Positions 1-64,000 of a stretch of DNA of 64,000 bases are shown one piece after another (within the stretch, counting starts at the first letter, position 1; each line of letters begins with the position of its first letter). The stretch is from Halarchaeum grantii (GTDB lineage Archaea; Halobacteriota; Halobacteria; Halobacteriales; Halobacteriaceae). The stretch spans positions 1-64,000 of the forward strand of contig NZ_BMPF01000003.1 in NCBI RefSeq assembly GCF_014647455.2. Direction: 5' to 3'. The notes beneath the pieces were generated by a model, which was not told the DNA's origin, ran no database searches, and was given only the letters and a program-made list of their open reading frames with translations. The position numbers and the translations under genes are program-made.

Positions 1-1
1 C

Positions 2-52
2 CGATACTACGAGGGTATCGAGCTCACCGAGGGAGGTGTCGCAGACCGATGA
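2..52 (+). CDS. 3' end of a truncated gene (window edge)
   Basis: Sixteen codons in frame from base 2 end at TGA 50-52. The residues YYEGIELTEGGVADR resemble the C-terminal wing of a small winged-helix regulator, where an aromatic, a 'LTE' and a glycine turn are common. Too short for a firm family call; the remainder lies outside the window. Confidence 0.35.
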   Translation, partial: RYYEGIELTEGGVADR

Positions 53-416
53 TCGAGTTAGCGAGTCCGCGAATATATCAGCACGATAGATTGAAAGCAG
101 CACAGTCAACGGCTCCTCTCCCGGTCGAGCTAAACTGGGGTGTGAGGCCATGTAAACCGGAGAGATCGAGTATTTGAGGGTCCGTTACAGCAAATCCGAG
201 AAATGGCGTAACACGACAGTGTCGCTCGCAGAATGCTGTACGGCATTTTCACGCCCATAGAGTCGAACGATCCGGAGGTAGAGGAACGATGTTACGGCAA
301 AAGCCAACTAGAATAGGATGGAGGGTACCCGTTGGGAATGGATGGAGGAGCACGAAACCGCTGGGGTGGAGTTGTTCGAACTCTGAGAGTGGTGTGAGTG
401 TGGGAGATGGTCGGCG
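53..416. other. Intergenic stretch upstream of the primase-polymerase gene
   Basis: I see no convincing gene here. The open frames have no family-like features. The stretch is less GC-rich than the next gene and presumably holds its promoter, but I could not place a clear TATA box. Confidence 0.4.
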
Positions 417-1634
417 ATGAGTGACGAGTTCGGGATCGATCTGGACGACCTGCCGGCGGAGCTCTGTGAGCGCGAGCAGTGGGTGGGGTGGTGGGTGGAG
501 GAGCGTGGTGGGAAAGAAACGAAGGTACCGGTGAATGCGGAGACGGGTGGGTTCGGGTCGGCGACGGATGCGGTCACGTGGACCGACGCGACGACCGCGG
601 TCGACGCGGTCGAATCGGGCGAAGCGGATGGGGTCGGGTTCGTCTTCACGGATGACGATCCGCTTGTCGGCGTCGACCTAGACGACTGTCGTGACCCGGA
701 GACGGGCGCGGTTGAGGAGGACGCTCGGGATATCGTTGAGCGGCTGGACTCGTACACGGAGGTGTCGCCGTCGGGAACCGGCTTCCACGTCCTCGTGGAG
801 GGCGAACTACCGGAGGGGCGGAATCGGCGTGGGAGCGTGGAGTGCTACGAGACGGCGCGCTTCTTCACGGTGACCGGCGACCACGTCGACGCGACGCCGA
901 CGCGGATCGCGCGCCGACAGGATGCCCTGCGTGGGATTCATCGCGAGTACGTCCAGCCGGGCGACGAAGACGGGGCGACGGACGACGTCGCGGCGGCGCC
1001 CGTGGAGTCTTCGGGGGACGCGACGCCGATGAGTGACGTCGACCTCGAGGACGAGGAGTTGCTGGAGAAGGCGATGGCGGCGTCGAACGGCGGGAAGTTC
1101 AAGCGGCTGTGGAACGGCCGCTTTGGGGGGTACGATAGCCAGTCGGAGGCGGATATGGCGTTCTGCTGTCTGCTCGCGTTCTGGACGGGGGGCGACCAGG
1201 CGCAGATGGATCGGCTCTTCCGCGAGTCGGGGTTGCTGCGTGAGAAGTGGGACGAAGTCCACTATGCGGACGGCTCGGCGTATGGGGAGAAGACGATCGA
1301 GCGTGCTGTCCAACAGACGTCCGAGTTCTACGACCCCGGGACGTCGCAGACTGCGGACGACGTGGAAGCGGACGGGCAGGGCGCGGCGTCACGTGCTGAT
1401 CGTGGGGAGGCGTATCTCAGAGAGAAGAATCGCGTGTTGGCAGATCGTGTCGAGACGCTCGAAGCGACACTCGAGGAGAAAAACGACCGGATTGAGGAGT
1501 TGGAGGCAACGGTTGAACGCCTCAAGAGCGAACTTGATGCGGTAGAGCCGGAGACAGATACAGGGACCGAGCGCGGTGACGAGTCGGAGTCGTCCGTGTG
1601 GGGTCGAACAAAGGGCTGGTTTGAGTCGGATTGA
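417..1634 (+). CDS. Primase-polymerase-like replication protein (NrS-1 type)
   Basis: This 405-residue protein has the layout of phage and plasmid primase-polymerases. The N-terminal half carries the acidic metal-binding motif GVDLDD (residues 85-90), the SPSGTGFH motif (117-124), usual for the SGxGxH nucleotide-binding histidine, and YETARFFTVTG (144-154). Residues about 210-300 resemble the helix-bundle domain that follows the PrimPol domain in NrS-1-type polymerases. A charged coiled coil (about 335-375) ends the protein. No helicase domain is present. With the OB-fold and Orc1/Cdc6 genes downstream it suggests a mobile replicon. A fragment of a second copy lies on the minus strand near 37.8 kb. 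Family assignment is from motifs only. Confidence 0.78.
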   Translation: MSDEFGIDLDDLPAELCEREQWVGWWVEERGGKETKVPVNAETGGFGSATDAVTWTDATTAVDAVESGEADGVGFVFTDDDPLVGVDLDDCRDPETGAVEEDARDIVERLDSYTEVSPSGTGFHVLVEGELPEGRNRRGSVECYETARFFTVTGDHVDATPTRIARRQDALRGIHREYVQPGDEDGATDDVAAAPVESSGDATPMSDVDLEDEELLEKAMAASNGGKFKRLWNGRFGGYDSQSEADMAFCCLLAFWTGGDQAQMDRLFRESGLLREKWDEVHYADGSAYGEKTIERAVQQTSEFYDPGTSQTADDVEADGQGAASRADRGEAYLREKNRVLADRVETLEATLEEKNDRIEELEATVERLKSELDAVEPETDTGTERGDESESSVWGRTKGWFESD

Positions 1635-1641
1635 CGACGGT

Positions 1642-1830
1642 CTACTCGGAGTCCTTATTGAGGGCTGCCTCGGTGCTACTCTGACCCCGGTTCCACCAGT
1701 ACGCCTCGGCATCGTAGTCCTCGGAGTCACCGTCGATGTCGGCCGCGGGATCCCGGCAGATCTTTGCGCGCTGTTTCTGGATCTCCTCGTGGACCGCCTC
1801 AAGTTCGTCGCCAACCGTGGGTGCTCAAGA
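1642..1830 (-). pseudogene. C-terminal remnant of an unknown acidic protein
   Basis: On the minus strand a frame ending at TAG (1644-1642) reads as an acidic, coding-like C-terminus: a charged helix (ELEAVHEEIQKQRAK) followed by DIDGDSEDYDAEAYWW. No start codon is visible upstream before the Fic gene region, so the 5' part appears lost. I do not recognise the family. It is tail to tail with the primase-polymerase gene. Confidence 0.4.
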
Positions 1831-1854
1831 GGGCGGGGGGAGAACTGCCACGTG

Positions 1855-2355
1855 ATGGGGTTTGCCGACCCGGCATCGCAACCACGGATCACCGATCTTT
1901 CGGGCATCGACCCGATCGACTTCAAAATTCAGAATACACAATTCCTTCAGAGCGATGCGGAGTACGAACAGACCGGTGCAGAACAGTTCGATGTGCTCAG
2001 GCATCGGATCTGGGTGACGCGAAATGGGGATGTTCAACGCGTACTCGACGAGTTCCCACGAGACGCACCGTTGTACGAGCAGTGCGCTGGCTGGATACAT
2101 GCAATCGCTGGAAAGCACTTCTTTCCAGACGCGAACCATCGGACAGCACTCGTCTTGCTCCGTGAGCTTCTGCGTCAGAACGATTTCTCGCCGGGACGGT
2201 GGCCAGCGTCCGTCTCCCGAGAGACCGTCCTGCGCTCCCATCGAGTACGTCGACAGCTCCCCCCGGTCCGGCTAGATACGCTCTATCGGCATGATCGTCT
2301 CTTCCTCGTCTGGCTCCTCTACTTCAGAATCGTCCTGCGAAACCCAGCTCGATGA
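1855..2355 (+). CDS. Fic/Doc-family protein (putative AMP transferase or toxin)
   Basis: A 166-residue protein carries a Fic-type active-site loop, HFFPDANHRT (from residue 88), a variant of HPFxDGNxRT; the catalytic histidine and the arginine are kept, but the usual DG is DA. Fic and Doc proteins transfer AMP or phosphate to target proteins and often act as toxins. ATG 1855 is the chosen start; GTG 1852 is in frame just before it. No inhibitory motif (S/T)xxxE(G/N) is evident. The gene may belong to a toxin-antitoxin pair, but no clear antitoxin precedes it. A short convergent frame at 2377-2475 is a possible neighbour partner. Confidence 0.7.
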   Translation: MGFADPASQPRITDLSGIDPIDFKIQNTQFLQSDAEYEQTGAEQFDVLRHRIWVTRNGDVQRVLDEFPRDAPLYEQCAGWIHAIAGKHFFPDANHRTALVLLRELLRQNDFSPGRWPASVSRETVLRSHRVRRQLPPVRLDTLYRHDRLFLVWLLYFRIVLRNPAR

Positions 2356-2376
2356 TGTGGTATCCGTCAGATGGAG

Positions 2377-2475
2377 TTACTCCTCATCATCCTCGGGTGT
2401 CGCTGCAAACGCCTCGTATAGGTCTTCATTTTCCGCCACATCACGATTCATGCGGCGTTGGGCGTCTTCGTGCAT
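2377..2475 (-). CDS. Small acidic protein or gene remnant, convergent with Fic gene
   Basis: The minus strand encodes a 32-residue acidic peptide beginning MHEDAQRRMNRD and ending PEDDEE before TAA. The frame stays open upstream to about 2550, giving TIDPRKTKFTNGVGNYTM ahead of the ATG; this extension also looks coding but lacks a normal start. It could be a small regulator or the 3' end of a decayed gene. Family unknown. Confidence 0.35.
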   Translation of the reverse strand: MHEDAQRRMNRDVAENEDLYEAFAATPEDDEE

Positions 2476-2763
2476 CGTATAGTTCCCTACTCCGTTCGTG
2501 AATTTAGTCTTTCGGGGATCAATGGTACGCGTGCACTTGTGGTCAGTCAGTCACTTCGACGGCTACGATGACGACGAGGAGGGAAGGGGCACGGCTGAGC
2601 ACGGCGTGTCGCCGCGACAGCGCCTACGACGCTGCACTACCAATCCGTTAGGGAGTTGCTGCCGGCGATTCGGATCAGATATTCACGGTGGGTTGTCTCC
2701 GCTGGTCGTGTTTGTCGCCCCCATGAGGGGTAGAGGGGCCGAGGCGTGGTCCCTCGAGCAACC

Positions 2764-3186
2764 ATGCACGAACACGACGAGCGACGCGATCGGCAGCGTC
2801 TCGAAGCGGAACTGGAGACTGAGCAGCGCCCGCGAGCACCACTACAACTCCGCGTGCCGAACGATGTCGGGGAGTTCGCAATTCGGCGGTTCGTCGAAGG
2901 CGTCATTTCGACGCTGAAACGCTCGCCAGTCGGCGTCGAGTACACGTCGACGACGCTTCTTGGCGTGAAGCGTACGCAGTACAGTGCGCACGGAGATGGG
3001 ACGATGTTCCAGAAGCGGATGCACGACCCACGACTCGGGTGGCGGGAGACGTCCGTCCGCCAGATCCCCGTCCAAGACGACCTCGTTGAACGACTCACGC
3101 TCGATCGGCCTATCGAGGACGGCCAGTGGGCGCGACGGCGTGACCACTGTCAGGTTCGCCCTGTCGATGTCCTCCGGAATCGCTAG
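2764..3186 (+). CDS. Conserved-looking hypothetical protein
   Basis: A 140-residue basic-acidic mixed protein starts at ATG 2764 (MHEHDERRDRQRLEAELE). An N-terminal charged helix is followed by a mixed alpha/beta stretch with IRRFVEGVISTLKRS and a GVKRTQYS segment. It has no catalytic motif that I recognise, no membrane segment and no zinc ligands. GTG 2746 is an alternative start. Codon use looks haloarchaeal. Position between replication genes and a nuclease-like gene suggests an accessory element protein. Confidence 0.5.
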   Translation: MHEHDERRDRQRLEAELETEQRPRAPLQLRVPNDVGEFAIRRFVEGVISTLKRSPVGVEYTSTTLLGVKRTQYSAHGDGTMFQKRMHDPRLGWRETSVRQIPVQDDLVERLTLDRPIEDGQWARRRDHCQVRPVDVLRNR

Positions 3187-3194
3187 ACGGATTT

Positions 3195-3237
3195 TTTAAC
3201 CAACAAGCTACGGACTATCGCCGAAGTGTTGGTTAAA
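3195..3237. repeat. Palindromic element, copy 1 (TTAACCAACA / TGTTGGTTAA)
   Basis: Perfect inverted arms TTTAACCAACA (3195-3205) and TGTTGGTTAAA (3227-3237) flank a 21-base spacer. The same arms with a 22-base spacer recur at 35412-35453 and 39076-39117. The site lies directly after the stop of the preceding gene and upstream of the gene at 3325, so it could be an operator, a terminator hairpin or the end of a mobile element. Confidence 0.7.
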
Positions 3238-3324
3238 GGCGAAAGCTGCGCGGAAGATGTCGTCGTTGGTGGGAAGGTTCACAAGCGATACAGTCATACA
3301 CTTGTTTACGACCTTCAAGACCCA

Positions 3325-3585
3325 ATGACGCGATTCTCTGATCCATCCGACCCACGACCACCATTCCCGGAGTGGGTGCAGGAGGCCTACCAGATTCTCC
3401 GCGACGCTGCCGATGGCGCACAGAGCGACTTCACCTACGAGGAGGCTTACGCGCTCCTCGATGAGGCCGACACGTTCTCAGCCGAACACAGCGATAGTGA
3501 GTACGCCGTCGAGCGCCTGCTGAATCGTGGCGATCTCTACGAAGCCAACGGTACGCTCCGCGTCACCGAAACCACACTCGAGTGA
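3325..3585 (+). CDS. Small hypothetical protein
   Basis: The 86-residue acidic protein starts at ATG 3325 (MTRFSDPSDPRPP). Its middle is helical and ends in a stretch (YAVERLLNRGDLYEANGTLRVT) that resembles the recognition end and wing of a small helical bundle, perhaps a degenerate winged helix. Upstream in-frame codons reach into the palindrome, so the ATG start is preferred. Family not recognised. Confidence 0.55.
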   Translation: MTRFSDPSDPRPPFPEWVQEAYQILRDAADGAQSDFTYEEAYALLDEADTFSAEHSDSEYAVERLLNRGDLYEANGTLRVTETTLE

Positions 3586-3661
3586 GTGAAGCCTGGCGGC
3601 CGGTCGACTCAAATGGCCGTCGCGACGGGTTTTATCGGGCCGCTGTTCATTGATTGCGAGT

Positions 3662-4207
3662 ATGGTCGTCGTCGAAGAGGTCACCAAACTGAGCGAGCGC
3701 CGTACTCAAACCTCGTCCGAGGCGTTTCCGGATGAGTCGCTGGCGTCGATTCAGGCGGCCGTCGAAGCCGTCCCGATTAGCGTCTTCGACGGCTCGACGA
3801 AGCACACGGAGGTCGGCAGGTTCGATGCTGTAATCGCTGACGCGCTCTCGCAGTACGAGTACGAAGGGGACGCCGCCGGCGGCTACAACCCGAACTGTAA
3901 GCTCTGGTCGCATCAGGGGTTTAACTACAGCGTGGACCTCTACGACGCCAACGCTCGCATCGCCATCGAGGTTGAGAAGAGCGAGCGAAAGAACGTCAGC
4001 GACGACCTCCTCAAGTTCCAGAAGGGGTACCGCACCCAGAAGGACGGCCGGCCGAAGATCGAGTTCGGCTGTCTGGTGGTGCCGGTGAACTACCTTGGCC
4101 GGCATAACCTCTACCGGCACAGCCTGACCAAACTCGACTTCATGAAGGGCGTCCTGTTCATCGACGACGTCGCCGTCATCGGCTATCGCGACCCCCGACC
4201 GGACTGA
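3662..4207 (+). CDS. Predicted PD-(D/E)xK-type nuclease, BglII/BstYI-like
   Basis: The 181-residue protein has the sequence DLYDANARIAIEVEKSE in its centre, an acidic residue followed by a hydrophobic strand and ExEK, which fits the metal-binding core of PD-(D/E)xK endonucleases. The strand FGCLVVPVNY further on fits the next core strand. Restriction enzymes of the BglII/BstYI type have a similar layout, but no partner methyltransferase is adjacent. ATG 3662 is chosen over the upstream ATG at 3650. It may be a solitary defence nuclease. Family call is tentative. Confidence 0.5.
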   Translation: MVVVEEVTKLSERRTQTSSEAFPDESLASIQAAVEAVPISVFDGSTKHTEVGRFDAVIADALSQYEYEGDAAGGYNPNCKLWSHQGFNYSVDLYDANARIAIEVEKSERKNVSDDLLKFQKGYRTQKDGRPKIEFGCLVVPVNYLGRHNLYRHSLTKLDFMKGVLFIDDVAVIGYRDPRPD

Positions 4208-4336
4208 CGCTGTTCCTCCTGACTGTTTGTCGGCGTCCCCAGAACGCTCCGCGTTCTGGTGTGCGCACGAGAACGCTGTTTCTCGTGCACGCCGGGAGGC
4301 GTGCAGCGCGCGACAGCGTGCGCGGCGTGACTCACT

Positions 4337-4627
4337 ATGCCTGGTCCCGATCCTCACGACGACACGAGTAGCGACCACGAACAGTTCGAGAAGGAACAGC
4401 TCGCACAGGACCGCGACGCCGCCAGCGTCGACACGGCGGACGTCGACGACGCGACGGCCCAACGTCTGGTTAATGACCTCGCCGACGCGGACGTCGTCAC
4501 TCCGGTTTCCGAGGACCACGTTCTGGTTCACGAGCCGAGCGGTGCCGCATTCGACTCTTCGACGCAGCTGGCCGTCTTCCACAGTGGTTGGGCGGCCGGC
4601 CGCGACGCCGAGGTGGAGGGCGAATGA
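4337..4627 (+). CDS. Small acidic hypothetical protein
   Basis: A 96-residue, very acidic protein (MPGPDPHDDTSSDHEQFE at the start). The C-terminal part, about residues 45-90, looks folded (LVNDLADADVVTPVSEDHVLVHEPSG). Its stop overlaps the ATG of the zinc-finger gene by 4 nt (ATGA at 4624-4627), so the two are translationally coupled. I do not recognise the family. Confidence 0.6.
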   Translation: MPGPDPHDDTSSDHEQFEKEQLAQDRDAASVDTADVDDATAQRLVNDLADADVVTPVSEDHVLVHEPSGAAFDSSTQLAVFHSGWAAGRDAEVEGE

Positions 4628-4962
4628 TGCAGCAAACGCTCGTCGGCTGTGCGTTCTGCGACGCCCCGCCCGGCACCGAGACTGGTGAGGCCCACACCTG
4701 GGGACAGGACGAGCGGGTCACCCACCCGATCTGTGTCGACTGTGCGATTCAGACGGAGCCGGATCCCGACGAGCACGATCACGTCGCCTGTGACGGCTGT
4801 GGGCTGGTGGTCGACACGCTCGCTGCCCTCACGCGGTTCCGGGTGGAACTCGGGCATCTGGAAGGCCCGTTGCAGTTGTGCGCCCGCTGTAGTCCGGGCG
4901 GGCTCGCGACGTACTGGACGCGTGACCTCAAGGAGCACCTCGTCGCGAGGCCGGCGGAGTGA
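4624..4962 (+). CDS. Zinc-finger protein with four CxxC knuckles
   Basis: The 112-residue protein contains four Cys pairs (CAFC, CVDC, CDGC, CARC), enough for two zinc sites. The ATG at 4624 overlaps the stop of the preceding gene. Such small multi-knuckle proteins are frequent in haloarchaeal plasmids and viruses; a nucleic-acid or protein-binding role is inferred, not shown. It precedes the winged-helix/PIN pair in the same direction. Confidence 0.65.
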   Translation: MMQQTLVGCAFCDAPPGTETGEAHTWGQDERVTHPICVDCAIQTEPDPDEHDHVACDGCGLVVDTLAALTRFRVELGHLEGPLQLCARCSPGGLATYWTRDLKEHLVARPAE

Positions 4963-5012
4963 CCCAAACACTCTTTACTGTTTTCGCTGTAATCTGTAAT
5001 CAAGAACGAACC

Positions 5013-5615
5013 ATGTCACGCACTTCAAACCGGGCCGACGGCGACATTGTTCGCGACTTCCTCTCGGTCGCGGCCCTCCTCGAGGAGCCACAACTGGCTC
5101 AGCTGTACGCGTACCTCGCTCGGGAGAGCGAGGCGACGGTCCAGGACGCGATGGACGACCTCGAACTTGCCCAGGGGACCGCCTACAGCTACGTCAACCG
5201 GCTCGTCGACGCCGGTGTCGTCGACGTCACCGACGACGGGCAGCCCCGTCGGTACGCCGCCCGCCCGATCGACCTGACCGTGACGACGGCTGCTGGTGAC
5301 CGCGAGTACACGATCACGCCGGCGCTCATCGACGCCGTCGGCCGTCGCGAGACGAATGCGGACATCGATACCTACATCGACCGCCACGGCGTCGCCGGGC
5401 TCGCAACGGCGCTCACCTACGCCGTCGCTCGGGAGCGCGGCGAAGTGACCCACCGGCTGATGGCCGAGGACCTGGACATCTCGCCGCTGGCCGCGGAGAT
5501 GATTCTGCAGGCGCTCCACCCCGTCGTCCACGAGCACTACGACATCGAGGAGGGAGGGGCATCTCTAGATGAGGTGAACGTCGGCGACGGCGACGACGAC
5601 ACTAGCGACGCGTGA
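5013..5615 (+). CDS. Winged-helix regulator paired with PIN protein
   Basis: The 200-residue protein has an N-terminal helix-turn-helix (about residues 20-75: LYAYLARESEATVQDAMDD, then AQGTAYSYVNRLVDAGVV and a basic wing DDGQPRRYAA). The rest is a helical domain ending in an acidic tail. ATG 5013 lies behind a T-rich stretch containing the tandem CTGTAATCTGTAATC (4988-5002), a plausible self-operator. The stop overlaps the GTG of the PIN gene by 4 nt, so it is the likely antitoxin or repressor of that gene. Confidence 0.72.
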   Translation: MSRTSNRADGDIVRDFLSVAALLEEPQLAQLYAYLARESEATVQDAMDDLELAQGTAYSYVNRLVDAGVVDVTDDGQPRRYAARPIDLTVTTAAGDREYTITPALIDAVGRRETNADIDTYIDRHGVAGLATALTYAVARERGEVTHRLMAEDLDISPLAAEMILQALHPVVHEHYDIEEGGASLDEVNVGDGDDDTSDA

Positions 5616-6121
5616 GCCGGCTCCACATCGCCGACACCGGCCTGTTCGTCGCGATGGGACAGCCGTCGAACAGTCGGTACCAGGCCGTTCGGCGGTTCGC
5701 CCGCCGGAACGGCATCACCTTCGTCCTCCCTGAACGAGTGTACGAGGAGCTGACCGTCGACAATCCGGACGTCGAGGACGTGCCAGTTGACACCGCGATC
5801 GACGAGGGCTGGGCGACGGTTGCGGCGCCGCTCGAGTTCTCCGAGCCTATCGTCTCTCGGGTGATGGACGGGCTCCAGCGGTACATCGCGAACGCCGACG
5901 ACCGGCCCGCCGACGAAGTAGAGCGTGCCGACGCCGCCCTCGCTGCGCTGGCTGCCCAGCATCTCAGTGCGGGGACCGCGACCGAGGTCTACATCTACAC
6001 GACGGATATCGCGGCCGGCGAGGGGGCCGAGACCGTGCTCGCGAGCGAGGGCTATGGGGATTCAGTGACATTCGTCAACGGCTTCCGGGTCATCGAGGAC
6101 CTGGTCGCCGGCGACAGCTGA
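5612..6121 (+). CDS. PIN-like domain protein, putative RNase toxin
   Basis: The 169-residue product starts at GTG 5612 inside the stop of the upstream regulator. It begins with a beta strand and an early aspartate (LHIADTGLFVAMG), keeps acidic residues in the middle (VERADAALAALA) and ends with strands containing TTDIAAGEGA, the layout of PIN nucleases (acidic residues at strand ends). PIN toxins cleave RNA. It is divergent from classical VapC, so activity is inferred. With the preceding winged-helix gene it forms a toxin-antitoxin-like pair. Confidence 0.62.
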   Translation: MSRLHIADTGLFVAMGQPSNSRYQAVRRFARRNGITFVLPERVYEELTVDNPDVEDVPVDTAIDEGWATVAAPLEFSEPIVSRVMDGLQRYIANADDRPADEVERADAALAALAAQHLSAGTATEVYIYTTDIAAGEGAETVLASEGYGDSVTFVNGFRVIEDLVAGDS

Positions 6122-6530
6122 CTGATTGCTAGTCTGATTCGGTGGGAGAGGACATTTGAAAGCCCTCGGCCGCTCGACGTCCCGCGACCGCCGCTGCGCG
6201 CCTCGTGCCTGCGGTGCTTGCGGGGTCGGGGGACGACCGAGCCGCCCTCGCCCTTTCTGAGTCCGCCAACTGTTGATTGCCCATCGAGCGACGTGACCGG
6301 CTGGACAGGTGTGTCCGTGACGGCCCGCCCCGCTCGCCGCTGCCGCCCTCCGCGTCGCTCGCGACCGACCATTCCGGGCGTGCGGGCGCTCTCCGCACCG
6401 CCTGCGCCCGTTCCGGGCTAAAGTGGATGTGCCCTCGGCGCCAGCGCTTCTCCCGTTCGGGTCCTGCGGACCTCGGCTTCGCCGACCGCGACGGACGTGG
6501 TTGCGTCGCGGCGAACGGGGAATGCGCTGG

Positions 6531-6688
6531 GCGCTCGCTCCGGGCGGGTCGGCGCGCGGTGCTGGATGAGTACTCCGTCGAGGGCGCGCTCTCGCTCGCG
6601 CCCCAAGGGGCGCTCGCTCCGGGCGGGTCGGCGCGCGGTGCTGGATGAGTACTCCGTCGAGGGCGCGCTCTCGCTCGCGCCCCAAGGG
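6531..6688. repeat. Two tandem copies of a 79-bp unit
   Basis: Bases 6531-6609 and 6610-6688 are identical as read by eye, and the first bases of a third copy follow (from 6689) before the sequence diverges. Each unit includes GCGCTCGCTCC and a TGGATGAGTACTCC segment. The exactness implies a recent duplication. Confidence 0.85.
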
Positions 6689-6718
6689 GCGCTCGCGAAG
6701 GCGCGAGCGAGAGCGCGC
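6663..6718. repeat. Perfect 19-bp inverted repeat (hairpin)
   Basis: The arm GCGCGCTCTCGCTCGCGCC (6663-6681) is matched by its exact reverse complement at 6700-6718 across an 18-base spacer. The left arm also occurs once in the preceding tandem copy. It could stall or structure transcripts ahead of the OB-fold gene. Confidence 0.8.
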
Positions 6719-6804
6719 AGAGTCCTGTCGGTCGTCGGTAGTGAGGAAACCGCGATGTAGGAGCATCGCGGCGTCGGCGCGTGAGCGCCTTCAGGAAAAC
6801 GACA

Positions 6805-7698
6805 ATGCCCAGTAATAGTTCGAGTCAGAAGATCGTTCCGGTGGATGCACAGGCATTCGAAGATGGCGAGCGTGAGACGGTCGACGACGACGGCTTCACG
6901 GTCGTGGCGGAGACGCCGACGTTCCAGGCCACGGTCAAAGAGGAGACGCAGGCGAAGGTGGATGCGAACCACCCGGAGGGAATCGCGGACGCGAATCAAG
7001 AGCGGATTCCCGGTGTGACGCTCGCGCAGGAGGAACGCATCAAGGCGCGTGAAGCGGAGTTGGGGCGGATCAGCGCACAGGCGGAACTCGGCGAGCAGGA
7101 GGGCCGTGCCAGGCGGACGCGCGACATCGCAGCGGCGCGGAGCGCCGAGTGGAGCAGGGAGTTCGAGCGGCGGGCGGCGAGCGTGGATCGGGCGTTGAGT
7201 CCCGACCACGACCCACGCGAGATGCTCTCGCAGGACGAACTCGGGATGGTGAACGAGCAGGCGGCCAGAGTGGCGGGCGACCTCGATGGCTGGTCGCGGG
7301 CGGCGATCAGTCGGCGAATCGCGCAGGCGGTGCTCGACGGCGCGGACGTCCCCACGGCCGTCCTCGACGTGAAACAGGCGCTTGACGCCGCGCCTGGACA
7401 GGTCATTCCCATCAGTCGGGTCGAAGACGTCGACCGTGGCGAGGTGAGCATCGACGGTTCGGTCACCCAGCTGTGGGAGCCGAGTTCCGCAAAGATCGCT
7501 CAAGTCGGGTTGCTCGAGGACGAGACGGGACGGATCAAGTTCACCAGTTGGGAGAAGAGCGGGATGCGCGAGGTTGCTGAAGGCGAGCGCGTGCGTGTTC
7601 GAGGTGCCTCGAAGAACTGGTACCAAGGCCGGGTGTCCATCGCGTTCACCGGCTGGACCCACCTCCACTTCCCTGAGCGCGGGCGCTACTGGGAGTAG
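6805..7698 (+). CDS. RPA-like single-stranded DNA-binding protein (OB fold)
   Basis: The 297-residue protein has a long charged helical N-terminal half and a C-terminal OB fold (about 195-285), with the strand pattern PISRVEDVDRGEVSIDG, VGLLEDETGRIKFTSW and GERVRVRGAS typical of archaeal replication protein A. It would coat ssDNA during replication or repair. ATG 6805 is preferred; GTG 6781 is an alternative start 8 codons earlier. Company with the primase-polymerase and Orc1/Cdc6 supports a replicon role. Zinc ligands of larger RPAs are absent. Confidence 0.75.
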   Translation: MPSNSSSQKIVPVDAQAFEDGERETVDDDGFTVVAETPTFQATVKEETQAKVDANHPEGIADANQERIPGVTLAQEERIKAREAELGRISAQAELGEQEGRARRTRDIAAARSAEWSREFERRAASVDRALSPDHDPREMLSQDELGMVNEQAARVAGDLDGWSRAAISRRIAQAVLDGADVPTAVLDVKQALDAAPGQVIPISRVEDVDRGEVSIDGSVTQLWEPSSAKIAQVGLLEDETGRIKFTSWEKSGMREVAEGERVRVRGASKNWYQGRVSIAFTGWTHLHFPERGRYWE

Positions 7699-7817
7699 GA
7701 CGACCATCGCAGGCTCTTTTCTTTTTGTTTGCCGGACCAGACCCAGGCCCCACCGCCCCACCCTCCGCTCCGTGCTCGCTCCCACAGGTCGCTGCGCGCG
7801 CAGCCACAACCTTGACG

Positions 7818-7853
7818 GGTTTATTCCGTCTGTAAGAAGGTTTATTCCGTCTG
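7818..7853. promoter_or_regulatory. Direct-repeat operator candidate upstream of module 1
   Basis: The 15-mer GGTTTATTCCGTCTG occurs at 7818-7832 and again at 7839-7853, a spacing of 21 bases or two helical turns, 18 bases before ATG 7871. This is a likely binding site for the winged-helix protein encoded immediately downstream. Confidence 0.65.
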
Positions 7854-7870
7854 GGTGCGTGAGATCGTGT

Positions 7871-8446
7871 ATGAAAGAGCCGCGCGACGAGTTGAAAGCC
7901 GACTCGGTGGAGCGACAGGACGCTCCTGATTTCGACGCGCTCACCCCGCCCGAAGACGTGGTCCGCGGCGGACGAACGCGAGACGACTTCTTCGACGCGA
8001 TCCTGACGCTCGGGAGTCCGACGTCCGTCGAGGGGGTTGCGGAGCGCGCCGGGCATGGCGTGGATGCCGCGCGTGAATACTTAGAGTGGTTCGAGCGAAT
8101 GGGTGTCGTCACGCGGGTGACGGAGTCGCCGGCGACGTACGAGCGCAACGAGGCGTATCTCCAGTGGCGGCGCGTGCAGCGCCTCCAAACGGAGTACTCG
8201 CAGGACGAACTGCTCGAATTCCTCCAGGCTGCGACGGAGCGTGACGAGGCATACGCAAGCGAGTTCGACGTCGACGCACCCGAGGACGTCTCGATCGCGG
8301 CGTACGCACGCGAGCACGACGAACCCGTGGAAGACGTCTGGGAGGATGTCTCACGCTGGATGACGACGCGACGACGGATCACGCTCCTCGAACGAGCGCT
8401 CACCGGCGCGGACGACGGTCTCGCTGGCCAGCAGTCCCCGGCATGA
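7871..8446 (+). CDS. Winged-helix protein of two-gene module, copy 1 (DUF7342-like)
   Basis: The 191-residue protein has an N-terminal winged helix (about 40-90): FFDAILTLGSPTSVEGVAERAG, a recognition helix AREYLEWFERMG and a wing ending TYERNEAYLQWRRVQRL. The C-terminal half is helical. The same domain order and the R/Y-NEAY(L/F)xW(R/K)R signature are found in the proteins at 36689 and 41427. Its stop overlaps the next ATG (ATGA), so it is coupled to the RWDRHP-motif gene. It is probably the antitoxin or repressor. The DUF number is from memory. Confidence 0.75.
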   Translation: MKEPRDELKADSVERQDAPDFDALTPPEDVVRGGRTRDDFFDAILTLGSPTSVEGVAERAGHGVDAAREYLEWFERMGVVTRVTESPATYERNEAYLQWRRVQRLQTEYSQDELLEFLQAATERDEAYASEFDVDAPEDVSIAAYAREHDEPVEDVWEDVSRWMTTRRRITLLERALTGADDGLAGQQSPA

Positions 8447-8889
8447 GCAGCGGTGACGAGACGCCCGACCTCGACATGAGTGATGGCGCGCCAGTCGATT
8501 TCGAACGGCTCTCGCTCATCGCTACGCGTCTCGGCAACGATGCCCGCTTCGTTCGGATCGACGAGTCGCCGCCGACTGCACCAGACCGACTCGTCTGTGT
8601 GTTCGACCCTGCGCTCTATCCGGTGAGTGTCGAGGAAGCACGCCTCGACATCGCCTGGTTCCAGAACGAGACGTTCTCTATTCACTACCACGAGAGCCAT
8701 GCCGAGAGCGAGTTCGACCATCGCTGGGATCGGCATCCCTCGACACACAACGTGCTCGATCACATTCATCCAGGACCGGACGCGCCGACGCCGGGAGAGG
8801 ATGCTCACCATCCCGATGACTGGCGGGATGTGCTCACAACCGTGCTGAACGAAATCGAGGACCGCCAGCGCGGCTTCTGGACCGACTAG
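8443..8889 (+). CDS. RWDRHP-motif protein of two-gene module, copy 1
   Basis: The 148-residue protein carries a central beta-rich part (VSVEEARLDIAWFQNETFSIHYHES) followed by HRWDRHPSTHNVLDHIHPGP. The motif RWDRHPx(n)HxHxxP is shared with the second genes of the modules at 37256 and 41951. The Asp/His clustering after a short strand resembles the DUF6516/TumE toxin layout, but this is only a resemblance. Overlap of 4 nt with the winged-helix gene and strict pairing in three copies suggest a toxin-antitoxin-like role. Confidence 0.62.
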   Translation: MSSGDETPDLDMSDGAPVDFERLSLIATRLGNDARFVRIDESPPTAPDRLVCVFDPALYPVSVEEARLDIAWFQNETFSIHYHESHAESEFDHRWDRHPSTHNVLDHIHPGPDAPTPGEDAHHPDDWRDVLTTVLNEIEDRQRGFWTD

Positions 8890-8934
8890 CCACCGTCGCA
8901 CTCTCAGTTCACAGCGTCCACCATCGGGCCGTCT

Positions 8935-9052
8935 TCCTCACCCATTTGGTGAATCGCCTCGAGGTGACCAGTCGCGGCCGTTCGCTGGGGAGTACGACAT
9001 CGCACTCCTCTCCGGTGGCACGGACACGGGGCAGGAGCGAGTGGCCGTCGTC
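8935..9052 (-). repeat. Remnant of dispersed sequence family A, copy 1
   Basis: Read on the minus strand this stretch gives SLLPRVRATGEECDVVLP and SERPRLVTS, matching the decayed copies at 33.8, 35.8, 39.4 and 43.4 kb. It is joined in frame to the epimerase fragment upstream of it (minus strand), marking a recombination junction near 9055. Confidence 0.55.
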
Positions 9053-9054
9053 GA

Positions 9055-9300
9055 GCGCCACCTGTGGTTCGAAGCCGAGTTGCTCCCGCGCCTTCGAGAT
9101 GTCCGCGATGCTCTCCTCGATGTCGCCGTCGCGGGCGTCCGTGTGGACGATCTCTGACTCGGTGTCTGCGGCGTCGCGCATCGTCTCCGCGAGCGCGCGA
9201 ATGCTCACCGAGCTCCCCGTCCCGGTATTGAACGCCTCGCCCGTGTAGTCGGTCGTCGCCGCGCGGAGGGTCGCCTGCACGACGTTGTCGTCGATCGACA
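9055..9300 (-). pseudogene. C-terminal fragment of a sugar-nucleotide epimerase
   Basis: The minus strand reads GEAFNTGTGSSVSIRALA, then KAREQLGFEPQVALDDG. These are the NxGTG substrate-loop region and the LGFxPxVxLxxG end of extended short-chain dehydrogenases such as UDP-glucose 4-epimerase. The Rossmann half is absent, and the end is fused to repeat family A. Intact relatives lie at 15243 and 25450. Confidence 0.7.
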
Positions 9301-9717
9301 GTGCTGGATGGGGCCCGGTGTCGCCAGTATTCCTCTGTCGACGACTCCGCGTAGTCGGTGCCGACCACGACATAGCCCGCTGTCGCCTTCCCCCGAGAGA
9401 TGCCGTGGCGACACCGCGTTTCATCTATCTAGTGAGGATTGAGCGAGGATCGAACTGGAGGGACACACACCGCGTTTCATCTGCCCTCATGCCGGTCGTG
9501 AGCCGCCCGTTCGAGATGGCTACGGTTTCCGCCTCTAGAGCCATCCGGTGTCGCTAGTACGGACCTGAAGTATCAAGCAGTTACGCCATCCAATTCGAAC
9601 GCTGTCGCCGTCGACGGGTCGCCGTCGACGGGTCGACTTCGAAGACTCGGCGCCGCGCCGGTTCGAGGTCAGTGTAAATGGGTTATCTCACTCGTACGTT
9701 TGAAGCCCCTGAGGACC
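9301..9717. other. Intergenic stretch before the origin repeats
   Basis: No gene is supported. Small repeats are visible: CACCGCGTTTCATCT occurs at about 9412 and 9468, and GTCGCCGTCGACGG is present twice in tandem near 9606. These look like recombination scars rather than functional sites. Confidence 0.4.
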
Positions 9718-9720
9718 ACA

Positions 9721-9745
9721 CCCACCCCACTGCTTCCGCTGTTAA
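9721..9745 (-). repeat. ORB-like repeat 1
   Basis: The reverse strand reads TTAACAGCGGAAGCAGTGGG followed by GTGGG. It is inverted relative to repeats 2 and 4. Confidence 0.65.
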
Positions 9746-9796
9746 CATACAAGAAGAGAGAGGCAGGTCGCAGACTGGGCATATCATGGAGGCTGT

Positions 9797-9818
9797 GTAC
9801 AGCGGAAGCAGTGGGGGG
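9797..9818 (+). repeat. ORB-like repeat 2
   Basis: Plus strand TGTACAGCGGAAGCAGTGGG, followed by a G-run and then GGATCCACCCC, a small palindrome. Confidence 0.65.
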
Positions 9819-9852
9819 ATCCACCCCAATTTATTTAATTTGACACTCTCGA

Positions 9853-9880
9853 CACCCCCACCCTATTGATTCCGCTGTTC
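9853..9880 (-). repeat. ORB-like repeat 3
   Basis: The reverse strand reads GAACAGCGGAATCAATAGGG and continues TGGGGGTG. It is inverted relative to repeats 2 and 4. Confidence 0.6.
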
Positions 9881-9913
9881 GTATTGAGGTGCGCTGTATC
9901 AGTATTCCCTCCC

Positions 9914-9940
9914 GATAACAGCGGAACTGATGGGGTAAGG
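9914..9940 (+). repeat. ORB-like repeat 4
   Basis: Plus strand GATAACAGCGGAACTGATGG followed by GGTAAGG. It sits directly before the TATA-like box. Confidence 0.6.
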
Positions 9941-9955
9941 AATATATAAATAAAA
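9940..9955 (+). promoter_or_regulatory. TATA-like box for Orc1/Cdc6 gene
   Basis: GAATATATAAATAAAA is the most AT-rich run in the region. An archaeal transcript from it would start about 25 bases downstream, near 9975-9981, ahead of the operator palindrome. Confidence 0.55.
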
Positions 9956-9966
9956 ACGATCAGAAG

Positions 9967-9985
9967 AAACACCGGAACTAATGGT
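9967..9985 (+). repeat. ORB-like repeat 5 (partial)
   Basis: AAACACCGGAACTAATGG keeps the CGGAA core and the spacing to TGG but lacks the full G-string. Confidence 0.4.
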
Positions 9986-9992
9986 TTTATAT

Positions 9993-10009
9993 ACCACCGA
10001 CTTGGTGGT
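9993..10009. promoter_or_regulatory. Operator-like palindrome ACCACC-GACTT-GGTGGT
   Basis: The 6-bp arms ACCACC and GGTGGT are exact inverted repeats around a 5-base centre. The site falls between the inferred transcription start and the inferred CTG start codon of Orc1/Cdc6, an ideal place for autorepression of an initiator gene. Confidence 0.6.
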
Positions 10010-10015
10010 TGTGTT

Positions 10016-11200
10016 CTGAGCGATTTCTCGTTTACCCCAAACAACTCTATCTTCAAGAATCGGGAGGCACTGCTTGAAGAGTGGACACCAGACAATCTCG
10101 TCGGGCGTGACGAAGAGCTCAGCCGATATCACGCAGCTCTCCAGCCGGTCATCAACAACGAGACTCCCTCGAACATCTTCCTCTACGGGAAGAGCGGAGT
10201 GGGAAAGACAGCGGCCACACGCTACCTTCTCCACACGCTCGAAGGAGACGCGACCAACGTGGAAGGACTTGAGCTCACGACGATCGAGGTCAACTGTGAT
10301 GGGCTGAACACGTCCTATCAGGTAGGGGTGAAACTGGTCAACGAACTCCGGGAGCCGGGACGCCAAATCTCGAACACGGGGTATCCACAGGCGAGTGTCT
10401 ATGAGTTCCTCTTCGACGAACTCGACGCTTGCGGGGGAACAGTACTTATCGTCCTCGACGAAGTCGATCACATCGACGACGACTCACTGCTTTACAAATT
10501 GTCGCGTGCTCGCTCGAACGGCGATATTCGTGATGCGAAACTGGGTGTCATCGGGATCTCGAACGATTTGGACTTCCGGAATCAACTCTCCTCGAAGGTC
10601 CGATCATCGCTCTGTGAAAAGGAGGTCTCCTTCAGTGCGTACGATGCCGATGAACTCCGGCTCGTGCTCGAACAACGCGAACGGGTCGCCTTTCACGACG
10701 GTGTTCTCGAGGACGGCGTTGTCGCGATGTGTGCGGCCTACGGTGCAAAGGACTCTGGTGACGCACGAAAGGCACTGGATCTCCTTCTAGAAGCTGGTGA
10801 CGTCGCTCGCGAGAGTGGATCGGCCGTCGTGACCGAAGCACACGTGCAGAAGGCTCGTGAACGCGTTCAGACGAACCAGGTTGTTGAGGGCATCCAAAAC
10901 TACTCCCAACACGGAAAGCTCGTTCTGTACGCACTGACGGTGCTCCACGAGCGCGGTGAGACACCGGTACGAACACGGGAAGTCGTCGACATGTATCGGG
11001 AGGTCGCTCACTCTGAGGGCATAAGCCCAGTCTCGGAGCGCTCAGTACGTGACTATCTCGAGGAGTTGGCGCAGTTGGGAATCGCGAGCTCAGTAGAGTA
11101 CAATCAGGGGAAAAGCGGTGGAAAGTACAAGGAACATCGGTTGGAGCAGTCCGTTTCCGCCGTCCGGACCGGCCTGTCGACGTTGTTAGAATCCGCTTGA
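10016..11200 (+). CDS. cdc6: Orc1/Cdc6 replication initiator (plasmid type)
   Basis: The protein has an AAA+ ATPase: Walker A GKSGVGKT (residues 58-65 from the CTG start), Walker B VLDEVD (146-151), sensor 1 GISND (180-184), sensor 2 GDARKALDLL (from 248), then a C-terminal winged helix. It would bind the flanking repeats and load the helicase. The frame is open from 9950, but no ATG, GTG or TTG precedes Walker A. CTG 10016 gives LSDFSFTPNNSIFKNREALL, the N-terminus expected for the family, so CTG initiation is inferred. The alternative is a frameshift from ATG 9981, which lies in another frame and stops at 10019. Confidence 0.85.
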   Translation: MSDFSFTPNNSIFKNREALLEEWTPDNLVGRDEELSRYHAALQPVINNETPSNIFLYGKSGVGKTAATRYLLHTLEGDATNVEGLELTTIEVNCDGLNTSYQVGVKLVNELREPGRQISNTGYPQASVYEFLFDELDACGGTVLIVLDEVDHIDDDSLLYKLSRARSNGDIRDAKLGVIGISNDLDFRNQLSSKVRSSLCEKEVSFSAYDADELRLVLEQRERVAFHDGVLEDGVVAMCAAYGAKDSGDARKALDLLLEAGDVARESGSAVVTEAHVQKARERVQTNQVVEGIQNYSQHGKLVLYALTVLHERGETPVRTREVVDMYREVAHSEGISPVSERSVRDYLEELAQLGIASSVEYNQGKSGGKYKEHRLEQSVSAVRTGLSTLLESA

Positions 11201-11236
11201 ACCGAGGCTCGGTCGTTCTGGTGGTATCCGCTCCGT

Positions 11237-11262
11237 ACTAACAGCGGAAGCGGTGGGGTGGG
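11237..11262 (+). repeat. ORB-like repeat 6, downstream of the initiator gene
   Basis: Plus strand ACTAACAGCGGAAGCGGTGG followed by GGTGGG. Having a copy on the far side of the gene, as well as the cluster before it, supports a repeat set bound by this initiator. Confidence 0.65.
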
Positions 11263-11392
11263 TGTGTCGCGTTTCTCGACGACAGTCTCGCACCGGGGCC
11301 TTCTCCCCCTGACGATTCGCCCTTCGCGACGGCGCGAACGATGCCCGTCGGTGTCACCCGAACACCACCCACCCACCCAGCAGTGCGGCCAC

Positions 11393-12154
11393 CTACCACT
11401 CGCCATCGACGGCCGCCCGATACGCGTCCAGTGCATCCGTGGCAATCCGGTCCCAATAAACATCCCCGCGCGCATCACCGGGTCGCTCGGTGGCCGCTCA
11501 CCAGCCAGCGCCCGCTCCAGGACGCCCGCCACACCGTCGACCGTCGGCGTCGCGAGGAACCCACCCTCCCCGATCACTTCATCCGCCGCCGACTCCGGAT
11601 GCTCGGCGCCGATCACCGTACACCCCGCCGCCATCGCCTCCGCATACGTCAACCCGAACCCCTCTCTCGTGGATGGCGACGCGAACACCTCGGCCGCACG
11701 CATCTGCGCCACGACGTCCGCGTACTCCTCGAGGAACCCCGTGAACGTGATTCGGCCCGCGCTATCGAGCCCTCGCGCATGCGCTTCGAGCGCCTCGCGC
11801 ATCGGCCCATCCCCGACGATACCGAGCGTTTCGTCCGTCGACGCCCGGTCGAAGGCATCGAGGAGGACGTCCACGCGCTTGTCCTCGATCAACCGCCCTG
11901 CAAAGAGCACGTCGAAGCCGTCGCTCGCGGGCGTCGTCTCCCGGATCTGCTCGTAGTCGATGCCGTTCGGCACGACGCGAATCCGGTCCCGATCGGGCCC
12001 GATTTCTGCGAGCCGCCCCGCCGTCAGCTCCGACACCGCAATCGGATGCTGGGGCACGCGCCGTCGCGTGCTCCACCACCTTTCCGAACGGCGCCAGATA
12101 CCCCAGATAGTCCTCCCAGTAGTCCCGCCACACCTCGTGCCAAGTCGTGACCAG
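11393..12154 (-). pseudogene. Decayed GT4-family glycosyltransferase
   Basis: The minus strand encodes most of a family 4 glycosyltransferase in three frames. TTWHEVWRDYWEDYLG sits in one frame. A second frame has AVSELTAGRLAEIG, VVPNGIDYEQ, VLFAGRLIEDKRVDVLL, LGIVGDGPM and the donor-site EX7E motif EGFGLTYAE. The end, VYWDRIATDALDAYRAAV, is in a third frame before TAG 11395-11393. The N-terminal third is missing. It is clearly related to the intact gene at 16189, which has WYEVWDDYWYDYLG at the same place. Confidence 0.82.
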
Positions 12155-12202
12155 CTTTCTTGTGATAGTTCGATCGTCTTTATTTGAACTCTGTCTCTCT
12201 GT

Positions 12203-13090
12203 TCACTCGCTCTCGATCGGGCACACCCGGATCTCACCGAACCCATACTTCGAATGCGCGCCGACACGTCTGATCGCGTTCTTCGCTGTCACGACCGGCC
12301 GGTCACCCCCATACCGGACGACTTGTCCATGGTCAACTGTCCCGCAGTGATACGTCTCCGGGCCTTCGACTATCTCCTCCTCACGCTGTCGAAGGTGAGT
12401 CGTCTCAACCGTCCACCACCACGGAATGTCGACATCGTTCGTGCCCGGGTAGTCCGAACGCAGGACGAACGGCGTCACGAGCTCCAGCCGGTATGCGTCC
12501 GCACCGCGAAGCCGACCATAGCCGAGGGCATCGAGGTCAACCATCTGTGTCGCTTTCAGTCGCGTCGTTCCATACCCGTAGTTTCGCTGCCCACCGAACT
12601 GCAATCCATCGAGTGCCTCCTCTTCGATCGGCAGGACGTCCGGGTCGTCCGCGTGGAGGTACGCGTGAACGAACCACGACGTCGTCCACGTCGTTTTTCT
12701 GGATTCTGCCGATCGGCCGAAGACCATCTCGTGCGCGAACGCTGGCTGTCCCGACTGCGTTCGAATATCGTGCGTGTTCACCGCATCCCGCGGCCGGGAA
12801 TCGAGCACCCACGGTTGCTCCGGATGACGATGCAACCAGAGATCGTCGTACGTGGTCACTTCCGGAAGCGTTGCGCCGAGAGCGGGCCGCGACCCGCTTA
12901 GTGAATGCCACTCGGGGAAGGCGCCGAACTGCCCGGGCGCAAACATCCCGTGGCTCGCGTGGATCCGAGTGCGTTGGTCGGCAGGGAGTACTTGCTTGAG
13001 CGCGTGATAGATCGCGTTCCCCGAGACGTAGTACGGGTGCCCGAGATAGTCCATCTCCAGACGCCAACACACCTGCTGAATCCACGTCAC
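12203..13090 (-). CDS. Diverged Cas5-like RAMP protein (HRAMP-type system)
   Basis: The 295-residue protein carries two glycine-rich loops of the RAMP superfamily: LQFGGQRNYGYGTTRL (163-178) and, at the C-terminus, VGAHSKYGFGEIRV (276-289), the usual G-rich end of Cas5/Cas6-like ferredoxin folds. The start is GTG 13090, which overlaps the upstream stop as GTGA. It is last in a four-gene minus-strand operon with a Cas7-like protein but no CRISPR array. In known systems Cas5 holds the 5' end of a guide RNA; here that is inference. I call it HRAMP-like from memory of the predicted haloarchaeal system with diverged Cas5 and Cas7. Confidence 0.62.
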   Translation of the reverse strand: MTWIQQVCWRLEMDYLGHPYYVSGNAIYHALKQVLPADQRTRIHASHGMFAPGQFGAFPEWHSLSGSRPALGATLPEVTTYDDLWLHRHPEQPWVLDSRPRDAVNTHDIRTQSGQPAFAHEMVFGRSAESRKTTWTTSWFVHAYLHADDPDVLPIEEEALDGLQFGGQRNYGYGTTRLKATQMVDLDALGYGRLRGADAYRLELVTPFVLRSDYPGTNDVDIPWWWTVETTHLRQREEEIVEGPETYHCGTVDHGQVVRYGGDRPVVTAKNAIRRVGAHSKYGFGEIRVCPIESE

Positions 13091-13809
13091 GCCGACCACC
13101 TCTCGAAGTCCTCGACGTACTGGAGCGCCGTCGACCAGCTCTGGATCCGTCTGAGGTTCGCGTCGAGCACCATCGCCCACGCGTCGTCGTCCGTACCGAG
13201 TGGGTGCTCGGGCAGTCGACTCCACGCCCCCGCCCACGACCGAGACGGAGTGTCACCGAGGCGAATGCGTGGCCGCTTAGGCGACTCGGGTGTGATCCGG
13301 AGCGCGAACTCGTCGCCCGCGAACACTGTCCGATGGGGGACCACACTCTCCGGTGGATCGACGACGAGCCGGAGGTCTGCGAACGTCGAGCCCTCCTCAT
13401 AGGCCCTCACCAGCGCTGCGACGAGCAGGGTGTGATACTTCAGACTCGTGTATGGGTAGTACACCGACTCGTTGAACCATCCCGCGACGTCGCTCGCGAG
13501 CCACTGCTCGTGCGCGCGCTCGGCGTCGCGCTCCGTTACGAGACCGTGCATGGCGTCGTCAACGTTGACCCCGTCGAGGTTCTGGGTTGTACCAGTACAG
13601 AGCGAGAGTCGTCGGTGGTTCGTGTGCGTCTCGACCGTGGTGTCCGGTTCGCCCACGGGTCGACTGAGCGCCGCCGCGTCGCCGTCCGCGCCAAAGGGAA
13701 CGCGTTCGTTCACCCGGACACCCGCATACGTCTCAGAAGCCTGTGCGTGGCTCTGCCTGACGAACTTGTGGGCGTCATGGCGATACACCGCGAGCATGTC
13801 GCCGCTCAT
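13087..13809 (-). CDS. Uncharacterised conserved component of the HRAMP-type operon
   Basis: The 240-residue protein begins MSGDMLAVYRHDAHKFVRQS and overlaps both neighbours by 4 nt (ATGA at its start, GTGA at its end). It has no recognised nuclease, zinc or glycine-loop motif. Segments such as WFNESVYYPYTSLKYHTLLVAALVR look like a helical core followed by strands (RLVVDPPESVVPHRTVFAGDEFALRITP, split here over several elements). The predicted HRAMP systems contain one uncharacterised conserved protein besides Cas5 and Cas7, and this gene fits that place. It could act as a small or large subunit. Confidence 0.6.
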   Translation of the reverse strand: MSGDMLAVYRHDAHKFVRQSHAQASETYAGVRVNERVPFGADGDAAALSRPVGEPDTTVETHTNHRRLSLCTGTTQNLDGVNVDDAMHGLVTERDAERAHEQWLASDVAGWFNESVYYPYTSLKYHTLLVAALVRAYEEGSTFADLRLVVDPPESVVPHRTVFAGDEFALRITPESPKRPRIRLGDTPSRSWAGAWSRLPEHPLGTDDDAWAMVLDANLRRIQSWSTALQYVEDFERWSA

Positions 13810-14653
13810 ACCGCCTCCACGCGCTCGTTCAGGACGGCCTCGAACTCCGGGCAGTACTCGGACGCCCACTCCTCGTCCTTCTCCGCCATCGCCTTCGTGG
13901 GCTTCTTTCCTCTATCGAAGACGCGTCGCAGTTCGCACTCATCGTAGAGCGGATTCACGAGCTCACAGTCGACGATCCCGCCGCCGAAGTTCCGGGAGCC
14001 ACCAAGTTGGTGCATGAAGTCCGTCTGGTGGTCGTTGAGGAACTCGATGGCCTCTGTGAGGAGCGCGAGGAACTCGGGCTTCGACTCGCGAAACGTGAGC
14101 TGCCACGACCCGTCCAGATTCGCGATCGCGTCTACCTCCACGTTCCGCAACGGATCGCGGTGGCTCTCGCGAGCGCGCGAGACGACGTTCCGATTCACTC
14201 GCCGATAGTGGCCCTCGGCTTGTCCGCGTGTATAGTCGACGCTCGACCGGACAGGCGAGAACGTGATCGGACGTCGCATTACTTTGCCCGGCCGATTCCC
14301 GAACCCACCGAAGAGCTCAAACACCACACAGCCGTCGTCGTGGTCGTCGAGACAACTCCCCTTCTCGTGATAGCCCGCATCGAGGTCGGTCTCGTAGACG
14401 TCCTTCTTCCGGAACCCTGCGTTCGCCTCCCCGGATGGCAGGCAGTACCGCCGCGCTCCTGAACAACGCGCTCCATCCCGTGGCGAAGCCACCCAGAGAG
14501 TGAGAACGCGGGGATGATCCCGCCGATCTGGTTCTGTGGGTCCTCCGGCTCGTAGTTGCCGCTCGAGGCGTGATGTCGATCCGTCACGACCGAGTCCCCG
14601 ATCACGAGGAGGTCCGCGCGAAGTCGCACGTACACGTCGCGGAACTCGGTCAT
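13806..14653 (-). pseudogene. Diverged Cas7-like RAMP protein, with one frameshift
   Basis: The start (ATG 14653, overlapping the zinc-finger stop as ATGA) gives MTEFRDVYVRLRADLLVIGD, then IGGIIPAFSLSGWLRHGMER, the RAMP-type 'IPxxSLxGxLR' motif. At about 14450 the coding frame shifts by one missing base; the second frame continues YCLPSGEANAGFRKKD, FELFGGFGNRPG and, near the end, HQLGGSRNFGGGIVD, a Cas7-type glycine-rich loop. With the base restored it would be about 282 residues. Cas7 proteins form the guide-RNA filament. Whether the shift is real, recoded or an assembly error cannot be told here. Confidence 0.65.
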
Positions 14654-14808
14654 CGCCGCCTCCGCTTGAGGAACGTGCGGCAGTCGTGGTCCGCGATCCG
14701 CTCCGGGAGGCCGACCGCCCCACAGACGGGGCACTCCTCGAGTTGTGGGCCTAACTGGTCGTCGCGCTGTTCGACAGACTCATGCCGCTCTCTGTCTGAA
14801 TGGTTCAT
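14650..14808 (-). CDS. 52-residue zinc-finger protein, first gene of HRAMP-type operon
   Basis: A short gene starting at ATG 14808 encodes an acidic N-terminus and a compact zinc site CPVC (26-29) followed by H41 and C43 (ADHDC), then a basic tail KRRRR. The TGA overlaps the ATG of the Cas7-like gene. It fits a C2HC knuckle that binds nucleic acid or protein. Its coupling to the RAMP genes suggests it belongs to the complex. Confidence 0.65.
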   Translation of the reverse strand: MNHSDRERHESVEQRDDQLGPQLEECPVCGAVGLPERIADHDCRTFLKRRRR

Positions 14809-14984
14809 GCTTCGTCCTCTGGCGAAGCCCGGGGATTCGGTGTACCAGCACCGGCCCCACTTCTGAGGCGACCCGTGCTTCTCACTCTCCAGTTCGTCGA
14901 GGGTTGGCTTAGGTGTTACGATGTAACTTCTAATGAAACTAGACGGTTCCGAACCGGTAAGTGACCGATCGGAGTAATGGGAGC

Positions 14985-15221
14985 ATGGTCAACGAGGAGT
15001 TCCGGCCCAACGAACGCCAAGAGGCGATCCTACGCGTCCTCAAAGAAGGACGCGACGAAGGACGACCGTGGGGCTACGGGAACCCAAAGAGATTCGAAGA
15101 AGAATTGGGGATTCGACGGCAGTACGTGAACCGGGCGCTACGTGGGCTCGTCGACGCCGGGTGGGTTGAGAAAGCGAATCGTGGACTGTATCGGTTCGTC
15201 GTTGACCCGCGAGAAGAATGA
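14985..15221 (+). CDS. Small winged-helix DNA-binding protein
   Basis: The 78-residue protein is a single winged helix: helices NERQEAILRVLKEGRDEG and FEEELGIRRQYVNRALRGL, then a wing (AGWVEKANRGLYRFV). GTG 14961 is an alternative start. It is divergent from the HRAMP-type operon across a short region that includes GGTGTTACGATGTAACTTC (near 14911-14929, a GTTAC/GTAAC inverted repeat), so it may control that operon. Confidence 0.68.
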   Translation: MVNEEFRPNERQEAILRVLKEGRDEGRPWGYGNPKRFEEELGIRRQYVNRALRGLVDAGWVEKANRGLYRFVVDPREE

Positions 15222-15242
15222 CGGCAATCGTTGGCGTCCCGA

Positions 15243-16175
15243 TTAGATATCTTCCTCAGCCAGGACCTTCGCGAGTCCTTCCCGAAGCTCGTACGTCGGC
15301 TCCCAGTCAAATTCGCCCGTCAAGCGCGTGATGTCCGCCTTGAGATGGGGGCGATCACTTTCACGAACACGTTCTTCGTCTTGCTCGATGGTGATTTCCT
15401 CGCCTAACGCGTCTCTGACGGCCTCAACAACTTCACGAACAGAGTGCTCCGTTCCGGTGCCAACGTTATATGCACGGTATTCTCCATTGAACTCACTGGC
15501 GAGCGTGATGAGCGCACTCGCGATATCGCTCGCATAGATGAAGTCACGGGCAGGAGACAGATTCCCGAGATCAACGCTTCGAGAACCACCTTCGAGCTGT
15601 TCCAGAATTGCCGGAATGAGGTGACTGTTCGTCTCGCGCGTTCCGTAGACGTTGAAGAGCCGCGCGGACGCCGTGGGAACACCTGTATCGGCGTTGAATA
15701 ATCGTGCTTCGTCTTCCGCAACGAGTTTCGTCCGGCCGTAGATATCCATTGGCCCGATCCCTTCCGTCTCGACGTGTGGACCAGGATCCGGAGCGTAGAC
15801 TGCGGCTGAGGACGTGTTAACAACCCTCTTCAGGCCGTCAAGACCACGCGCTGCCTCTAAGACATTTCGAGTCCCCATTACGTTCACGTCGAACGCATCT
15901 TCGGGGTTCTCGTTGCAGTACGGAATGAAGTGGATCGCCGCGAGGTGAATTAGGACATCTGGCGAGACCTCTTCGACGACATCCACTACTTCATCTAACT
16001 CTCGGATATCCGCTTGATGAACCGTAACATCATCGGGGACGAGGCTCTCGTCGCCAGTAAACCCATTGTCGAGTGCATGAACGATAGATCCCTCATTGAG
16101 CAGCTGACGCGTTACGTACGACCCGATGAATCCAGTTCCCCCCGTGACGAGGACTCGTTCTTCTTCAAGCGACAT
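15243..16175 (-). CDS. NAD-dependent epimerase/dehydratase (extended SDR)
   Basis: A full-length 310-residue extended short-chain dehydrogenase. The NAD-binding motif is TGGTGFIGS (11-19), the catalytic pair is Y146 and K150 (IYGRTK) with S122/S123, and the C-terminal sugar-nucleotide domain has ARDFIYASDIA and NVGTGTEHSV. Such enzymes epimerise or dehydrate UDP-, GDP- or dTDP-sugars; the exact substrate cannot be read. It is 13 bases downstream of the glycosyltransferase at 16189, so the two probably share a transcript for surface-glycan synthesis. Confidence 0.88.
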   Translation of the reverse strand: MSLEEERVLVTGGTGFIGSYVTRQLLNEGSIVHALDNGFTGDESLVPDDVTVHQADIRELDEVVDVVEEVSPDVLIHLAAIHFIPYCNENPEDAFDVNVMGTRNVLEAARGLDGLKRVVNTSSAAVYAPDPGPHVETEGIGPMDIYGRTKLVAEDEARLFNADTGVPTASARLFNVYGTRETNSHLIPAILEQLEGGSRSVDLGNLSPARDFIYASDIASALITLASEFNGEYRAYNVGTGTEHSVREVVEAVRDALGEEITIEQDEERVRESDRPHLKADITRLTGEFDWEPTYELREGLAKVLAEEDI

Positions 16176-16188
16176 TCGATTACCTCTC

Positions 16189-17352
16189 TTAATTCAACGT
16201 ATTTAGATATACTTCTTCAAGCTCAGTTACGATATTGCTCCAGTCATGTGCCTGTCCGTACTCCCGGGCCCCATCTGACAATTGCTCCTGAAGATTGGGG
16301 TCTGCCAGTATCTCTTCCACTCGATCGGCGATTGCTTCGGGAGTTGGGTCTACTACGAATCCAGTCACGCCATCGTCGACGACAGCGGTCGATCCGTTCT
16401 CCGGGTGGTCTACGACGATGCTCGGAACGCCGCATGCGTTCGACTCCAAGATCGTATTGGGGAATCCCTCACGGATCGACGGAAGGACGAACATCTTCGC
16501 GGCCTTGATATTCGCGATCACGTCCTCATCGGCCTCGACGAATCCGAGGAACTCGACTTGATCGTCAACACCGTAATCACGGGCTTGCCGTTCCAGGTCG
16601 TCACGCTCTGGTCCATCCCCAACTATACAAACGTTTAGATCGGACCCGCGTCGAGAAGAGATGATATCGACAGCCTGCAAAAGGTGCTCAACGCGCTTGT
16701 GTTCCGAGAGTCGCCCGACATACACGATATCCCAGTCCGCGTCTGCGGCTGGAATCTCTTGAAGTGCATCGTAGTCGACACCGTTCTCGACGACGTGGAC
16801 GTTCTCTGTTTTTCCGAGTTTGGCTAAGTCGTCTGCGATGTAGTCTGAGATTGGAATCACCGTATTCCCGAGCTTTAGTGTTGCGCGCTCGACGGCTTTC
16901 CCTCCCAGTCCTACTGGTCCGAGGTAGTCGTACCAGTAGTCATCCCACACCTCATACCACGTCACGACGAGTTCCGACTGCCGAACTAATTCATGTGCCT
17001 TCGACGTGAACACGGGGAAGTACGGGAATTGCTGGCAGTCGACGACATCGAGGTTCTCACGAAGCAGTGGCTTCGTCAATGCGGCTGCAAACTTAATTGC
17101 TTGCGCTATTGATCGCCGACCGTCTGTATAGAGTTCGTAGGGCTCGCAAACCCCGTGATAGACTATCCCATCCTTCTTCATCCGATCAGGTCCTTCCCAA
17201 TACTTCATCCCAAACAGGTGGACCTCGTGGTCTTCTGCTAGCCGTGTCGCGAGCTCACGAATTCGTTTCTGGGCACCTCCTTTCTCCCACGGATAGACTG
17301 CATCGTATACGAAACCGATACGGAGTGAGCTAACCGAGTACTTCGAGCACAT
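16189..17352 (-). CDS. GT4-family glycosyltransferase
   Basis: The 387-residue protein has the two Rossmann-like domains of GT-B enzymes. The N-terminal acceptor domain begins RIGFVYDAVYPWEKGGAQKR, with the glycine-rich GGAQ loop. The C-terminal donor domain has IVYVGRLSEHKRVEHLL, VCIVGDGPERD and the EX7E motif E295-E303 (EGFPNTILE). It would transfer a sugar from a nucleotide or lipid donor during surface-glycan assembly at the cytoplasmic membrane face. It is 13 bases upstream of the epimerase gene. ATG 17352 is the chosen start; ATG-free upstream sequence is AT-rich promoter. Confidence 0.9.
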   Translation of the reverse strand: MCSKYSVSSLRIGFVYDAVYPWEKGGAQKRIRELATRLAEDHEVHLFGMKYWEGPDRMKKDGIVYHGVCEPYELYTDGRRSIAQAIKFAAALTKPLLRENLDVVDCQQFPYFPVFTSKAHELVRQSELVVTWYEVWDDYWYDYLGPVGLGGKAVERATLKLGNTVIPISDYIADDLAKLGKTENVHVVENGVDYDALQEIPAADADWDIVYVGRLSEHKRVEHLLQAVDIISSRRGSDLNVCIVGDGPERDDLERQARDYGVDDQVEFLGFVEADEDVIANIKAAKMFVLPSIREGFPNTILESNACGVPSIVVDHPENGSTAVVDDGVTGFVVDPTPEAIADRVEEILADPNLQEQLSDGAREYGQAHDWSNIVTELEEVYLNTLN

Positions 17353-17530
17353 TTATGGCAATTCTCAATTAAATACTCAAATAGCCATCTATTTTAAACT
17401 ATGGCATCCCACTTTCGTGATATTCTGATGAAGTATATCTGATCTATCGTCCTTAATGATTCAACTATATAACAATGGGTTTACAATCTTGTCTATGTTC
17501 TTAGAAAGTACCACGAACTCGATTGAGACT

Positions 17531-18676
17531 ATGAAAATCATCCAGACACCAGCACGTTTTCCACCATCAGTTGGTGGCGTCGAACAGTATACCTATATCC
17601 TCTCGAAAAAGCTTGTCGAGCGTGGACACGAGGTCACCGTCGTCTGTGCCAAAGAACCAGAAGACGCCCTTTCACGGGAAATCTACGAGGGTATCGACGT
17701 CGTTCGACTTGACTACACGGGGAAGATTGCCCAAACGAACCTCACTCAGCGACTTCCCGTCGAACTGTATCGCGAGATTCGCGACGCCGATATCGTACAC
17801 ACACACCTTCCGACACCGTGGACTGCCGACGTGAGTGTTGCCATCGCGAAGATCTGTGGGACTCCCTCCGTTATAACGTACCACAACGACATTCGAGGCG
17901 ACGGAATCGCGTCACACGTCGCCAACATCTACAACAAGACTGTCATGCAGGCGACGCTCGCGTGGACTGACCGGATCATCACAACCCAGGAGTCGTACTT
18001 CGAGAACTCCAACATCCCCGAGCGGCTTGAGGACAAGACTGTGACGATACGGAACGGGGTCGACGTTGAGCGGTTCCAGCCGCAGGACGTTGACGACGAC
18101 ACTGCGAGAGAACTTGGATTCGACACGGAGAAGACGAACCTGTTCTTCCTCAGCGTCCTTGACGAATATCACGACTACAAAGGGCTAGAGAATCTTCTTG
18201 AAGCGATGCAGCACCTTCCCGACAAGTACCACCTCGTAGTCGGTGGTGATGGATCCAAACGTGGCTACTACGAACAAAAAGTAACTGATCTTGGAGTTGG
18301 TGGTCAGGTTACGTTTGCGGGGTACATTCCTGATGAGACGCTTCCCCGGTATTATAACGTGGCGGATATGTTCGTTCTCCCGTCTACATCTAGTGAGCAG
18401 GAAGGGTTTGGCTTGGTTGCACTGGAAGCGCTTTCATGTGGGACACCAGTAATTACGACTGATATTGTCGGGGTTTCATCGGAGATCAAAACTCAGGACG
18501 TCGGGAAAATCATTCCACCAGACGACGTTTCTTCGCTCACTAGTGCGATCACAGCCGTTTCAATGAGCCCTAAAGGCTCTATAGAAAAACGTGGGAGACA
18601 CATCTGTGTCTCGTCATACTCTTGGCAAACTATTGCTGACGATTTACTAGACCTATTTAATGAGGTCCGCAGCTAA
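17531..18676 (+). CDS. GT4-family glycosyltransferase
   Basis: The 381-residue GT-B enzyme starts at ATG 17531 (MKIIQTPARFPPSVGGVEQY), where the GGVEQY loop is typical of the family. Donor-domain signatures are VTIRNGVDVERF, VVGGDGSKRG and EGFGLVALE (E291 to E299). An upstream in-frame ATG at 17456 would add 25 residues without homology-like character. Divergent from the glycosyltransferase at 16189 across an AT-rich promoter region. Probably adds a sugar in surface-glycan synthesis. Confidence 0.9.
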   Translation: MKIIQTPARFPPSVGGVEQYTYILSKKLVERGHEVTVVCAKEPEDALSREIYEGIDVVRLDYTGKIAQTNLTQRLPVELYREIRDADIVHTHLPTPWTADVSVAIAKICGTPSVITYHNDIRGDGIASHVANIYNKTVMQATLAWTDRIITTQESYFENSNIPERLEDKTVTIRNGVDVERFQPQDVDDDTARELGFDTEKTNLFFLSVLDEYHDYKGLENLLEAMQHLPDKYHLVVGGDGSKRGYYEQKVTDLGVGGQVTFAGYIPDETLPRYYNVADMFVLPSTSSEQEGFGLVALEALSCGTPVITTDIVGVSSEIKTQDVGKIIPPDDVSSLTSAITAVSMSPKGSIEKRGRHICVSSYSWQTIADDLLDLFNEVRS

Positions 18677-18726
18677 TCTCAACGGTTGAATCTCGGTCAG
18701 GGCTAGCTTAACTAGATAGTGCCGAT

Positions 18727-19797
18727 CTACGACGTGGTATTGTTGAGAATGTCTTCGTAGATAGCAACTGTCTTTTGGGCACAATCTTCCCAATTGAATT
18801 GGTTAAGACGATTGTAGCCTTTCTTTATCATCATTTCTCTCTGATTGTCCTCTTCTAACAGCGTTAATACTGCATCACTCCACTCAGTTGGTTGGTCAGG
18901 TGAACAGAGCATCGCAGCATCACCAACGATCTCAGGTACCGCAGTTGCGGATGTTGCGATTACTGGTGTTCCATTAGCCATAGCCTCTAAGGGGGGACGA
19001 CCGAACCCCTCGTAATTCGATGGAAAAACAAAGGCTAAAGCAGATTCATACAGCCTAGAAAGTAAATTGACATCAACGAAACCCGTCTGTATAACGCGAC
19101 CTCTGACACCATGTTTTCTGGCGCTGTACTTAGTCAAATACCCGGGTATTAGACCCGGACTACCGACAACAACAAGCGTGATATCCTCTGGGAGGTCCTT
19201 CAACGCCTCAATAACAGTGCTCACATTCTTTTTTGATGTTTGGCTACCTACATACAATAAATATGGCTTTGATATCCCCATCTCTGCTAACCTGCTTTCC
19301 GAGGCACTCTCCTGATAATTCTCAACAGTAATTGAGGGGTAAACAACGTACGAATTACCGTCTGTAATTCTAATTCTGTCCACCAGGTCTTCATGAGTAT
19401 GTTCTGAGATGGAAATGTATCCATCAGCATTCTGTAGGCCGCGTTCATATACTTGTGCAAATGTACGAAGAAGAATATTGTCATAGTTTGAAACAAGCGG
19501 GATGATGTCATGAACAGTGACTACGACCGGGATTGACGTTTCAAACCGAATAAGCCCCGCAGCCTGAGTTTGAGAGGGTAAGTGGAACAAGTCAACTTGA
19601 TTCTCATACTGTTTCAATCGTTGTTGAACACCATACGAGGCTGAAATATAGGAGCCGAAGACTGGAACCTCATATGCTGGGATTTGAATCTTTTTTACCT
19701 CTATACTATCAATGTTTTCTAGCTGGCTCACTAGCTCTTTTGTGTAGTTACCGATCCCACTCCCGGCTGAATCGTTTATGCAAATCCCAACTCTCAT
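18727..19797 (-). CDS. GT4-family glycosyltransferase (AT-rich)
   Basis: The 356-residue GT-B protein starts MRVGICINDSAGSGIGNYTK, with a GIGNYTKEL acceptor loop. HDIIPLV and the donor-side EGFGRPPLEAMANGTPV match mannosyltransferase-like GT4 enzymes. Base composition is much more AT-rich than flanking chromosomal genes, pointing to recent transfer. It is convergent with the previous glycosyltransferase, and IS6-family remains lie immediately upstream. Confidence 0.88.
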   Translation of the reverse strand: MRVGICINDSAGSGIGNYTKELVSQLENIDSIEVKKIQIPAYEVPVFGSYISASYGVQQRLKQYENQVDLFHLPSQTQAAGLIRFETSIPVVVTVHDIIPLVSNYDNILLRTFAQVYERGLQNADGYISISEHTHEDLVDRIRITDGNSYVVYPSITVENYQESASESRLAEMGISKPYLLYVGSQTSKKNVSTVIEALKDLPEDITLVVVGSPGLIPGYLTKYSARKHGVRGRVIQTGFVDVNLLSRLYESALAFVFPSNYEGFGRPPLEAMANGTPVIATSATAVPEIVGDAAMLCSPDQPTEWSDAVLTLLEEDNQREMMIKKGYNRLNQFNWEDCAQKTVAIYEDILNNTTS

Positions 19798-19934
19798 TTT
19801 GTCACCAACACAACTACGGCGGATAATGATATCGTTGATGGATCTGGTCTCGTGGATATCTCTTTACAAGGGTTGCTATCTGAATCGTAGTACCTCTATT
19901 ACCAAGCAAAGCACCCATACAGGGAACTGTCTAG

Positions 19935-20312
19935 TTTAGCGCCTCCTCAACCGGCGTGTTTCCGTCGAGGGATTGATGTGGTCTTGGTGGTTGTAGTAAT
20001 GTACGAACTGTTCAACTGTTCAAGCCATTCGCGTGCGCTCGACTGACTGCCCACCCACGAGTTATGGGAAACGGTCGATACGCATTTTGAGCGTGCGGAA
20101 CCACTTTTCGATGAGGTTCCGGTCAGTATAGTCCACTCGCCGTTCAATCCTAATCGATCGAGGCGGTCCGATAGCCGAACTGATCGACGAGAAACACCGC
20201 GTCGGAGGGATCGTGTTTCTCACGGAGACCGTGCAGAAACGCAGCCACCGGATCGGTGCCATGCCGTCCAAACAATGTGACGTCGAGAATCAACTTCGTG
20301 TCGAGGTCAATT
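19935..20312 (-). pseudogene. IS6-family transposase remnant, truncated
   Basis: On the minus strand, fragments in several frames read DPVAAFLHGLREKHDPSDAV, FLVDQFGYRTASID, RRVDYTDRNLIEKWFRTLKM and FVHYYNHQDHINPSTETRR, which is the catalytic and C-terminal part of an IS6-type DDE transposase. Stops and shifts interrupt it. Its 5' part ends exactly where the next IS element begins (20313), so it was probably cut by that insertion. Confidence 0.75.
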
Positions 20313-21091
20313 GGCGGTGCTTAGTTAAGGCTGAAAAGTGAGGGGGTGCGAGTTTCTGCTGGTTGATGGCTGAAATCGCCCGCCTCAGCGGTCATAGCGA
20401 TTGGATTGACTTGGCTTTTGTGGAGCGAGAGTGGACACCGAGCGAGCTGATGGAGCTTGGTATTCGACTCTATCTGTCTGGACTCTCGCTTTCGAATACC
20501 ATTTCTATAATTTAGAATTTCGGTGTCGAACGTTCGCGGAAGGCTGTTCACGATTGGGTGCAGAAAGCCCACCTACAGCCTGCCAACGACGCAAGTCCGG
20601 ATCACATTGCGCTTGACGAGACGGTAATCCGAATCAATGGTCCGCAATTCTGGCTGTACGCTGCTGTCGATCCCGAAACAAACAGATTCCTGCACTTGTG
20701 GCTGTTTACGACGACTACGACGGCATTGACGCAGCAGTTTCTGCGGGAGCTTCGTGGGAAATACGACGTCCCCGACGCCGTGTTTCTCGTCGATCATGTC
20801 CAGCATCCAGCGGCTACTCTGCATCAAGCAGGACTCCGATTTCAGACTGTGCATCATGGAAATCGCAACGCTGTCGAACGTGTATTCAGAGAAATAAAAC
20901 GATGTACTTCCTTGTTTAGAAATAGTTTCAGCCACGCTGATCCGGAGACCACCGAAACGTGGTTGCAAGCCTTCGCCGTCTGGTGGAATTCGCGTAACTA
21001 AACACGAAAACATCCATTGAGGGGGCGTTTTTCGGCATAGAGCACTGAAAGACCGCTCCGCCTCATCCTTCAACCTTATCTGAACACCGCC
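20313..21091 (+). mobile_element. IS6-family insertion sequence with terminal inverted repeats
   Basis: The left end GGCGGTGCTTAGTTAAGGCT (from 20313) is matched at the right end by the reverse complement of GGCGGTGTTCAGATAAGG (21074-21091). Length is 779 bp, usual for the small haloarchaeal IS6-type elements. I see no matching direct repeats at the two flanks, so either old insertion or rearrangement has removed them. Confidence 0.75.
20366..21001 (+). pseudogene. IS6-family transposase interrupted by an in-frame TAG
   Basis: ATG 20366 opens a frame with WIDLAFVEREWTPSELMELG, stopped by TAG at 20513-20515, and the same frame continues GVERSRKAVHDWVQKAHLQP, HIALDETVIRING, LWLYAAVDPETNRFLH, DAVFLVDHVQHPAATLHQAG and NAVERVFREIKR to TAA 20999-21001. 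The catalytic acidic residues (DET..., VDH, E in VERVFRE) are all present, so only one nonsense change separates it from an intact 211-residue DDE enzyme. Confidence 0.8.
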
Positions 21092-21184
21092 ACTTACGAT
21101 AATTTCTACCCCTCTAATTTTGGCGGTTGGCTCGCGTTTACCGTAAGTTATACAACATAAGCATATCTAGAGGAGACAACTCGT

Positions 21185-22852
21185 ATGGACAAAAGACAAT
21201 CCCTCATTTCTGCAACACTCTTGTTCACTACGATCACACTTGGTGTCTGGGGGGTACGTCTACAGTCTCCATTGCTTTTAGCAATCTGCTTAGTGTGTGC
21301 CTCTCTTGCTGTTCTCAAATTCAACTCGTTATTATCTGCCGTCAGTTTGGCAGTGATCGGTGCGCTTATTCAGACTGGAGCGCAATTTACGCGCCTTTTT
21401 GGGACAGATGTTCATTCTGCGGCCGTGATAGCTGCTACTATTAGCAGGTCTGGCTGGCCAGCTACTAATGTTGAGATTGCGTGGGGGTTCTCAGGCACGC
21501 CACTGCTCCATATATTGGCGGTTCTGACCTCTCGGATTACGGGCACTCAGATTATACCATCAGATGGGTCTGGTATCTTAGCTACTGTTCTCCTTCCTAT
21601 TGTCTTTGTCCTCACAGTAGCAATTATTGGGGGTGTAATGACGTCTCGGATAAACGCCGATGTATCTTCTGCTCATGTTGTTTTATTGATTGCGATGTGG
21701 TTGCCGTTCCTATCGTGGACAGGTACCTTCCGACGACAATCTGTCGGTTATGTCCTATTTGCACTTGTCACATTCCTAATTGCGATTCATAAAGAAAAGG
21801 CCAGCAAAAGAGTTGGCTTACTGTTATTTATCGCGTTCGTCTCAATAGCTGTCGCACACCACCTCACATTTGTCATATTAGGGATGTTTCTTCTCTGTAT
21901 TGTGTTAGCCAACCGTGTAGAGAAGTTACCTTTTGCGTTGCAATCAATGCCGGATCAGTCTCGTCTATTAATCATATTCTCAACAGTTGGTGTATTGTGG
22001 TTTCTTTTCTCGACAGGGGGATCTACAGATATTGTCTTGTTGGTTTATGGGCTATTCTCATTACTTGCAGAAACAACTACGGCGGCGAGTGCTTCAGGGC
22101 TTGGACACGGGATATACATCACTTTCCGGGATTTTCTATCTAGATGGATCTTTCAAGGTCTTCTTTCAACAGGAATCATTGCCGCTGTTGTTGTTGAAGC
22201 AAGACGCTCTAAATTGACTGGTGATCAGGTAGCGATAGCGTTTTTCGGAGTGATTATCGCAGCTCTATCTACTACTGGGATTTTTTTCGGCGGACTTGAC
22301 CCAGATCGTCTTATGACCTATCTTTTACTGAGCGGTTCGGCTATCCTTGCGATCCAGGGATGGAGTTCGGTTGAGTCGCAACATTCAATACCAGCACCCA
22401 AAATCGCAATCGTGACTTTGGTGGTTTTAGGGGTACTAATGATCCCGCCTTTCTTAGTATCTAGTCAGCCACCAGCGCTTGAGCAAGGGGTCGGGAGCCA
22501 CCAAGCAAGCCCAGAGCTGTACCAAACTGCATACTGGATTAATAGCTATTCGAATGAACCATTGGTTCGCGGAGACATTATGATTAAGGAAGTGATCACT
22601 CCTGTTGGAGGGGTGCAAATTAAATCTGGGGTTTTAGAGGTTAAAGATGGGAAAATACCAAGGGGGATGTTCGTGTATCGGTCTGAAAACCGGGTGCAAT
22701 ATTCTGGTTGGGTTTATGGGGATTCTACCCGTGTCCTCACAGTTGACTCATCGGAATTGAGTCCAGATTTGTCTCGTAGCAAAGTATATACCACTGGCGA
22801 GACAAAAATATACTCTGGAAATTCCACACCATCACTGAAAGCTAGCAACTGA
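21185..22852 (+). CDS. Multi-pass membrane protein, GT-C-like, surface-glycan cluster
   Basis: The 555-residue protein has about ten to twelve hydrophobic segments over residues 5-420 and then a soluble C-terminal domain of about 120 residues. The first loop between early membrane segments holds a FTRLFGTDVHSAAV region, in the place where GT-C enzymes carry acidic catalytic residues. The architecture (many helices, extracytoplasmic tail) fits a lipid-linked-sugar transferase or polymerase, but I do not recognise a specific family. It is AT-rich, sits between IS6 elements and belongs with the flippase and glycosyltransferases. Confidence 0.65.
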   Translation: MDKRQSLISATLLFTTITLGVWGVRLQSPLLLAICLVCASLAVLKFNSLLSAVSLAVIGALIQTGAQFTRLFGTDVHSAAVIAATISRSGWPATNVEIAWGFSGTPLLHILAVLTSRITGTQIIPSDGSGILATVLLPIVFVLTVAIIGGVMTSRINADVSSAHVVLLIAMWLPFLSWTGTFRRQSVGYVLFALVTFLIAIHKEKASKRVGLLLFIAFVSIAVAHHLTFVILGMFLLCIVLANRVEKLPFALQSMPDQSRLLIIFSTVGVLWFLFSTGGSTDIVLLVYGLFSLLAETTTAASASGLGHGIYITFRDFLSRWIFQGLLSTGIIAAVVVEARRSKLTGDQVAIAFFGVIIAALSTTGIFFGGLDPDRLMTYLLLSGSAILAIQGWSSVESQHSIPAPKIAIVTLVVLGVLMIPPFLVSSQPPALEQGVGSHQASPELYQTAYWINSYSNEPLVRGDIMIKEVITPVGGVQIKSGVLEVKDGKIPRGMFVYRSENRVQYSGWVYGDSTRVLTVDSSELSPDLSRSKVYTTGETKIYSGNSTPSLKASN

Positions 22853-22943
22853 AAACGCTAGCAGCGGTCAGGCAGTATAATGCAAGTCCAATATTAGCAG
22901 GGAAACAAGAATATAGTCGGGGAGATTAACTTTGTATGAACCC

Positions 22944-23634
22944 GGCGTTGTTTGTATAAACAAGATACCAGAAGCAGTGCAGTAAATATGAGACTGATAT
23001 CTAATCCGTCGGAACTTAAGCATGATTCCACCAGACGGCGTGGGCTTGGAGCCATGTTTCTGCGGTCGGTGGATCGACGTGGCTGAAAAAAGTTTGAAAA
23101 CGAAGAGGTTCCCTGTTCTACTTCTCTAAAGACACGTTCGACAGAATTTCTGAAGCCGTGTGTTGTTCGACGCGGTAGTGTAATTTTCTCGGCGGAGTCC
23201 ACCGATCAGATCGCCGGCGTCATCGACGAGAGACAAAGCGTCTTCGACATCGTTCGTGAATGCAGAATTCTGTTTGTTGCTGGATCGACGGCAGCGTACA
23301 GCCAGTATTGCTCATCGTTGATCCGGATCACTTTCTGATTGACCGCAATGCGATTCGGGCTTTCATCGTCAGCTGGCTGTAGATCCGCTTTCTGTACCCA
23401 ATTATGAATAGCAACACGACTCCGATCGACACTCGAATCATCAAGAAGAATAACTGTATTTGAAAGTGCAAATATCTCAAGGTGGTGGCGAATACCCTCT
23501 TTCAATAATCTCGCGGGTGTCCGCTCTCGTTCCACAAACGACAAGTCGATCCACTCGGTAGACCCTCTGAGGCGGTCGGTTTCTGGCATAGGAACTAGAA
23601 ATGCTGACCGCCTCACCCTTATCTTAACACCGCC
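22944..23634 (-). mobile_element. Degenerate IS6-family element (related to the one at 20313)
   Basis: The minus-strand left end GGCGGTGTTAAGATAAGGGT (down from 23634) matches the terminal repeat of the IS at 20313. Transposase fragments include EWIDLSFVERERTPARLL, HNWVQKADLQP, YWLYAAVDPATNRILHS and NSVERVFREVEQGT, but in several frames and with the middle portion shortened. The element is about 90 bp shorter than its intact relative and cannot be active by itself. Confidence 0.72.
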
Positions 23635-23822
23635 GGTAATGAGTGACCTCACAGCCCACCTACAATCCTACTATCGAGCAGCCAATCAAAGCCACCATTG
23701 ATATAACTGCGATGTTTATATATCCGGTGTAAATACTGGTTGGAAAAACTATAACTGAGTGTATTGGATGATTTCAGTACCCTTTTGCCAGTCTAACACC
23801 AGTTGCTAGATGAATGTGAATT

Positions 23823-25280
23823 ATGAGTGAGGATTCAAACCAAAATATATTAAGCGATTTCTTAAGAGATTTCGGTATCTATTCAGTCAGTCGTTTTGCA
23901 CCTACCTTCCTAGGGTTTATTGCACTAATCGCGTTCACTCATTTTTTCGATACTGGGTCATATGGTAGATATGCACTCACCACCGTATTTATCACCGTCT
24001 TCGCAACCGGACTCTTTGACTGGTTGAAGCAGGCAGTGCTACGGTTCGATTCTGGACCGGACAATATAATTCCAACAACCCTCGCTATCTTGTTAGTACT
24101 CCTTGCAACATCGATTATCCTCGGAATTGGTGGCTATATTATATTCAGATCTAGGCTCGGTGCTTATCGCCCCTTCTATATTGCTGGAATTGCAGCGCTC
24201 ACAACTCTTGGTACATTTGAAGTATGTCGATCAATTTTCCAAGCCAGACTCCAGTCAAAGGAGGTAATGAAGTATCAAACACTAAAAGCGATTATTCGAC
24301 ACGGACTTGGGCTTGGCATATCATTACTTATTTTCAATAGTATTGTGGGCTGGGTCTGGGCAATGGCAATTGGATGTGGGCTGGCGGTTGTTTTGATGAT
24401 ATCTCAGTTTGATATTCAGAAAATAGGATTCAACAAGACAATCGCAAAACGTCTTACAGGTTATGGATTTCCAATGTTGGGCTGGCTTTTCGGTTTAACA
24501 CTGCTGACTTTTATTGATCGAGTTCTCTTAGAATATTTTTCAACAGCCTCTGCTGTCGGTATCTATAGCGCAAACTATACCCTAATTCAAACAGGGCTTC
24601 CGCTAGTACTGGCCCCAGTTATTGAGGCATCTCATCCTGTGATAATGCAAGAATGGAACGGTGAGAACCACGAGAAAATCGCCGATCTAATTGCCAGATA
24701 CAGTCGCTATTTCTTGATCCTTGGCATCCCCGCGACCATCTTTGCGGCGGTAATTAGCCGTCCACTTAGTATTCTCGCTCTTGGAACTGACTTCAGAGCT
24801 GGTTACGTTATAATCCCAATAATTGCAGTATCTCTATTCATTTGGAACTTTGCCATGATTGGCCACAAAGGGTTGGAAGTACAGGATGAGACCGGTTTAA
24901 TGAGCTTTGGAATTGGTTTGGCAGTTTTGGCGAATATTGTATTGAACTACATAGCAATTCCACTATATGGGTTCCTTGGAGCGGCAGTGGCGACGCTTAT
25001 TAGCACCGGTATATATACAATATACGCGTACCTAATGTCTATACGGACAGTCCAGTGGGAGATTCCCAAGTCCACTGTGTTCCGAGTAGGACTTAGCGGC
25101 CTGTTAATGAGCCTGATTAGTGGATCTGGATATCTATTTCCGGATTGGTCAGTCGCAGGACCGGTCATTAGTGGCCTTAGTGGAGGGATCGGATATCTCG
25201 CTCTTTTGATTCTACTTGGTGAATTTGATGAGAAAGAAATAGGTAAAATATCATACATTATTGACTATGTTCGACTCTGA
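23823..25280 (+). CDS. Polysaccharide flippase (Wzx/MATE-like)
   Basis: A 485-residue protein with about twelve to fourteen hydrophobic segments. The N-terminus DFLRDFGIYSVSRFAPTFLG and the repeated helix-pairs with a GxYS(A/T)xY segment (AVGIYSANYTLIQTGLP) are typical of the polysaccharide transporter family of the MOP superfamily. It would flip lipid-linked glycans across the membrane. It is AT-rich and follows the degenerate IS element. It completes the set of glycosyltransferases, epimerases and membrane protein needed for a surface glycan. Confidence 0.85.
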   Translation: MSEDSNQNILSDFLRDFGIYSVSRFAPTFLGFIALIAFTHFFDTGSYGRYALTTVFITVFATGLFDWLKQAVLRFDSGPDNIIPTTLAILLVLLATSIILGIGGYIIFRSRLGAYRPFYIAGIAALTTLGTFEVCRSIFQARLQSKEVMKYQTLKAIIRHGLGLGISLLIFNSIVGWVWAMAIGCGLAVVLMISQFDIQKIGFNKTIAKRLTGYGFPMLGWLFGLTLLTFIDRVLLEYFSTASAVGIYSANYTLIQTGLPLVLAPVIEASHPVIMQEWNGENHEKIADLIARYSRYFLILGIPATIFAAVISRPLSILALGTDFRAGYVIIPIIAVSLFIWNFAMIGHKGLEVQDETGLMSFGIGLAVLANIVLNYIAIPLYGFLGAAVATLISTGIYTIYAYLMSIRTVQWEIPKSTVFRVGLSGLLMSLISGSGYLFPDWSVAGPVISGLSGGIGYLALLILLGEFDEKEIGKISYIIDYVRL

Positions 25281-25309
25281 TTAATATAGACGGCATGAGG
25301 AAAGAATTT

Positions 25310-25385
25310 AGGTTCAACACGCTCCCCCTGTTGAATCTTTGATGCAGTAGAACAGCGTGTTGTCGTAGATGTGACTGTTGAACCT
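25310..25385. repeat. MITE-like or IS-end element with nested inverted repeats
   Basis: Outer arms AGGTTCAACA (25310-25319) and TGTTGAACCT (25376-25385) are exact inverted repeats. Inside, CAACACGCT and AGCGTGTTG form a second pair. The 76-bp element lies between the convergent flippase and epimerase genes, so it could be a small non-autonomous element or a bidirectional terminator hairpin. Confidence 0.6.
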
Positions 25386-25449
25386 CATGTGGCATCACCT
25401 ACGAGAGCGTTAGTGGGTAGCGATAGGTGAATTAGTGCTTTGTGCTACC

Positions 25450-26367
25450 CTACTGATACTGCGCACACACTTCCTCGATGCCCTCCTCAAACGAGATCTG
25501 GGGCTCCCAGCCGGTTGCGTCGCGCATCTTCGTGTTATCCGCCATGGTGTCGTGGACGTACACGTCTTCGGGAATCGGGTTCTCGACGTATTCGGGCTCG
25601 ATGTCGGTTCCTAACTCCGTATTCAGCATGTCTACGAGTGCGTTGAAGGTGTAGCTCTCGCCGGTACCGAGGTTGTAGATGCCGTCCAATTGCTCGTCGG
25701 CGGCGAGTTCGAGGCCGCGAACGATGTCGTCGACGTGCGTGAAGTCGCGGGTCTGCGTGCCGTCGCCGTAGAGGACGGGCGCCTCGCCGTCGGCCATGTC
25801 GTCGGCGAACTGGGCGATGACGTTGGCGTACTCGCCCTTGTGTTCTTCGCTGCCCCCATAGCCCTGGTAAACGGAGAAGAAGCGCATTCCGGCACAGGTG
25901 ATGTCGTGGAAGTTCGAGTAGTATTCGGCGTATTTCTCACGCGCTAATTTCGAGGCTTCGTAGCCCGTATTGACGTGGACGGGCATGTCTTCGGGGCTGG
26001 GTTCGGTGCGGTTGCCATAGATGGAGGACGTCGAGGCATACACGACGGTTTCGCAGCCGTCTTGGACGGCTTGCTCGACGACGTTGACGAACCCCTCGAC
26101 GTTGACGCGGGCGCCCTGCTGGGGGTTCTCCTCGTGCATCGCGTACGACGACAATGCGGCGAGGTGGAAGACGACATCGACGTCCGTCGGCAGCTCCTCG
26201 CCGAGGACGCTCGCTTCGACGTACTCAACGGCGTCATCGAGGTTCGCTTCGGTGCCGAGGTAGCCGTCGTCGAGCGCGACGACGTCGTTGTCCGTGGCGA
26301 GGTGGTTCGCGAGGTTCGAGCCGATGAAGCCGGCACCCCCTGTGACGAGGATACGCTGATTTCGCAT
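25450..26367 (-). CDS. NAD-dependent epimerase/dehydratase, UDP-glucose 4-epimerase-like
   Basis: The 305-residue extended SDR has TGGAGFIGS (9-17), the catalytic Y136-x3-K140 (GYEASK) with STSS (112-115), and ends with NLGTGESYTFNALVD and ATGWEPQISFEEGIEEV. The pattern is closest to GalE/GNE-type epimerases acting on UDP-sugars; the true substrate is unknown. It is GC-rich, unlike the preceding AT-rich genes, so it may be an older resident of the glycan cluster. It is convergent with the flippase. Confidence 0.88.
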   Translation of the reverse strand: MRNQRILVTGGAGFIGSNLANHLATDNDVVALDDGYLGTEANLDDAVEYVEASVLGEELPTDVDVVFHLAALSSYAMHEENPQQGARVNVEGFVNVVEQAVQDGCETVVYASTSSIYGNRTEPSPEDMPVHVNTGYEASKLAREKYAEYYSNFHDITCAGMRFFSVYQGYGGSEEHKGEYANVIAQFADDMADGEAPVLYGDGTQTRDFTHVDDIVRGLELAADEQLDGIYNLGTGESYTFNALVDMLNTELGTDIEPEYVENPIPEDVYVHDTMADNTKMRDATGWEPQISFEEGIEEVCAQYQ

Positions 26368-26393
26368 ACGGTAGTCTGGTCAATCCGGGTATA

Positions 26394-26629
26394 TGTATCT
26401 GCCTCACTTGATGCCCGTCTTCGGGTTCAAACCCGGCACCGAGACGTCCACAACGAGCGCGCCATCGACGCCATCGCCGGCCGTCGAAAACGTGGCGCGC
26501 TCGTCGTCACCGACTGAGACGAACTCCCTCGACGACGAACTCGACACAATGGAGCAATCGGTCGTCGTCGACGACCGTCGCGTCATTACACGGCGTGACA
26601 GCAGTATCTACGAAGGGCTGCCCTGGTGA
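26394..26629 (+). pseudogene. C-terminal remnant of a UDP-glucose 6-dehydrogenase
   Basis: Two frames together read VFGFKPGTETS, AIDAIAGRRKRGALVVTD, LDDELDTMEQSVVVDDRRVI and RRDSSIYEGLPW before TGA 26627-26629. This is the end of the sugar-nucleotide dehydrogenase family, where 'VVVDxRxxx' and 'YEGLxW' close the protein. The catalytic Cys region and the NAD domain are gone and at least one frameshift is present. It marks a former extension of the glycan cluster. Confidence 0.7.
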
Positions 26630-26643
26630 GTCGAGAGGGCTGG

Positions 26644-27714
26644 CTATTCGTTGAGCGGGTACCGTGTGATGTCGATTCCGTCGTCGGTGACGGTGACGAG
26701 CCACGCGCAGGGAGTCGTATTCCGATCAAGTGTGCTGATCGGGATGGTCGGGCCGGTGATGAGTGCGGGAACGTCGGTGCCTCGAACCATACCTTGGGCG
26801 GGAACGTGGAGATGGCCGGTGACGACGAGGTTGATGGAGGCACCGTCGATGTCGAGGAGGGGTCGGACGTCGACGCCGTCCGAGTAGAGCAGGTCTCCGT
26901 CGTCGTCGACGATGGGAGAGGGTGTTTGGTGGAGGACGAGGACGTTCGTGCCGAAGTAACTCGAGACGGTGGCCTCGAGGTCGACGTCGTCGAGACGACC
27001 GTTGGTGTGGTCGATGCCGTAGAGCGCGACGTCGAGGTCATCACTGCTGAGCGGTACGGGAGCGCGATGCAGGTGGTGATCGACGTCCGTCTTGGTGGTG
27101 AACGCGTCGAGTTCGGCGAGGCCCGTCTTCGTGTCGTGGTTGCCGACGACGTAGTGGAAGGGAATGCCGTCAGCGTGGAGGTCCGCGAGCGCCTGCGTCG
27201 CCTCGAGCGCGTCGGCCTGGGTGACGCCGTGGTCGAAGATGTCGCCTGCGTGGACGACGGCGTCGACGTCGAGATTCCGGGCGAGCGAGAGCGCGTTCGT
27301 GAATCCAGCGCGACCGTCGCTATCGTGTGCCCACGCGGGTTTTGCCTCCCGGTGTCGATAGCCGATATGCGTGTCGCCGATGACGAGGAGGTGGACGGCC
27401 GAGTCCGTGGTGGCGCCGAGATCGGTGGCGGTGAGATTGCGCGTACTACTCAGCAGAGAGTGGGTCTCTCCATTACTCGTCCACTGCTTCGCGCGGACGT
27501 TTTTGAGTCGATAGCGGTGGCCGACGCGCCAGTCGACGTCGACCTCGTGCGTCGTCCAGATCGAGAGGGTGAGTGTGTTCCCATCGGTATCGGCGACCGT
27601 GAGCTCGGCGTCGCGACGGCCATCGTCAGGATGGTCGAGTGCGACGACGCGGAGCGTGAGCGGTGTCTCGAAGCGGTCGTTCTCCGGGATGGCGTCGGGG
27701 TCGAGCGCGCCCAT
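26644..27714 (-). CDS. OB-fold plus calcineurin-like metallophosphoesterase
   Basis: The C-terminal two thirds form a metallophosphoesterase of the Mre11/calcineurin type with all metal motifs: GDTHIG, GDIFD, GNHD and GHLH. Before it lies a small OB-like domain (RRDAELTVADTDGNTLTLSI). Such fusions suggest a DNA- or RNA-end nuclease or phosphatase. I chose ATG 27714 (MGALDPDAIPEN, 356 residues); ATG 27780 would add 22 residues that overlap a decayed winged-helix fragment. A decayed second copy of the OB part lies at 28250-28500, so the locus was once duplicated. Confidence 0.8.
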   Translation of the reverse strand: MGALDPDAIPENDRFETPLTLRVVALDHPDDGRRDAELTVADTDGNTLTLSIWTTHEVDVDWRVGHRYRLKNVRAKQWTSNGETHSLLSSTRNLTATDLGATTDSAVHLLVIGDTHIGYRHREAKPAWAHDSDGRAGFTNALSLARNLDVDAVVHAGDIFDHGVTQADALEATQALADLHADGIPFHYVVGNHDTKTGLAELDAFTTKTDVDHHLHRAPVPLSSDDLDVALYGIDHTNGRLDDVDLEATVSSYFGTNVLVLHQTPSPIVDDDGDLLYSDGVDVRPLLDIDGASINLVVTGHLHVPAQGMVRGTDVPALITGPTIPISTLDRNTTPCAWLVTVTDDGIDITRYPLNE

Positions 27715-27734
27715 CTGCCACTCGGTATACTGCG

Positions 27735-27910
27735 CCACTACGTGTCCGTTCCGATAGCGCGACCGTGGTGCGTCGCGCACGGAGTCTGCACGTGGCGAGC
27801 ATTCGGCAGCGCTCGCCAGCGTGATCCCGTATTCCGACGTGCGGGACTCACCGACGGTGCAGATGTCCTCGAGAATCGCGTCGATGACCGGCCCGACGCA
27901 CGCGGTGGCG
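27735..27910 (-). pseudogene. Winged-helix remnant, decayed copy
   Basis: Minus-strand fragments AILEDICTVGESRTSEYG and ERCRMLATCRLRARRTTVAL correspond, position by position, to AILKYAYDADEG and ERYRMLATYGLLAQHDDGYY of the fragment at 28531-28790. It was the gene upstream of the metallophosphoesterase before decay. Confidence 0.5.
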
Positions 27911-28249
27911 AGTCGGCAACGACCCTGCGATATTCATACTCGGCCTGAATCCCCGCAAGGACGCCGCTGTGACCCGTGGATGCGTGATTCTGAACCGGCG
28001 CATCTGTTCTTCGCCGTCATTCGTGAGGCGCTCTCGACGCCGCGAACGGCGCTGCCAGGCGATATGGGCGCGACGTCGCGACGCCACGCTCTTCGCTTGA
28101 GGAGAAAACCGATAGACGGAAGCCGATTATGACGGATCCCTCTCGAGGATCGCCCCGATCACGACGCCGTCGCGACCGCCCCGATTGTCGACGATGCTTC
28201 CCGAACCGGGCGTATTCGCGCGATTCGGTGGGGGACCCACTATCTGCAT
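27911..28249. other. Degenerate intergenic stretch
   Basis: Nothing that I can support as a gene. The stretch lies between two decayed copies of the winged-helix/OB locus and is probably debris of the duplication. Confidence 0.35.
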
Positions 28250-28500
28250 CGAGCGTCATACTCGACCCACGGGAGGCCACCAGACAGGGTCTTGCGGGGA
28301 ATACAGCCGATTATGCAGATCGAAGAACTGTGACTCGGTCGAACGCAAGGCGACGTACCGGGTCCCCATCGATACACGACTGCGGTCGTAGCCTCCCTCT
28401 TTGGCGCTGTCGTGTGTTGTCCAGTTCGAGAGGGCGAGCGCGTTCTCCTCGGTATCGACGATCGTGAGCGCGGCGTCGCGACGGCCCCCCTCCGACACGT
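28250..28500 (-). pseudogene. Decayed OB-fold fragment of the metallophosphoesterase type
   Basis: The minus strand reads GGRRDAALTIVDTEENALAL and SNWTTH, matching DGRRDAELTVADTDGNTLTL and SIWTTH of the intact gene at 26644. Nothing of the phosphoesterase domain follows. Confidence 0.6.
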
Positions 28501-28530
28501 CGTGTTGCCCCTGGATCGACGAACGGCACT

Positions 28531-28790
28531 CTATTCGGTGAGATCTGTGGCGTCCAGTTCTTCGTTGAGGTAGGCTTCGCCCTGCTCGCTGAGCGAGTAG
28601 TAGCCGTCGTCGTGCTGAGCCAACAGTCCGTATGTCGCGAGCATTCGGTAGCGCTCACTGGCGTCGTTGCGCTGGGTGTCGATATTGTGGCCGATCACTG
28701 TGGGGGACCCTCGTCGGCGTCGTAGGCGTACTTGAGGATCGCGTCGTCGATAGGATATGGCCGTCGCGGTCGAATGGGACTTTGAGGCAC
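28531..28790 (-). pseudogene. Decayed winged-helix protein, better copy
   Basis: Two frames give PYPIDDAILKYAYDADEGPP then, after a one-base shift, TVIGHNIDTQRNDASERYRM, LATYGLLAQHDDGYYSLSEQ and GEAYLNEELDATDLTE before the stop at 28533-28531. This is a small winged helix of the PhiH1-repressor-like type. The frameshift near 28710 indicates a pseudogene. Confidence 0.65.
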
Positions 28791-28827
28791 CGAAGCACCG
28801 AGGGTCGTCGAGTGTGTTCGTAGCGGT

Positions 28828-30147
28828 ATGGCGAAACGGAAGGACAGCAATCACGAGTTGGAGCGGTATTCGCGAGGCCGGGTGCGGATGGCGCTCGCGG
28901 AGTGGGTCGTGAATTCGCTGGACGAGGATTACGCGTTCGATTTCGAGGTTCGCCCCACGGAGGGGTTTGGTGAGGGCGACCGTGATGCGCACGGTGACGC
29001 GGTTCTTCCGTCTCCGTTCTACATCCAACTGAAGGCCTCCGAGGGCTTCGCCAATCGCGAGTCGGTCTATCACTCGTTCGACGTCCCGTATCTGGTCGAG
29101 GATTGCCTACGGGCATCGATCCCGGTCGTGCTCGTGATCTGTGATCGGGAGTACGAGGAACTCTACTGGTGTGTCCTCCAGACGTATTGTTGGGACGTAC
29201 TCGACGAGGAGAACGAGGGGTGGCGTGAGCAGGAGTCGGTTCGGGTTCGAATCGACCGCGAACCGCTCGCGGATTCTCTCCAGTTGTCACGGCTTCGCGG
29301 TGTACTTCGGGAGGCCGAGCATCGAATCGCGACACGGCAGCGTGTGGCGGCATCACGACGGGGGACGCTTCACCATCCGTCTCGCATGCATGTCGCGTCG
29401 ACGTCCCAGGTGCGAGACTACAAACGCGAGATGGTTGCGGATGCGGTCGAGTTAGCGAACGCGAGTCAGTACGACCGCGCTCGCCAGACACTGCTCGAGG
29501 TTCGGCAGATGGCTGAGGTAGACGAGCCGACGCTCGAGGCGCTTCACCGCCTCCTGCAACTCAGTGAGATCGAGAACTCGACGCTCGCGTTTGCGAAGAT
29601 CAGATTCGCGCGCGAAGCGGGAGCGTTAGCACAACGGTATGATCGCGAGGAAGGGGTCCTCGAGGAACTCCGAGAGCACTACGACGAGGCGTGGGCGTAC
29701 CTCGATGAGCACTTCGTGGGCGCGCCGTATCTCGACCAGTCGGGACTACCGGTTCGGATTCTCGAAGTTGAGCGGCTGAATCTCCTCTCGGGTGATGGCG
29801 CGGAGATGTCGGCGGTCGTTCAGCATGGCGGAGATCACATCAGACTGCAAGCACCGGCGATCGCGGGCGGTGAAGAGTTCGAACGCGTCCATTCCGGTGA
29901 GGGTCGCGATCCTCGTGTGGAAGCGTGCGAGAATCGGCAGCACGAGTTCGACGCGGAGTCGCTTCGACGTTCACCGATTGCGACGCGATGCCTCAACTGT
30001 GAACTCTCCGGTGAAACGATCAAGCAGTGGCTCTCCCACGACGTTCCGAGAGTCTGCGATAGCTGTGGTGACGTCGTCTACGAAAACCCACTCGATATGG
30101 AATCCGTCGAACGACGGAGTATGCTCTTCTGTGAGGCGTGTCGGTGA
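28828..30147 (+). CDS. DUF4365-type nuclease-like protein with C-terminal zinc site
   Basis: The 439-residue protein has an N-terminal domain resembling DUF4365: RVRMALAEWVVNSLDED, FDFEVRP, FYIQLKASE (a xxQxKxS motif of PD-(D/E)xK nucleases) and VPVVLVICDREYEELYWCVL-like strands. The middle (about 190-290) is helical. The C-terminus holds four Cys pairs spread over CLNC, CDSC and CEAC, a likely zinc ribbon. This could be a solitary restriction-like defence nuclease. DUF assignment is from memory of the motif layout; activity is unproven. It is divergent from the decayed winged-helix gene. Confidence 0.62.
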   Translation: MAKRKDSNHELERYSRGRVRMALAEWVVNSLDEDYAFDFEVRPTEGFGEGDRDAHGDAVLPSPFYIQLKASEGFANRESVYHSFDVPYLVEDCLRASIPVVLVICDREYEELYWCVLQTYCWDVLDEENEGWREQESVRVRIDREPLADSLQLSRLRGVLREAEHRIATRQRVAASRRGTLHHPSRMHVASTSQVRDYKREMVADAVELANASQYDRARQTLLEVRQMAEVDEPTLEALHRLLQLSEIENSTLAFAKIRFAREAGALAQRYDREEGVLEELREHYDEAWAYLDEHFVGAPYLDQSGLPVRILEVERLNLLSGDGAEMSAVVQHGGDHIRLQAPAIAGGEEFERVHSGEGRDPRVEACENRQHEFDAESLRRSPIATRCLNCELSGETIKQWLSHDVPRVCDSCGDVVYENPLDMESVERRSMLFCEACR

Positions 30148-30164
30148 GACTGGTGTTGTCTGGT

Positions 30165-30533
30165 CTATCGGTCGGGCGTTTCTGTCGTCTCGACGTCGTC
30201 GGGGTGGTTCTCCAAGAAGAGGGCTGCGTATCGGGTAGCGTTCTCCCGGAGATACTCCTCGGCCTCGTAGTAGGTCGAAATATCGATGTCGAAGTCCTTC
30301 TGTTCCGCACTGTCTTCCCGATAGTAGCGGTCTACGTGGATGTCACCGGCTTCGTGGGGACTGTTGTCTACCTTCGCTATCTCGGTGAGCGTTCCGTCGG
30401 CCTGTCCGAAGCCGAGGACGACCGCCCACGATTGGGGATCGTTCGCGCTGGGGTCGAGGCGGACGCCGAGGAAGAGCGGGTCGGGGAACGTCGTGTCGAT
30501 CTGGTAGTCGTAGTAGAAGTCGCTCTGGGTCAT
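30165..30533 (-). CDS. TumE-like small protein, candidate toxin (pair 1)
   Basis: The 122-residue acidic protein starts at ATG 30533 (MTQSDFYYDYQIDTTFPD). Central strands are followed by KVDNSPHEAGDIHVDRYYRE, an Asp/His cluster like that of DUF6516/TumE-family toxins. It is divergent from the winged-helix gene at 30757, and the shared promoter carries a nested palindrome. The pairing with an HVO_A0114-like regulator, seen again at 31348/31710, supports a toxin-antitoxin role. Sequence similarity to the second pair is weak, so the family call is tentative. Confidence 0.52.
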   Translation of the reverse strand: MTQSDFYYDYQIDTTFPDPLFLGVRLDPSANDPQSWAVVLGFGQADGTLTEIAKVDNSPHEAGDIHVDRYYREDSAEQKDFDIDISTYYEAEEYLRENATRYAALFLENHPDDVETTETPDR

Positions 30534-30665
30534 TCTGGTCCTGTGAGGCCGCGTCGTTTCCTCAGATTCTCGGGCGACCAGAGTTAAGCCCTGCGCTCCA
30601 TACGTGCCTGGAAGGCCACTCATTCCCCTAGAGAGACCTTAATACGTATGTCCTTTCGGCTTCAC

Positions 30666-30694
30666 CAACGGTATAGTCACTTTGTGAACCGTTG
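30666..30694. promoter_or_regulatory. Nested palindromic operator in divergent promoter
   Basis: CAACGGT (30666-30672) pairs with ACCGTTG (30688-30694), and inside it TCAC-TTT-GTGA (30677-30687) forms a second palindrome. The site lies between the divergent genes at 30533 and 30757, where a self-regulating winged-helix antitoxin would bind. Confidence 0.65.
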
Positions 30695-30756
30695 TTTTTA
30701 CATACAACCCATGCCTTTCTAGAGCTAGCTGGCCCGGCCTGCCAGTCCACCCTACC

Positions 30757-31122
30757 ATGAGTGATGCAACCAGCCGGTCTCAACGCGACGAGAGTACCGA
30801 CACCACGAGAGGCCGATCTGAACTCCGGGCTCGCATGGCCCGCGCCCTCGCTGAGGGCGGCTTCAGCGGCGTTCACGTCCTCAGCATCGACAGCGCCGAG
30901 ACGGTACTCACCGACCCCCGGATGAGCCTCATCGACTATCTGCGAGCGCACGACGTCGAGTCCATCCGGGAGCTCGCCCGTGAACTCGACCGCGATAAGG
31001 GGAACGTGAGCCGGGACCTCAAACTCCTAGCGAAGTACGGAATCGTCGGTTTCGACACGAGTGGTCGCGCGAAAAGGCCCTTTCTCAAAGTCGAACACCT
31101 CGTCGTCGAGCCGGTCTTCTAA
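30757..31122 (+). CDS. HVO_A0114-like winged-helix protein (pair 1)
   Basis: The 121-residue protein has a helix-turn-helix in its C-terminal half: MSLIDYLRAHDVESIRELAR, ELDRDKGNVSRDLKLLAKYG and a wing with GRAKRPFLKVEHLVVE. The same 'DKxNVxxDLxxLxxxGI' and 'KRPxxxxxxLVxE' features occur in the protein at 31710. These match the HVO_A0114 family as I remember it, commonly found beside small putative toxins. Likely the antitoxin and repressor of the divergent gene at 30533. Confidence 0.72.
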   Translation: MSDATSRSQRDESTDTTRGRSELRARMARALAEGGFSGVHVLSIDSAETVLTDPRMSLIDYLRAHDVESIRELARELDRDKGNVSRDLKLLAKYGIVGFDTSGRAKRPFLKVEHLVVEPVF

Positions 31123-31154
31123 CCCACTGGCCCTTCTTCAGTGGTTGGCTAGCG

Positions 31155-31226
31155 ATTCGATCAGTCCCAGTCCGATCTCACACAATCGAAGCGCGGAAGC
31201 CCACGACTTCAGTCGTGGGTCACTGA
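31155..31226 (+). mobile_element. 3' end remnant of an IS1341/IS605-type element (TnpB tail)
   Basis: A frame reads ISHNRSAEAHDFSRGSL, the usual last residues of haloarchaeal TnpB proteins. The DNA forms the right-end hairpin CCCACGACT-TC-AGTCGTGGG (31200-31219). The rest of the element is absent. A more degenerate copy lies at 33800-33845. Confidence 0.65.
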
Positions 31227-31288
31227 CGACTAGAAAGAACGGCGAGAGTTCCGCGGGTCAGGTGACCTGTCGTCTACATTAACCGCAT

Positions 31289-31323
31289 ATTCGTTGGTAA
31301 ATAGACCAATAGACTTAACGAAT
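31289..31323. promoter_or_regulatory. Nested palindromic operator upstream of pair 2
   Basis: TTGGT-AAATAG-ACCAA (31294-31309) is a perfect inverted repeat, and ATTCGTT (31289-31295) pairs with AACGAAT (31317-31323). A further ACCAATAG follows near 31334. The site sits about 25-60 bases before ATG 31348. Confidence 0.6.
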
Positions 31324-31347
31324 TGGCCTGCGAACCAATAGGTGAGG

Positions 31348-31686
31348 ATGGCTTCACTGACCGGCGATAACCTCGACGGGGTACGCAGGGTGGAGAAGTA
31401 CCCCGACGGGACCGTCGTCCGCGTGTTCTGCATGCGGACGGACCGTGACGCGTACCCATCTGGATGGGCCTACAAGCTCCACTACGGCGCGACGGAGCCA
31501 GACCCACCCCGAACGCTCGACGATGGGACGATTCGCCGGTACGACAACTCGCACGAGGACACCAAAGGGCACGAACTGCACGTCGCACCGGACCCCAACC
31601 CAGACATCATCACGTTCCCGGGGATGGTCGAACTCTGGGAACGGTTCTGGAGCGAGATCCCGAAATCCGAGTTCGAGGTCAAGTGA
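31348..31686 (+). CDS. TumE-family-like toxin (DUF6516 type, pair 2)
   Basis: The 112-residue protein has GWAYKLHYGATEPDPPRTLD, then RRYDNSHEDTKGHELHVAPD, which resembles the DUF6516/TumE layout of strand, 'RYDNxHxxxxGHExH' and C-terminal helix. TumE proteins are toxins neutralised by a partner encoded next to them. ATG 31348 is chosen; GTG 31342 is two codons upstream. The winged-helix gene at 31710 follows after 23 bases, and a palindromic operator precedes the pair. Confidence 0.7.
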   Translation: MASLTGDNLDGVRRVEKYPDGTVVRVFCMRTDRDAYPSGWAYKLHYGATEPDPPRTLDDGTIRRYDNSHEDTKGHELHVAPDPNPDIITFPGMVELWERFWSEIPKSEFEVK

Positions 31687-31709
31687 GGCCATCACACACG
31701 GTGATATAC

Positions 31710-32159
31710 ATGAACGATACTACGGCGCCGCTGCACCCGATGGAGCGCGAACAGCTCCAGAGTGAATCGACTCTCGTCGTGACCGTGCGGTCGTCCGGTG
31801 AGTTCCACGACGACGTCACTGCCGAGATCAAGGCGCACGAACGGGGCGACGCGGTGGATTCCACACCGACGCTCTCGTTCACCAGCTACGACGACCTCAT
31901 GGGGACGCTGACGCCGCGCGTCCTCGATCTCATTGAGGCGATCGGCCGGGAAGAACCATCCAGCATCAACGAGACCGCACGAGTCGTCGGCCGAGACGTG
32001 AAGAACGTCCACGAGGAACTCAGTCGTCTCGCCCAGCTGGGGATCATCTTCTTCGAGGAAGACGGCCAGCGGAAGCGCCCGGTCGTCTGGTTCGACGAAC
32101 TCGTGATCGAACTGCCGTTCGAGTCAGAGTCGAGCGACACAGCAACCGCGACACCCTAG
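31710..32159 (+). CDS. HVO_A0114-like winged-helix antitoxin (pair 2)
   Basis: The 149-residue protein has an N-terminal acidic strand region, then a winged helix: RVLDLIEAIGREEPSSINET, VVGRDVKNVHEELSRLAQLG and a wing with EDGQRKRPVVWFDELVIELP. GTG 31701 would add three residues. Its partner is the TumE-like gene just upstream. It is a likely antitoxin and autorepressor. Confidence 0.75.
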   Translation: MNDTTAPLHPMEREQLQSESTLVVTVRSSGEFHDDVTAEIKAHERGDAVDSTPTLSFTSYDDLMGTLTPRVLDLIEAIGREEPSSINETARVVGRDVKNVHEELSRLAQLGIIFFEEDGQRKRPVVWFDELVIELPFESESSDTATATP

Positions 32160-32177
32160 GTCTGGTCTCACGGAGAG

Positions 32178-32194
32178 CATACGAAATGTACTCT
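32178..32194 (+). repeat. CATACGAAATGTACTCT motif, copy 1
   Basis: This short palindrome-centred motif (TACGAAATGTA) is a variant of CGTACGAAACGTACTGTCC found at 35645-35663 and CATACGAAACGTACTGTCC at 39315-39333. Here it follows the stop of the antitoxin gene of pair 2. Confidence 0.4.
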
Positions 32195-32218
32195 CAGTGG
32201 GAGAGACGGTCGCCCGGA

Positions 32219-32494
32219 TCAGCCCTCGATCTCGTCGGCCGGCACGTCTCCGCGGAGCCACTTTCGCCCAAGGTCTGAGAGCTGGTAGATGCCGCCTTCT
32301 TCGTCGTAGTACTCGACGAGGCCGTGTTCGCGGAGCCTGATGAGGTGTTCGCGAACGCTTCCCCGCTTCCAGTCGGTGTTGTCGGCGATGACTCGCGGGG
32401 AGAGAACGAGTTCGTCGTTGCCCGGGTTAAGCAATCGCTCGAGGATGTCCCGATCCATCGGCGTCATCCAGGAGGCAAGTTCCGGGCGAGGCAT
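32219..32494 (-). CDS. PhiH1-repressor-like winged-helix protein
   Basis: The 91-residue protein (MPRPELASWMTPMDRDILER) is a single winged helix: MDRDILERLLNPGNDELVLS, VIADNTDWKRGSVREHLIRL, then a wing GLVEYYDEEGGIYQLSDLGR. 'WMTPxDxxIL' is the usual start of haloarchaeal PhiH1-repressor-like regulators. Probably a transcription regulator of an accessory element; target unknown. Confidence 0.78.
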   Translation of the reverse strand: MPRPELASWMTPMDRDILERLLNPGNDELVLSPRVIADNTDWKRGSVREHLIRLREHGLVEYYDEEGGIYQLSDLGRKWLRGDVPADEIEG

Positions 32495-32701
32495 GGCCTA
32501 TCCGTGTGCATCCCGGCGTTTCACTATTTCTATCGTCCGAATCCACTTGCAATACACCAACCTTCGCAGACAGTACTGTCAGTAAGTATTATGTGCTGGC
32601 TACTCGTGCTACCCCCTACGGGAGCTATCTCCACGAAGAATGCGGGCCTCGCTGTTCCAGCAGCAGGCCCGCGCGGGCTCCCGTGCTACGCCACGGTAGC
32701 C

Positions 32702-32755
32702 ATGTCCAACGAACACTTGCGACGTCTTGAACGTCCCGCACGGGTGGTACAGTGA
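32702..32755 (+). CDS. 17-codon leader-like ORF before coiled-coil gene
   Basis: ATG 32702 encodes MSNEHLRRLERPARVVQ and its TGA overlaps the GTG of the next gene (GTGA). Such overlap suggests translational coupling, or the peptide is the tail of a decayed upstream gene. Weak evidence. Confidence 0.3.
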   Translation: MSNEHLRRLERPARVVQ

Positions 32756-33480
32756 GCAGTCCGTCGACGTCGAGCGACGTCCACGAGGAGAACGCGGACC
32801 TTCGCCGAGTGAACGCCGAACTGCGTGAGCGGCTTCGCGCCGTCGAGGAAACACTGGAGAAGCGCGCGTCGGTCCACTGGAGCGACGCCGAGGGCGACCC
32901 CTCGGAACTCCGCATCGAGGCCCCGGAGTCTCGCTTGGAGGGCCAGCAAGCTGTCTACCCCTACCGGATGCTGAAGAGCATCCGCGACGACGTGGACGAG
33001 CTCTTCGAGCGCGTCGCGGCGCTCGAACGACGCGAAGTCGACCCCACGGACTTACTCGCGGGCACCGAAGCCGACCAACTCCCGATCGAGCGCGTCGTCG
33101 CGGCAGTCCGGAACGGTCTTGAGGACTATTCGGCGAACGAGCGCCGCGCCGCGGTCGTCTTCGAGGCGTTCGGGGGTCGCGCGCGTCCGGTCACGAAGCA
33201 GCTCGTCCTCGACAGTCACGACGTCCGGACCATCCTCGAGGAAAACGCGGATCTCGAGGACGTGAACGCGAATACGGTGCGGCGCGTGATGACGCACGCC
33301 GCCAAACTGACGAGTCGCGTTCCGCGCGAGGAGCGCGTCGCCCGCGCCGAGAACGGTGCGGATGAACGGAACCTCCTGTGGCTGGAGACGCGTCACGACC
33401 GCCTGCAACTCCGTGCGGACAAGGAGGGGTGGGCGGCGTACCTCGACGGCGTCACCGAACGCGCCGTTACGGAGTCGTAA
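32752..33480 (+). CDS. Coiled-coil hypothetical protein
   Basis: The 242-residue protein starts at GTG 32752. It has an N-terminal coiled coil (ENADLRRVNAELRERLRAVE) like those of DNA-segregation or replication accessory proteins, a middle helical part and a conserved-looking C-terminal domain (RRAAVVFEAFGGRARPVTKQ; NANTVRRVMTHAAKLTSRVP). The C-terminal domain could be helix-turn-helix-like. I do not recognise the family. Confidence 0.55.
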   Translation: MSSPSTSSDVHEENADLRRVNAELRERLRAVEETLEKRASVHWSDAEGDPSELRIEAPESRLEGQQAVYPYRMLKSIRDDVDELFERVAALERREVDPTDLLAGTEADQLPIERVVAAVRNGLEDYSANERRAAVVFEAFGGRARPVTKQLVLDSHDVRTILEENADLEDVNANTVRRVMTHAAKLTSRVPREERVARAENGADERNLLWLETRHDRLQLRADKEGWAAYLDGVTERAVTES

Positions 33481-34208
33481 GGCGCCAACGAGAGAGTCCG
33501 TAACCACAGGACTCGACGGCGCTCATCGCCGTCAACGAATCGCGGTGTCTGCCCGGGTCGGCTACTGGTGGGTGTGTTCGTCCGCGGCGGTCGTCGCAGC
33601 GGTCTGTGCCGGATTCTCGTTCTTGTGCTGGTTACGCTGTGGCGTCGTGGGGTGTTACGACAGTGTAAGCGGGATAGCGGTAGCCCGTCGTGTGGCTGTG
33701 GCTGCCGCGTAGAGCGTTTCCTGTCGTGCAGCGGGCGAACGGTCGCTCAAGTGATGTACGGGTGGTCGTCGTGGTCTGCGAGGAGATCTGGGCCGTTCAC
33801 ACGAGTAGCGGCATGGAAGCTCACGACTTCACTCGTCGGCCACTGACGGTGACTCGCTCTCGCCCGGCGTCCACGTCACTGGGGTGGAGTGCGCCTCAGC
33901 GAACGGGTGCGGCATGGACGACGCAGCGTCTCCCCCATCGGATCGATGGCGACGACGATGCGTGGTTCTCGCTGGCGAGCTCGGAGCACGCCGCGGCGAC
34001 ACTGTCGAGATACCGCGTTCGTCACGCCTGTTCCGTGACGTCACGTGTGAGACAGTCGGTGTCCAGGCTTGTCTTCGTGTCCGTCGTCTCCTTCGGCGGG
34101 AGCGTTTCACTCACGTCGCCTTGGGCGGGTGTGTAGACGTCGATGACTTGGTACTATCGAGCATCCCAGGAGGAACACTTTTGCATAGATCGGGACTATT
34201 TGCACATC
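33481..34208. other. Region with TnpB and family-A remnants
   Basis: There is a weak 55-codon frame with two hydrophobic stretches at 33545-33712 (GTG start) that may be a small membrane protein or noise. A TnpB tail remnant (33800-33845: MEAHDFTRRPLT and an imperfect hairpin TCACGACT-TC-ACTCGTC) is followed by a copy of repeat family A. No intact gene is supported. Confidence 0.45.
33829..34080 (+). repeat. Remnant of dispersed sequence family A, copy 2
   Basis: The DNA matches the copy at 39.4 kb: GACTCGCTCTCGCCCGGCGT, then in another frame IDGDDDAWFSLASSEHAAAT and LSRYRVRHA. The same peptide pieces in the same order occur at 39480-39580. All copies are frameshifted. Confidence 0.55.
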
Positions 34209-34895
34209 ATGCAAGAGCAGGCGGGTGTGAGACTCAACTTTCCGTTTCCGGAAGAGCGAGTGTTCCGCTACCAAGCGATGCAGGACATTCTCCATCATCT
34301 GGTAAACAACCCATTCGAGCAGTTCACACAGCGCGAGTTGGCGACGATCACGGGCGCGGACGTCTCGACCGTCTCTCGGTCGCTCGACCTCCTCGAACAA
34401 CTCGGCGTACTGGTCGTTGAAGAGGGGAAACCAAGTCACATCAGTATGAAACAGGATCACCTCCAACGATCGGATCCTCTCTTCACCGTCCCACAAACGG
34501 AGTTCCGCGAACCGATTCAGGCCTTCCTCGACGAGTTACATACGCGAGTCGGGACCGGAGATCACGTAACCGAAATCGTGGGGGTTGTACTCTTTGGCAG
34601 CGTCGCACGCGGCACTGCGGATCGAAGCAGCGACATCGACCTCCTCGTCATCATCGACGGGGATGGGACATACGCTCGGCGAGTGGGCTCAAAGACCGCT
34701 CGGGCGATAGAGGGCCGCTCGTTCGAGGGAGATCGATACGAATTCGAGGTTCTCATTGAGACACCTGACTCGGCCACGTCTCACGGCCACGACCTCGGAG
34801 AGATCTTCGACGAAGGGATCATCCTCGAACGGTCTGATGCGCTCGCTGATATTGAACGGGCCGTGTATGCGGACGGACAAGAGGATGATTCCTGA
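34209..34895 (+). CDS. MNT-family nucleotidyltransferase with winged helix (MNT-HEPN pair)
   Basis: The 228-residue protein (ATG 34209, MQEQAGVRLNFPFPEERVFR) joins a winged helix (about 25-85: TQRELATITGADVSTVSRSL) to a minimal nucleotidyltransferase with LFGSVARG (128-135) and SDIDLLV (141-147), where D142 and D144 bind metal. MNT proteins neutralise HEPN toxins, in known cases by AMP addition to the HEPN tyrosine. The HEPN gene follows with a one-base overlap. ATG 34143 is an alternative start with a TATA-like run between the two. Confidence 0.85.
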   Translation: MQEQAGVRLNFPFPEERVFRYQAMQDILHHLVNNPFEQFTQRELATITGADVSTVSRSLDLLEQLGVLVVEEGKPSHISMKQDHLQRSDPLFTVPQTEFREPIQAFLDELHTRVGTGDHVTEIVGVVLFGSVARGTADRSSDIDLLVIIDGDGTYARRVGSKTARAIEGRSFEGDRYEFEVLIETPDSATSHGHDLGEIFDEGIILERSDALADIERAVYADGQEDDS

Positions 34896-35389
34896 TGCCG
34901 ATCACGTTCGACGACGTCGAGCCAGAACTCTCCGATGCGGAAGACGCCTTCCGATATGGATCACAAGATGCCGAAGCTGGACTTGACGTCTCCGATGCAA
35001 GCTTTGTCCAACTCCGGAAGGCATGCAGGTCTTTGTCCGGTGCCGACGTTCTCCTTGAAGATGGTTACTACACGCTGACGATCGAGGCAGCGTTCACGTC
35101 TATCGAGAAGAGTCTGCTCTTCTGGCTGATCGACGAGAGCCACCAAGATCCGGCGAACCCACCGCAATCACATACGACGGCGATTAATCGTAGTGCGGAT
35201 GTCGGATTGATCAGCGAAGAGGTCGCAGAGCGACTGGACGACCTCTGGAAGGAAAATCGCGCTCAAACGTACTACCAAGATGGAATCGCGACACGTGAAC
35301 GAGCAAGAGCGATGCTCGCGCTCGCAGATCGGGTCCACTCGCACGTTGTCAATCTAGCCGGAATCCGCCACGAGTGCATCTGCGATTGA
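34895..35389 (+). CDS. HEPN-domain protein, partner of MNT
   Basis: The 164-residue, mostly helical protein has the pattern of HEPN toxins: long helices around TIEAAFTSIEKSLLFWLIDE and a late basic/aromatic motif ENRAQTYYQDG (R122, then tyrosines 126-127). The classical RX4-6H motif lacks its histidine, as in some haloarchaeal HEPN proteins, so RNase activity may be altered. It overlaps the MNT stop by one base, which supports a toxin-antitoxin operon. Confidence 0.78.
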   Translation: MPITFDDVEPELSDAEDAFRYGSQDAEAGLDVSDASFVQLRKACRSLSGADVLLEDGYYTLTIEAAFTSIEKSLLFWLIDESHQDPANPPQSHTTAINRSADVGLISEEVAERLDDLWKENRAQTYYQDGIATRERARAMLALADRVHSHVVNLAGIRHECICD

Positions 35390-35411
35390 TAGCGCCTTCC
35401 GACTGGACTAT

Positions 35412-35453
35412 TTAATCAACAGCCGAACTACCTGTTCTGCATTTGTTGGTTAA
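35412..35453. repeat. Palindromic element, copy 2
   Basis: Left arm TTAATCAACA (35412-35421, one mismatch) and right arm TGTTGGTTAA (35444-35453) around a 22-base spacer. It opens a decayed copy of sequence family A, as at 39076. Confidence 0.65.
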
Positions 35454-35860
35454 GAACCCCCCTGCTCGATGCTCTAGCGCAGTCAGAACCCGCTCTTGGG
35501 GCTGCATGCTCGGCGTCCTCACTCGTCGCGAGGAGAACGACGGAATCAACTGGAACACTACGAGCACGCACTCGACGGCGATGTGGACTCGTTCTGGAAA
35601 CCCGTCAGACGATTGAGGGAGCCACACCCCTGTCTCGGCGAAAGCGTACGAAACGTACTGTCCATCTGCTGTATCCGTAGGGAGCATGCGAAACCTCCTG
35701 TCCGCATCTCAAGTGTTGGTCGGTCCCCTCACCGAGCCGTCTTGGACGGCGACTCGCTCCTGCCCCACGTCCGCGCCACCGTCGAGGAGTGCAATGTTGT
35801 GCTCCTTGGCGAACGAGTGAGGCTGGTCACTGACGGCGCGGCGCCTCCCCAAACGCGTCG
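35454..35860 (+). repeat. Remnant of dispersed sequence family A, copy 3
   Basis: From the palindrome onward the DNA parallels 39118-39450: GATGCTCTAGCGCA, CGAGAACGA, CTCGACGGCGATGTGGAC, the TACGAAACGTACTGTCC motif (35645-35663), then SLLPHVRATVEECNVVLL and GERVRLVTDGA. Multiple frameshifts and indels separate the pieces. Confidence 0.6.
35645..35663 (+). repeat. TACGAAACGTACTGTCC motif, copy 2
   Basis: CGTACGAAACGTACTGTCC with the perfect palindrome TACG-AAA-CGTA inside it. A degraded second version (GCATGCGAAACCTCCTGTCC) follows at about 35684. Confidence 0.5.
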
Positions 35861-36119
35861 TCGTCGCGGCCGGTCTGGAGGTACTCGATGACGCCCGTCG
35901 TCGACTCGTCCATCGCGTCCCAGTCGGCATCGCGAGGTTGGGATACTCGTATGGCCCGTGAGACCGGTGAGAGTACGCCGCCGACGTCGCCCCGTGGGCG
36001 CGTCGTGCTCGCGCGTCCCGGTTGGAGGGCCGCGTAGTCCGAACTCGTCTTGTTTGATCTGGTGCTCGGCGTGGGCGTCGCGTATCGACGGCTAGCTTCC
36101 TGCCCGGTCTGGACTGTGG
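35861..36119. other. Intergenic debris
   Basis: No gene is supported between the family-A copy and the minus-strand gene at 36120. Confidence 0.3.
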
Positions 36120-36542
36120 CTACGTGGCGCGTGCGTCTCTGACGGCTTCTTCGAGCGCGGCGCCGACCTCGCGGGTTTCCACGGGGACGACGAGAATGAC
36201 GGGTTCGTGGAAGTCCGCGAACGAAATCTCGTCGAGGGGGCGCACGTGCGTGTAGTCGTGCTGGAGCGTTCCATCGACCCCGATATCGATCGCGAGGCAG
36301 GTCGCGCGGCCGGTGTCGGCCTCCCCGCGCCGTCGAGCGGCACGTACGGAACTGATGATGTCGTTTCGGACGTGCGAGGTGCCGCTGGCGAGCGTCTGCT
36401 GCAGCGCACGGAGCACCCGCGTCGCGGTTTCGTCATCGTCGTGAAGGATGGAGACGCCAGCCATACGGAACGATTCGTCCGCGATCAGTGAAAAACGCTC
36501 GGCGGTCGCGACTGTCGTCCGTTGAGTACTGCGCCACTCCAT
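36120..36542 (-). CDS. Hypothetical protein
   Basis: The 140-residue protein (ATG 36542, MEWRSTQRTTVATAERFSLI) contains a helical stretch (ATRVLRALQQTLASGTSHVR) followed by strands (CLAIDIGVDG, EPVILVVPVETREVG) and a C-terminal helix. ATG 36464 (MAGVSILHDDDE) is a shorter alternative. No known motif. It is divergent from the DUF7342-like module 2 across 146 bases that contain that module's operator repeats. Confidence 0.5.
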   Translation of the reverse strand: MEWRSTQRTTVATAERFSLIADESFRMAGVSILHDDDETATRVLRALQQTLASGTSHVRNDIISSVRAARRRGEADTGRATCLAIDIGVDGTLQHDYTHVRPLDEISFADFHEPVILVVPVETREVGAALEEAVRDARAT

Positions 36543-36633
36543 AACACACCGCCTGGGAGCTCGCCGTTCGCCACACCGAGCGCACGACGGATCTGCGGCC
36601 CCACTCAATCAGCAATCCGAACACCCTCGCCTT

Positions 36634-36669
36634 AGATATATCTCGTCTATACACAAGATATATCGTCTA
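36634..36669. promoter_or_regulatory. Direct-repeat operator candidate upstream of module 2
   Basis: AGATATATCTCGTCT (36634-36648) and AGATATATCGTCT (36656-36668) are direct repeats 22 bases apart, 20 bases before ATG 36689. The arrangement copies that of module 1 (15-mers 21 bases apart) with a different sequence. Confidence 0.6.
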
Positions 36670-36688
36670 GTAGCGACGATAGCTGTAT

Positions 36689-37243
36689 ATGAGCGAGGAG
36701 TCCCCGGGGGCCGCTCCGTCGTCCGGAGTTGATGGTGAGGCACGGAGTCGCTGGACCGACGAGCGGACCACCTTCCAACGTGTCTACGATATCGTCACGA
36801 CACTCTCTACCTACGAGACCGTGAGCGAGATTGCGGAGCAGGCGTCGTGTTCGACGGACGGTGCCCGTGATGCACTCTCGCAGCTCGACGAGATGGGGAT
36901 CGTCGAGACACGCGGGAGCCGCCCTGTCGAGTATCGCCGCAACGAGGCGTACTTTCGCTGGAAGCGTATCGAGGATCTCGCTCGAGACTACACCCCGAGC
37001 GAACTCCGCGCCCAAATCGACGACCTCATCCAGGAAGACGACACGCTCCAAGAGCGGTTCGACGCGCCGAGTCCTGACGCCGTCTCTCCCCACGAGTTCG
37101 AGGACGTCGACCACGAGACGATCCACGACCGCTGGGACGCGCTGAGTCGGTGGCGGAGTATCCGCCACGACATCGAGGTCCTCCAGCAGGCCGCCCACCG
37201 CGCTGAACAACGCCGAGACACCAGCGACACCGCCTCTCCCTGA
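36689..37243 (+). CDS. Winged-helix protein of two-gene module, copy 2 (DUF7342-like)
   Basis: The 184-residue protein has a winged helix at about 25-85 (FQRVYDIVTTLSTYETVSEI, CSTDGARDALSQLDEMGIVE, wing VEYRRNEAYFRWKRIEDLAR) and a helical C-terminal domain. The RRNEAYFxWKR signature equals ERNEAYLQWRR at 7871. The RWDRHP-motif gene follows after 12 bases. Likely antitoxin and autorepressor acting at the direct repeats just upstream. Confidence 0.75.
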   Translation: MSEESPGAAPSSGVDGEARSRWTDERTTFQRVYDIVTTLSTYETVSEIAEQASCSTDGARDALSQLDEMGIVETRGSRPVEYRRNEAYFRWKRIEDLARDYTPSELRAQIDDLIQEDDTLQERFDAPSPDAVSPHEFEDVDHETIHDRWDALSRWRSIRHDIEVLQQAAHRAEQRRDTSDTASP

Positions 37244-37255
37244 CCCCCGATCTCG

Positions 37256-37696
37256 ATGCCGCCAACGCCAGACGGGGATGATCAGACTCCGCAGGGCCGT
37301 CTCGACGCGACGACGCTTCGAACACTCGGTCGCCGCGCAGTGACACATCCTCTCGTTGCGGCGTGGTCCTTCGAACCGACCGCCATCTCACCTCGATTTC
37401 TCGAGATTGAACTCGACGCCGACGCCTACCCTGTGGACGTCGACGCTGTCCGGCTCGAACTCCATTGGTTTACGACTGACGACTACTACGTCCACTACAT
37501 CGAGACGCGCGATACCGAGTACTACCAGTGTCGGTGGGACCGCCATCCGAAGACGGACGCGCCCCGAAGCCATTTCCACCTGCCGCCGAACGCTGGGACC
37601 GCTATCGAATCTCCACTCGGGACACACGCACTCGAGGTTCTCTTCACGATCCTCGATTGGGTGAGCGAGCGTGTCTCCGAACTCCACGAGAGCTGA
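37256..37696 (+). CDS. RWDRHP-motif protein of two-gene module, copy 2
   Basis: The 146-residue protein has strands DVDAVRLELHWFTTDDYYVH, then CRWDRHPKTDAPRSHFHLPP and a C-terminal helix (HALEVLFTILDWVSERVSEL). It shares layout and motif with the proteins at 8443 and 41951. As with those, an Asp-Arg-His-Pro box and a HxH box sit in the middle. Function unknown; candidate toxin. Confidence 0.65.
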   Translation: MPPTPDGDDQTPQGRLDATTLRTLGRRAVTHPLVAAWSFEPTAISPRFLEIELDADAYPVDVDAVRLELHWFTTDDYYVHYIETRDTEYYQCRWDRHPKTDAPRSHFHLPPNAGTAIESPLGTHALEVLFTILDWVSERVSELHES

Positions 37697-37775
37697 AGCG
37701 TGTTCCAAAGGCTCGATACCCTGGGCCTGCAGAGGACCGTTCGCCGTCGTAGACGAGCGTCGAGATCGAGAAGGA

Positions 37776-38060
37776 CTACTGCTGGTTGAGAAGTACTTCG
37801 GATACGGCAATCCCGTCTCGATCGCTGGTCGTGGTCTCGATGGCGTGTTCGAGGCGCGCGACGTCGCGTGCGAGACGCTCAATGTCTGTCTCGTCGCGCG
37901 TCTCACTCGCGTCGCCTCCGGTGGGCGTGTAGACGTCGGTGGTGATGCGGCAGGCGCGTTCGATGGTCGCGTCGCCGTAGGCTCTTCCGTCGGAGTAGTG
38001 TGGGTCGTCCCATTTCGCGCGGTAGAGCTCGGAGTCGCGGAAGAGGCGGTCCATCGTGGT
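37776..38060 (-). pseudogene. C-terminal fragment of a primase-polymerase
   Basis: The minus strand reads MDRLFRDSELYRAKWDDPHY, SDGRAYGDATIERACRITTD, then a coiled coil. This matches MDRLFRESGLLREKWDEVHY and ADGSAYGEKTIERAVQQTSE of the intact protein at 417. The catalytic part is missing, so this is the leftover of a second replication gene, suggesting two related elements were once present. Confidence 0.72.
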
Positions 38061-38157
38061 GCTGGGCCGAGTACATGGGCGATCCGGACTGGTTCTCGGA
38101 CTCCGTCTGAGGGGGTCCGTCGAAAGCTAGTTGTCGCTGTATGCAGTCCGTATACAT

Positions 38158-38356
38158 ATGAGCACGTCCATCCGGGTGTCGGACGACACGAAACGGAAGC
38201 TGGAGAGCCTGAAGCGGGACGATGAGACGTTTGACGAACTTCTCGAACGCCTCGTGGAGAGCGAGAAGCCCCATCGACATTGGGGCGTGGAGCGAGGAGA
38301 AGGCTGACCGCGCGCGGGCGTCGGTGAAGCGCTCTCGGGAGAGCTTCGAGCGGTGA
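38158..38356 (+). pseudogene. vapB: VapB-like antitoxin with C-terminal frameshift
   Basis: ATG 38158 encodes MSTSIRVSDDTKRKLESLKR and DDETFDELLERLVESEKP, a ribbon-helix-helix antitoxin N-terminus. A run of four C (38269-38272) shifts the frame: as read, it ends early at TGA 38305-38307 (49 residues). With three C it would continue IDIGAWSEEKADRARASVKR and end at TGA 38354-38356, overlapping the vapC GTG by 4 nt. The lost tail is the part that usually wraps the toxin. Confidence 0.72.
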
Positions 38357-38751
38357 CGTTCCTCGATTCCTCGGTCATCATCGACATGCTCGAGGGCGTG
38401 CCCGATGTCGTTGAGTACGTCGAGAGCCGGGGGCAGCCCTACCTCACATCCGCCATCTGCGTCTTCGAGGTTGTGAACGGAGAGGTCGGCGCCGGAACCA
38501 CCGACGTTGTCGCGGTCCGGCAGGACTTCGGTGGCGTTCGCTCCCTCGACCTCACCGAACAAATCGCCTTGGAGGCGGGGCGGATGCAAGACCAGCTGAT
38601 GGACAACGGCGAACGGGTGGCCGCGCGCGATCTCCTCATCGCGGCCACCGCGCGGTCTACCGGTGACGAACTCATCGTCTCGGATGGCGATTTCGAGACG
38701 CAGCTTCTCACGGACCTGCTGGACGTCACAAACCTCCGTGAGGACGACTGA
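38353..38751 (+). CDS. vapC: VapC-family PIN-domain toxin
   Basis: The 132-residue protein starts at GTG 38353. PIN motifs are present: D5 (FLDSSVIIDMLEG), the glutamate in CVFEVVNGE, D93 region (AARDLLIAATA) and the final DELIVSDGDFE. VapC toxins cleave tRNA or rRNA. It sits directly behind the VapB gene, whose reading frame is shifted upstream, so toxin control may be altered. Confidence 0.85.
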   Translation: MTFLDSSVIIDMLEGVPDVVEYVESRGQPYLTSAICVFEVVNGEVGAGTTDVVAVRQDFGGVRSLDLTEQIALEAGRMQDQLMDNGERVAARDLLIAATARSTGDELIVSDGDFETQLLTDLLDVTNLREDD

Positions 38752-38863
38752 CGTCCGACCTCGCTTCGTCAGCGGAGGGGGTTCCCTTGTTCGACTCTGC
38801 GCTCTCTGTGTACCGGTCGACCGCACCGGGAGCCACCTGAAGTGCCGCTGAGAGGCTCCGCAC

Positions 38864-38995
38864 GGCGACGAGATCCGTGTCGTCGCGGTGCCGATGCATG
38901 GCGAAATCCCGACCGGGACGTTCTACTCGAGTGTGGACCAGTGCGGTGCGGAGGACTTTCACGCGTGGTGCGCGTGGATCGACGAATACTGCTGA
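38864..38995 (+). pseudogene. Fragment of an unknown gene
   Basis: A frame without a start reads DEIRVVAVPMHGEIPTGTFY, SSVDQCGAEDFHAWCAWIDE and YC before TGA 38993-38995. It looks coding (strand, then aromatic helix) but has no recognisable beginning. It lies just before the third palindromic element. Confidence 0.35.
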
Positions 38996-39075
38996 ATACG
39001 GCACTCCGAGACATCGTCGAGTACCTCAGTGGGATCGCCGGACGCGATGTCGATCTTCCACGTGTGGGGGACGAT

Positions 39076-39117
39076 TTAACCAACAGCCGGACTAGCTGGC
39101 CCGTGTTTGTTGGTTAA
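39076..39117. repeat. Palindromic element, copy 3
   Basis: Perfect arms TTAACCAACA (39076-39085) and TGTTGGTTAA (39108-39117) around a 22-base spacer. The spacer GCCGGACTAGCTGGCCCG is similar to GCCGAACTACCTGTTCTG of copy 2. Confidence 0.7.
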
Positions 39118-39690
39118 GACTACTTCCGATCGATGCTCTAGCGCATTCAGGACCATTCCTCAGACCTGCTCGGATTTCCCACTCGCCACGACGAGAACGA
39201 GGGGCTGAGTGGTGGGCAACAGTAGAGTACGCACTCGACGGCGATGTGGACCTCGTTCTGGAGACGCGTCGAGCGATCGAGGGCGCGGACGCCCGCTAAC
39301 CATTACAGGAAAAGCATACGAAACGTACTGTCCGTCCCTCGCGTACTGGTCGTGTTCTCCGTCGAGTCGTCGCGGACGGCGACTCGCCCCTGCCCGGCGT
39401 CCGCGTCACCGCACGGGAGTGCGATGTGGTGCTCCCCGGCGAACGGGTGCGGCTGGTCACTGACGGCACGGCGTCTCCCCGGGCTGATCGACGGCGACGA
39501 CGATGCGTCGTTCCCGCTGGCGAGCTCGGAGCACGCGGCGGCGCCGCTATCGAGATATCGTGTTCGCCACGGCCGCCTGCTCTGCGACGTCGAGCACGAG
39601 GCGTTCGGTGTTCGGGGTCGTGTCGTCGCTCGTCGCCCCCACATCCGGAACGGGCGACTCGTGAGTGCGGCTGAACAAGGTTCACATTGC
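39118..39690 (+). repeat. Dispersed sequence family A, longest copy
   Basis: This stretch is the most complete copy. It carries CTCGACGGCGATGTGGAC, the CATACGAAACGTACTGTCC motif (39315-39333), SPLPGVRVTARECDVVLP and GERVRLVTDGTA in one frame, then LIDGDDDASFPLASSEHAAA and LSRYRVRHGRLLCDVEHEAF in another. It appears to be a decayed gene or element head that has spread through the island. Family unknown. Confidence 0.6.
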
Positions 39691-39718
39691 TTGCGTACCC
39701 ATACACAAACACAAGACT

Positions 39719-40018
39719 CTGCCGTCGAAGAATATCGGCCTCCGCGAGGACGTCTACGACCGCCTCAAGGCGCACAAGCGCGGCGACGAGAGTTTCAGCG
39801 AGACGCTGGAGCGCCTCCTCGATGACGTCGACGGCGATTGGCGAACCCATATTGGCTTCCTCAGTGGGGCGGACGCCGAGGAACTCGAAGCCGAGGTCGA
39901 ACGTGGCCTCGATGAACTCGACGACTCGATGGCTGGTCTTGGCGACCGAATCGACACCGCCTTCGCCGACGGCGAGGAGGACACGTCACTGACCCACATA
40001 GATACTCCATATGCATAA
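39719..40018 (+). CDS. Orphan VapB-like antitoxin, CTG start inferred
   Basis: The frame encodes SKNIGLREDVYDRLKAHKRG, DESFSETLERLLDDVDGDWR and an acidic helical tail, the standard haloarchaeal VapB antitoxin. Relatives begin just before 'NIGLRED'; here the codon in that place is CTG (39719-39721), and GTG 39665 would add 18 odd residues. The promoter-like ACCCATACACAAAC precedes it. No VapC follows, so it may be a leftover or a trans-acting antitoxin. Confidence 0.6.
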   Translation: MPSKNIGLREDVYDRLKAHKRGDESFSETLERLLDDVDGDWRTHIGFLSGADAEELEAEVERGLDELDDSMAGLGDRIDTAFADGEEDTSLTHIDTPYA

Positions 40019-40097
40019 TACTCCGATCTACTGCCGACTTCTATGTGTTTGTAGTCCGTAGATTCATAATTCCTCGGTGCGTCCTTTCGATACGTGC

Positions 40098-41276
40098 ATG
40101 CAGGAAACCGAACTGGAAGACTCAGCTCCGGGCACACTCGTCTCCTACGGGAGGCAGTCCTACTACAAGCCCGACCCACTTCCTCCGTCTCGATCACTCG
40201 ACCTCGACGCATCCTTCTACGAGACGCTCGCTGACGCGACGTTCTGGTTGGGGCAGCTGAGTGGCATCAGTCGCGAACTCGACTTCCCACCGGTGCTCTA
40301 TACGTCACTCTTGCGCAAGGAAGCGATGGAGTCCGCGGAGATCGAGGGCGCAGACGTCGACTATAACGCACTGTACGGTCTCGAAACGCGAACACTCGAC
40401 GACGCGACCGGTGAATCCACAGCGGACGAGCGGGCACTTGCGGACACGAAGGATACCCAAGAAGTGTTGAACTACGAAGCAGCGATACTCGACGGGATCG
40501 ACGCCCTCGACGACGACGCCGAGATTACCGTTGAATTGCTCCATCAACTCCACGAGACTCTCTTGACGGGCGTCCCCGACGCTCGCGTCGACACCGACAC
40601 CATCGGTGCATACAAGACGATTCCGAATCATCTGGGTGACTTCCTCCCACCGGTACCGGGTGCTGTTGGTGGATTGATGGACGCGCTCATCACCTACTAC
40701 CGGACGGGCGGTCGCTACCACCCGCTCGTGGATATCGGGCTCTTTCACTATCAGTTCGAGACGATCCATCCCTATGGCGATGGGAACGGTCGCCTCGGTC
40801 GCCTCCTCATCACGCTCCAACTCTACGATCACGGGTATCTAGAGCGCCCGAATCTCTACCTGAGTGAGTACTTCAATCGGAATAAGGCGATGTACGTCGA
40901 TCGGATGAATGCCGTTCGGACGCGTGGGGACTGGGAGGCATGGCTCTCCTTCTTCGTGCGTGGCATCGCCCGACAAGCACACGAATCGGTCAAGCGAACA
41001 CTCGCTCTCGACGACCTCCGCCGAACATACGAGGAAGAGTATGGGGGTGTCGCATACACGAAGCACCGACTCGCCTGCACACTCTTCGAGCAGCCGTACC
41101 TCACGACGAAGACCGTCATGCAACGCTTCGACGTCGAGCAATCCACCGCCTATCGGGCGATCACCGCGCTCGAAGATGCCGGCGTCCTCGAGGAAGTTCC
41201 CGGGGGCGGCCGCCGACAGGAGTATCGCGCTCGCGAGATCTTCGACATCCTCGAACAACCACCGCAAACGTACTAG
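40098..41276 (+). CDS. Fic-family protein with winged-helix C-terminus
   Basis: The 392-residue protein has a Fic N-terminal domain with inhibitory motif SAEIEG (79-84, the (S/T)xxxE(G/N) helix of self-inhibited Fic enzymes), the active loop HPYGDGNGRLGR (224-235) and a C-terminal winged helix (about 310-392). It would AMPylate a protein target, with autoinhibition built in. A near-identical copy of the last 270 bp is fused to another gene at 48757-49027. ATG 40098 is preferred to GTG 40077. Confidence 0.88.
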   Translation: MQETELEDSAPGTLVSYGRQSYYKPDPLPPSRSLDLDASFYETLADATFWLGQLSGISRELDFPPVLYTSLLRKEAMESAEIEGADVDYNALYGLETRTLDDATGESTADERALADTKDTQEVLNYEAAILDGIDALDDDAEITVELLHQLHETLLTGVPDARVDTDTIGAYKTIPNHLGDFLPPVPGAVGGLMDALITYYRTGGRYHPLVDIGLFHYQFETIHPYGDGNGRLGRLLITLQLYDHGYLERPNLYLSEYFNRNKAMYVDRMNAVRTRGDWEAWLSFFVRGIARQAHESVKRTLALDDLRRTYEEEYGGVAYTKHRLACTLFEQPYLTTKTVMQRFDVEQSTAYRAITALEDAGVLEEVPGGGRRQEYRAREIFDILEQPPQTY

Positions 41277-41361
41277 GCAAGTCGCTCGCGACGCCAGTGC
41301 GGTCAACACCCGCGAATACGTCCGATCGCCGGCTACCTGCTAATCGGATGGTACGTTGACG

Positions 41362-41388
41362 CCAGCAATTCACTCAGATATTTGCTGG
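41362..41388. promoter_or_regulatory. Inverted-repeat operator candidate upstream of module 3
   Basis: CCAGCAA (41362-41368) and TTGCTGG (41382-41388) are exact inverted repeats, 39 bases before ATG 41427. It replaces the direct repeats seen upstream of modules 1 and 2. Confidence 0.5.
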
Positions 41389-41426
41389 AGAGAACCTATA
41401 TCTGTGTGCAGTTCGTAGCGTCGCGT

Positions 41427-41951
41427 ATGAGCGAGTTCGATCCGGCACCGGACACCGCGAGTACTGAGACGTCGTGGCCGGAGGGGATGGATACGTTCGA
41501 CCGCGTGTACGACGTCGTCCTCGGACTCTCGGAGTTGACGGACTATCACGCGATCGCGGACACCGCGTCGTGTTCGGTGAACGCGGCGAAGAAGCACCTC
41601 GACCGGCTCGCCGAGATGGGGGTCGCTCGCGCGGATACGGAGGCTCGGCCGGCGCGCTACGCGCGCGACGAGGGCTATCTCGAGTTTCGGGAGGCGAGTC
41701 GGATCGCCGCTGACCTCTCGGTCGAGGAGATCGTCGAACGCGTTGAGCGTCTGGAGGCCGAGCGTAACTCGTACGAGGACCGATTCGGGACGACGGACCC
41801 ATCGAGTGTCGACGTCTTCGCGGGCGACCACGAGACGGCCCACAAACGGATGACCGCGGTGAGCGACTGGCGGGCGACGATCCGCGATATCCGCCTCCAC
41901 GAGCTCGCGCGACAGCTTGCCCAACACGGCGGCCACCTCGTCCACGCCTAA
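41427..41951 (+). CDS. Winged-helix protein of two-gene module, copy 3 (DUF7342-like)
   Basis: The 174-residue protein (MSEFDPAPDTASTETSWPEG) has the winged helix FDRVYDVVLGLSELTDYHAI, CSVNAAKKHLDRLAEMGVAR and the wing ARPARYARDEGYLEFREASR, then a helical C-terminal domain. It aligns in layout with 7871 and 36689. Its stop shares one base with the ATG of the RWDRHP-motif gene (TAATG). Confidence 0.74.
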   Translation: MSEFDPAPDTASTETSWPEGMDTFDRVYDVVLGLSELTDYHAIADTASCSVNAAKKHLDRLAEMGVARADTEARPARYARDEGYLEFREASRIAADLSVEEIVERVERLEAERNSYEDRFGTTDPSSVDVFAGDHETAHKRMTAVSDWRATIRDIRLHELARQLAQHGGHLVHA

Positions 41952-42376
41952 TGGGCGATCGCGAGTCGACGGGGCCACCCGACCGACAGACACTCCGCCT
42001 CCTCGAACGCCACCTCTCGAGAGATGCCCGCATCGAGACGACGAGGTTCGACCCGGACACGTACGAACCCCGCCTCCTGCGCGCGCACTTCGATGCTGCA
42101 CGGTGGCCGACAGGTGTCGAGGTCGTTCGACTTGACGTTCGGTGGTTCGAGACGCGGGATTTCTCGTTCCACTACCTCGAATCGGGCGCGAACGAGTGGG
42201 AGTGTCGCTGGGATCGCCATCCGAACGACCACAATACGCGTGTCCATTTTCACCCGCCACCCGGTGTCGGGGATGCTGTCGACCTCGCGCTGTCGTCCCT
42301 GCATCCGCTCGACGTGCTCTCGACCGTCCGCACCGCAATCACGCAACGCCTCGACGACCATTGGACGACCGACTGA
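41951..42376 (+). CDS. RWDRHP-motif protein of two-gene module, copy 3
   Basis: The 141-residue protein has strands VEVVRLDVRWFETRDFSFHY, then WECRWDRHPNDHNTRVHFHP and a C-terminal helix. The two conserved boxes, RWDRHP and HFH, match the other two copies. Function unknown; candidate toxin. A decayed DUF5615-like gene starts at its stop codon. Confidence 0.66.
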   Translation: MGDRESTGPPDRQTLRLLERHLSRDARIETTRFDPDTYEPRLLRAHFDAARWPTGVEVVRLDVRWFETRDFSFHYLESGANEWECRWDRHPNDHNTRVHFHPPPGVGDAVDLALSSLHPLDVLSTVRTAITQRLDDHWTTD

Positions 42377-42620
42377 GGGCCAACCCCGTCTCCTGTGACG
42401 AGCGTGTCTGGACTCCCGTCGCCGACGGCTTCCGTCGACGCGGTTGGACGGTTCGAACAGCACGCGACGAAGGCACACTCGGTGACCCGGACTGCGAGTA
42501 CCTCTACTACGCGACCGAGAACGAATGGGTTCTCGCCACCTTCGACGACGACTTCTTCTCACTCGTCAAAGGGCGGAGAACTCCCGCATTCGGGCCTGAT
42601 CTACGCTTTTGGGCAGTGAG
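42373..42620 (+). pseudogene. Decayed DUF5615-like PIN protein
   Basis: The frame from CTG 42373 (overlapping the TGA of the preceding gene) reads CDERVWTPVADGFRRRGWTV, RTARDEGTLGDPDCEYLYYA and TFDDDFFSLVKG, the start of a DUF5615-type PIN-like toxin (D in 'CDE' and 'TFDDDF'). After a shift near 42570 the next frame gives GELPHSGLIYAFGQ and stops. The start codon and the tail are both damaged. Confidence 0.6.
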
Positions 42621-42920
42621 GGAACAACACTCCAAGCGGGTGACCAGCGGGGACCGATGGCGACGACTAGGGTCACCGATGCCCGACGATATCTGCAGGC
42701 GTGACCAGCGAGAGGTCGTCGCGCTCGTCAGGAGTCTGGCGCAGGCTCTCGGAGAACCCCCGACGACAGAAACAGCAGTAGTGGTTGTTGCCCTCCCTAC
42801 CTTCGGGGACGTCCAGTCGACCTCCACTGCGCTTGACGTCGGCGAGGTTCCCTTCGTGCATCTCGCGGGTCGTCTACGCACCTCCCCCGGCGACGAGCCA
42901 CTCGGTCGTGATGTACGTTC
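42621..42920. other. Intergenic debris after the DUF5615 remnant
   Basis: A frame with VVALVRSLAQALGEPPTTET looks partly coding but has no start or identifiable domain. No gene is supported. Confidence 0.3.
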
Positions 42921-43110
42921 TCAGGCGGACACTTGCTTCAAGATCTGCGGGGTGACGAGCAAGTCCAGGACCGCGATGGCGTAGGCGATGAGCTGCGTTG
43001 TGCCGTCGAGAAAGCTATACGCGACGAACGCTATCACGAGTGCGCCACTCAGACCGATCGCGTACCTGATTGCGGGGTTCGTGAATGGGTTCTGTTGGGC
43101 CACAAATACC
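42921..43110 (-). pseudogene. Truncated small membrane protein
   Basis: The minus strand ends with NPAIRYAIGLSGALVIAFVA, YSFLDGTTQLIAYAIAVLDL and LVTPQILKQVSA, two clear hydrophobic helices and a charged tail. No good start precedes them; the upstream part in the same frame looks non-coding. Probably the C-terminus of a small membrane protein. Confidence 0.45.
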
Positions 43111-43129
43111 GCTCTGGCTTGGGGGATTG

Positions 43130-43390
43130 TCAATCCTGAGCTTGTGTGGGCTGGAGGTGGTGTCGGTCTTCCCGACTGGAGTGACGGCGATTTCGCTGAC
43201 GAGCGCAGTAGCGAATCTCTCTTCGCGTTCGACAGCGATTTCGGGATACTCGTTTTGGCGGATATTGACACGGTCGGCTTGTAGATGAACGCGGTGTTCG
43301 AGTCCGTCGAACTGTTTGGCGGCACGAGGGATGGACATCGCCATACCGAGATTTATGACGTCCTCGAAGACGAGTGATGTCGCGTAGGTA
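43130..43390 (-). pseudogene. Gene fragment of unknown family
   Basis: The frame TYATSLVFEDVINLGMAMSI, PRAAKQFDGLEHRVHLQADR, NEYPEIAVEREERFATALVS and EIAVTPVGKTDT looks coding. It continues into a frame that overlaps the membrane-protein remnant and has no clear end, so it is likely decayed. Confidence 0.35.
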
Positions 43391-43391
43391 G

Positions 43392-43500
43392 TCGTGATAC
43401 CTCTTCCCGGCGAACGGGGGTCGGCTGGTTCCTGACGGCGCGGCGTCTCTCCGAACGGGTCGGCGGCGACACCGATGTCCCCACGGGCGTGCACTAGTCG
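43392..43500 (+). repeat. Remnant of dispersed sequence family A, copy 5
   Basis: CCCGGCGAACGG, CGGCTGG and CTGACGGCGCGGCGTCTC match 39437-39480 of the long copy in the same order. Only about 100 bases remain. Confidence 0.4.
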
Positions 43501-43625
43501 CGTTCCGAGTTATCGTCGTGGTCGGGAAGTTCGGCGCTCCACTCGCGATGCCGGTCGTCGTAATCCTCCTCGGACTGTTCGGCGACGGGGTCGAGGCCGG
43601 TCGCACTCGCGATGGGGGCAATCCT
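43498..43625 (-). pseudogene. C-terminal fragment of an unknown acidic protein
   Basis: The minus strand reads IAPIASATGLDPVAEQSEED, YDDRHREWSAELPDHDDNSE and RD before TAG at 43500-43498. The composition is haloarchaeal and coding-like, but the upstream part is missing. Confidence 0.35.
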
Positions 43626-43861
43626 GAGTGCCCGATTCACGTGGACAGCGAGTGCCGTGCGATGTCGATAGTGTCCGTAGTGCTAGTGACGAGCCACGGT
43701 CGGAGTGATCGAGTGGGCTGAAGAGGGCCTGACCTGCGTCATATTTCGGACTGATCTGTCTGTTGCGGTGTTCGGTCGTGAATGGTCTCCAGCCTGTCGT
43801 CCTCTCTGAGGAGTTGCGCCGCAACGCATAAGCCATTATCTCGATAATGATTACTTGGATA

Positions 43862-45247
43862 ATGACCTTCTATAATCGTGGCGCGGAACTCGAGGAACTC
43901 CGCACGGCACACGAGTCTCCGGACCACGAGTTTTACGTCGTGTATGGCCGCCGCCGCGTCGGCAAGACGGAGTTGCTCAAGGAGTTCTGCCGTGAGCGGC
44001 CACACCTCTATTTTCTTGCCGCCCAGGAAGCCGAAGACCGACAGCGTGAGAAGTTCGTCGAGCAGGTCGCGGCTCACTTCGACGACCGCGTGCCACGCAT
44101 CGAGGGATGGGATGAGGCGTTCGACTATCTCGCAGATCAGCTCGCTACCGAGCAAACGATCGTCGTCATCGACGAGTTCCCGTATCTCGTCGACGAGAAC
44201 GACTCGCTCCCCTCGTACATCCAGTCGTTCGTCGACGAACATCTTCGGGATACCGATTCGATGCTCGTTCTCTGTGGATCCAGTATCAGTACGATGGAGC
44301 CCGAGGTCTTAGGTCACGAGAGTCCACTCTATGGGCGGCGCACCGGCCAACTCGACGTGCAGCCGTTCTCGTTCCGGAACGCCCGCGACGTCATCGCGTA
44401 CGACCTAGCGGACGCGATTCGCTCGTACGCCGTGACCGGTGGGACGCCGATGTACCTCACGCTGTTCGACTACGCGGACTCACTCCCGGAGAACATTCGC
44501 GACCACATCCTGTCGCCAGCGGCGATCCTCTACAACGAACCGGAGTTCCTGTTACGCACCGAACTCCGCAATCCGGCCCGATACATGAGTATCCTGGAGG
44601 CCGTCGCGACGGGCCACACGACACCGAACGAGATTTCCGGCGCGACGGGAATCGATTCCGGCCCACTGTCGAAGTACTTGCAGACACTCCGGCGACTCCG
44701 GCTCCTCGATCGAACGGTTCCAGTCACCGCGTCGCCGAAGCAGTCGAAACGCTCCCGGTATCTCGTCGCCGATGAGTTCCTCCGTTTCTGGTTCCGATTC
44801 GTCGAACCGAATCGCTCCAGTATCGAGGAAGCCCCCCAGATCGTCTTGGACGGAACGATCGAACCCGGACTCCCCGATCACGTCGCGACGACGTTCGAGG
44901 ATGTGTGTGTAGAGGCAACGTGGGAAGCGATTCGGCAAGACGAACTCGGCCCGTACGCGGATGTTGGGCGCTGGTGGTACGGTGAAGACGAAATCGATAT
45001 CGTCGGCCTCGACCCGAACGACGATCGGATCCTGTTCGCTGAATGCAAGTGGACGAGTGAGCCTGTCGGGTATGGGTTAGTGGAGTCCCTTCGAGCGAAA
45101 GCCGATCGAGTGCGCTGGGGATCGGACACTCGGGATGAGGAGTTCGTGCTCTTCTCGAAGAGCGGGTTCGTCGACGGCCTCACCGAGGATCTCGATGACT
45201 CGTGGTCGCTGTTCAGCCTCGAGGAGTTAGACGACCTCCTCGTGTAG
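43862..45247 (+). CDS. Archaeal ATPase with C-terminal DUF234 (nuclease-like) domain
   Basis: The 461-residue protein starts at ATG 43862 (MTFYNRGAELEEL). Walker A is YGRRRVGKTELL (28-39) and Walker B TIVVIDEF (99-106), with SSISTME for sensor 1. A winged helix (about 240-290) precedes a DUF234-type domain that has the acidic core EIDIVGLD...ILFAECKW, the PD-(D/E)xK pattern. This family (COG1672-like) is common in archaeal mobile elements; role probably in defence or element maintenance. ATG 43847 is a possible earlier start. The TATA-like GATAATGATTACTTGGATAATG lies over the start region. Confidence 0.82.
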   Translation: MTFYNRGAELEELRTAHESPDHEFYVVYGRRRVGKTELLKEFCRERPHLYFLAAQEAEDRQREKFVEQVAAHFDDRVPRIEGWDEAFDYLADQLATEQTIVVIDEFPYLVDENDSLPSYIQSFVDEHLRDTDSMLVLCGSSISTMEPEVLGHESPLYGRRTGQLDVQPFSFRNARDVIAYDLADAIRSYAVTGGTPMYLTLFDYADSLPENIRDHILSPAAILYNEPEFLLRTELRNPARYMSILEAVATGHTTPNEISGATGIDSGPLSKYLQTLRRLRLLDRTVPVTASPKQSKRSRYLVADEFLRFWFRFVEPNRSSIEEAPQIVLDGTIEPGLPDHVATTFEDVCVEATWEAIRQDELGPYADVGRWWYGEDEIDIVGLDPNDDRILFAECKWTSEPVGYGLVESLRAKADRVRWGSDTRDEEFVLFSKSGFVDGLTEDLDDSWSLFSLEELDDLLV

Positions 45248-45310
45248 CGACTTCCGTGTCGTCGAGGAGACAGGACACGAGTCGTGACCGATGGGTCGAA
45301 TCAGTATTGG

Positions 45311-45664
45311 TCATTCCCCGTCTCCTGACTCTGTCTCCTTGACGTCCGTCGACCGTCGCTGATCGCGGATGTCCTGAAGGATCGCCTCGAGCGTCTCGGT
45401 GTCGTCGATCTGTTCGAGTTCGTCGACGAGTTCGGTGAGTCGTTGCTGGTGGGCGACGGTTTCGGAGTCGCCGTGCTCGGTCTCGATCTCCGTCAGGGTG
45501 ATGTGCCGGGCTTCACTCCATCCGCACGTCCAACATTGCCGGTGCAGAACCGCGCGTTCGCCGTCCTCGAGATCGACGATCGCGTCGCCGAGCTGTGTCG
45601 ACGGTGGCCACCGTGGGCCGACCTCTCGGGAGACGTACGACCCGCTGCAGTCCGGACACTCCAT
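45311..45664 (-). CDS. Zinc-ribbon and coiled-coil hypothetical protein
   Basis: The 117-residue protein (ATG 45664, MECPDCSGSYVS) has Cys pairs CPDC and CWTC forming a zinc ribbon in the N-terminal half and a C-terminal charged helix (ELVDELEQIDDTETLEAILQ). ATG 45673 is three residues earlier. Family not recognised; such proteins are often regulators or adaptors. Confidence 0.58.
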   Translation of the reverse strand: MECPDCSGSYVSREVGPRWPPSTQLGDAIVDLEDGERAVLHRQCWTCGWSEARHITLTEIETEHGDSETVAHQQRLTELVDELEQIDDTETLEAILQDIRDQRRSTDVKETESGDGE

Positions 45665-45884
45665 ACACCACACTCGCGCGGCGTACGCCTAAGTGTGACT
45701 GGATCGACCACACCGGACGCGTCCAGTCAGAGGCGACAGAAAGCACTTATACTGTCCTACGGTAGCGAACGAGCATGCGTTCGTACTCGGTGGTCGGAAA
45801 GCCACGGATTCGGTGACGCGGTCCGCACGACCACGCCCCCACAGGGCTCGTAGCGGGCTGTACCATCGGATCTGTGCTCCACAC

Positions 45885-46124
45885 ATGGATGACGCTGACC
45901 TCCTTCGACGCGAACTGCGTGCCGCACGTGAGGAACTCGTCCGCAAACGCGCTGACGCGGACGACCACGTCGCGACCACGAGCCAACTGCCGCTCATGCC
46001 CGAGCGTGACGACGAGTTCCTCCGACTCGCGCTCATGAGCATTGACAACCTCGAAACGCATATCGACCGCCTCGAACGCGACCTCGCAGACCTCGAAAAC
46101 GGCATCGACCACCCCGACGACTAA
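45885..46124 (+). CDS. Small coiled-coil protein, head of RNA-ligase gene set
   Basis: A 79-residue helical acidic protein (MDDADLLRRELRAAREELVR ...) with two heptad-like stretches and no other motif. It lies 12 bases before the first RNA-ligase gene in the same direction, so they likely form one transcript. It could be an assembly partner of the ligases. Confidence 0.6.
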   Translation: MDDADLLRRELRAAREELVRKRADADDHVATTSQLPLMPERDDEFLRLALMSIDNLETHIDRLERDLADLENGIDHPDD

Positions 46125-46136
46125 CCCCCATTCCCG

Positions 46137-46985
46137 ATGAAGAGCTACCCCTCGATTCCGCGTGTCGCGACCGCCCCGGACGGCCTCCTCGAGGACGGCC
46201 ACCTCTGGCTCGTCGAGAAGGTCGACGGCGCGAACTTCCGCTTTCAACTCCGGTCGTCGGGCGCGCTCCGCTTCGGCGATCGGAGCCACGTCTACGACGA
46301 CGCGGACGCGATGCCGACGGCGTACGCACACGCCGTTCGACACGTTCGCGAGCACCTCGACCGCGATGCGCTCCGCCGAGCGGTCGCCGACGTCGAAGAC
46401 GTCGTCTTCTTCGGCGAGGCGATGCATCACCACACGATCGACTACGACTGGGACCGAACGCCCTCCTTCCTCGGGTTCGACGTGTGGTCCGAAGCGGACG
46501 ACGCGTTCCGGCCGCCAGACGCCGCCGAGCAGATCTACGAGCGACTCGGCCTCCAGCCCGTGAACGTCTTCGAACGCGAAGTGAACACCCGCGACTTCGA
46601 CCCAGACGACTACGCCATCCCCACGTCGAAGTACCGCGATGGGCCCGCCGAGGGCGTCATCATCCGGGATAAGCAGGGCCGGCGGGCGAAACTCCTCCAT
46701 CCCGACTATCGCGAGGTCGACGACACCGTCCCCGTCGACGCGTCCGCCGAAGAACTCGCGACGCGGTACGCGACCCGACGACGCTTCGAGAAACTCCACG
46801 CGAAACTCGACGACCACGACCAACCCGCCACCGTCGACACCCTCTACCAGCGGATGCTGGAGGACATCCTCCGTGAGGAACACAAACAACTCCGGCACGG
46901 CAGCGAGCCCGTCGACATGCAGGCGTTCCGCTCCACGATCGCCGCCCGCACCCGCGCCTACCTCGATCCCGACCAAACCCTCTGA
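46137..46985 (+). CDS. RNA ligase family protein 1
   Basis: The 282-residue protein has the nucleotidyltransferase motifs of Rnl2-type RNA ligases: motif I EKVDGAN with nucleotide-binding K28, FFGEAM (91-96), EGVIIRDK (172-179) and motif V RRAKLL (182-187, K185). It would form an AMP adduct and seal RNA (or nicks in RNA) in the cytoplasm. ATG 46137 begins MKSYPSIPRV. A second, longer ligase gene follows after 18 bases with the same start pattern (MKVYPKIPRY), so the pair arose by duplication or pairs functionally. Confidence 0.84.
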   Translation: MKSYPSIPRVATAPDGLLEDGHLWLVEKVDGANFRFQLRSSGALRFGDRSHVYDDADAMPTAYAHAVRHVREHLDRDALRRAVADVEDVVFFGEAMHHHTIDYDWDRTPSFLGFDVWSEADDAFRPPDAAEQIYERLGLQPVNVFEREVNTRDFDPDDYAIPTSKYRDGPAEGVIIRDKQGRRAKLLHPDYREVDDTVPVDASAEELATRYATRRRFEKLHAKLDDHDQPATVDTLYQRMLEDILREEHKQLRHGSEPVDMQAFRSTIAARTRAYLDPDQTL

Positions 46986-47003
46986 CCACCACCCACCACA
47001 CCG

Positions 47004-48083
47004 ATGAAGGTCTATCCGAAAATCCCGCGCTACGACCATCCCGTCGTCCCAGATGACTTCTTCGACGCGGACGACCTCGTCGTCGTCGAGAAGTTCGACG
47101 GAAGCGCCTTCCGCTTCACGCTCTACGACGAACGCTACGCCGACAGCTATCCGAATCCCGTCGTCGAGGCCGCGGACGGCGACGGGAGTCTCGTTTTCGG
47201 GACGCGCCGCTCGATCATGGGCTGTCACCGCGACCCGCTCACGGAGATCGACGGTGCGCTCCACCGTGCAGTCCGCTGTCTCCGCGACGGCGTCGATACG
47301 GACGCACTTCGAGAGCTGCACGACGAGTACGGGAGCCCGGTCGTCGTTTACGCGGAGAACCTCGTCTACTCGACGCTCGACTACGGCTACACCGACCGTG
47401 AGCTCCCGGCGCTCGTGGGCTTCGACGTCCTCCCGTTTGATCGGATCGAGACGTACACACCACCGGGAAGCCCGTACGCGGAGACCTTCGCGGGCTTCCT
47501 CGATACGCCGACGACGTGGCGAATCCTCGACCGGATCCGTCGTGAGGACATCCCCACCGAACACGCGCTCGTCCCGGCGACCATCCTCGACGACCACGCC
47601 ACGATCGACCCAGACACGTACGACGTGCCACAGTCGTCTCTCAGCAACGGCGTCCACGCGGAAGGCGTCGTCGTGCGCAGCGACACCCAAGAGCGACGCG
47701 TCAAGATCGTCCGTGAGGCGTTCCACGAGCTGAACCGCGAACAGTTCGGCCAGAACCCCAGCGAGGCTGAGACGGGCGCCGAATACCTCGTCGCGACCTA
47801 CTGCACGCCCGCGCGGATCCGCAAAGAGGTGCGAACGATGGTCGTCGAGGACGGCCGCGAGTTCGGCCTCGACCTCGTCGACGACCTCTACCCGCGCGTC
47901 GTCGAGGACATCTGGGCCGAGAACTATCCCGAAATCATGCGCCTCGACAGAGCGATCGTTCCCGGCGAGGTGTATCCGCTCGCCGCGAAGCGCTGTGCCG
48001 CCGAACTCCGGAAGATGCAGACGAACGCCGAACTGAATGACACCGACCCGACGACGATCTGGCAGCACCTCACTGACAGATGA
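47004..48083 (+). CDS. RNA ligase family protein 2
   Basis: The 359-residue protein has motif I EKFDGSA with K30, a middle motif VVYAENLVY, EGVVVRSD and RRVKIVRE as motif V. The C-terminal domain of about 120 residues is absent from the first ligase and may set substrate choice. The TGA overlaps the next ATG by 4 nt (ATGA at 48080). Like its neighbour, it is assigned by motifs, and the natural RNA is unknown. Confidence 0.84.
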   Translation: MKVYPKIPRYDHPVVPDDFFDADDLVVVEKFDGSAFRFTLYDERYADSYPNPVVEAADGDGSLVFGTRRSIMGCHRDPLTEIDGALHRAVRCLRDGVDTDALRELHDEYGSPVVVYAENLVYSTLDYGYTDRELPALVGFDVLPFDRIETYTPPGSPYAETFAGFLDTPTTWRILDRIRREDIPTEHALVPATILDDHATIDPDTYDVPQSSLSNGVHAEGVVVRSDTQERRVKIVREAFHELNREQFGQNPSEAETGAEYLVATYCTPARIRKEVRTMVVEDGREFGLDLVDDLYPRVVEDIWAENYPEIMRLDRAIVPGEVYPLAAKRCAAELRKMQTNAELNDTDPTTIWQHLTDR

Positions 48084-49027
48084 CCGAGTATCCACGTGAC
48101 GAGATCAGCGGACGCGGTGGTGACCCCGAGGCGATCAGCGACCGCTATCGCGAGCAGCAACCCGAGTCGATCTCCGTCTCGTGGCCGGACTTCGTCGAGA
48201 CCGTCCGCAACGAGGACGACACGATCGAGTACATCGCCGCGATCCAGGACGCCCTCACCAGACTCGAGCGGCGCAAGCGCGAACGGGACACCACTATGCC
48301 CGTCTCGGCACGCTGGGAGACGGACGTCCAACAGCGCCTGATCGCGGCGTACGCGTTCGCGATTCCGACACGCGAGGCACTCGAGTATCTTCACGATCAG
48401 GGCCCACTTGTCGAGCTCGGTGCGTGGAAGGGATACTGGGCGTACGAACTCGATAACCGCGGCGTCGAGATCACCGCCTACGACGCCGATCCCGTCCTCA
48501 ACCCGTGGTTCCCGGTCGAAACGGGTGATCAGGACGTCCTGCTCCAGTACGGTGAGGCCGAGACGCTCGTGCTCTGCTGGCCGCCGGTCGGTCCGATGGC
48601 ATACGAGGCGCTCCTCCTCCACGATGGGGACGTCATCTACATCGGTGAACGACCGGGTGACGGGTTCAAGGCGTTCGCTGATATGCGGTTCTTCGACGTC
48701 CTCGACGCCCGCTACGAACACAGCACACAGATTGACCTGCCGAGCCATCCAGGTGCAAAGGACGACCTCCGTCGAACGTACGAGGAGGAGTATGGCGGTG
48801 TCGCGTACACGAAGCACCGACTCGCCTGCACACTCTTCGAGCAGCCGTACCTCACGACGAAGACCGTCATGCGACGCTTCGATGTCGAGCAATCCACCGC
48901 CTATCGGGCGATCACCGCGCTCGAAGACGCCGGCGTCCTTGAGGAGGTTCCCGGAGGCGGCCCCCGACAGGAGTATCGCGCTCGCGAGATCTTCGACATC
49001 CTCGAACAACCACCACAGACGTACTAA
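48080..49027 (+). CDS. Chimeric protein: methyltransferase-like N-terminus, Fic winged-helix C-terminus
   Basis: The 315-residue frame joins two unrelated parts. Residues 1-225 look like a class I SAM-dependent methyltransferase: PLVELGAWKGYWAYEL as motif I, ITAYDADP after the second strand and LVLCWPPVGPMAY as the catalytic NPPY-type loop. From about residue 227 (48757) it reads DDLRRTYEEEYGGVAYTKHR to the stop, which is the C-terminal winged helix of the Fic protein at 40098, nearly base for base. A recombination replaced the natural 3' end. The start is coupled to the RNA ligase. Confidence 0.75.
   Translation: MTEYPRDEISGRGGDPEAISDRYREQQPESISVSWPDFVETVRNEDDTIEYIAAIQDALTRLERRKRERDTTMPVSARWETDVQQRLIAAYAFAIPTREALEYLHDQGPLVELGAWKGYWAYELDNRGVEITAYDADPVLNPWFPVETGDQDVLLQYGEAETLVLCWPPVGPMAYEALLLHDGDVIYIGERPGDGFKAFADMRFFDVLDARYEHSTQIDLPSHPGAKDDLRRTYEEEYGGVAYTKHRLACTLFEQPYLTTKTVMRRFDVEQSTAYRAITALEDAGVLEEVPGGGPRQEYRAREIFDILEQPPQTY
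48757..49027 (+). repeat. Duplicate of the Fic gene's last 270 bp
   Basis: The segment matches 41006-41276 with about fifteen differences by eye, most of them silent third-position changes. The joint at GACGACCTCCG is sharp. Direction is the same as the parent. Confidence 0.85.
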
Positions 49028-49662
49028 GTCGCGTCCCGCACTCAGCTCGCCGAGATGGTCGTCGTCTTCACCACACTCACGAGTCTCGGCGAACACGACA
49101 CACACGTCAATCGCCTCCGACGCGCCCGGCGGGCTCCGCAAGACCCTCCAGAGATGTGGATTCGGGACGGGTGAGTGGGGCTGGTCGGAGTGAGGACTGG
49201 GGCGCTGGTGGTGGCGTCGATGGGGGGGTGTCGGGGTGTGAGCGGGATGGTGTGTGGGGACTGTTTCACCCCCGAATCGCGTCCAAAATCGGTCGCAGTC
49301 ACTCGGCTTTCGACCCGGTGGCGGCCGGGGTCGCGGCGTCGACGTCACCGACTCCCGGCGTCGAGCCGGCCACCGTTGCGCACGTACTGTGGGTGCCCGG
49401 GACACCGCGAATCCGGCAGCCGTGGGCGGTGACACGCCACCGACGCCGACTCGGACGCCCACCTCACACGACGCCCGACCCATGCTCGGGCGCCCCCGGC
49501 CAGCCTTCACCGTCGCGGTGTCTGCGCTGCGCCGAGGCGATTTCCAACAGCACAGAGGAGACCCACCCGGGGTATTCGGGTCGAAGGCGGAGTAGACGAT
49601 CCCCATCGTGTATCGCGAAAGGACCGACGTCGGTCCGCCACATCCGGTCGACCGCCCGATGG
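49028..49662. other. Intergenic stretch without a convincing gene
   Basis: The region is GC-rich with strongly open frames on both strands. None shows a start, motif or composition I would accept. It probably contains the boundary between the accessory island and the chromosome. A frame reading THSTCATVAGSTPGVGDVDA on the minus strand is the least unlikely, but lacks a start. Confidence 0.4.
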
Positions 49663-50718
49663 CTACTTGGTCAGGACGTAGGTGTCGAGAAGAGTGAATG
49701 CGATCGGAAGGAGAACGGAGGACGCCAGCCGGATGAGAATGGAGACGGAGAGCGGGTAGAGGCTCACCGACTGGTACTCGTGGAAATCGTCACGGAGCGT
49801 CCGGATTTTGAGCTGTGTCTCGAGCTCGGATAGCTCGCCACCCGCAGACTCCACGGCGGACTGGTTTCTGAGTGTCTGGATTTTCTCCCGCTTCTCCTGC
49901 AGGATCCGGTCGCGGACCTCCTGCGCCCGCCGGTTCACGTAGAGCGTCGGATAGACGAACGAGAGCACGATCACCCCGATGTAGGCGACGACCGCGACGT
50001 AGACGAGCGATTGGTAGCCGCCGCGAGCCGCGAGCGCGAATGCGAACGGCAGTGCGAGCGAGCCGATCGAGACCAGGAGCGTCGCGCGGATGGAGAAGTA
50101 CCCGATCGTACTCAGCCCGCCGAGGCCGTCGTGATGGAGCGGATCGATCGTCAACTCGAGGGTTCCCACAGCGCGGACACAGAGGATCGTCGTCAGCGCA
50201 CCGTGGAGGCCGATTCCGGTGATGATCGACCACCACGCCGCGAAAATCAAGTAGACGAGCAACGCCGGGTCCAGAAGCCCGCTCACGCCGATGGACTGGA
50301 AGAAGTCGATATTCGCGATCACGACGCTTTCGATGAGGAGCAGCCAGGGGACGATCAGGTACCCGTAGCGGGTCGCGAAGAACCGTTCGTACTCGTTGGT
50401 GGTCGTGATGAGCGCGTCGTCGTCCACGACGACGTCTGCGACTTCGGTAATGAACGTCGGAAATATGTGTTCGTCGTAGTGCCAGATGAGAACCGGCCCG
50501 ATGGCCGCGATCGTCGCGACGAGCGTTTGCATCACGAGTACCTGGAGGCTGTGTGACCCGTCTGCCAAAATGAAGAACAGCGCTGTCAGGAGATAGGGGA
50601 TGAGGCCGATGGTCAGGAGTGCAGAGAGCGGTGTGCTGAAGGGGAGCCTCGATCCGGTAGCTTCGACGAGGGTTGTCATCCAAATCGAGTGATCAGCGTA
50701 CTCCTCGTGATCTGTCAT
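49663..50718 (-). CDS. Multi-pass membrane protein with coiled coil
   Basis: The 351-residue protein (ATG 50718, MTDHEEYADHSIWM) has about eight hydrophobic segments. A cytoplasmic coiled coil (YVNRRAQEVRDRILQEKREK) lies between the last two, then a final pair of helices (SILIRLASSVLLPIAFTLLD). No known channel or transporter motif is recognised. The composition is that of normal chromosome. Function unknown. Confidence 0.7.
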   Translation of the reverse strand: MTDHEEYADHSIWMTTLVEATGSRLPFSTPLSALLTIGLIPYLLTALFFILADGSHSLQVLVMQTLVATIAAIGPVLIWHYDEHIFPTFITEVADVVVDDDALITTTNEYERFFATRYGYLIVPWLLLIESVVIANIDFFQSIGVSGLLDPALLVYLIFAAWWSIITGIGLHGALTTILCVRAVGTLELTIDPLHHDGLGGLSTIGYFSIRATLLVSIGSLALPFAFALAARGGYQSLVYVAVVAYIGVIVLSFVYPTLYVNRRAQEVRDRILQEKREKIQTLRNQSAVESAGGELSELETQLKIRTLRDDFHEYQSVSLYPLSVSILIRLASSVLLPIAFTLLDTYVLTK

Positions 50719-50916
50719 GTGTGGCGTGGTTGTATGGTTGAGAGACCCCCGCATAATAGTTTGCAGCCACCGCACGTCGGAGCGGAGCGGCCAGTACTGG
50801 CCACGAGACCCCATCGTGTCGAGCTGAGCCACGCGACTTCACTGAACGAGCGGGTGTGCTGAACCGCGTGATCGCTGTCGCGGTTTAACGCCCCTGCTGA
50901 GCGTGGGGTGACATGA

Positions 50917-51309
50917 TCAGGTGCTCGTCGTCGCGGTCGCTTCGAGCTCTTCGACTTCGGTTCGGAGGTCCTCGAACAGCTCCTCGGCCTGATCGTCGTC
51001 GTAGTCGGTGTGATACTCCTTCGGGACTCCCTGCTTGGCGAGATTGACGTGGCGGTCCGGCGTCACGTCGTGGTTTTCGAGGCTCTTCCGGGCACACTCC
51101 AGCGGGCAGCCATCGATGACGAGCATCGGTCGGTCCGACGTGGCCGTGTTGACCAGCGGCCCGACGCCACCGCCGACGCCGGCGATACAGGACATTTCGG
51201 CGTGACGCTCCCGGTCGAGTCTGACCGCGAGGTCGTTGGCCATCTGGGCCGCGCTCGAACACCCTGAACAGGAGTAGACCAGCGGCAGGTCGTCGTACTC
51301 GTTCGACAT
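50917..51309 (-). CDS. DGC-domain putative zinc-binding protein
   Basis: The 130-residue protein (ATG 51309) shows CSGCSSAAQMANDLAVRLD, a Cys pair, then MSCIAGVGGGVGPLV and the signature VIDGCPLECARKSLE of the DGC family. Four cysteines near these motifs probably bind zinc. The C-terminus is an acidic helix. Function of the family is unclear (linked to metal or sulfur handling by gene context in other genomes). Confidence 0.82.
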   Translation of the reverse strand: MSNEYDDLPLVYSCSGCSSAAQMANDLAVRLDRERHAEMSCIAGVGGGVGPLVNTATSDRPMLVIDGCPLECARKSLENHDVTPDRHVNLAKQGVPKEYHTDYDDDQAEELFEDLRTEVEELEATATTST

Positions 51310-51407
51310 CACCTCGGCGTTCCGTGGCAGCCAACGAGAGAGTTGTCCCGAATCCGTTCGCCTCCGACCACACCGCCCTGGTAGGGCGGTTGGGCGGCCG
51401 AGGGGCG

Positions 51408-51764
51408 TCACCCGAGGTAGGTGTCGCGGAGCCACTCGACGGGGTCATGGCGGTGAGGCCGGGGGGTGTCGATGTGGAACGCGATGGGCGTGGTGGCACT
51501 CGAGTCGGTCTTCTCGACGCGACCGGCCCCTCCAATGGGTCGTTGAGCGCGGCGGGGACGTCGTGGCCAACGAGGTCGAGGCGGCGGTTCCCGTCGATCC
51601 CGTCGTGGGGGACGACCGTGATCACCGATGGCTCGGGGTCGGCGCCGTATTCGTGCTCGGAGTATTGCTGGGTGGCCTCGACGCCGAGAACGATTCCGAG
51701 ACCGACGGTTCCACTCGCCGCTGCCAGTGTGACGCACCCAGCGGTAGCCCGTGAGAATGCTCAC
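51408..51764 (-). pseudogene. Frameshifted membrane-anchored hypothetical gene
   Basis: The natural start appears to be GTG 51764, overlapping the stop of the upstream gene. A hydrophobic stretch CVTLAAASGTVGLGIVLGVE and then PSVITVVPHDGIDGNRRLDL are in a shifted frame; TTPIAFHIDTPRPHRHDPVE and WLRDTYLG before TGA return to the first frame. Two compensating shifts suggest decay or sequencing error in a small membrane-anchored protein gene. Confidence 0.5.
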
Positions 51765-52021
51765 TCACTCTCGCTACGATAGCCGATGAATGTCCAGTGG
51801 GCGTGGTAGTCCGTGCCGTCGAGTGCATGAGTGACGTCGAGTTGGTACAGCGCGCGCTTGATCGCGCCCGTCTCGTCTTCCTCGAACAGGATGACTTCCG
51901 CTTCGTGGCGAGTGCGTTCGATGATGCGGTATCGCTCGACGGCGTCCCTGTCTGCGATTTCATCGTCGAGGATATCCTCGATCGGGGGGCGAGGGTCCTT
52001 CGCTCCGTCATCTGTTCCCAT
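51761..52021 (-). CDS. Small conserved-looking hypothetical protein
   Basis: The 86-residue acidic protein (MGTDDGAKDPRPPIEDILDD) has helices followed by strands AEVILFEEDETGAIKRALYQ and AHWTFIGYRSES. It looks like a small alpha/beta domain. No motif known. It is divergent from trkH with 155 bases of AT-rich promoter between them. Confidence 0.62.
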   Translation of the reverse strand: MGTDDGAKDPRPPIEDILDDEIADRDAVERYRIIERTRHEAEVILFEEDETGAIKRALYQLDVTHALDGTDYHAHWTFIGYRSESE

Positions 52022-52176
52022 GCCAGATTACATTAGACCGTATGCCCATGATATTTTCCAATACCCAAATTAACGCACCCGAATACTCCTTCTCAAGGAA
52101 TCGTATTTATACACCTAATTCAGATAGATAACTTGCACCGATAGGTATTTGTTTCGGCTCTTAGTACGAGCGGGGC

Positions 52177-53754
52177 ATGCAGGAGTCCTCTGCGACGATC
52201 GGCCGGGATCTCGGCCGAATCTTTCAGGCGTTCTCCGTGATGCCGCTGCTGTCGCTCCCGGTCGCCCTCGTCTGGAACGAGCTCTACGCAGTTCCTGCAT
52301 TACTGGTGTCGGCGGTCCTCCCGCTCGGGGTCGGAACCGCACTCGCCCGTCGGTTCGCCGGCGCTGCCGAGCCGGGCAAGCTCCACGGGATGATGATCGC
52401 GGCGAGCGGGTGGTTCCTCGTCGCCGTCTTCGGCGCACTGCCGTTCCTCCTCGTCGCGTGGACGCAGCGGTTCGCGCTCTTCGGCGCGCCGCTCCTCTCG
52501 GAGACGACGGCGGCACACCTCTCCGCGCTGAACGCGGTCTTCGAGAGTCTCAGCGGCTTCACCGGGACGGGACTCACGATGAGCGTGAACGAGTCCGAAC
52601 TCCCGCACACGCTCCAGTGGTGGCGGTCGTTCATCGAATGGATCGGCGGCGTGGGCGTCATCGTCCTGACGACGGCGATCCTCGCCCGTCCGGGAAGTGG
52701 GAGTCTCACCCTCTACGAGAGCGAGGCGCGCTCGGAGAAGATCCACCCGAGCATCGTGTCGACGGTCCGCACCATCTGGTGGATCTTCCTCCTCTTCACC
52801 GTCTTCGCCATCCTGGTGTTGTGGCTGGCGGGGATGCCGATGTGGGACGCGGTCAACCACGCGATGACCGGGCTCGCCACCGGCGGGTTCTCCATCACGG
52901 ACGGCTCGATCGCGACCTACGACAGCCCCCTCATCGACTTCGCACTGCTTCCGATTATGGTGCTCGGGAGCATCGCGTTCCCCGTCCACTATCTTGTCCT
53001 CCGTGGTGATCTCTCCCAGCTGTACGAGGACCTCCAGACGCGCTGGGTGTTCGGTTTCTTCGGACTCCTGTCGGCGTTCCTCGTCGCCATCATCTACAGC
53101 CAAGGCGTCTATCAGTCGACGGAGACGATCACCTTCCTCGGCACCACGCTCACCGGGAACGCCGCCGCGCTCTTCCAGTCCGTCCGGTACGGCGTCTTCC
53201 AGTTCGTCTCGGCGGCGTCCTGTACGGGCTTCCAGACGGCCAACTCGCTCGGAACGGAGTGGTCGATGGCTGCCCAGATGACGGTATCCATCGGGATGGT
53301 GGTCGGCGCGGCCGCCGGGTCGACCGTCGGCGGCATCAAACTCGTCCGGTTCGCCACGCTCACGAAGGGGACCGCCTACCGCATCCGGAACGTCTTCCTG
53401 CCGCAGTCCGCCGTGACACACTTCGAACTCGGCGGCCGGAAACTCGACGACCAAGAGGCCGCCCGGGAGTTCGAGGAGGCCGCCATCATCACGTTCCTCT
53501 GGGTCGTCTTCCTCGCCATCAGTGCGTTCGTCCTCATGCTCACCGTCGACTCGTCGTTCACGCTGCCGAACGTCCTCTTCGAGGTGGCGAGCGCACAGGG
53601 GAACGTCGGGCTCTCGGCGGGCATCACCGGGCCGGAGATGCCGACGCCCGCGAAGGTGATCTTCCTGTTCAACATGTGGATCGGGCGCCTCGAGATCATC
53701 CCCGTGCTCGTCTTACTCCGTGGGCTCCTCTATCGTGAGGGTGTCTTCCAATGA
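52177..53754 (+). CDS. trkH: TrkH-family potassium uptake membrane subunit
   Basis: The 525-residue membrane protein has the four-repeat TrkH/KtrB architecture, with pore loops visible as LSGFTGTGLT, GLATGGFSI, AASCTGFQTA and ASAQGNVGLS, the glycines of the selectivity filters being central. It moves K+ (essential for the salt-in strategy of haloarchaea) under control of an RCK subunit. The TrkA gene follows after a tiny membrane gene with a 4-nt overlap. An extended AT-rich promoter precedes it. Confidence 0.92.
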   Translation: MQESSATIGRDLGRIFQAFSVMPLLSLPVALVWNELYAVPALLVSAVLPLGVGTALARRFAGAAEPGKLHGMMIAASGWFLVAVFGALPFLLVAWTQRFALFGAPLLSETTAAHLSALNAVFESLSGFTGTGLTMSVNESELPHTLQWWRSFIEWIGGVGVIVLTTAILARPGSGSLTLYESEARSEKIHPSIVSTVRTIWWIFLLFTVFAILVLWLAGMPMWDAVNHAMTGLATGGFSITDGSIATYDSPLIDFALLPIMVLGSIAFPVHYLVLRGDLSQLYEDLQTRWVFGFFGLLSAFLVAIIYSQGVYQSTETITFLGTTLTGNAAALFQSVRYGVFQFVSAASCTGFQTANSLGTEWSMAAQMTVSIGMVVGAAAGSTVGGIKLVRFATLTKGTAYRIRNVFLPQSAVTHFELGGRKLDDQEAAREFEEAAIITFLWVVFLAISAFVLMLTVDSSFTLPNVLFEVASAQGNVGLSAGITGPEMPTPAKVIFLFNMWIGRLEIIPVLVLLRGLLYREGVFQ

Positions 53755-53972
53755 ACCTCAGCAACTGGCCGGTCATCCGGCAGCTCCGCGAGTTCGGCGG
53801 TGACGACGCCATCGTGGACGCGCTCATCGTCGTCGGTCTCGCACTCGTCATCGCGGGCGCGCTTGTCGGTCGTCACCCGGCCGTCGTCGGCGCCGCAACG
53901 CTCTACGTCGTCGCCGTCGCAGTCTACCCCGTCTATCGAGCGCTGCGACGACGCACGCAGAACCGTCCGTAA
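53751..53972 (+). CDS. Small two-helix membrane protein in the trk operon
   Basis: A 73-residue protein (MNLSNWPVIRQLREFGGDDA) with two hydrophobic helices, IVDALIVVGLALVIAGALVG and AVVGAATLYVVAVAVYPVYR, and a basic tail. It overlaps the trkH stop by 4 nt and precedes trkA by 21 bases, so it is probably part of the potassium transporter complex. Confidence 0.72.
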   Translation: MNLSNWPVIRQLREFGGDDAIVDALIVVGLALVIAGALVGRHPAVVGAATLYVVAVAVYPVYRALRRRTQNRP

Positions 53973-53993
53973 CCCACTCACCATCACACAACC

Positions 53994-54671
53994 ATGTACG
54001 TCATCATCGTCGGCGCGGGCAACATCGGCTCGCAAGTCCTCGAACTGGCCGAACAGACACAGAACGAAGTCGTCGTCATCGAACGCGATCCGGACGTCGC
54101 CGACCGCACCGGTCGCAAACACGATTGTCTCGTCATCAACGCGGACGCGACGGAGAAGGAGACGCTCGAAGACGCGGGTGCCGCACGGGCCGACGCCATC
54201 ATCTGCACGACCGACGAGGACGCCACCAACATCATGTGTCTCCTCCTCGCGAAGGAGTTCGAGATCCCCTCCCTCGTCACCGTCGTCCAGAACCCCGAGC
54301 ACATGAACGTCTTCCGCCAGATCGGCGCGAACGTCCTCGAGAACCCCCAGCGTCTCATCGCCGAATACCTCTTTCGCGCCGTCCAACGCCCCGCTATCAA
54401 GGACTTCATGTCTCTCGCCGGGGGCGCCGAGGTGTTCGAAGTCACGGTCACCGAGACCGCTCCCATCGCCGGGAAGTCCCTCCACGGAGCCGACGAAGCC
54501 GACCTCATTCCGGAAGACGTCCTCGTCGTCGCCGTCGAGCGCGGTGAGACCGTCGTCACACCCCGTGGCGGGACCGTCGTCGAGGCCGGCGACCTCCTCA
54601 CGGTCTTCTCACGGGAGGGCGCGACAGACGACATCCTGCGGGCGTTCGCAGGGACGGATACCGACCAGTGA
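53994..54671 (+). CDS. trkA: TrkA-family potassium regulator (RCK N and C domains)
   Basis: The 225-residue protein has a Rossmann RCK_N domain with GAGNIGSQVLELAEQ (7-21) for NAD binding, the acidic end of strand 2 (VVIERDPD), and a C-terminal TrkA_C domain (about 145-215: EVFEVTVTETAPIAGKSLHG, DLLTVFSRE). It gates TrkH in response to nucleotides. It ends the trkH operon. Confidence 0.92.
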   Translation: MYVIIVGAGNIGSQVLELAEQTQNEVVVIERDPDVADRTGRKHDCLVINADATEKETLEDAGAARADAIICTTDEDATNIMCLLLAKEFEIPSLVTVVQNPEHMNVFRQIGANVLENPQRLIAEYLFRAVQRPAIKDFMSLAGGAEVFEVTVTETAPIAGKSLHGADEADLIPEDVLVVAVERGETVVTPRGGTVVEAGDLLTVFSREGATDDILRAFAGTDTDQ

Positions 54672-54773
54672 GACGGGCTCCGACGAGACGATGAGGGCCG
54701 AGAGACCGCACGGCGGCCGAGGCCCTCGTCCGGACGCGGGGACGCACACCGACGTCGCCGGACGGTGTGTGTC

Positions 54774-54926
54774 GTGAGAGCCCTCGTGCGGCTGTGGAAA
54801 CGGGGCGTCCGACTCGGCGACGACGGGTTCTACGAGTGTCGTCACTGTGGAACCGTCGTCGAGTCCGCGAGCGAGACGTGTCCGGTCTGCTGTTCCGAGG
54901 AGATCGCGAGAATCGACCTCCGCTAG
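54774..54926 (+). CDS. 50-residue zinc-ribbon protein
   Basis: GTG 54774 encodes a short protein with CRHC and CPVC, four cysteines of a zinc ribbon, in DGFYECRHCGTVVESASETC. Haloarchaea have many such micro zinc-finger proteins. It lies between trkA and the convergent AsnC/TrkA-C regulator. Function unknown. Confidence 0.65.
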   Translation: MRALVRLWKRGVRLGDDGFYECRHCGTVVESASETCPVCCSEEIARIDLR

Positions 54927-54941
54927 GTCGCTACGAGACGC

Positions 54942-55685
54942 TCAGGCGTCGGCCTCGAACGGCTCGATGGCGACGCCCTCCGTGCTGTAGCGTGAGAAGA
55001 TGGTGACGAGATCGTCGGCTCGGATCTCGGTGAACCCACGCGGGGTGATGATCTCGTCGTCGCGCTCGATGGCGATGACGAGTAGGTCCTCGTCGAGGAG
55101 GCCGGATTCGTTCGCCTCGGAGAGCGTGAGGCCGGCGATCGGTGAGTTCTCGTCGACCGTGAGCTCGATCACCTCGGCCCCTCCGGTGAGGCTGAGGAAG
55201 TCCCGCATCGGCGAGTTTCGCGGTCCGTCGCCCGGTCCGAAGTGGTCGAGTGGCACCGTCTCCTCCATGTGGACGATGTGTTCGTCCTCGATGTCGAGCC
55301 CGAGGTCGGCGAGTCGCCGCGAGATGACGGTCAGCTCGTCGGAGTTCGCGCCGATCGCGGTGACGTGGAGGTTCCGTCGGCCGGCGAGGAGTTCGCGGAC
55401 GTTGACGACGCCCGGGATGTTCGACACTTTCTTCGCTTGTTTCTCGCGGTCGGCGACCGGCGCGGTGCAGATGAAGAGGTTCTGCATCCAGTTCTCGCCC
55501 CGCTCGTAGTTGATGGCCGCGTGATAGCCAGTGATAACGCCTCGTTCTTCGAGCTGCTCGATACGGTTCCGAATCGTCGCGCCCGAGACGTTCACCTCGT
55601 CGGCGATCATCGGTGCGGACGTGTTCCGTGCGTCCTCGACGAGGCGATAGAGGATACGCCGATCGACTTCGTCCAACCGCTCCAT
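54942..55685 (-). CDS. Lrp/AsnC-type regulator with TrkA-C domain
   Basis: The 247-residue protein (ATG 55685, MERLDEVDRRILYRLVEDAR) has an AsnC-type helix-turn-helix (DEVNVSGATIRNRIEQLEER), an RAM-like middle and a C-terminal TrkA_C domain (GGAEVIELTVDENSPIAGLT; ITPRGFTEIRADDLVTIFSR). The ligand-binding end resembles that of TrkA, so it probably senses a nucleotide or ion state and controls the neighbouring potassium or transporter genes. The gene is convergent with the micro zinc protein. Confidence 0.86.
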   Translation of the reverse strand: MERLDEVDRRILYRLVEDARNTSAPMIADEVNVSGATIRNRIEQLEERGVITGYHAAINYERGENWMQNLFICTAPVADREKQAKKVSNIPGVVNVRELLAGRRNLHVTAIGANSDELTVISRRLADLGLDIEDEHIVHMEETVPLDHFGPGDGPRNSPMRDFLSLTGGAEVIELTVDENSPIAGLTLSEANESGLLDEDLLVIAIERDDEIITPRGFTEIRADDLVTIFSRYSTEGVAIEPFEADA

Positions 55686-55867
55686 ACCGACAGTACGAGC
55701 CCCGAAGCTAACAGTCTTCGCATACCACCTCGGGGGTTCGTCTGGCACGGCTCGGTCACGTCGAGGCGTTCGCACCGTCGGACGACCCGTCCCGTGTTGC
55801 CAATCAACGCACTTTTCGAACCGAAATTATACGCGTCTTCTGTGCGTTATACACCACTATCGACTGT

Positions 55868-55900
55868 TTTTATATGGTGTGGGCGAAACGTCCGCATATG
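55868..55900 (+). promoter_or_regulatory. Promoter of the small ORF and APC-UspA gene
   Basis: TTTTTATATGG (55867-55877) is a good TATA-like box. Transcription would start about 25 bases later, directly at ATG 55898, giving a leaderless transcript. Confidence 0.55.
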
Positions 55901-56080
55901 AGTACGTCGAGGCTCGGCCCGATGGGCTATCGACCAGCCCCGGTCGGTGAAGCCCGTCTCGGGAAGGCCCACGAACGGATTCGTGCTCTCACGCATCGAA
56001 TAGACGCCGGGACCTACTCGGCTTCTCGCTGTCCGGGCGGCCAAACCGGACCGGCCTCTCGACCGGGTGATCGCACGTGA
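55898..56080 (+). CDS. Small basic ORF coupled to transporter gene
   Basis: The 60-residue frame (MSTSRLGPMGYRPAPVGEAR) ends in TGA 56078-56080, overlapping the GTG of the transporter (GTGA). Its basic, Pro/Gly-rich content has no motif. The TATA spacing fits leaderless start at ATG 55898, so it may be a genuine small protein or a translated leader. Confidence 0.45.
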   Translation: MSTSRLGPMGYRPAPVGEARLGKAHERIRALTHRIDAGTYSASRCPGGQTGPASRPGDRT

Positions 56081-58458
56081 GCGACGCGGACTCCGGAGGG
56101 GCGACCACGGAGCTCTCGCGGGACATGAGCCTCTTCGACATCACCTTCATCGGCGTCGGCGCGATGATCGGTGCCGGCGTCTTCGCCCTCACGGGCTTCG
56201 CTGCGGGTATCGCCGGCCCCGCCCTCACCATCGCGTTCATCATCAACGGCTTCGTCGCGCTCTTCACCGCCGTGAGCTACGCCGAACTCGGCGCGGCGTT
56301 CCCCGAGGCCGGCGGCGGCTACCTCTGGGTGAAAGAGGCCCTTCGGGACCCGAACGGCTTCTACGCCGGCTGGATGAGCTGGTTCGCCCACGCCGTCGCC
56401 TGCTCGCTCTACGCGGTGACGTTCGGGACGTTCTTCACCGTCCTCGCCGTCTACGCCATCCCCGGTCTCTCCAACCACTTCGTCCTCTTCGGCGTCCTCT
56501 CCCAACACTGGACGGAGAAGCTCATCGCCGTCCTCGTCGTCATCGCGTTCGCCTACATCAACTATCGCGGCGCCGAAGAGACCGGGAAAGCCGGCGTCGT
56601 CGTCACGGGACTCAAACTCCTCATCCTCGGCATCTTCATCGTCTTCGGTGTGCGCGCCACCCTCACCGCCCCGCAGTGGGCGGGGAAGTTCCTCTCCAGT
56701 CCCATGTTCGCCCCGAACGGCGTCTTCGGGATCATCGGCGCGATGGGCTTCACCTACATCGCCTTCGAGGGCTACGAGATCATCGTCCAGTCCGGCGAGG
56801 AGGTCGTCGACCCCGGGACGAACATCCCGAAAGCCGTCTTCTACTCGCTCGCCATCGTCATCCCCATCTACGTCCTTGTCGCCTTCGTCTCGATCGGCGG
56901 CATCACCGTCAACCAGCACATTCTCGACCTCGCGGGTGTCGCGGGCACGCCCGCTGACTGGACGACGTGGCAGATCCTCGGCGAGCTCGGCGAACTCGGC
57001 ATCATCCGCGCGGCCGGCCAGTTCGTCCCCTACGGCGTCCCGCTCCTCCTCTTCGCCGGGCTCGCCGCCACGGTCTCCGCGCTCAACGCGACCGTCTACT
57101 CCTCCTCGCGCGTCTCCTTCGCGATGGGCCGCGACCGCGTCCTCCCGCCCGTCTTCGACAACGTCCACCCGGAGAAACGTACGCCCCACATCGCAATCGC
57201 CATCTCCGCGGTGATCATCGTCGTCATGGCCATCGCCCTCCCGATCGAGTCCGTCGCCGCTGCGGCGGACATCATGTTCATCCTGCTGTTCGTGCAGGTG
57301 AACTGGACGCTCATCCGGATGCGCAAGACACACCCCGACCTCCCGCGGACCTACGAAGTCCCCTACATGCCGTGGCCGCCGCTCATCGGCATCGTCCTCC
57401 AGTTCCTCCTCACGCCCTTCCTCGTCTACGAACTCGGCCTCCAGGCCATCGGCATCGGCACGAGCAACGAGGGGTTGATCGCGCTCGTCACGACCATCGT
57501 CTGGATGGGGCTCGGTCTCGTCGTCTACTACGGCTACTCGCAGGCAAAGGAAGAAGAGCAACTCGAAGAGGAGACCCCGACCGTCGTCGTCGAGCAGGAA
57601 CCCGCCGACCGGGAGTACCAGATCGTCGTCCCGGTCGCCAATCCGGAGACCGCCGATCAGCTCATGCACACCGCCATCGACATGGCGCGTGAGAACGACG
57701 GCGAGATCCTCGCGCTCAGCGTCGTCACCGTCCCCCAGCAAACCCCGCTCGAGGAGGGTCGCGAGTTCGTCGATGACGAGCGCGAACTGTTGGCCCAGAC
57801 GATGGAGATCGCCGAGGACGCGGACGTCCCGGTCAGCGGCACGATCAAGATCGGCCACGAGGTATCCACGGCGATCCTGAACACCATCGAACAACACGGC
57901 AGCGACGCCGTCATCCTCGGCTGGCGCGGGCGCTCTCGACGCCGTGACTTCGTTCTCGGGAGTAACGTCGACGACGTCGTCACGGGCGCGAAGTGCGACG
58001 TCCTCGTCGAGCGCATCGACGAGACGATCCAAGACGTCGAGCGGGTCCTCGTGCCGACCGCCGGTGGTCCGCACGCCGAGCTCGCAGCCGAAGTCGCACA
58101 GGCGATCTCACACACCACGCACGCACACGTCGACGTCGCCCACGTGGTCGAACCCGGTGGCTCGGAGGCTGACCACGCGGACGCGGAAGAGCTCGTGGAC
58201 ACGCTCGCATCGACGCTCGCCGACGACGTCGAGGTCGGAACGCGCGTTCTCGAAGGCGACGTCGTGGACGCAATCGTGGACGCGTCGGGAGAGTACGACG
58301 TGACCGTGATCGGGTCGTCACGAGAAGGCCTCCTCCAACAACTCGTCTTCGGGGCCGTTCCCGAAGCCGTCGGCGAACGTGCGAAGGGCACGGTCATCAT
58401 GGTCAAGCGCCACGGGACGTTCCGCTCGTGGCTCTCACGGTGGTTCACCTGGACGTAG
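56077..58458 (+). CDS. APC-family amino-acid permease fused to two UspA domains
   Basis: The 793-residue protein starts at GTG 56077. Residues 10-495 form a twelve-helix amino acid-polyamine-cation permease (GAGVFALTGFAAGIAGPALT; FEGYEIIVQSGEEVVDPGTN). Residues about 510-650 and 655-785 are two universal-stress-protein domains (YQIVVPVANPETADQLMHTA and VERVLVPTAGGPHAELAAEV). Such fusions are frequent in haloarchaea, where the Usp domains probably regulate transport by nucleotide binding. The substrate amino acid is unknown. Confidence 0.9.
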   Translation: MSDADSGGATTELSRDMSLFDITFIGVGAMIGAGVFALTGFAAGIAGPALTIAFIINGFVALFTAVSYAELGAAFPEAGGGYLWVKEALRDPNGFYAGWMSWFAHAVACSLYAVTFGTFFTVLAVYAIPGLSNHFVLFGVLSQHWTEKLIAVLVVIAFAYINYRGAEETGKAGVVVTGLKLLILGIFIVFGVRATLTAPQWAGKFLSSPMFAPNGVFGIIGAMGFTYIAFEGYEIIVQSGEEVVDPGTNIPKAVFYSLAIVIPIYVLVAFVSIGGITVNQHILDLAGVAGTPADWTTWQILGELGELGIIRAAGQFVPYGVPLLLFAGLAATVSALNATVYSSSRVSFAMGRDRVLPPVFDNVHPEKRTPHIAIAISAVIIVVMAIALPIESVAAAADIMFILLFVQVNWTLIRMRKTHPDLPRTYEVPYMPWPPLIGIVLQFLLTPFLVYELGLQAIGIGTSNEGLIALVTTIVWMGLGLVVYYGYSQAKEEEQLEEETPTVVVEQEPADREYQIVVPVANPETADQLMHTAIDMARENDGEILALSVVTVPQQTPLEEGREFVDDERELLAQTMEIAEDADVPVSGTIKIGHEVSTAILNTIEQHGSDAVILGWRGRSRRRDFVLGSNVDDVVTGAKCDVLVERIDETIQDVERVLVPTAGGPHAELAAEVAQAISHTTHAHVDVAHVVEPGGSEADHADAEELVDTLASTLADDVEVGTRVLEGDVVDAIVDASGEYDVTVIGSSREGLLQQLVFGAVPEAVGERAKGTVIMVKRHGTFRSWLSRWFTWT

Positions 58459-58547
58459 CGCGACGTCGCGTCCACCGGCACCGTATTCGAACGCGCGTGC
58501 GCGACGGCTGCGGGCGGGCTCCGGACGGCCGTGTCGCTCCCGTCGCC

Positions 58548-58910
58548 CTAGGCGTGTCGCTCGTAGGCTTCGACGAGTCGACTCCCGAAGCCGCGTTCGC
58601 GCTCGAGGTCGTCGACCTCGCTGCGGAGCGCGCGCTGTGCCGCGCCGATGGCGGATTCGGGGACGTCCTCGATGCTCGCGACGTCGTCGAGGTCCTCGCG
58701 GTGGACGACCGACCAGCCGCCGTCGGGGTCGAAGGCGACGCCGCGAACGCCCCGGTTCGTGATGAAGGCGGCGGCGACGACGAGCGTCCCGTCGACGGCG
58801 TCGAACTCGAAGCGCTCGACGGGGCGAACGGTGACGAACGCGTCCGAGTCGCCGAGCGCCGCGACTTCCCGCGCCGTTAGCGGCCGCGACGGCAGTGAGG
58901 AGAGATCCAT
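58548..58910 (-). CDS. Conserved-looking hypothetical protein
   Basis: The 120-residue protein (ATG 58910, MDLSSLPSRPLTAREVAALG) contains strands RPVERFEFDAVDGTLVVAAA and GVAFDPDGGWSVVHREDLDD, and a C-terminal helix (AQRALRSEVDDLERERGFGS). A start with 'SRPLTAREVAALG' looks like a DNA- or RNA-associated small protein, but I do not recognise it. It is convergent with the permease gene. Confidence 0.6.
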   Translation of the reverse strand: MDLSSLPSRPLTAREVAALGDSDAFVTVRPVERFEFDAVDGTLVVAAAFITNRGVRGVAFDPDGGWSVVHREDLDDVASIEDVPESAIGAAQRALRSEVDDLERERGFGSRLVEAYERHA

Positions 58911-59472
58911 ACGCCTCCTCCGTGTTCGAGTGCCCTCGGCCTTTCGGATGCGCGGCGACGCCGCGCGTCGTCGCCCGGCGACCATGAACGCGATGAAGCC
59001 GCGGCCGTAGCCGCGCTGATACGTCCGCTTCGCGAACGCGAGCCGCGACCGGGTCGGTGTAGGCGCTTCGCCGACCGAGGACGTTCGAGAAGCCGGTGGC
59101 GACGCCCGCGAAGGCGAGCGCGTCCGGGCCAGCGACGTCGTCCGCTTGGTTCCCGTACCCGGCTTCGCACCGCACAGTCGCGGCGACGCCGGGACGTCCG
59201 GCGTGTTCTGACTCGTGGCCGCATTCGGAGACCAGTCTACCCGACACACTGTGTATCTAGATGATACTACGCCCGATGGAGACGGCGACCGGGCTGCATC
59301 GCGCGCCCTCGCGGCGCTTCTCGACTCGGGCGAGCCACCTCGAAGCCGCCACCCCCCTCCATTGTGCCGGTCGATCTCGGGCTCGGAGGATTCACCGACC
59401 GACAGTTCCTACCAGCGAAACACCGCACCTGTGCCCACCGGGATATTTATCCGGTGACGTTCTCCTATAAAT
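58911..59472. other. Intergenic region with a possible gene remnant
   Basis: On the minus strand the pieces DVAGPDALAFAGVATGFSNV and LAFAKRTYQRGYGRGFIAFM lie in two frames (about 59000-59160) and look like a decayed small protein gene. Otherwise nothing is supported. The promoter of the GH127 gene, with a TATAAATATG run at 59467-59475, is at the end. Confidence 0.4.
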
Positions 59473-61419
59473 ATGAGCGGCACCTATTGGTCGCCTGGAC
59501 TCAAAAACGTCAGAATACGCGACGATTTCTGGTCACCTCGTCTGAAGACGAACTCCTACATCTCCCTCGACCAGCAGTACGATCACCTCCAAGCGAACGG
59601 CTCCCTCGATAATTTCCGTCGCGTCGTCGGCGAGGCCGGTGGCGACTTCGAGGGCCCGCCGTTCATCGACGCGAACGTCTACAAGTGGATCGAGGCCGCA
59701 AGCTACGCGCTCGCGACCGACGAAATGACGACTCTCAGAGGGAAAGTCGATACCGTAATCTCCCTGATCGAACAGGCGCAGGCCGACGACGGCTATCTGT
59801 TCACGTACTTCATGCTCGGGGACAACTCGGGACGGTGGTCGAACTTCACCATGATGCACGAGTTGTACTGCGCCGGGCATCTGATCGAGGCCGCGGTCGC
59901 ACACCACCGCGCGCTCGACGACGATCGCCTCCTCCGGGTCGCCCGTACTCTGGCCGACCACATCGACGAGCGATTCGGCCCGGACAAACAGGACACGATA
60001 CCGGGCCACGAGGAGATCGAACTGGCGCTCGTTCGGCTCTACCGAGTCACCGACGACGACCGATATCTGGATCTAGCGGGCTACTTCATCGACCGCCGGG
60101 GACGAGACCCCTCACCGTTGGCGGCGGAGCTACCGGAACTCGAGCAGATGGTGGAGCGGGGCTCGTTCAGCAAAGAGCAAAAGGAGAGCGGGTGGTCCGT
60201 CGTCGGGTATCAGGACACCTTACGCGACGACTCCGGGGAGTACGACGGCCTCTGGGCGCAGGATCACGCTCCCATCCGTGACCAGCGACGCGTGGAGGGA
60301 CACGCCGTCAGAGCCGGGAACCTCTACGCCGCCGTCGCCGCGTACCTCCACGAGGTCGACGACGACGAGTTGTTCGCCGCAGTCGAGCGCCTGTGGCGGA
60401 ACATGGTGACTCGCCGGATGTACGTCACCGGCGGCGTCGGCTCGAGCCCGGACACCGAGTCGTTCACCGAGGATTACGACCTCCCCAACGACACCGCCTT
60501 CGCCGAAACCTGCGCGTCCGCGAGCGCGATATTCTGGAGTCAGAACATGTTCGAGCTGACGGGGGAGGGACGGTATATCGACACCCTCGAGCGCATCCTC
60601 TACAACTCCCTGCTGTCCGGTGTCTCGCTCGACGGATCGCGATACTGCTACAACAACCCCCTGCAGACCGACGAGGAGTACCACCGAAACGAGTGGTTCT
60701 ACGTCGCGTGCTGTCCGCCGAACCTCTCCCGCGTCCTCGCATCGCTCGGCGAGTACATCTACGCTCGATCCGAGCGCGAACTGCTGTGCAATCTCTACGT
60801 GAGCAGTACCGTCGACACGACTCTCGCGGGCACCGACGTCACCGTCGAGCAGCGCACCGAGTACCCGTGGGACGGAGACGTGGCGGTCGACCTCTCCCTG
60901 GACGACTCGGCGACGTTCACGCTCGGCTTCCGCATCCCCGACTGGACCGAGAACTGGGCGGTCACGATCAACGGCGAGTCCGTGTCCGTCGCGCCGACGG
61001 ACGGCTACGTGACGGTCGACCGGGAGTGGGATGACGGGGACCATATCGAGGTGTCGCTCGCGATGGAGCCGGACGTCGTCGTCGCGCATCCCGACGTCGA
61101 GAGCGACAAGGCACACGCGGCGCTGCGTCGCGGGCCGCTCGTCTACTGCGTAGAGGACCTCGACAACCCCCATCCGGCACGGCACCTCATCCTCTCACGG
61201 CCGGACTCGCTCAGCGCACGATACACCGAGTCGATGCTGGACGGCATGACGGTCATCGAGGGGGAGGCGAGCGTTCAGGACGCACAGGAGTGGCAGGACG
61301 CGCTCTATCGGTCGCTCGACTCGGTCGCGGAATCCTCGACCGAGTTTCTCGCGATCCCGTATTACGCCCGGAACAACCGCGGTCCGACGTCGATGCGGAC
61401 GTGGCTGCGTCTCGCCTGA
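59473..61419 (+). CDS. GH127-family beta-L-arabinofuranosidase-like hydrolase
   Basis: The 648-residue protein matches glycoside hydrolase family 127 (DUF1680): VEGHAVRAGNLYAAVA, TGGVGSSPDTESFTEDYDLP, AFAETCAS with E345, and YVACCPPNLSRVLAS with the nucleophile region C413-C414. GH127 enzymes use a zinc-bound cysteine to release beta-L-arabinofuranose or related sugars from plant glycans. There is no signal peptide, so it likely acts on imported oligosaccharides. ATG 59473 follows the TATA run. An IclR regulator gene is convergent and an ABC sugar transporter lies beyond it. Confidence 0.9.
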   Translation: MSGTYWSPGLKNVRIRDDFWSPRLKTNSYISLDQQYDHLQANGSLDNFRRVVGEAGGDFEGPPFIDANVYKWIEAASYALATDEMTTLRGKVDTVISLIEQAQADDGYLFTYFMLGDNSGRWSNFTMMHELYCAGHLIEAAVAHHRALDDDRLLRVARTLADHIDERFGPDKQDTIPGHEEIELALVRLYRVTDDDRYLDLAGYFIDRRGRDPSPLAAELPELEQMVERGSFSKEQKESGWSVVGYQDTLRDDSGEYDGLWAQDHAPIRDQRRVEGHAVRAGNLYAAVAAYLHEVDDDELFAAVERLWRNMVTRRMYVTGGVGSSPDTESFTEDYDLPNDTAFAETCASASAIFWSQNMFELTGEGRYIDTLERILYNSLLSGVSLDGSRYCYNNPLQTDEEYHRNEWFYVACCPPNLSRVLASLGEYIYARSERELLCNLYVSSTVDTTLAGTDVTVEQRTEYPWDGDVAVDLSLDDSATFTLGFRIPDWTENWAVTINGESVSVAPTDGYVTVDREWDDGDHIEVSLAMEPDVVVAHPDVESDKAHAALRRGPLVYCVEDLDNPHPARHLILSRPDSLSARYTESMLDGMTVIEGEASVQDAQEWQDALYRSLDSVAESSTEFLAIPYYARNNRGPTSMRTWLRLA

Positions 61420-61424
61420 CTCGG

Positions 61425-62240
61425 TCAGTCCCGCCCCGACGCGTGGACCGTCTGCTCGACGTCCAACTTCCGCTCGATGACCGCTGCGGTCCGGACGACC
61501 TGCTGGCAGATGCGCTCTTGATACGCACCGTTGATGCGTTTCGAGAGCCCGGTGACGGCGACGACTGCGAGCGGTTCGTCGTCCTCGTCCAAGACGGGGG
61601 CGGCGATCGTTTTGTGCTCGACGTCCGTGAGATGTGACTCCGAGCGCGGCCCCGTCTGGTCGGGTTCGGCGATGGACGGCCCGCTCCCGGTGTGGTCTTC
61701 GGAGATGACGAACCCGTCGACTCGGGCCTGCTCTAGCTCCGCCGCGATATCGCCGTCCGAATCCGCGACCACGCCCGCGGACGTGGTCCCGTTCGGCTCG
61801 GCGTGCTCGCCGTCGGAGCGGAAGGCCAGCAGGACCTTCCCGACCGAATGCTCGGTGATCGGCACGTTCGAACCGGCCGTGACCGACAGCGTCGTCTTCT
61901 CGCCCCTCGCGTAATGGAGGATGGTGACCACGTCGTCCTCTGGGACGGCCAGATACGATAGCTCTCCCGTCTCGTTCGCTAAACTGTCGATCGCTTCGTG
62001 CCCGTGCTGATAGACGGGTCGCTGGTTCTTGATCGTCTCGCTGATCGTGAGGAACTTCAGCGATAGCTGGTATTTCCCGTCGGACTTGAATGCCAACCCG
62101 TTCGCCCGCAGCGTCTGGAGGTGCGTGTACACGGTGCTCTTGTGGTACGGTGTGTCGTCGGCGAGTTCCGTGACTCCCGCACTCCCCTTCTCGAGGAGGA
62201 GGTCGACGATCCGGAACAGTTTCTCGTTCGATTTGAGCAC
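61425..62240 (-). CDS. IclR-family transcriptional regulator
   Basis: The 271-residue protein has an N-terminal winged helix (LFRIVDLLLEKGSAGVTELA; STVYTHLQTLRANGLAF) and a C-terminal effector domain with GELSYLAVPEDDVVTILHYA and AAPVLDEDDEPLAVVAVTGL, typical for IclR. It likely senses a sugar metabolite and controls the GH127 and ABC transporter genes on either side. It is convergent with the hydrolase gene by 5 bases. Confidence 0.9.
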   Translation of the reverse strand: MLKSNEKLFRIVDLLLEKGSAGVTELADDTPYHKSTVYTHLQTLRANGLAFKSDGKYQLSLKFLTISETIKNQRPVYQHGHEAIDSLANETGELSYLAVPEDDVVTILHYARGEKTTLSVTAGSNVPITEHSVGKVLLAFRSDGEHAEPNGTTSAGVVADSDGDIAAELEQARVDGFVISEDHTGSGPSIAEPDQTGPRSESHLTDVEHKTIAAPVLDEDDEPLAVVAVTGLSKRINGAYQERICQQVVRTAAVIERKLDVEQTVHASGRD

Positions 62241-62681
62241 GTGTACCCCTCTACGAGTGGATACTCGTCCACGTGCTCACTAAACTCTGTCGGCACCCGT
62301 GGGTGCGCCGCCTGCACTGGGGAGCGGATGACCGAACGGCCGGGCTCGCCGGTCCCCGTCGCCGGCGGGGAGTCGACGCGGGACGACGCGCGCTTCTCGG
62401 CGCGGCGCTCGCGGTGGTGGGTAGGTGCTCGAACCGGATGTTCGTCGCCCTCTCGCGCAGAGAACTACACGTCCTGATGTTTCGGTATATGTTCCGATTC
62501 GTCGCAGAGCACACGTGTCGGTGTCGATTCCGGTTCAGAACGGCGACAGATCGCTGCGGGGCGCGTCGAATCGTGGTGATGTCGGTTGGTTCGGTCGCCT
62601 GTTCTCTCTAGAGAGAAGTGGACGCCTATCCCCTTCTCGGTCGTCCGATTGGACCCCGCGCCCGTCTGGGCGGGGAGTCCG
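62241..62681. other. Intergenic region between regulator and ABC transporter gene
   Basis: No gene is supported. It should contain the IclR promoter near 62245-62290 and downstream sequence of the ABC gene. GC-rich with no repeats of note. Confidence 0.45.
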
Positions 62682-63779
62682 TCACGCGAGAGTCGTGGTC
62701 CCCTCGGAGGCCAACGGCGGGTTGTAGACAGCGTCGTCGTTGGTGTCGAACAGATGGACGTGCTTCGGGTCGATCTCGACACCGACGGTGTCACCCGGGT
62801 CGAGGTGTTTCGAGCCGTCGACTTGCGCCACGATTGTCTCGTCCAGGCCGTCGATCTCCAGGTGGATGATGTTGTACGCGCCGATCTGCTCGAACACGGT
62901 CACCTCCGCGGAGAAGTCGCCGTCTCCGCTGGGGACGATGGTCAGTTCCTCGGGTCTGACTCCCAGCGTCGCGACGTCGCCCGAGATTCCGCTGGGCGCC
63001 TCGACCGAGAACGCGGCGGTCTGGAGCGTCCCGGACGCGTCGTCGTAGCGGCAGTCGAGGAAGTTCATCGAGGGGCTCCCGATGAACCCGGCGACGAAGC
63101 GGTTCGCGGGCTGCGAGTAGACGACCTCCGGGGTGTCGACCTGCTGGAGGTTCCCGTTGTTGAGAATCGCGACGCGATCCGACATCGTCATCGCCTCCTC
63201 TTGGTCGTGCGTGACGTAGATCGTCGTCGTCTGGATCTCCCGATGGAGCTGCTGGAGTTCCGCGCGCATCGACGTGCGGAGTTTCGCGTCGAGGTTCGAG
63301 AGCGGTTCGTCGAGGAGGAAGACCTCCGGGTCCCTGACGATGCTCCGCCCGAGCGCGACGCGCTGTTGTTGCCCGCCGCTGAGCGAGGGCGGGTTCTTGT
63401 CCAGATGGCCCTCGATGCCGAGCATGGAGGCGGTTTCGTCGATCCGACGCTCGATCTCCTCCCGTGAGACGCCGGTGTGATCCAACGCGAACGACATGTT
63501 CTCTCGCGCCGTCATGTGGGGGTACAGCGCGTACGCTTGGAAGACGAACGCGAGCTCGCGCTCCTGCGGGGAGGCGTACGTCACGTCCCGCCCACCGAAG
63601 TCGATGGTTCCCTCCGTCGGCGTCTCCAGGCCGGCGATCATCCGTAGCGTCGTGGTCTTCCCACACCCGGATGGGCCGACGAGCGTCAGGAACTCCCCGT
63701 CCTTGATCGTCATCGACAGGTCGTTGACCGCTACTAGGTCGTCGAAGCGCTTCGTGATGTTGCGTAGTTGTATTTCCAT
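62682..63779 (-). CDS. Sugar ABC transporter ATPase (MsmX/UgpC/MalK-like)
   Basis: The 365-residue protein has all ABC ATPase motifs: Walker A GPSGCGKT (35-42), Q-loop Q81, signature LSGGQQQR (133-140), Walker B VFLLDEP (153-159) and the H-loop YVTHDQEEA. A C-terminal OB-like regulatory domain follows (TLGVRPEELTIV). This is the multi-sugar MalK/MsmX class. It energises import of oligosaccharides, probably those cut by the GH127 enzyme. The permease gene precedes it in the operon (higher coordinates). Confidence 0.92.
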   Translation of the reverse strand: MEIQLRNITKRFDDLVAVNDLSMTIKDGEFLTLVGPSGCGKTTTLRMIAGLETPTEGTIDFGGRDVTYASPQERELAFVFQAYALYPHMTARENMSFALDHTGVSREEIERRIDETASMLGIEGHLDKNPPSLSGGQQQRVALGRSIVRDPEVFLLDEPLSNLDAKLRTSMRAELQQLHREIQTTTIYVTHDQEEAMTMSDRVAILNNGNLQQVDTPEVVYSQPANRFVAGFIGSPSMNFLDCRYDDASGTLQTAAFSVEAPSGISGDVATLGVRPEELTIVPSGDGDFSAEVTVFEQIGAYNIIHLEIDGLDETIVAQVDGSKHLDPGDTVGVEIDPKHVHLFDTNDDAVYNPPLASEGTTTLA

Positions 63780-63789
63780 TGTATCTCGA

Positions 63790-64000
63790 TTATTCCATTT
63801 CGAGGCCGGCGATTCCTTCGATGAACTGGTCGGAGAACAGCGCGAACAGGATGACGACCGGGAGGGTCGCCAGCGTGCTCATCGCGAAGAGTTGGTTGTA
63901 GACGGTCGCGCCGTGGATCCCCTGGAACGATTGGAGTCCGACACTGATCGTGTACAGCTGCTCCGACTGGAGGAACGTCAGTGCGAACAGGAATTCGTTC
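63790..64000 (-). CDS. ABC sugar permease, MalG/UgpE type (partial)
   Basis: The minus strand from the window edge to TAA 63792-63790 reads NEFLFALTFLQSEQLYTISV, GLQSFQGIHGATVYNQLFAM and STLATLPVVILFALFSDQFI, then EGIAGLEME. This is the C-terminal part of a MalG-type inner-membrane permease, with the EGIAG ending usual in that class. It continues past the window end and is 10 bases upstream of the ATPase start. Confidence 0.85.
   Translation of the reverse strand, partial: NEFLFALTFLQSEQLYTISVGLQSFQGIHGATVYNQLFAMSTLATLPVVILFALFSDQFIEGIAGLEME

What the first reader, a model, noticed from the sequence alone, without database searches (positions are those of the whole stretch)
7818..8889. Two-gene module copy 1: winged helix plus RWDRHP/HxH protein, with direct-repeat operator
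The same module occurs at 36.6-37.7 kb and 41.4-42.4 kb. The second protein always has RWDRHP followed by HxHxxP and has no clear known family; the first always has a winged helix with a (R/D)NE(A/G)Y(L/F)xxxR wing end. Copies 1 and 2 have 13-15 bp direct repeats spaced 21-22 bp just before the start. Together this suggests an autoregulated toxin-antitoxin-like or defence pair that has spread.
Basis: partly seen in the sequence, partly recalled or inferred. Interest (0 to 1): 0.72.

Follow-up and report, generated by a model that had tools for sequence, protein, structure and literature searches.

The report
Haloarchaeal TumE-like toxin–antitoxin candidate cassettes
Three diverged copies of a two-gene cassette, a DNA-binding protein (DUF7342) followed by a protein distantly related to the growth-stopping toxin TumE, sit in this salt-loving archaeon; the same cassette, with its own paired operator, occurs in most haloarchaea and is probably an unrecognised toxin–antitoxin family.

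Summary
Window 7818-8889 is a compact cassette: tandem operator, gene A (7871-8446), gene B (8443-8889). Diverged copies lie at 36635-37696 and about 41371-42376. A is Pfam DUF7342, a winged helix. B has no Pfam family above cut-off, but has a subthreshold TumE match in 7 of 27 homologues, keeps six of TumE's seven near-invariant residues, and models as two helices on a six- to seven-stranded sheet, as described for TumE. B occurs in 246 of 292 haloarchaeal genomes (73 of 77 genera) and in none of 204 non-haloarchaeal genomes of the phylum. A lies directly upstream of B in 76 of 80 best loci, and A and B diverge in step (Mantel r 0.96). The operator recurs across the family: one element at about -48 and a second on the TATA box, 19-21 bp apart, with different sequences in different subfamilies. 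Best reading: a TumE-like type II toxin-antitoxin module that A represses and in which B is the toxin. Repression is well supported by comparison only. Toxicity and A-B binding are inferred; a fused A-B fold gave no confident docking. The copies are old paralogues (26-38% identical), not recent duplicates.

The parts
7815..7832 (+). copy 1, upstream operator element: ACGGGTTTATTCCGTCTG, partly palindromic (ACGG...TCCGT)
   Evidence: direct repeat D1; family motif ACGGAATANTCCGT at about -48
7839..7853 (+). copy 1, downstream operator element GGTTTATTCCGTCTG; contains the TATA-like TTTATT at -30 to -25 from the ATG
   Evidence: identical to the first repeat at spacing 21; family position
7871..8446 (+). 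copy 1 gene A, DUF7342 winged helix, putative antitoxin and autorepressor
   Evidence: PF24033 E = 4e-30, 105 bits against a cut-off of 31.6
8443..8889 (+). copy 1 gene B, RWDRHP/HxH TumE-like protein, putative toxin; overlaps A by ATGA
   Evidence: fold model pLDDT 88, pTM 0.83; family alignment A4
36635..36669 (+). copy 2 operator: GATATATCTCGTCTA and AGATATATCGTCTA, spacing 20, second element on the TATA box
   Evidence: similarity to L017 (same genus) starts at 36635
36689..37243 (+). copy 2 gene A, DUF7342
   Evidence: PF24033 E = 2e-29; winged helix and long helices in the model
37256..37696 (+). copy 2 gene B, TumE-like
   Evidence: seven strands and two helices in the model
41371..41408 (+). 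copy 3 operator region: CACTCAGATATTTG and CTATATCTGTGTG, inverted repeat 91%, second arm on the TATA box
   Evidence: subfamily motif TCACATATWTTTGA + AAAGATATATTGA in relatives
41427..41951 (+). copy 3 gene A, DUF7342
   Evidence: PF24033 E = 1e-21
41951..42376 (+). copy 3 gene B, TumE-like; overlaps A by one base
   Evidence: PF20126 TumE E = 0.0015, 18.9 bits, cut-off 23.4, below threshold

Best explanation
The cassette is an autoregulated type II toxin-antitoxin module. A (DUF7342), probably as a dimer, binds two tandem operator elements two helical turns apart; the downstream element covers the TATA box of what is probably a leaderless A-B transcript, so A (alone or with B) blocks TBP/TFB and represses the operon. 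B is a distant TumE relative whose conserved Y, RWDxxP and HxH cluster is the likely active site; by analogy with TumE it stops translation, perhaps as an RNase, and is held inactive by A. Loss of the cassette or of A synthesis would free B, giving plasmid or island addiction and possibly an abortive response. Shown here: gene pairing, co-divergence, operator conservation and position, cassette boundaries, predicted folds, remote TumE similarity. Inferred: toxicity, A-B binding, RNA target, repression itself.
For: A is DUF7342, a winged helix, nearest solved folds MarR- and IclR-type. A lies directly upstream of B in 76 of 80 best loci and in 20 of 20 further loci; A and B distances correlate at r = 0.956, largest of 2000 permutations 0.302. 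The operator is conserved at about -48 and on the TATA box, spacing 19-21 bp, with different sequences in the three copies. Copy 1 homology runs from 7818-7822 to about 8890 in relatives from several genera. TumE: 7 of 27 members match PF20126, best E = 5e-4, one over nearly the whole model. HH score B-TumE 23.6 against a column-permuted null of mean 10.7, maximum 18.4. The related DUF7342 partner family B'' scores 52 against B and 29.7 against TumE, both above nulls. The B2 model has two helices and seven strands, as PMC10584680 describes for TumE. Six of seven TumE near-invariant residues are kept. B is on 138 plasmid records, in pNG200 beside ParA/ParB.
Against: No B member passes Pfam's TumE cut-off; HHalign probability B-TumE is only 21%. 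No significant PDB or viral fold match. TumE's near-invariant N (RWDN) is R in B. The fused A-B fold of copy 2 gave pTM 0.53, no confident docking, though almost without paired alignment rows. Haloarchaeal canonical TumE has a different partner in the opposite gene order. No toxicity data exist; no paper in the library mentions DUF7342.
Confidence: 0.62

Rival explanations
1. A represses the operon and B is a harmful or stress effector, but A is not a direct antitoxin: control is transcriptional only, and B acts as a signal-induced effector, for example on virus entry or salt stress.
For: Operator evidence is strong while A-B docking was not confident. Some loci carry A without an obvious B (C4 and the second C7 locus).
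Against: Strict pairing and r = 0.96 co-divergence, ATGA-type overlap of the genes and the tested TumE-TumA pairs (PMC10584680) favour a protein complex.
Confidence: 0.18
2. B is not toxic: it is a ligand-binding or co-repressor partner that tunes A, so the pair is a small regulatory unit.
For: B has no assigned enzymatic family; B is well conserved (about 60% across genera in the copy 1 subfamily), more than is usual for toxins.
Against: The best conserved residues form a polar RWDxxP/HxH cluster shared with a tested toxin; patchy cassette-like spread and plasmid carriage.
Confidence: 0.13
3. The pair is a dedicated anti-viral defence system.
For: Patchy islands rich in PIN, VapB and Fic genes surround copies 1-3.
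Against: No convincing PADLOC match, only weak hits of A's winged helix; neighbours are other TA-type genes rather than known defence systems; common on plasmids.
Confidence: 0.07

Closest known systems
TumE-TumA (DUF6516/PF20126), PMC10584680
   Same: Two-gene operon with the TumE-like gene downstream in most clusters; two helices on a seven-stranded antiparallel sheet; Y, RWDxxP and HxH conserved; partner predicted to bind DNA.
   Different: B is about 45 residues longer (extra N-terminal helix and strands), has RWDRHP in place of RWDNxP, scores under the Pfam cut-off, and its partner is DUF7342. Canonical TumE of haloarchaea is encoded first, followed by another HTH protein.
DUF7342 (PF24033) with the GWHxDxxHP (B'') partner family
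   Same: Same antitoxin-like family, same gene order; B'' aligns with B over 125 columns (HH probability 95%). In this genome on C7, C9 and, as a further variant, C5.
   Different: The RWD and HxH residues are replaced (GWH, HFQ), so B'' may have another activity or none.
Winged-helix gene with PIN-like toxin gene (DUF7437 pair at 4959-6121)
   Same: Neighbouring two-gene, winged-helix-first module in the same island.
   Different: Different toxin-like second gene; first gene has DUF7437.

Membership tests
TumE toxin (PF20126) | Score above Pfam gathering cut-off (23.4 bits) | tested here: not met
   Best 20.4 bits; 7 of 27 members match below the cut-off
TumE toxin (PF20126) | Two helices on a seven-stranded antiparallel sheet | tested here: met
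   B2: H207-217, seven strands, H314-334; B1: six strands of 3+ residues. Strand pairing not inspected
TumE toxin (PF20126) | Near-invariant Y, R, D, N, P, H, H | tested here: inconclusive
   Six of seven kept; N is R in B
TumE toxin (PF20126) | Profile similarity above chance | tested here: met
   23.6 against null maximum 18.4; HH probability only 21%
TumE toxin (PF20126) | Toxic alone, neutralised by partner, inhibits translation | not testable with these tools
   needs an expression test
Type II toxin-antitoxin | Two-gene operon, small DNA-binding partner | tested here: met
Type II toxin-antitoxin | Autoregulatory operator at the operon promoter | tested here: met
   sequence evidence only; no binding assay
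Type II toxin-antitoxin | Protein-protein neutralisation | tested here: inconclusive
   fused A-B fold pTM 0.53
DUF7342 (PF24033) | Above cut-off 31.6 bits | tested here: met
   105, 103 and 78 bits

The most novel reading that the evidence does not exclude
DUF7342 is the shared antitoxin of a large haloarchaeal toxin-antitoxin superfamily whose toxins are diverged TumE relatives with at least two different active sites (RWDRHP/HxH and GWHxDxxHP/HFQ). Matched pairs of operators, one on the TATA box, with subfamily-specific sequences let many modules coexist in one cell.
Probability: 0.45. Interest if true: 0.62.

Novelty: new variant of a known kind. Interest (0 to 1): 0.5.

Why it matters
If right, about four in five haloarchaeal genomes carry an unrecognised toxin-antitoxin family, now labelled as a domain of unknown function and hypothetical proteins. 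It would extend the TumE fold into a second large branch with its own antitoxin, and gives residues and operators that can be tested directly in Haloferax. It also bears on how archaeal plasmids are kept and how many related modules coexist without cross-talk.

Tried and rejected
Recent duplication of the three copies: rejected, 26-38% identity. Viral origin: none in IMG/VR or INPHARED. Solved-structure relatives of B: none by sequence or Foldseek; VIA-align Z up to 6.5 to unrelated folds is within the usual background. First HHalign runs with narrow TumE sets or untrimmed ORFs gave little signal; cleaner, wider alignments did better. A test for broken B genes beside intact A genes was dropped because the reported stops could not be told from stops at gene ends. 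The rows of that alignment were chosen by trying random subsets until both halves lay in register. A loose genome-wide operator pattern was uninformative.

Full report
WHAT IS THERE. The window comes from a haloarchaeon: the closest relatives of copy 1 are in Halarchaeum species. At 7818-8889 lies a compact unit of two operator elements, gene A (7871-8446) and gene B (8443-8889), the genes overlapping by ATGA. Two more units lie at 36635-37696 and about 41371-42376. A is Pfam DUF7342, at 105, 103 and 78 bits against a cut-off of 31.6. B has no family above cut-off in Pfam and no useful match in NCBIfam or PADLOC; copy 3 has a subthreshold match to TumE (E = 0.0015).

NOT A RECENT LOCAL SPREAD. 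The copies are 27-31% (A) and 26-38% (B) identical to one another, while copy 1 is 83-90% identical to units in other Halarchaeum genomes and about 60% to units in other families. They are old paralogues, or arrived separately. The genome holds eight DUF7342 genes above cut-off. Two of the others are followed by related but different partners, and one by a partner that looks truncated.

DISTRIBUTION. B is found in 246 of 292 haloarchaeal genomes and 73 of 77 genera. In a sample of the whole phylum it was in 36 of 43 haloarchaea and none of the other 204 genomes. It is on 138 plasmid records, for example in Haloarcula marismortui pNG200 beside ParA and ParB. None was found in the viral or phage collections.

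THE PAIR IS A UNIT. Of the 80 best B loci, 76 have A directly upstream. In one exception (L103) an ORF resembling TnpB by eye separates A and B; in two B is truncated; in one part of the upstream sequence is masked and no A is seen. All of 20 further loci have the pair. Distances of A and B correlate at r = 0.956 over 47 non-redundant loci, against at most 0.302 in 2000 permutations. For copy 1, blastn similarity to other genomes starts at 7818-7822, the operator, in several relatives (elsewhere at or inside A) and ends at 8880-8898, just after B, while the flanks differ.

OPERATOR. In 66 non-redundant promoters anchored on the A start codon, the base composition shows an element around -48 and another over the TATA box at about -28. 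In the copy 1 subfamily these read ACGGAATANTCCGT and AAGATTTATTCCGT. Same-locus matching peaks at a spacing of 20 bp (7.6 of 18 positions, against about 4.4 at most other spacings). It exceeds control spacings at p = 6e-11 and 7e-9, and matching to other loci's upstream DNA at p = 7e-10. The start codon was chosen with the help of an AT-rich stretch at -36 to -24 where several ATGs were possible, so the TATA position is partly built in; the spacing is not. A second set of 31 promoters, mostly of the copy 3 subfamily, shows a different motif (TCACATATWTTTGA and AAAGATATATTGA) with peaks at 19 and 21 bp. The sequences thus differ between subfamilies while the layout stays. The TATA-like element lies about 30 bp before the ATG, as expected for a leaderless haloarchaeal transcript (general knowledge). 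Binding by A itself was not tested.

WHAT B IS. AlphaFold2 with 27 sequences gave pLDDT 88 and pTM 0.83 for B1: helix, six strands, helix. In the copy 2 model B has two helices and seven strands, the architecture PMC10584680 describes for TumE. As in that paper for TumE, no confident PDB match exists. Seven of 27 B proteins match the TumE profile below cut-off, best E = 5e-4; one covers 8-76 of its 81 positions. Profile-profile alignment of B with 53 archaeal TumE sequences scored 23.6 and matched RWDxxP and HxH in register; 200 column-permuted nulls had mean 10.7 and maximum 18.4. The partner family of canonical DUF7342 (B'', GWHxDxxHP) scores 52 against B over 125 columns and 29.7 against TumE, both above nulls. 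TumE's near-invariant Y, R, D, P, H and H are kept in B; its N is R. I read B as a distant TumE relative. I do not file it as a member, because the family cut-off was tested and not met.

WHAT A IS. The copy 2 model shows a winged helix followed by three long helices; nearest solved folds are MarR- and IclR-type regulators. Folding A2 and B2 as one read-through chain gave well-folded parts but pTM 0.53, so no confident docking. Almost all rows were unpaired, so this is inconclusive.

MECHANISM. Most likely A dimers occupy the tandem sites, keep TBP and TFB off the TATA box, and bind B. When A falls, the operon is derepressed and B is freed to act, perhaps as an RNase on translation as proposed for TumE. 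Shown: pairing, boundaries, operator, predicted folds, remote homology. Inferred: repression, binding, toxicity, target.

CONTEXT. The three units lie among other toxin-antitoxin-type genes: a DUF7437 winged helix with a PIN-like gene (4959-6121), a PIN gene (38353-38751), a VapB-type antitoxin (39665-40018) and a Fic protein with a winged helix (40077-41276) (the PIN-like call for 5612-6121 is by eye).

Noticed in passing
4954-6178: The DUF7437 winged-helix gene and the following gene match G000 contig C5 (L009) at 89% DNA identity over 1.2 kb: a second cassette-like pair present twice in the genome.
   Followed up: partly
4290-5553; L132 3458-4718, L139 3447-4190, L153 3465-4718: In several other haloarchaea the DNA just after a B gene is 73-87% identical to window 4290-5553, which here lies about 2.3 kb upstream of copy 1: the same gene groups recur in a different arrangement.
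   Followed up: partly
6529-6696: Perfect tandem repeat, 79-bp unit, 2.1 copies, 100% identity, GC-rich, between the PIN-like gene and the OB-fold gene.
   Followed up: no
L128, L129, L130 (6.4 kb): An A-B unit with at least 6.4 kb of surrounding DNA is 99.98-100% identical in three genomes labelled Halobellus captivus, Haloferacaceae XH8 and Halorubrum CBA1125: very recent transfer, or closely related or mislabelled records.
   Followed up: no
L046-L075: Canonical TumE in these haloarchaeal loci is nearly always the first gene, overlapped by a different HTH protein gene, the reverse of the order reported for most TumE clusters.
   Followed up: partly
L231 (G038): Two A-B units in tandem within about 2 kb.
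   Followed up: no
G000:C9:46359-46802 (L002): A DUF7342 gene whose B'' partner seems to lose its frame after FHCGW: a probable degraded toxin-like gene with its partner kept.
   Followed up: no

What the first reader, a model, noticed from the sequence alone, without database searches (positions are those of the whole stretch)
12203..14808. Array-less RAMP operon (HRAMP-type): diverged Cas7, Cas5, an unknown protein and a zinc knuckle
Four minus-strand genes overlap by exactly 4 nt (ATGA, ATGA, GTGA). Two products carry glycine-rich RAMP loops (VGAHSKYGFGEIRV at a C-terminus; HQLGGSRNFGGG). No CRISPR array, cas1/cas2, Cas6, Cas8 or Cas10 is visible. This fits my memory of a predicted haloarchaeal derived class 1 system that pairs diverged Cas5 and Cas7 with an unknown protein and varied nucleases. 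No nuclease gene is adjacent here, which differs; candidates in the same window are the DUF4365 and BglII-like proteins.
Basis: partly seen in the sequence, partly recalled or inferred. Interest (0 to 1): 0.82.

Follow-up and report, generated by a model that had tools for sequence, protein, structure and literature searches.

The report
Nuclease-less array-less Cas5-Cas7 operon (HRAMP)
A salt-loving archaeon carries a CRISPR-derived operon that has Cas5 and Cas7 proteins but no CRISPR array; it belongs to a widespread branch that lacks the DNA-cutting partner genes of its known relatives, sits behind an undescribed folded RNA, and in this genome its cas7 gene is broken by one missing base.

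Summary
Cas5 matches Cmr3 (21 of 21 relatives) and Cas7 matches Csm3 (15 of 17). The middle protein is conserved and unassigned. The genome has no detectable Cas1 and the locus has no array.

New here: 105 operons from Halobacteria form two sister clades. Clade B is textbook HRAMP: an RNase H-fold protein in 45/51 and HNH in 44/51. Clade A, which includes the window, has none of the RNase H-fold protein and no HNH of its own (0/54 each). A and B co-occur only as chance predicts. So "no nuclease adjacent" is a property of the clade. In five clade-A loci a TnpB-derived RuvC protein overlaps the cas7 start.

Both clades sit behind a divergent winged-helix gene and a covarying three-way-junction RNA (42/54 A, 50/51 B). 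It is absent from Rfam and also precedes unrelated accessory operons, so it is probably a regulatory leader and not a guide.

Verdict: a new variant of a known kind. The 2019 HRAMP paper was not readable here, so prior description of clade A cannot be excluded.

The parts
12203..13090 (-). cas5 (Cmr3-like RAMP), GTG start, 295 aa; start overlaps the unk stop by GTGA
   Evidence: all 21 aligned relatives match PADLOC Cmr3, best E 5.9e-9; 66 of 67 near-invariant clade-A residues kept
13087..13809 (-). unk: conserved HRAMP protein of unknown family, 240 aa; confident fold prediction (pLDDT 89); best PDB hits are nearly all Csm1/Cas10 but not significant
13806..14653 (-). cas7 (Csm3-like RAMP), broken by a -1 frameshift
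   Evidence: 15 of 17 relatives match Csm3, best E 7.7e-5; PF03787 in 9 of 17 below cut-off
14429..14432 (-). G run that is one G short compared with all intact relatives: site of the cas7 frameshift
14650..14808 (-). 52-aa zinc-knuckle-like first gene of the operon (CPVC...H..C); a 69% identical homologue precedes cas7 in L005 (Halobacterium sp. KA-4)
14806..14883 (-). structured leader RNA ending at the first AUG: P1 14881-14872/14833-14824, P2 14869-14864/14859-14854, P3 14853-14849/14842-14838, competing hairpin P4 14828-14823/14814-14809
   Evidence: model R1 hit 63.8 bits, E 3.6e-12 (the window was in the training set); same architecture in 53 of 54 sequences; 0 of 100 shuffles; no Rfam match
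14985..15221 (+). divergently transcribed small winged-helix regulator (MarR/TrmB-like HTH), conserved partner of HRAMP operons

Best explanation
This is a member of a nuclease-less sister clade ('clade A') of the haloarchaeal array-less HRAMP systems. Shown: the three core genes, their type III-like Cas5 and Cas7 relationship, sister-clade status, absence of the HNH/RNase H-fold partners of clade B, the divergent wHTH gene, and the structured leader RNA. Inferred: Cas7 (Csm3-like) polymerises on an RNA with Cas5 (Cmr3-like) as the cap, and the unknown protein takes the large-subunit place. Without a dedicated nuclease, clade A acts by binding target nucleic acid, by intrinsic Csm3-type RNA cleavage, or with an exchangeable partner encoded between leader and cas7 (a TnpB-derived RuvC protein in five loci). 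Expression is switched by the wHTH regulator and by the leader, whose stem P1 competes with hairpin P4 next to the first start codon. In the window genome the system is probably off, because cas7 is frameshifted.
For: Cas5 is Cmr3-like and Cas7 is Csm3-like, with H, C, C, LFG and LGG-G motifs collinear with Csm3 (inspection). The Cas7+Unk+Cas5 tree splits exactly into clades A and B, with supports 0.957 and 1.0; the RNase H-fold gene is in 0/54 vs 45/51, and HNH in 1/54 (the one is L024, next to a clade-B operon) vs 44/51. Pfam assigns HNH and RNase_H_2. A and B share genomes no more than by chance (8 seen, 6.1 expected), and the window genome has no homologue of the clade-B nucleases. Clade-A proteins are highly conserved (mean identity 80/70/71%), so the nuclease-less form is maintained. 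The mini-TnpB stop overlaps the cas7 start in five loci. The leader is in 42/54 A and 50/51 B, with both-sided compensatory changes.
Against: No structure of Cas7 could be obtained (model failed, pLDDT 34), and profile-profile comparison with archaeal Csm3 was not above shuffled controls. The Cas10 resemblance of the unknown protein is not significant (best E 0.45) and has no sequence support. No guide RNA, activity or defence phenotype is known. The RuvC partner occurs in only 5 to 7 of 54 loci.
Confidence: 0.6

Rival explanations
1. Clade A is ordinary HRAMP whose nucleases are encoded elsewhere and act in trans.
For: Some type III systems borrow Cas6 from other loci; 8 genomes carry both clades.
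Against: Co-occurrence is at chance level; the window genome has no homologue of the clade-B nucleases (single-genome nulls without a positive control).
Confidence: 0.2
2. In the window genome the operon is a decaying remnant without function; only relatives are active.
For: cas7 frameshift; three near-invariant Cas7 residues changed of 73; remains of clade-A operons are common in other genomes.
Against: The lesion is one base in a G run, as sequencing errors often are; unk and cas5 are intact and keep 49/50 and 66/67 near-invariant residues; the leader still folds.
Confidence: 0.45
3. The conserved leader RNA is the guide or scaffold RNA of the HRAMP complex.
For: Present at nearly all HRAMP operons of both clades, which have no array.
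Against: Found in 57 of 97 Halobacteria genomes, many without HRAMP, in front of unrelated genes with the same divergent wHTH; it abuts the start codon.
Confidence: 0.07
4. The glycine-rich proteins are not RAMPs and the operon belongs to an unrelated pathway.
For: Sequence similarity outside the motifs is weak; no structure of Cas7.
Against: All Cas5 members hit Cmr3 and 15 of 17 Cas7 members hit Csm3 among 5027 models; clade B carries HNH and RNase H-fold genes as published for HRAMP.
Confidence: 0.04

Closest known systems
HRAMP (haloarchaeal RAMP; Makarova et al. 2019, doi 10.1093/femsle/fnz079; described in PMC8730458 and PMC12669027)
   Same: Haloarchaeal, diverged type III-like Cas5 and Cas7 plus a conserved unknown protein, no array.
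   Different: The published system carries additional nucleases, typically HNH or PD-(D/E)xK (PMC12669027). Clade A, including the window, has none of these next to it. The leader RNA and wHTH are not mentioned in the HRAMP passages of the two papers that could be read.
Type III CRISPR-Cas (Csm/Cmr)
   Same: Cas5 resembles Cmr3 and Cas7 resembles Csm3.
   Different: No Cas10, Cas6, Cas1/2 or array at the locus; sequences highly diverged.
ARAMP (Asgard archaea; PMC8730458)
   Same: Array-less RAMP derivative.
   Different: Most ARAMPs carry a Cas1; no Cas1 here.
TnpB / Cas12f
   Same: The clade-A partner in L019, L089, L093, L100 and L105 has RuvC motifs and the TNB zinc domain (PF07282, E 4.4e-10).
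   Different: Only 197-220 aa, without the N-terminal guide-binding part; translationally coupled to cas7. Absent from the window.

Membership tests
HRAMP | Diverged Cas7 homologue | tested here: met
   15 of 17 relatives match Csm3, best E 7.7e-5; window copy frameshifted
HRAMP | Diverged Cas5 homologue | tested here: met
   21 of 21 match Cmr3
HRAMP | Conserved uncharacterised protein in the operon | tested here: met
   50-70% mean identity within and between clades. Identity with the protein of the 2019 paper could not be checked (paper not held)
HRAMP | No CRISPR array or adaptation module | tested here: met
   no repeat array near the locus, no Cas1 in the genome (control rings in Haloferax volcanii)
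HRAMP | Haloarchaeal | tested here: met
   nearly all named relatives are haloarchaea; L029 is labelled Elusimicrobia MAG, probably mis-binned
HRAMP | Associated nuclease (HNH, PD-(D/E)xK or other) | tested here: not met
   none in the window operon; own HNH 0/54 and RNase H-fold 0/54 in clade A; five loci have a TnpB-derived RuvC protein
HRAMP | Complex formation and function | not testable with these tools
   needs biochemistry
Type III CRISPR-Cas | Cas10 large subunit | tested here: inconclusive
   no Cas10-size gene at the locus; unknown protein's model hits Csm1/Cas10 without significance; no whole-genome Cas10 search was made
ARAMP | Cas1 homologue | tested here: not met

The most novel reading that the evidence does not exclude
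Haloarchaea use one undescribed switch module, a divergent winged-helix gene plus a structured leader RNA with a start-codon-proximal competing hairpin, to control array-less CRISPR-derived operons and other accessory or defence-like operons. Within it, clade-A HRAMP has dropped its own nucleases and in some lineages has taken up a translationally coupled RuvC domain from TnpB.
Probability: 0.35. Interest if true: 0.8.

Novelty: new variant of a known kind. Interest (0 to 1): 0.6.

Why it matters
HRAMP is an open question: a CRISPR-like complex without an array whose guide and action are unknown. The split into a nuclease-bearing and a nuclease-less clade gives a natural experiment on what the nucleases do. 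Intact clade-A operons in laboratory haloarchaea (Halobacterium salinarum DSM 3754, L007; Haloferax sulfurifontis, L009) make it testable now. The leader RNA, absent from Rfam yet present in over half of sampled Halobacteria genomes, would be a new regulatory RNA class in organisms whose mRNAs are mostly leaderless (the last point is from general knowledge).

Tried and rejected
PDB profile searches gave no significant hit for Cas7 or Unk and only a weak Csm4 motif hit for Cas5. hhalign of HRAMP Cas7 with archaeal Csm3 was no better than shuffles (24 of 100 as good); Cas5 against Csm4 was (0 of 100) (the script crashed before the Unk test). Unk against the viral fold library: nothing. DUF4365 as nuclease partner: rejected, no conserved link. 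Leader RNA as HRAMP guide: considered and mostly rejected. The Cas6 family search was uninformative because its control does not ring in Haloferax; the RAMP family PF03787 likewise misses even this locus. The HRAMP and ARAMP papers themselves are not held. The candidate catalytic aspartate of Cas7 (DDP motif, conserved in both clades) could not be placed without a structure.

Full report
OBSERVATION. The minus-strand operon is present with the stated overlaps: a 52-aa zinc-knuckle-like gene (14808-14650), cas7 (from 14653), an unknown gene (13809-13087) and cas5 (GTG 13090 to 12203). One point was missed. cas7 changes frame near 14430. In every intact relative the two pieces are one 287-aa frame that joins exactly at this point, and the DNA shows one G missing from a run at 14432-14429. 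The gene is therefore broken, or the assembly is wrong at a homopolymer. The window's unk and cas5 keep 49/50 and 66/67 near-invariant residues; the two cas7 pieces keep 70/73.

IDENTITY. All 21 Cas5 relatives match Cmr3 models (best E 5.9e-9). Fifteen of 17 Cas7 relatives match Csm3 models (best E 7.7e-5), and 9 of 17 match Pfam RAMPs below its cut-off. Cas7 also keeps, in the Csm3 order, a His, two Cys, an LFG motif and the C-terminal LGG-RNFG-G loop (by inspection), although the profile-profile score itself is not significant. The unknown protein has no family match. Its predicted fold is good (pLDDT 89) and its best PDB matches are almost all Csm1/Cas10, but with E 0.45 or worse this is only a lead. 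The Cas7 model failed. The genome has no Cas1 and no array lies near the locus.

TWO CLADES. A Cas7 profile finds 107 of 391 Halobacteria genomes in 47 of 86 genera. From fetched regions 105 operons were compared. A tree of the concatenated Cas7, Unk and Cas5 proteins (93 operons with all three in one piece) divides exactly into clade A (window type) and clade B (supports 0.957 and 1.0). Cas7 is about 80% identical within A, 76% within B and 56% between them. Clade B is HRAMP as described in PMC8730458 and PMC12669027. Its order is wHTH, zinc protein (45/51), Cas7, Unk, Cas5, an RNase H-fold protein (PF13482, 45/51) and an HNH protein (PF01844, 44/51), with an alternative downstream protein in 6/51 that I read by eye as PD-(D/E)xK-like (no Pfam match). 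Clade A has 0/54 of the RNase H-fold gene and no HNH of its own; the single HNH counted in clade A belongs to the clade-B operon next door in L024. A and B share a genome in 8 cases against 6.1 expected, and the window genome has neither nuclease, so supply in trans is not indicated. High conservation inside clade A argues that the nuclease-less form works. The window's own operon was not in the tree, because its cas7 is broken; it is placed in clade A by its Cas5 and Unk identities (55-66% to clade A, 46-52% to clade-B members).

CARGO SLOT. Between the wHTH gene and cas7, clade-A loci carry variable small genes. In five loci (L019, L089, L093, L100, L105) the last of these is a 197-220-aa protein with RuvC motifs and the TNB zinc domain of TnpB/Cas12f (PF07282 E 4.4e-10), and its stop overlaps the cas7 start in all five. 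Degraded versions are in L023 and L026. The window has only the zinc-knuckle gene in this slot; a 69% identical homologue stands in the same place in L005.

LEADER RNA. Directly before the first AUG lies a conserved RNA: closing stem P1, hairpins P2 and P3, and a hairpin P4 that re-uses the 3' arm of P1 and ends at the AUG. In the window it is 14883-14806. A custom parser found the architecture in 53 of 54 sequences with several pair types at most P2 and P3 positions, and no shuffled sequence reached the observed score. In clade B an independent alignment shows both-sided changes at P1 (11, 8 and 7 sequences) and P3 (6, 3 and 2). Model hits cover 42 of 54 clade-A operons and 50 of 51 clade-B operons; the sequences used to build the models are among them. 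Rfam has no such family. The RNA is not restricted to HRAMP. It is in 26 of 59 relatives with model R1 and 57 of 97 Halobacteria with model R2, usually with the same divergent wHTH about 100 nt upstream (23 of 30), and in front of SWIM zinc-finger genes, a lone HRAMP-type HNH gene, restriction-modification neighbourhoods and other small accessory genes (these labels are partly by eye). The simplest reading is a cis-acting leader that exposes or hides the start codon, together with a transcriptional regulator. A guide role is unlikely.

MECHANISM. Shown: genes, relationships, absence of nucleases, leader structure. Inferred from type III biology: a Cas7 filament capped by Cas5 on a guide of unknown origin, with Unk in the large-subunit place. 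The effect without nucleases would come from binding, from Csm3-like RNA cleavage (an Asp in the DDP motif is conserved in both clades, but not placed structurally), or from exchangeable partners such as the RuvC protein. In the window genome the system is probably inactive.

NOVELTY. HRAMP is known. The nuclease-less sister clade, its TnpB-derived partner and the shared leader RNA were not found in any paper that could be read. The original HRAMP paper is not in the library, so earlier description of clade A cannot be excluded.

Noticed in passing
window 14806-14883 (-); L007 6584-6664; L119 10133-10232; L286 (G000:C9 9126-9224): Structured leader RNA plus divergent wHTH is a general haloarchaeal module, multi-copy in some genomes and absent from Rfam; a probable second copy is elsewhere in the window's own genome.
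   Followed up: partly
L019, L089, L093, L100, L105 (degraded in L023, L026): TnpB-derived RuvC + TNB protein of about 200 aa whose stop overlaps the cas7 start of clade-A HRAMP.
   Followed up: partly
L171 about 8490-9395 (G007:C1): A strongly diverged Cas7-like protein encoded directly upstream of AddAB/RecB-like helicase-nuclease genes, behind a small wHTH gene.
   Followed up: no
window 10199-11200; L005, L014, L098, L103, L104, L108, L116: Cdc6/Orc1 genes lie near 10 of 54 clade-A operons but 2 of 51 clade-B operons, hinting at plasmid or origin-linked mobility; the window copy starts at the Walker A motif and looks N-terminally truncated.
   Followed up: partly
window 11104-12267 and 15243-18676: The operon sits among glycosyltransferase and epimerase genes; the stretch just downstream of cas5 encodes a glycosyltransferase remnant.
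   Followed up: no
L007, L024, L030, L081, L102: Cargo genes of the slot begin with a TAT-like signal (MQRRQFLAAAAAL; PF10518, below cut-off) and recur in a leader locus of a genome without HRAMP (L181).
   Followed up: no
L029 (PWEK01000060.1): A contig labelled Elusimicrobia MAG carries a clade-A HRAMP operon; probably a mis-binned haloarchaeal contig.
   Followed up: no
L277 (G043): Leader, wHTH, zinc protein, small linker and a PD-(D/E)xK-like gene in HRAMP order but with the Cas genes missing.
   Followed up: no
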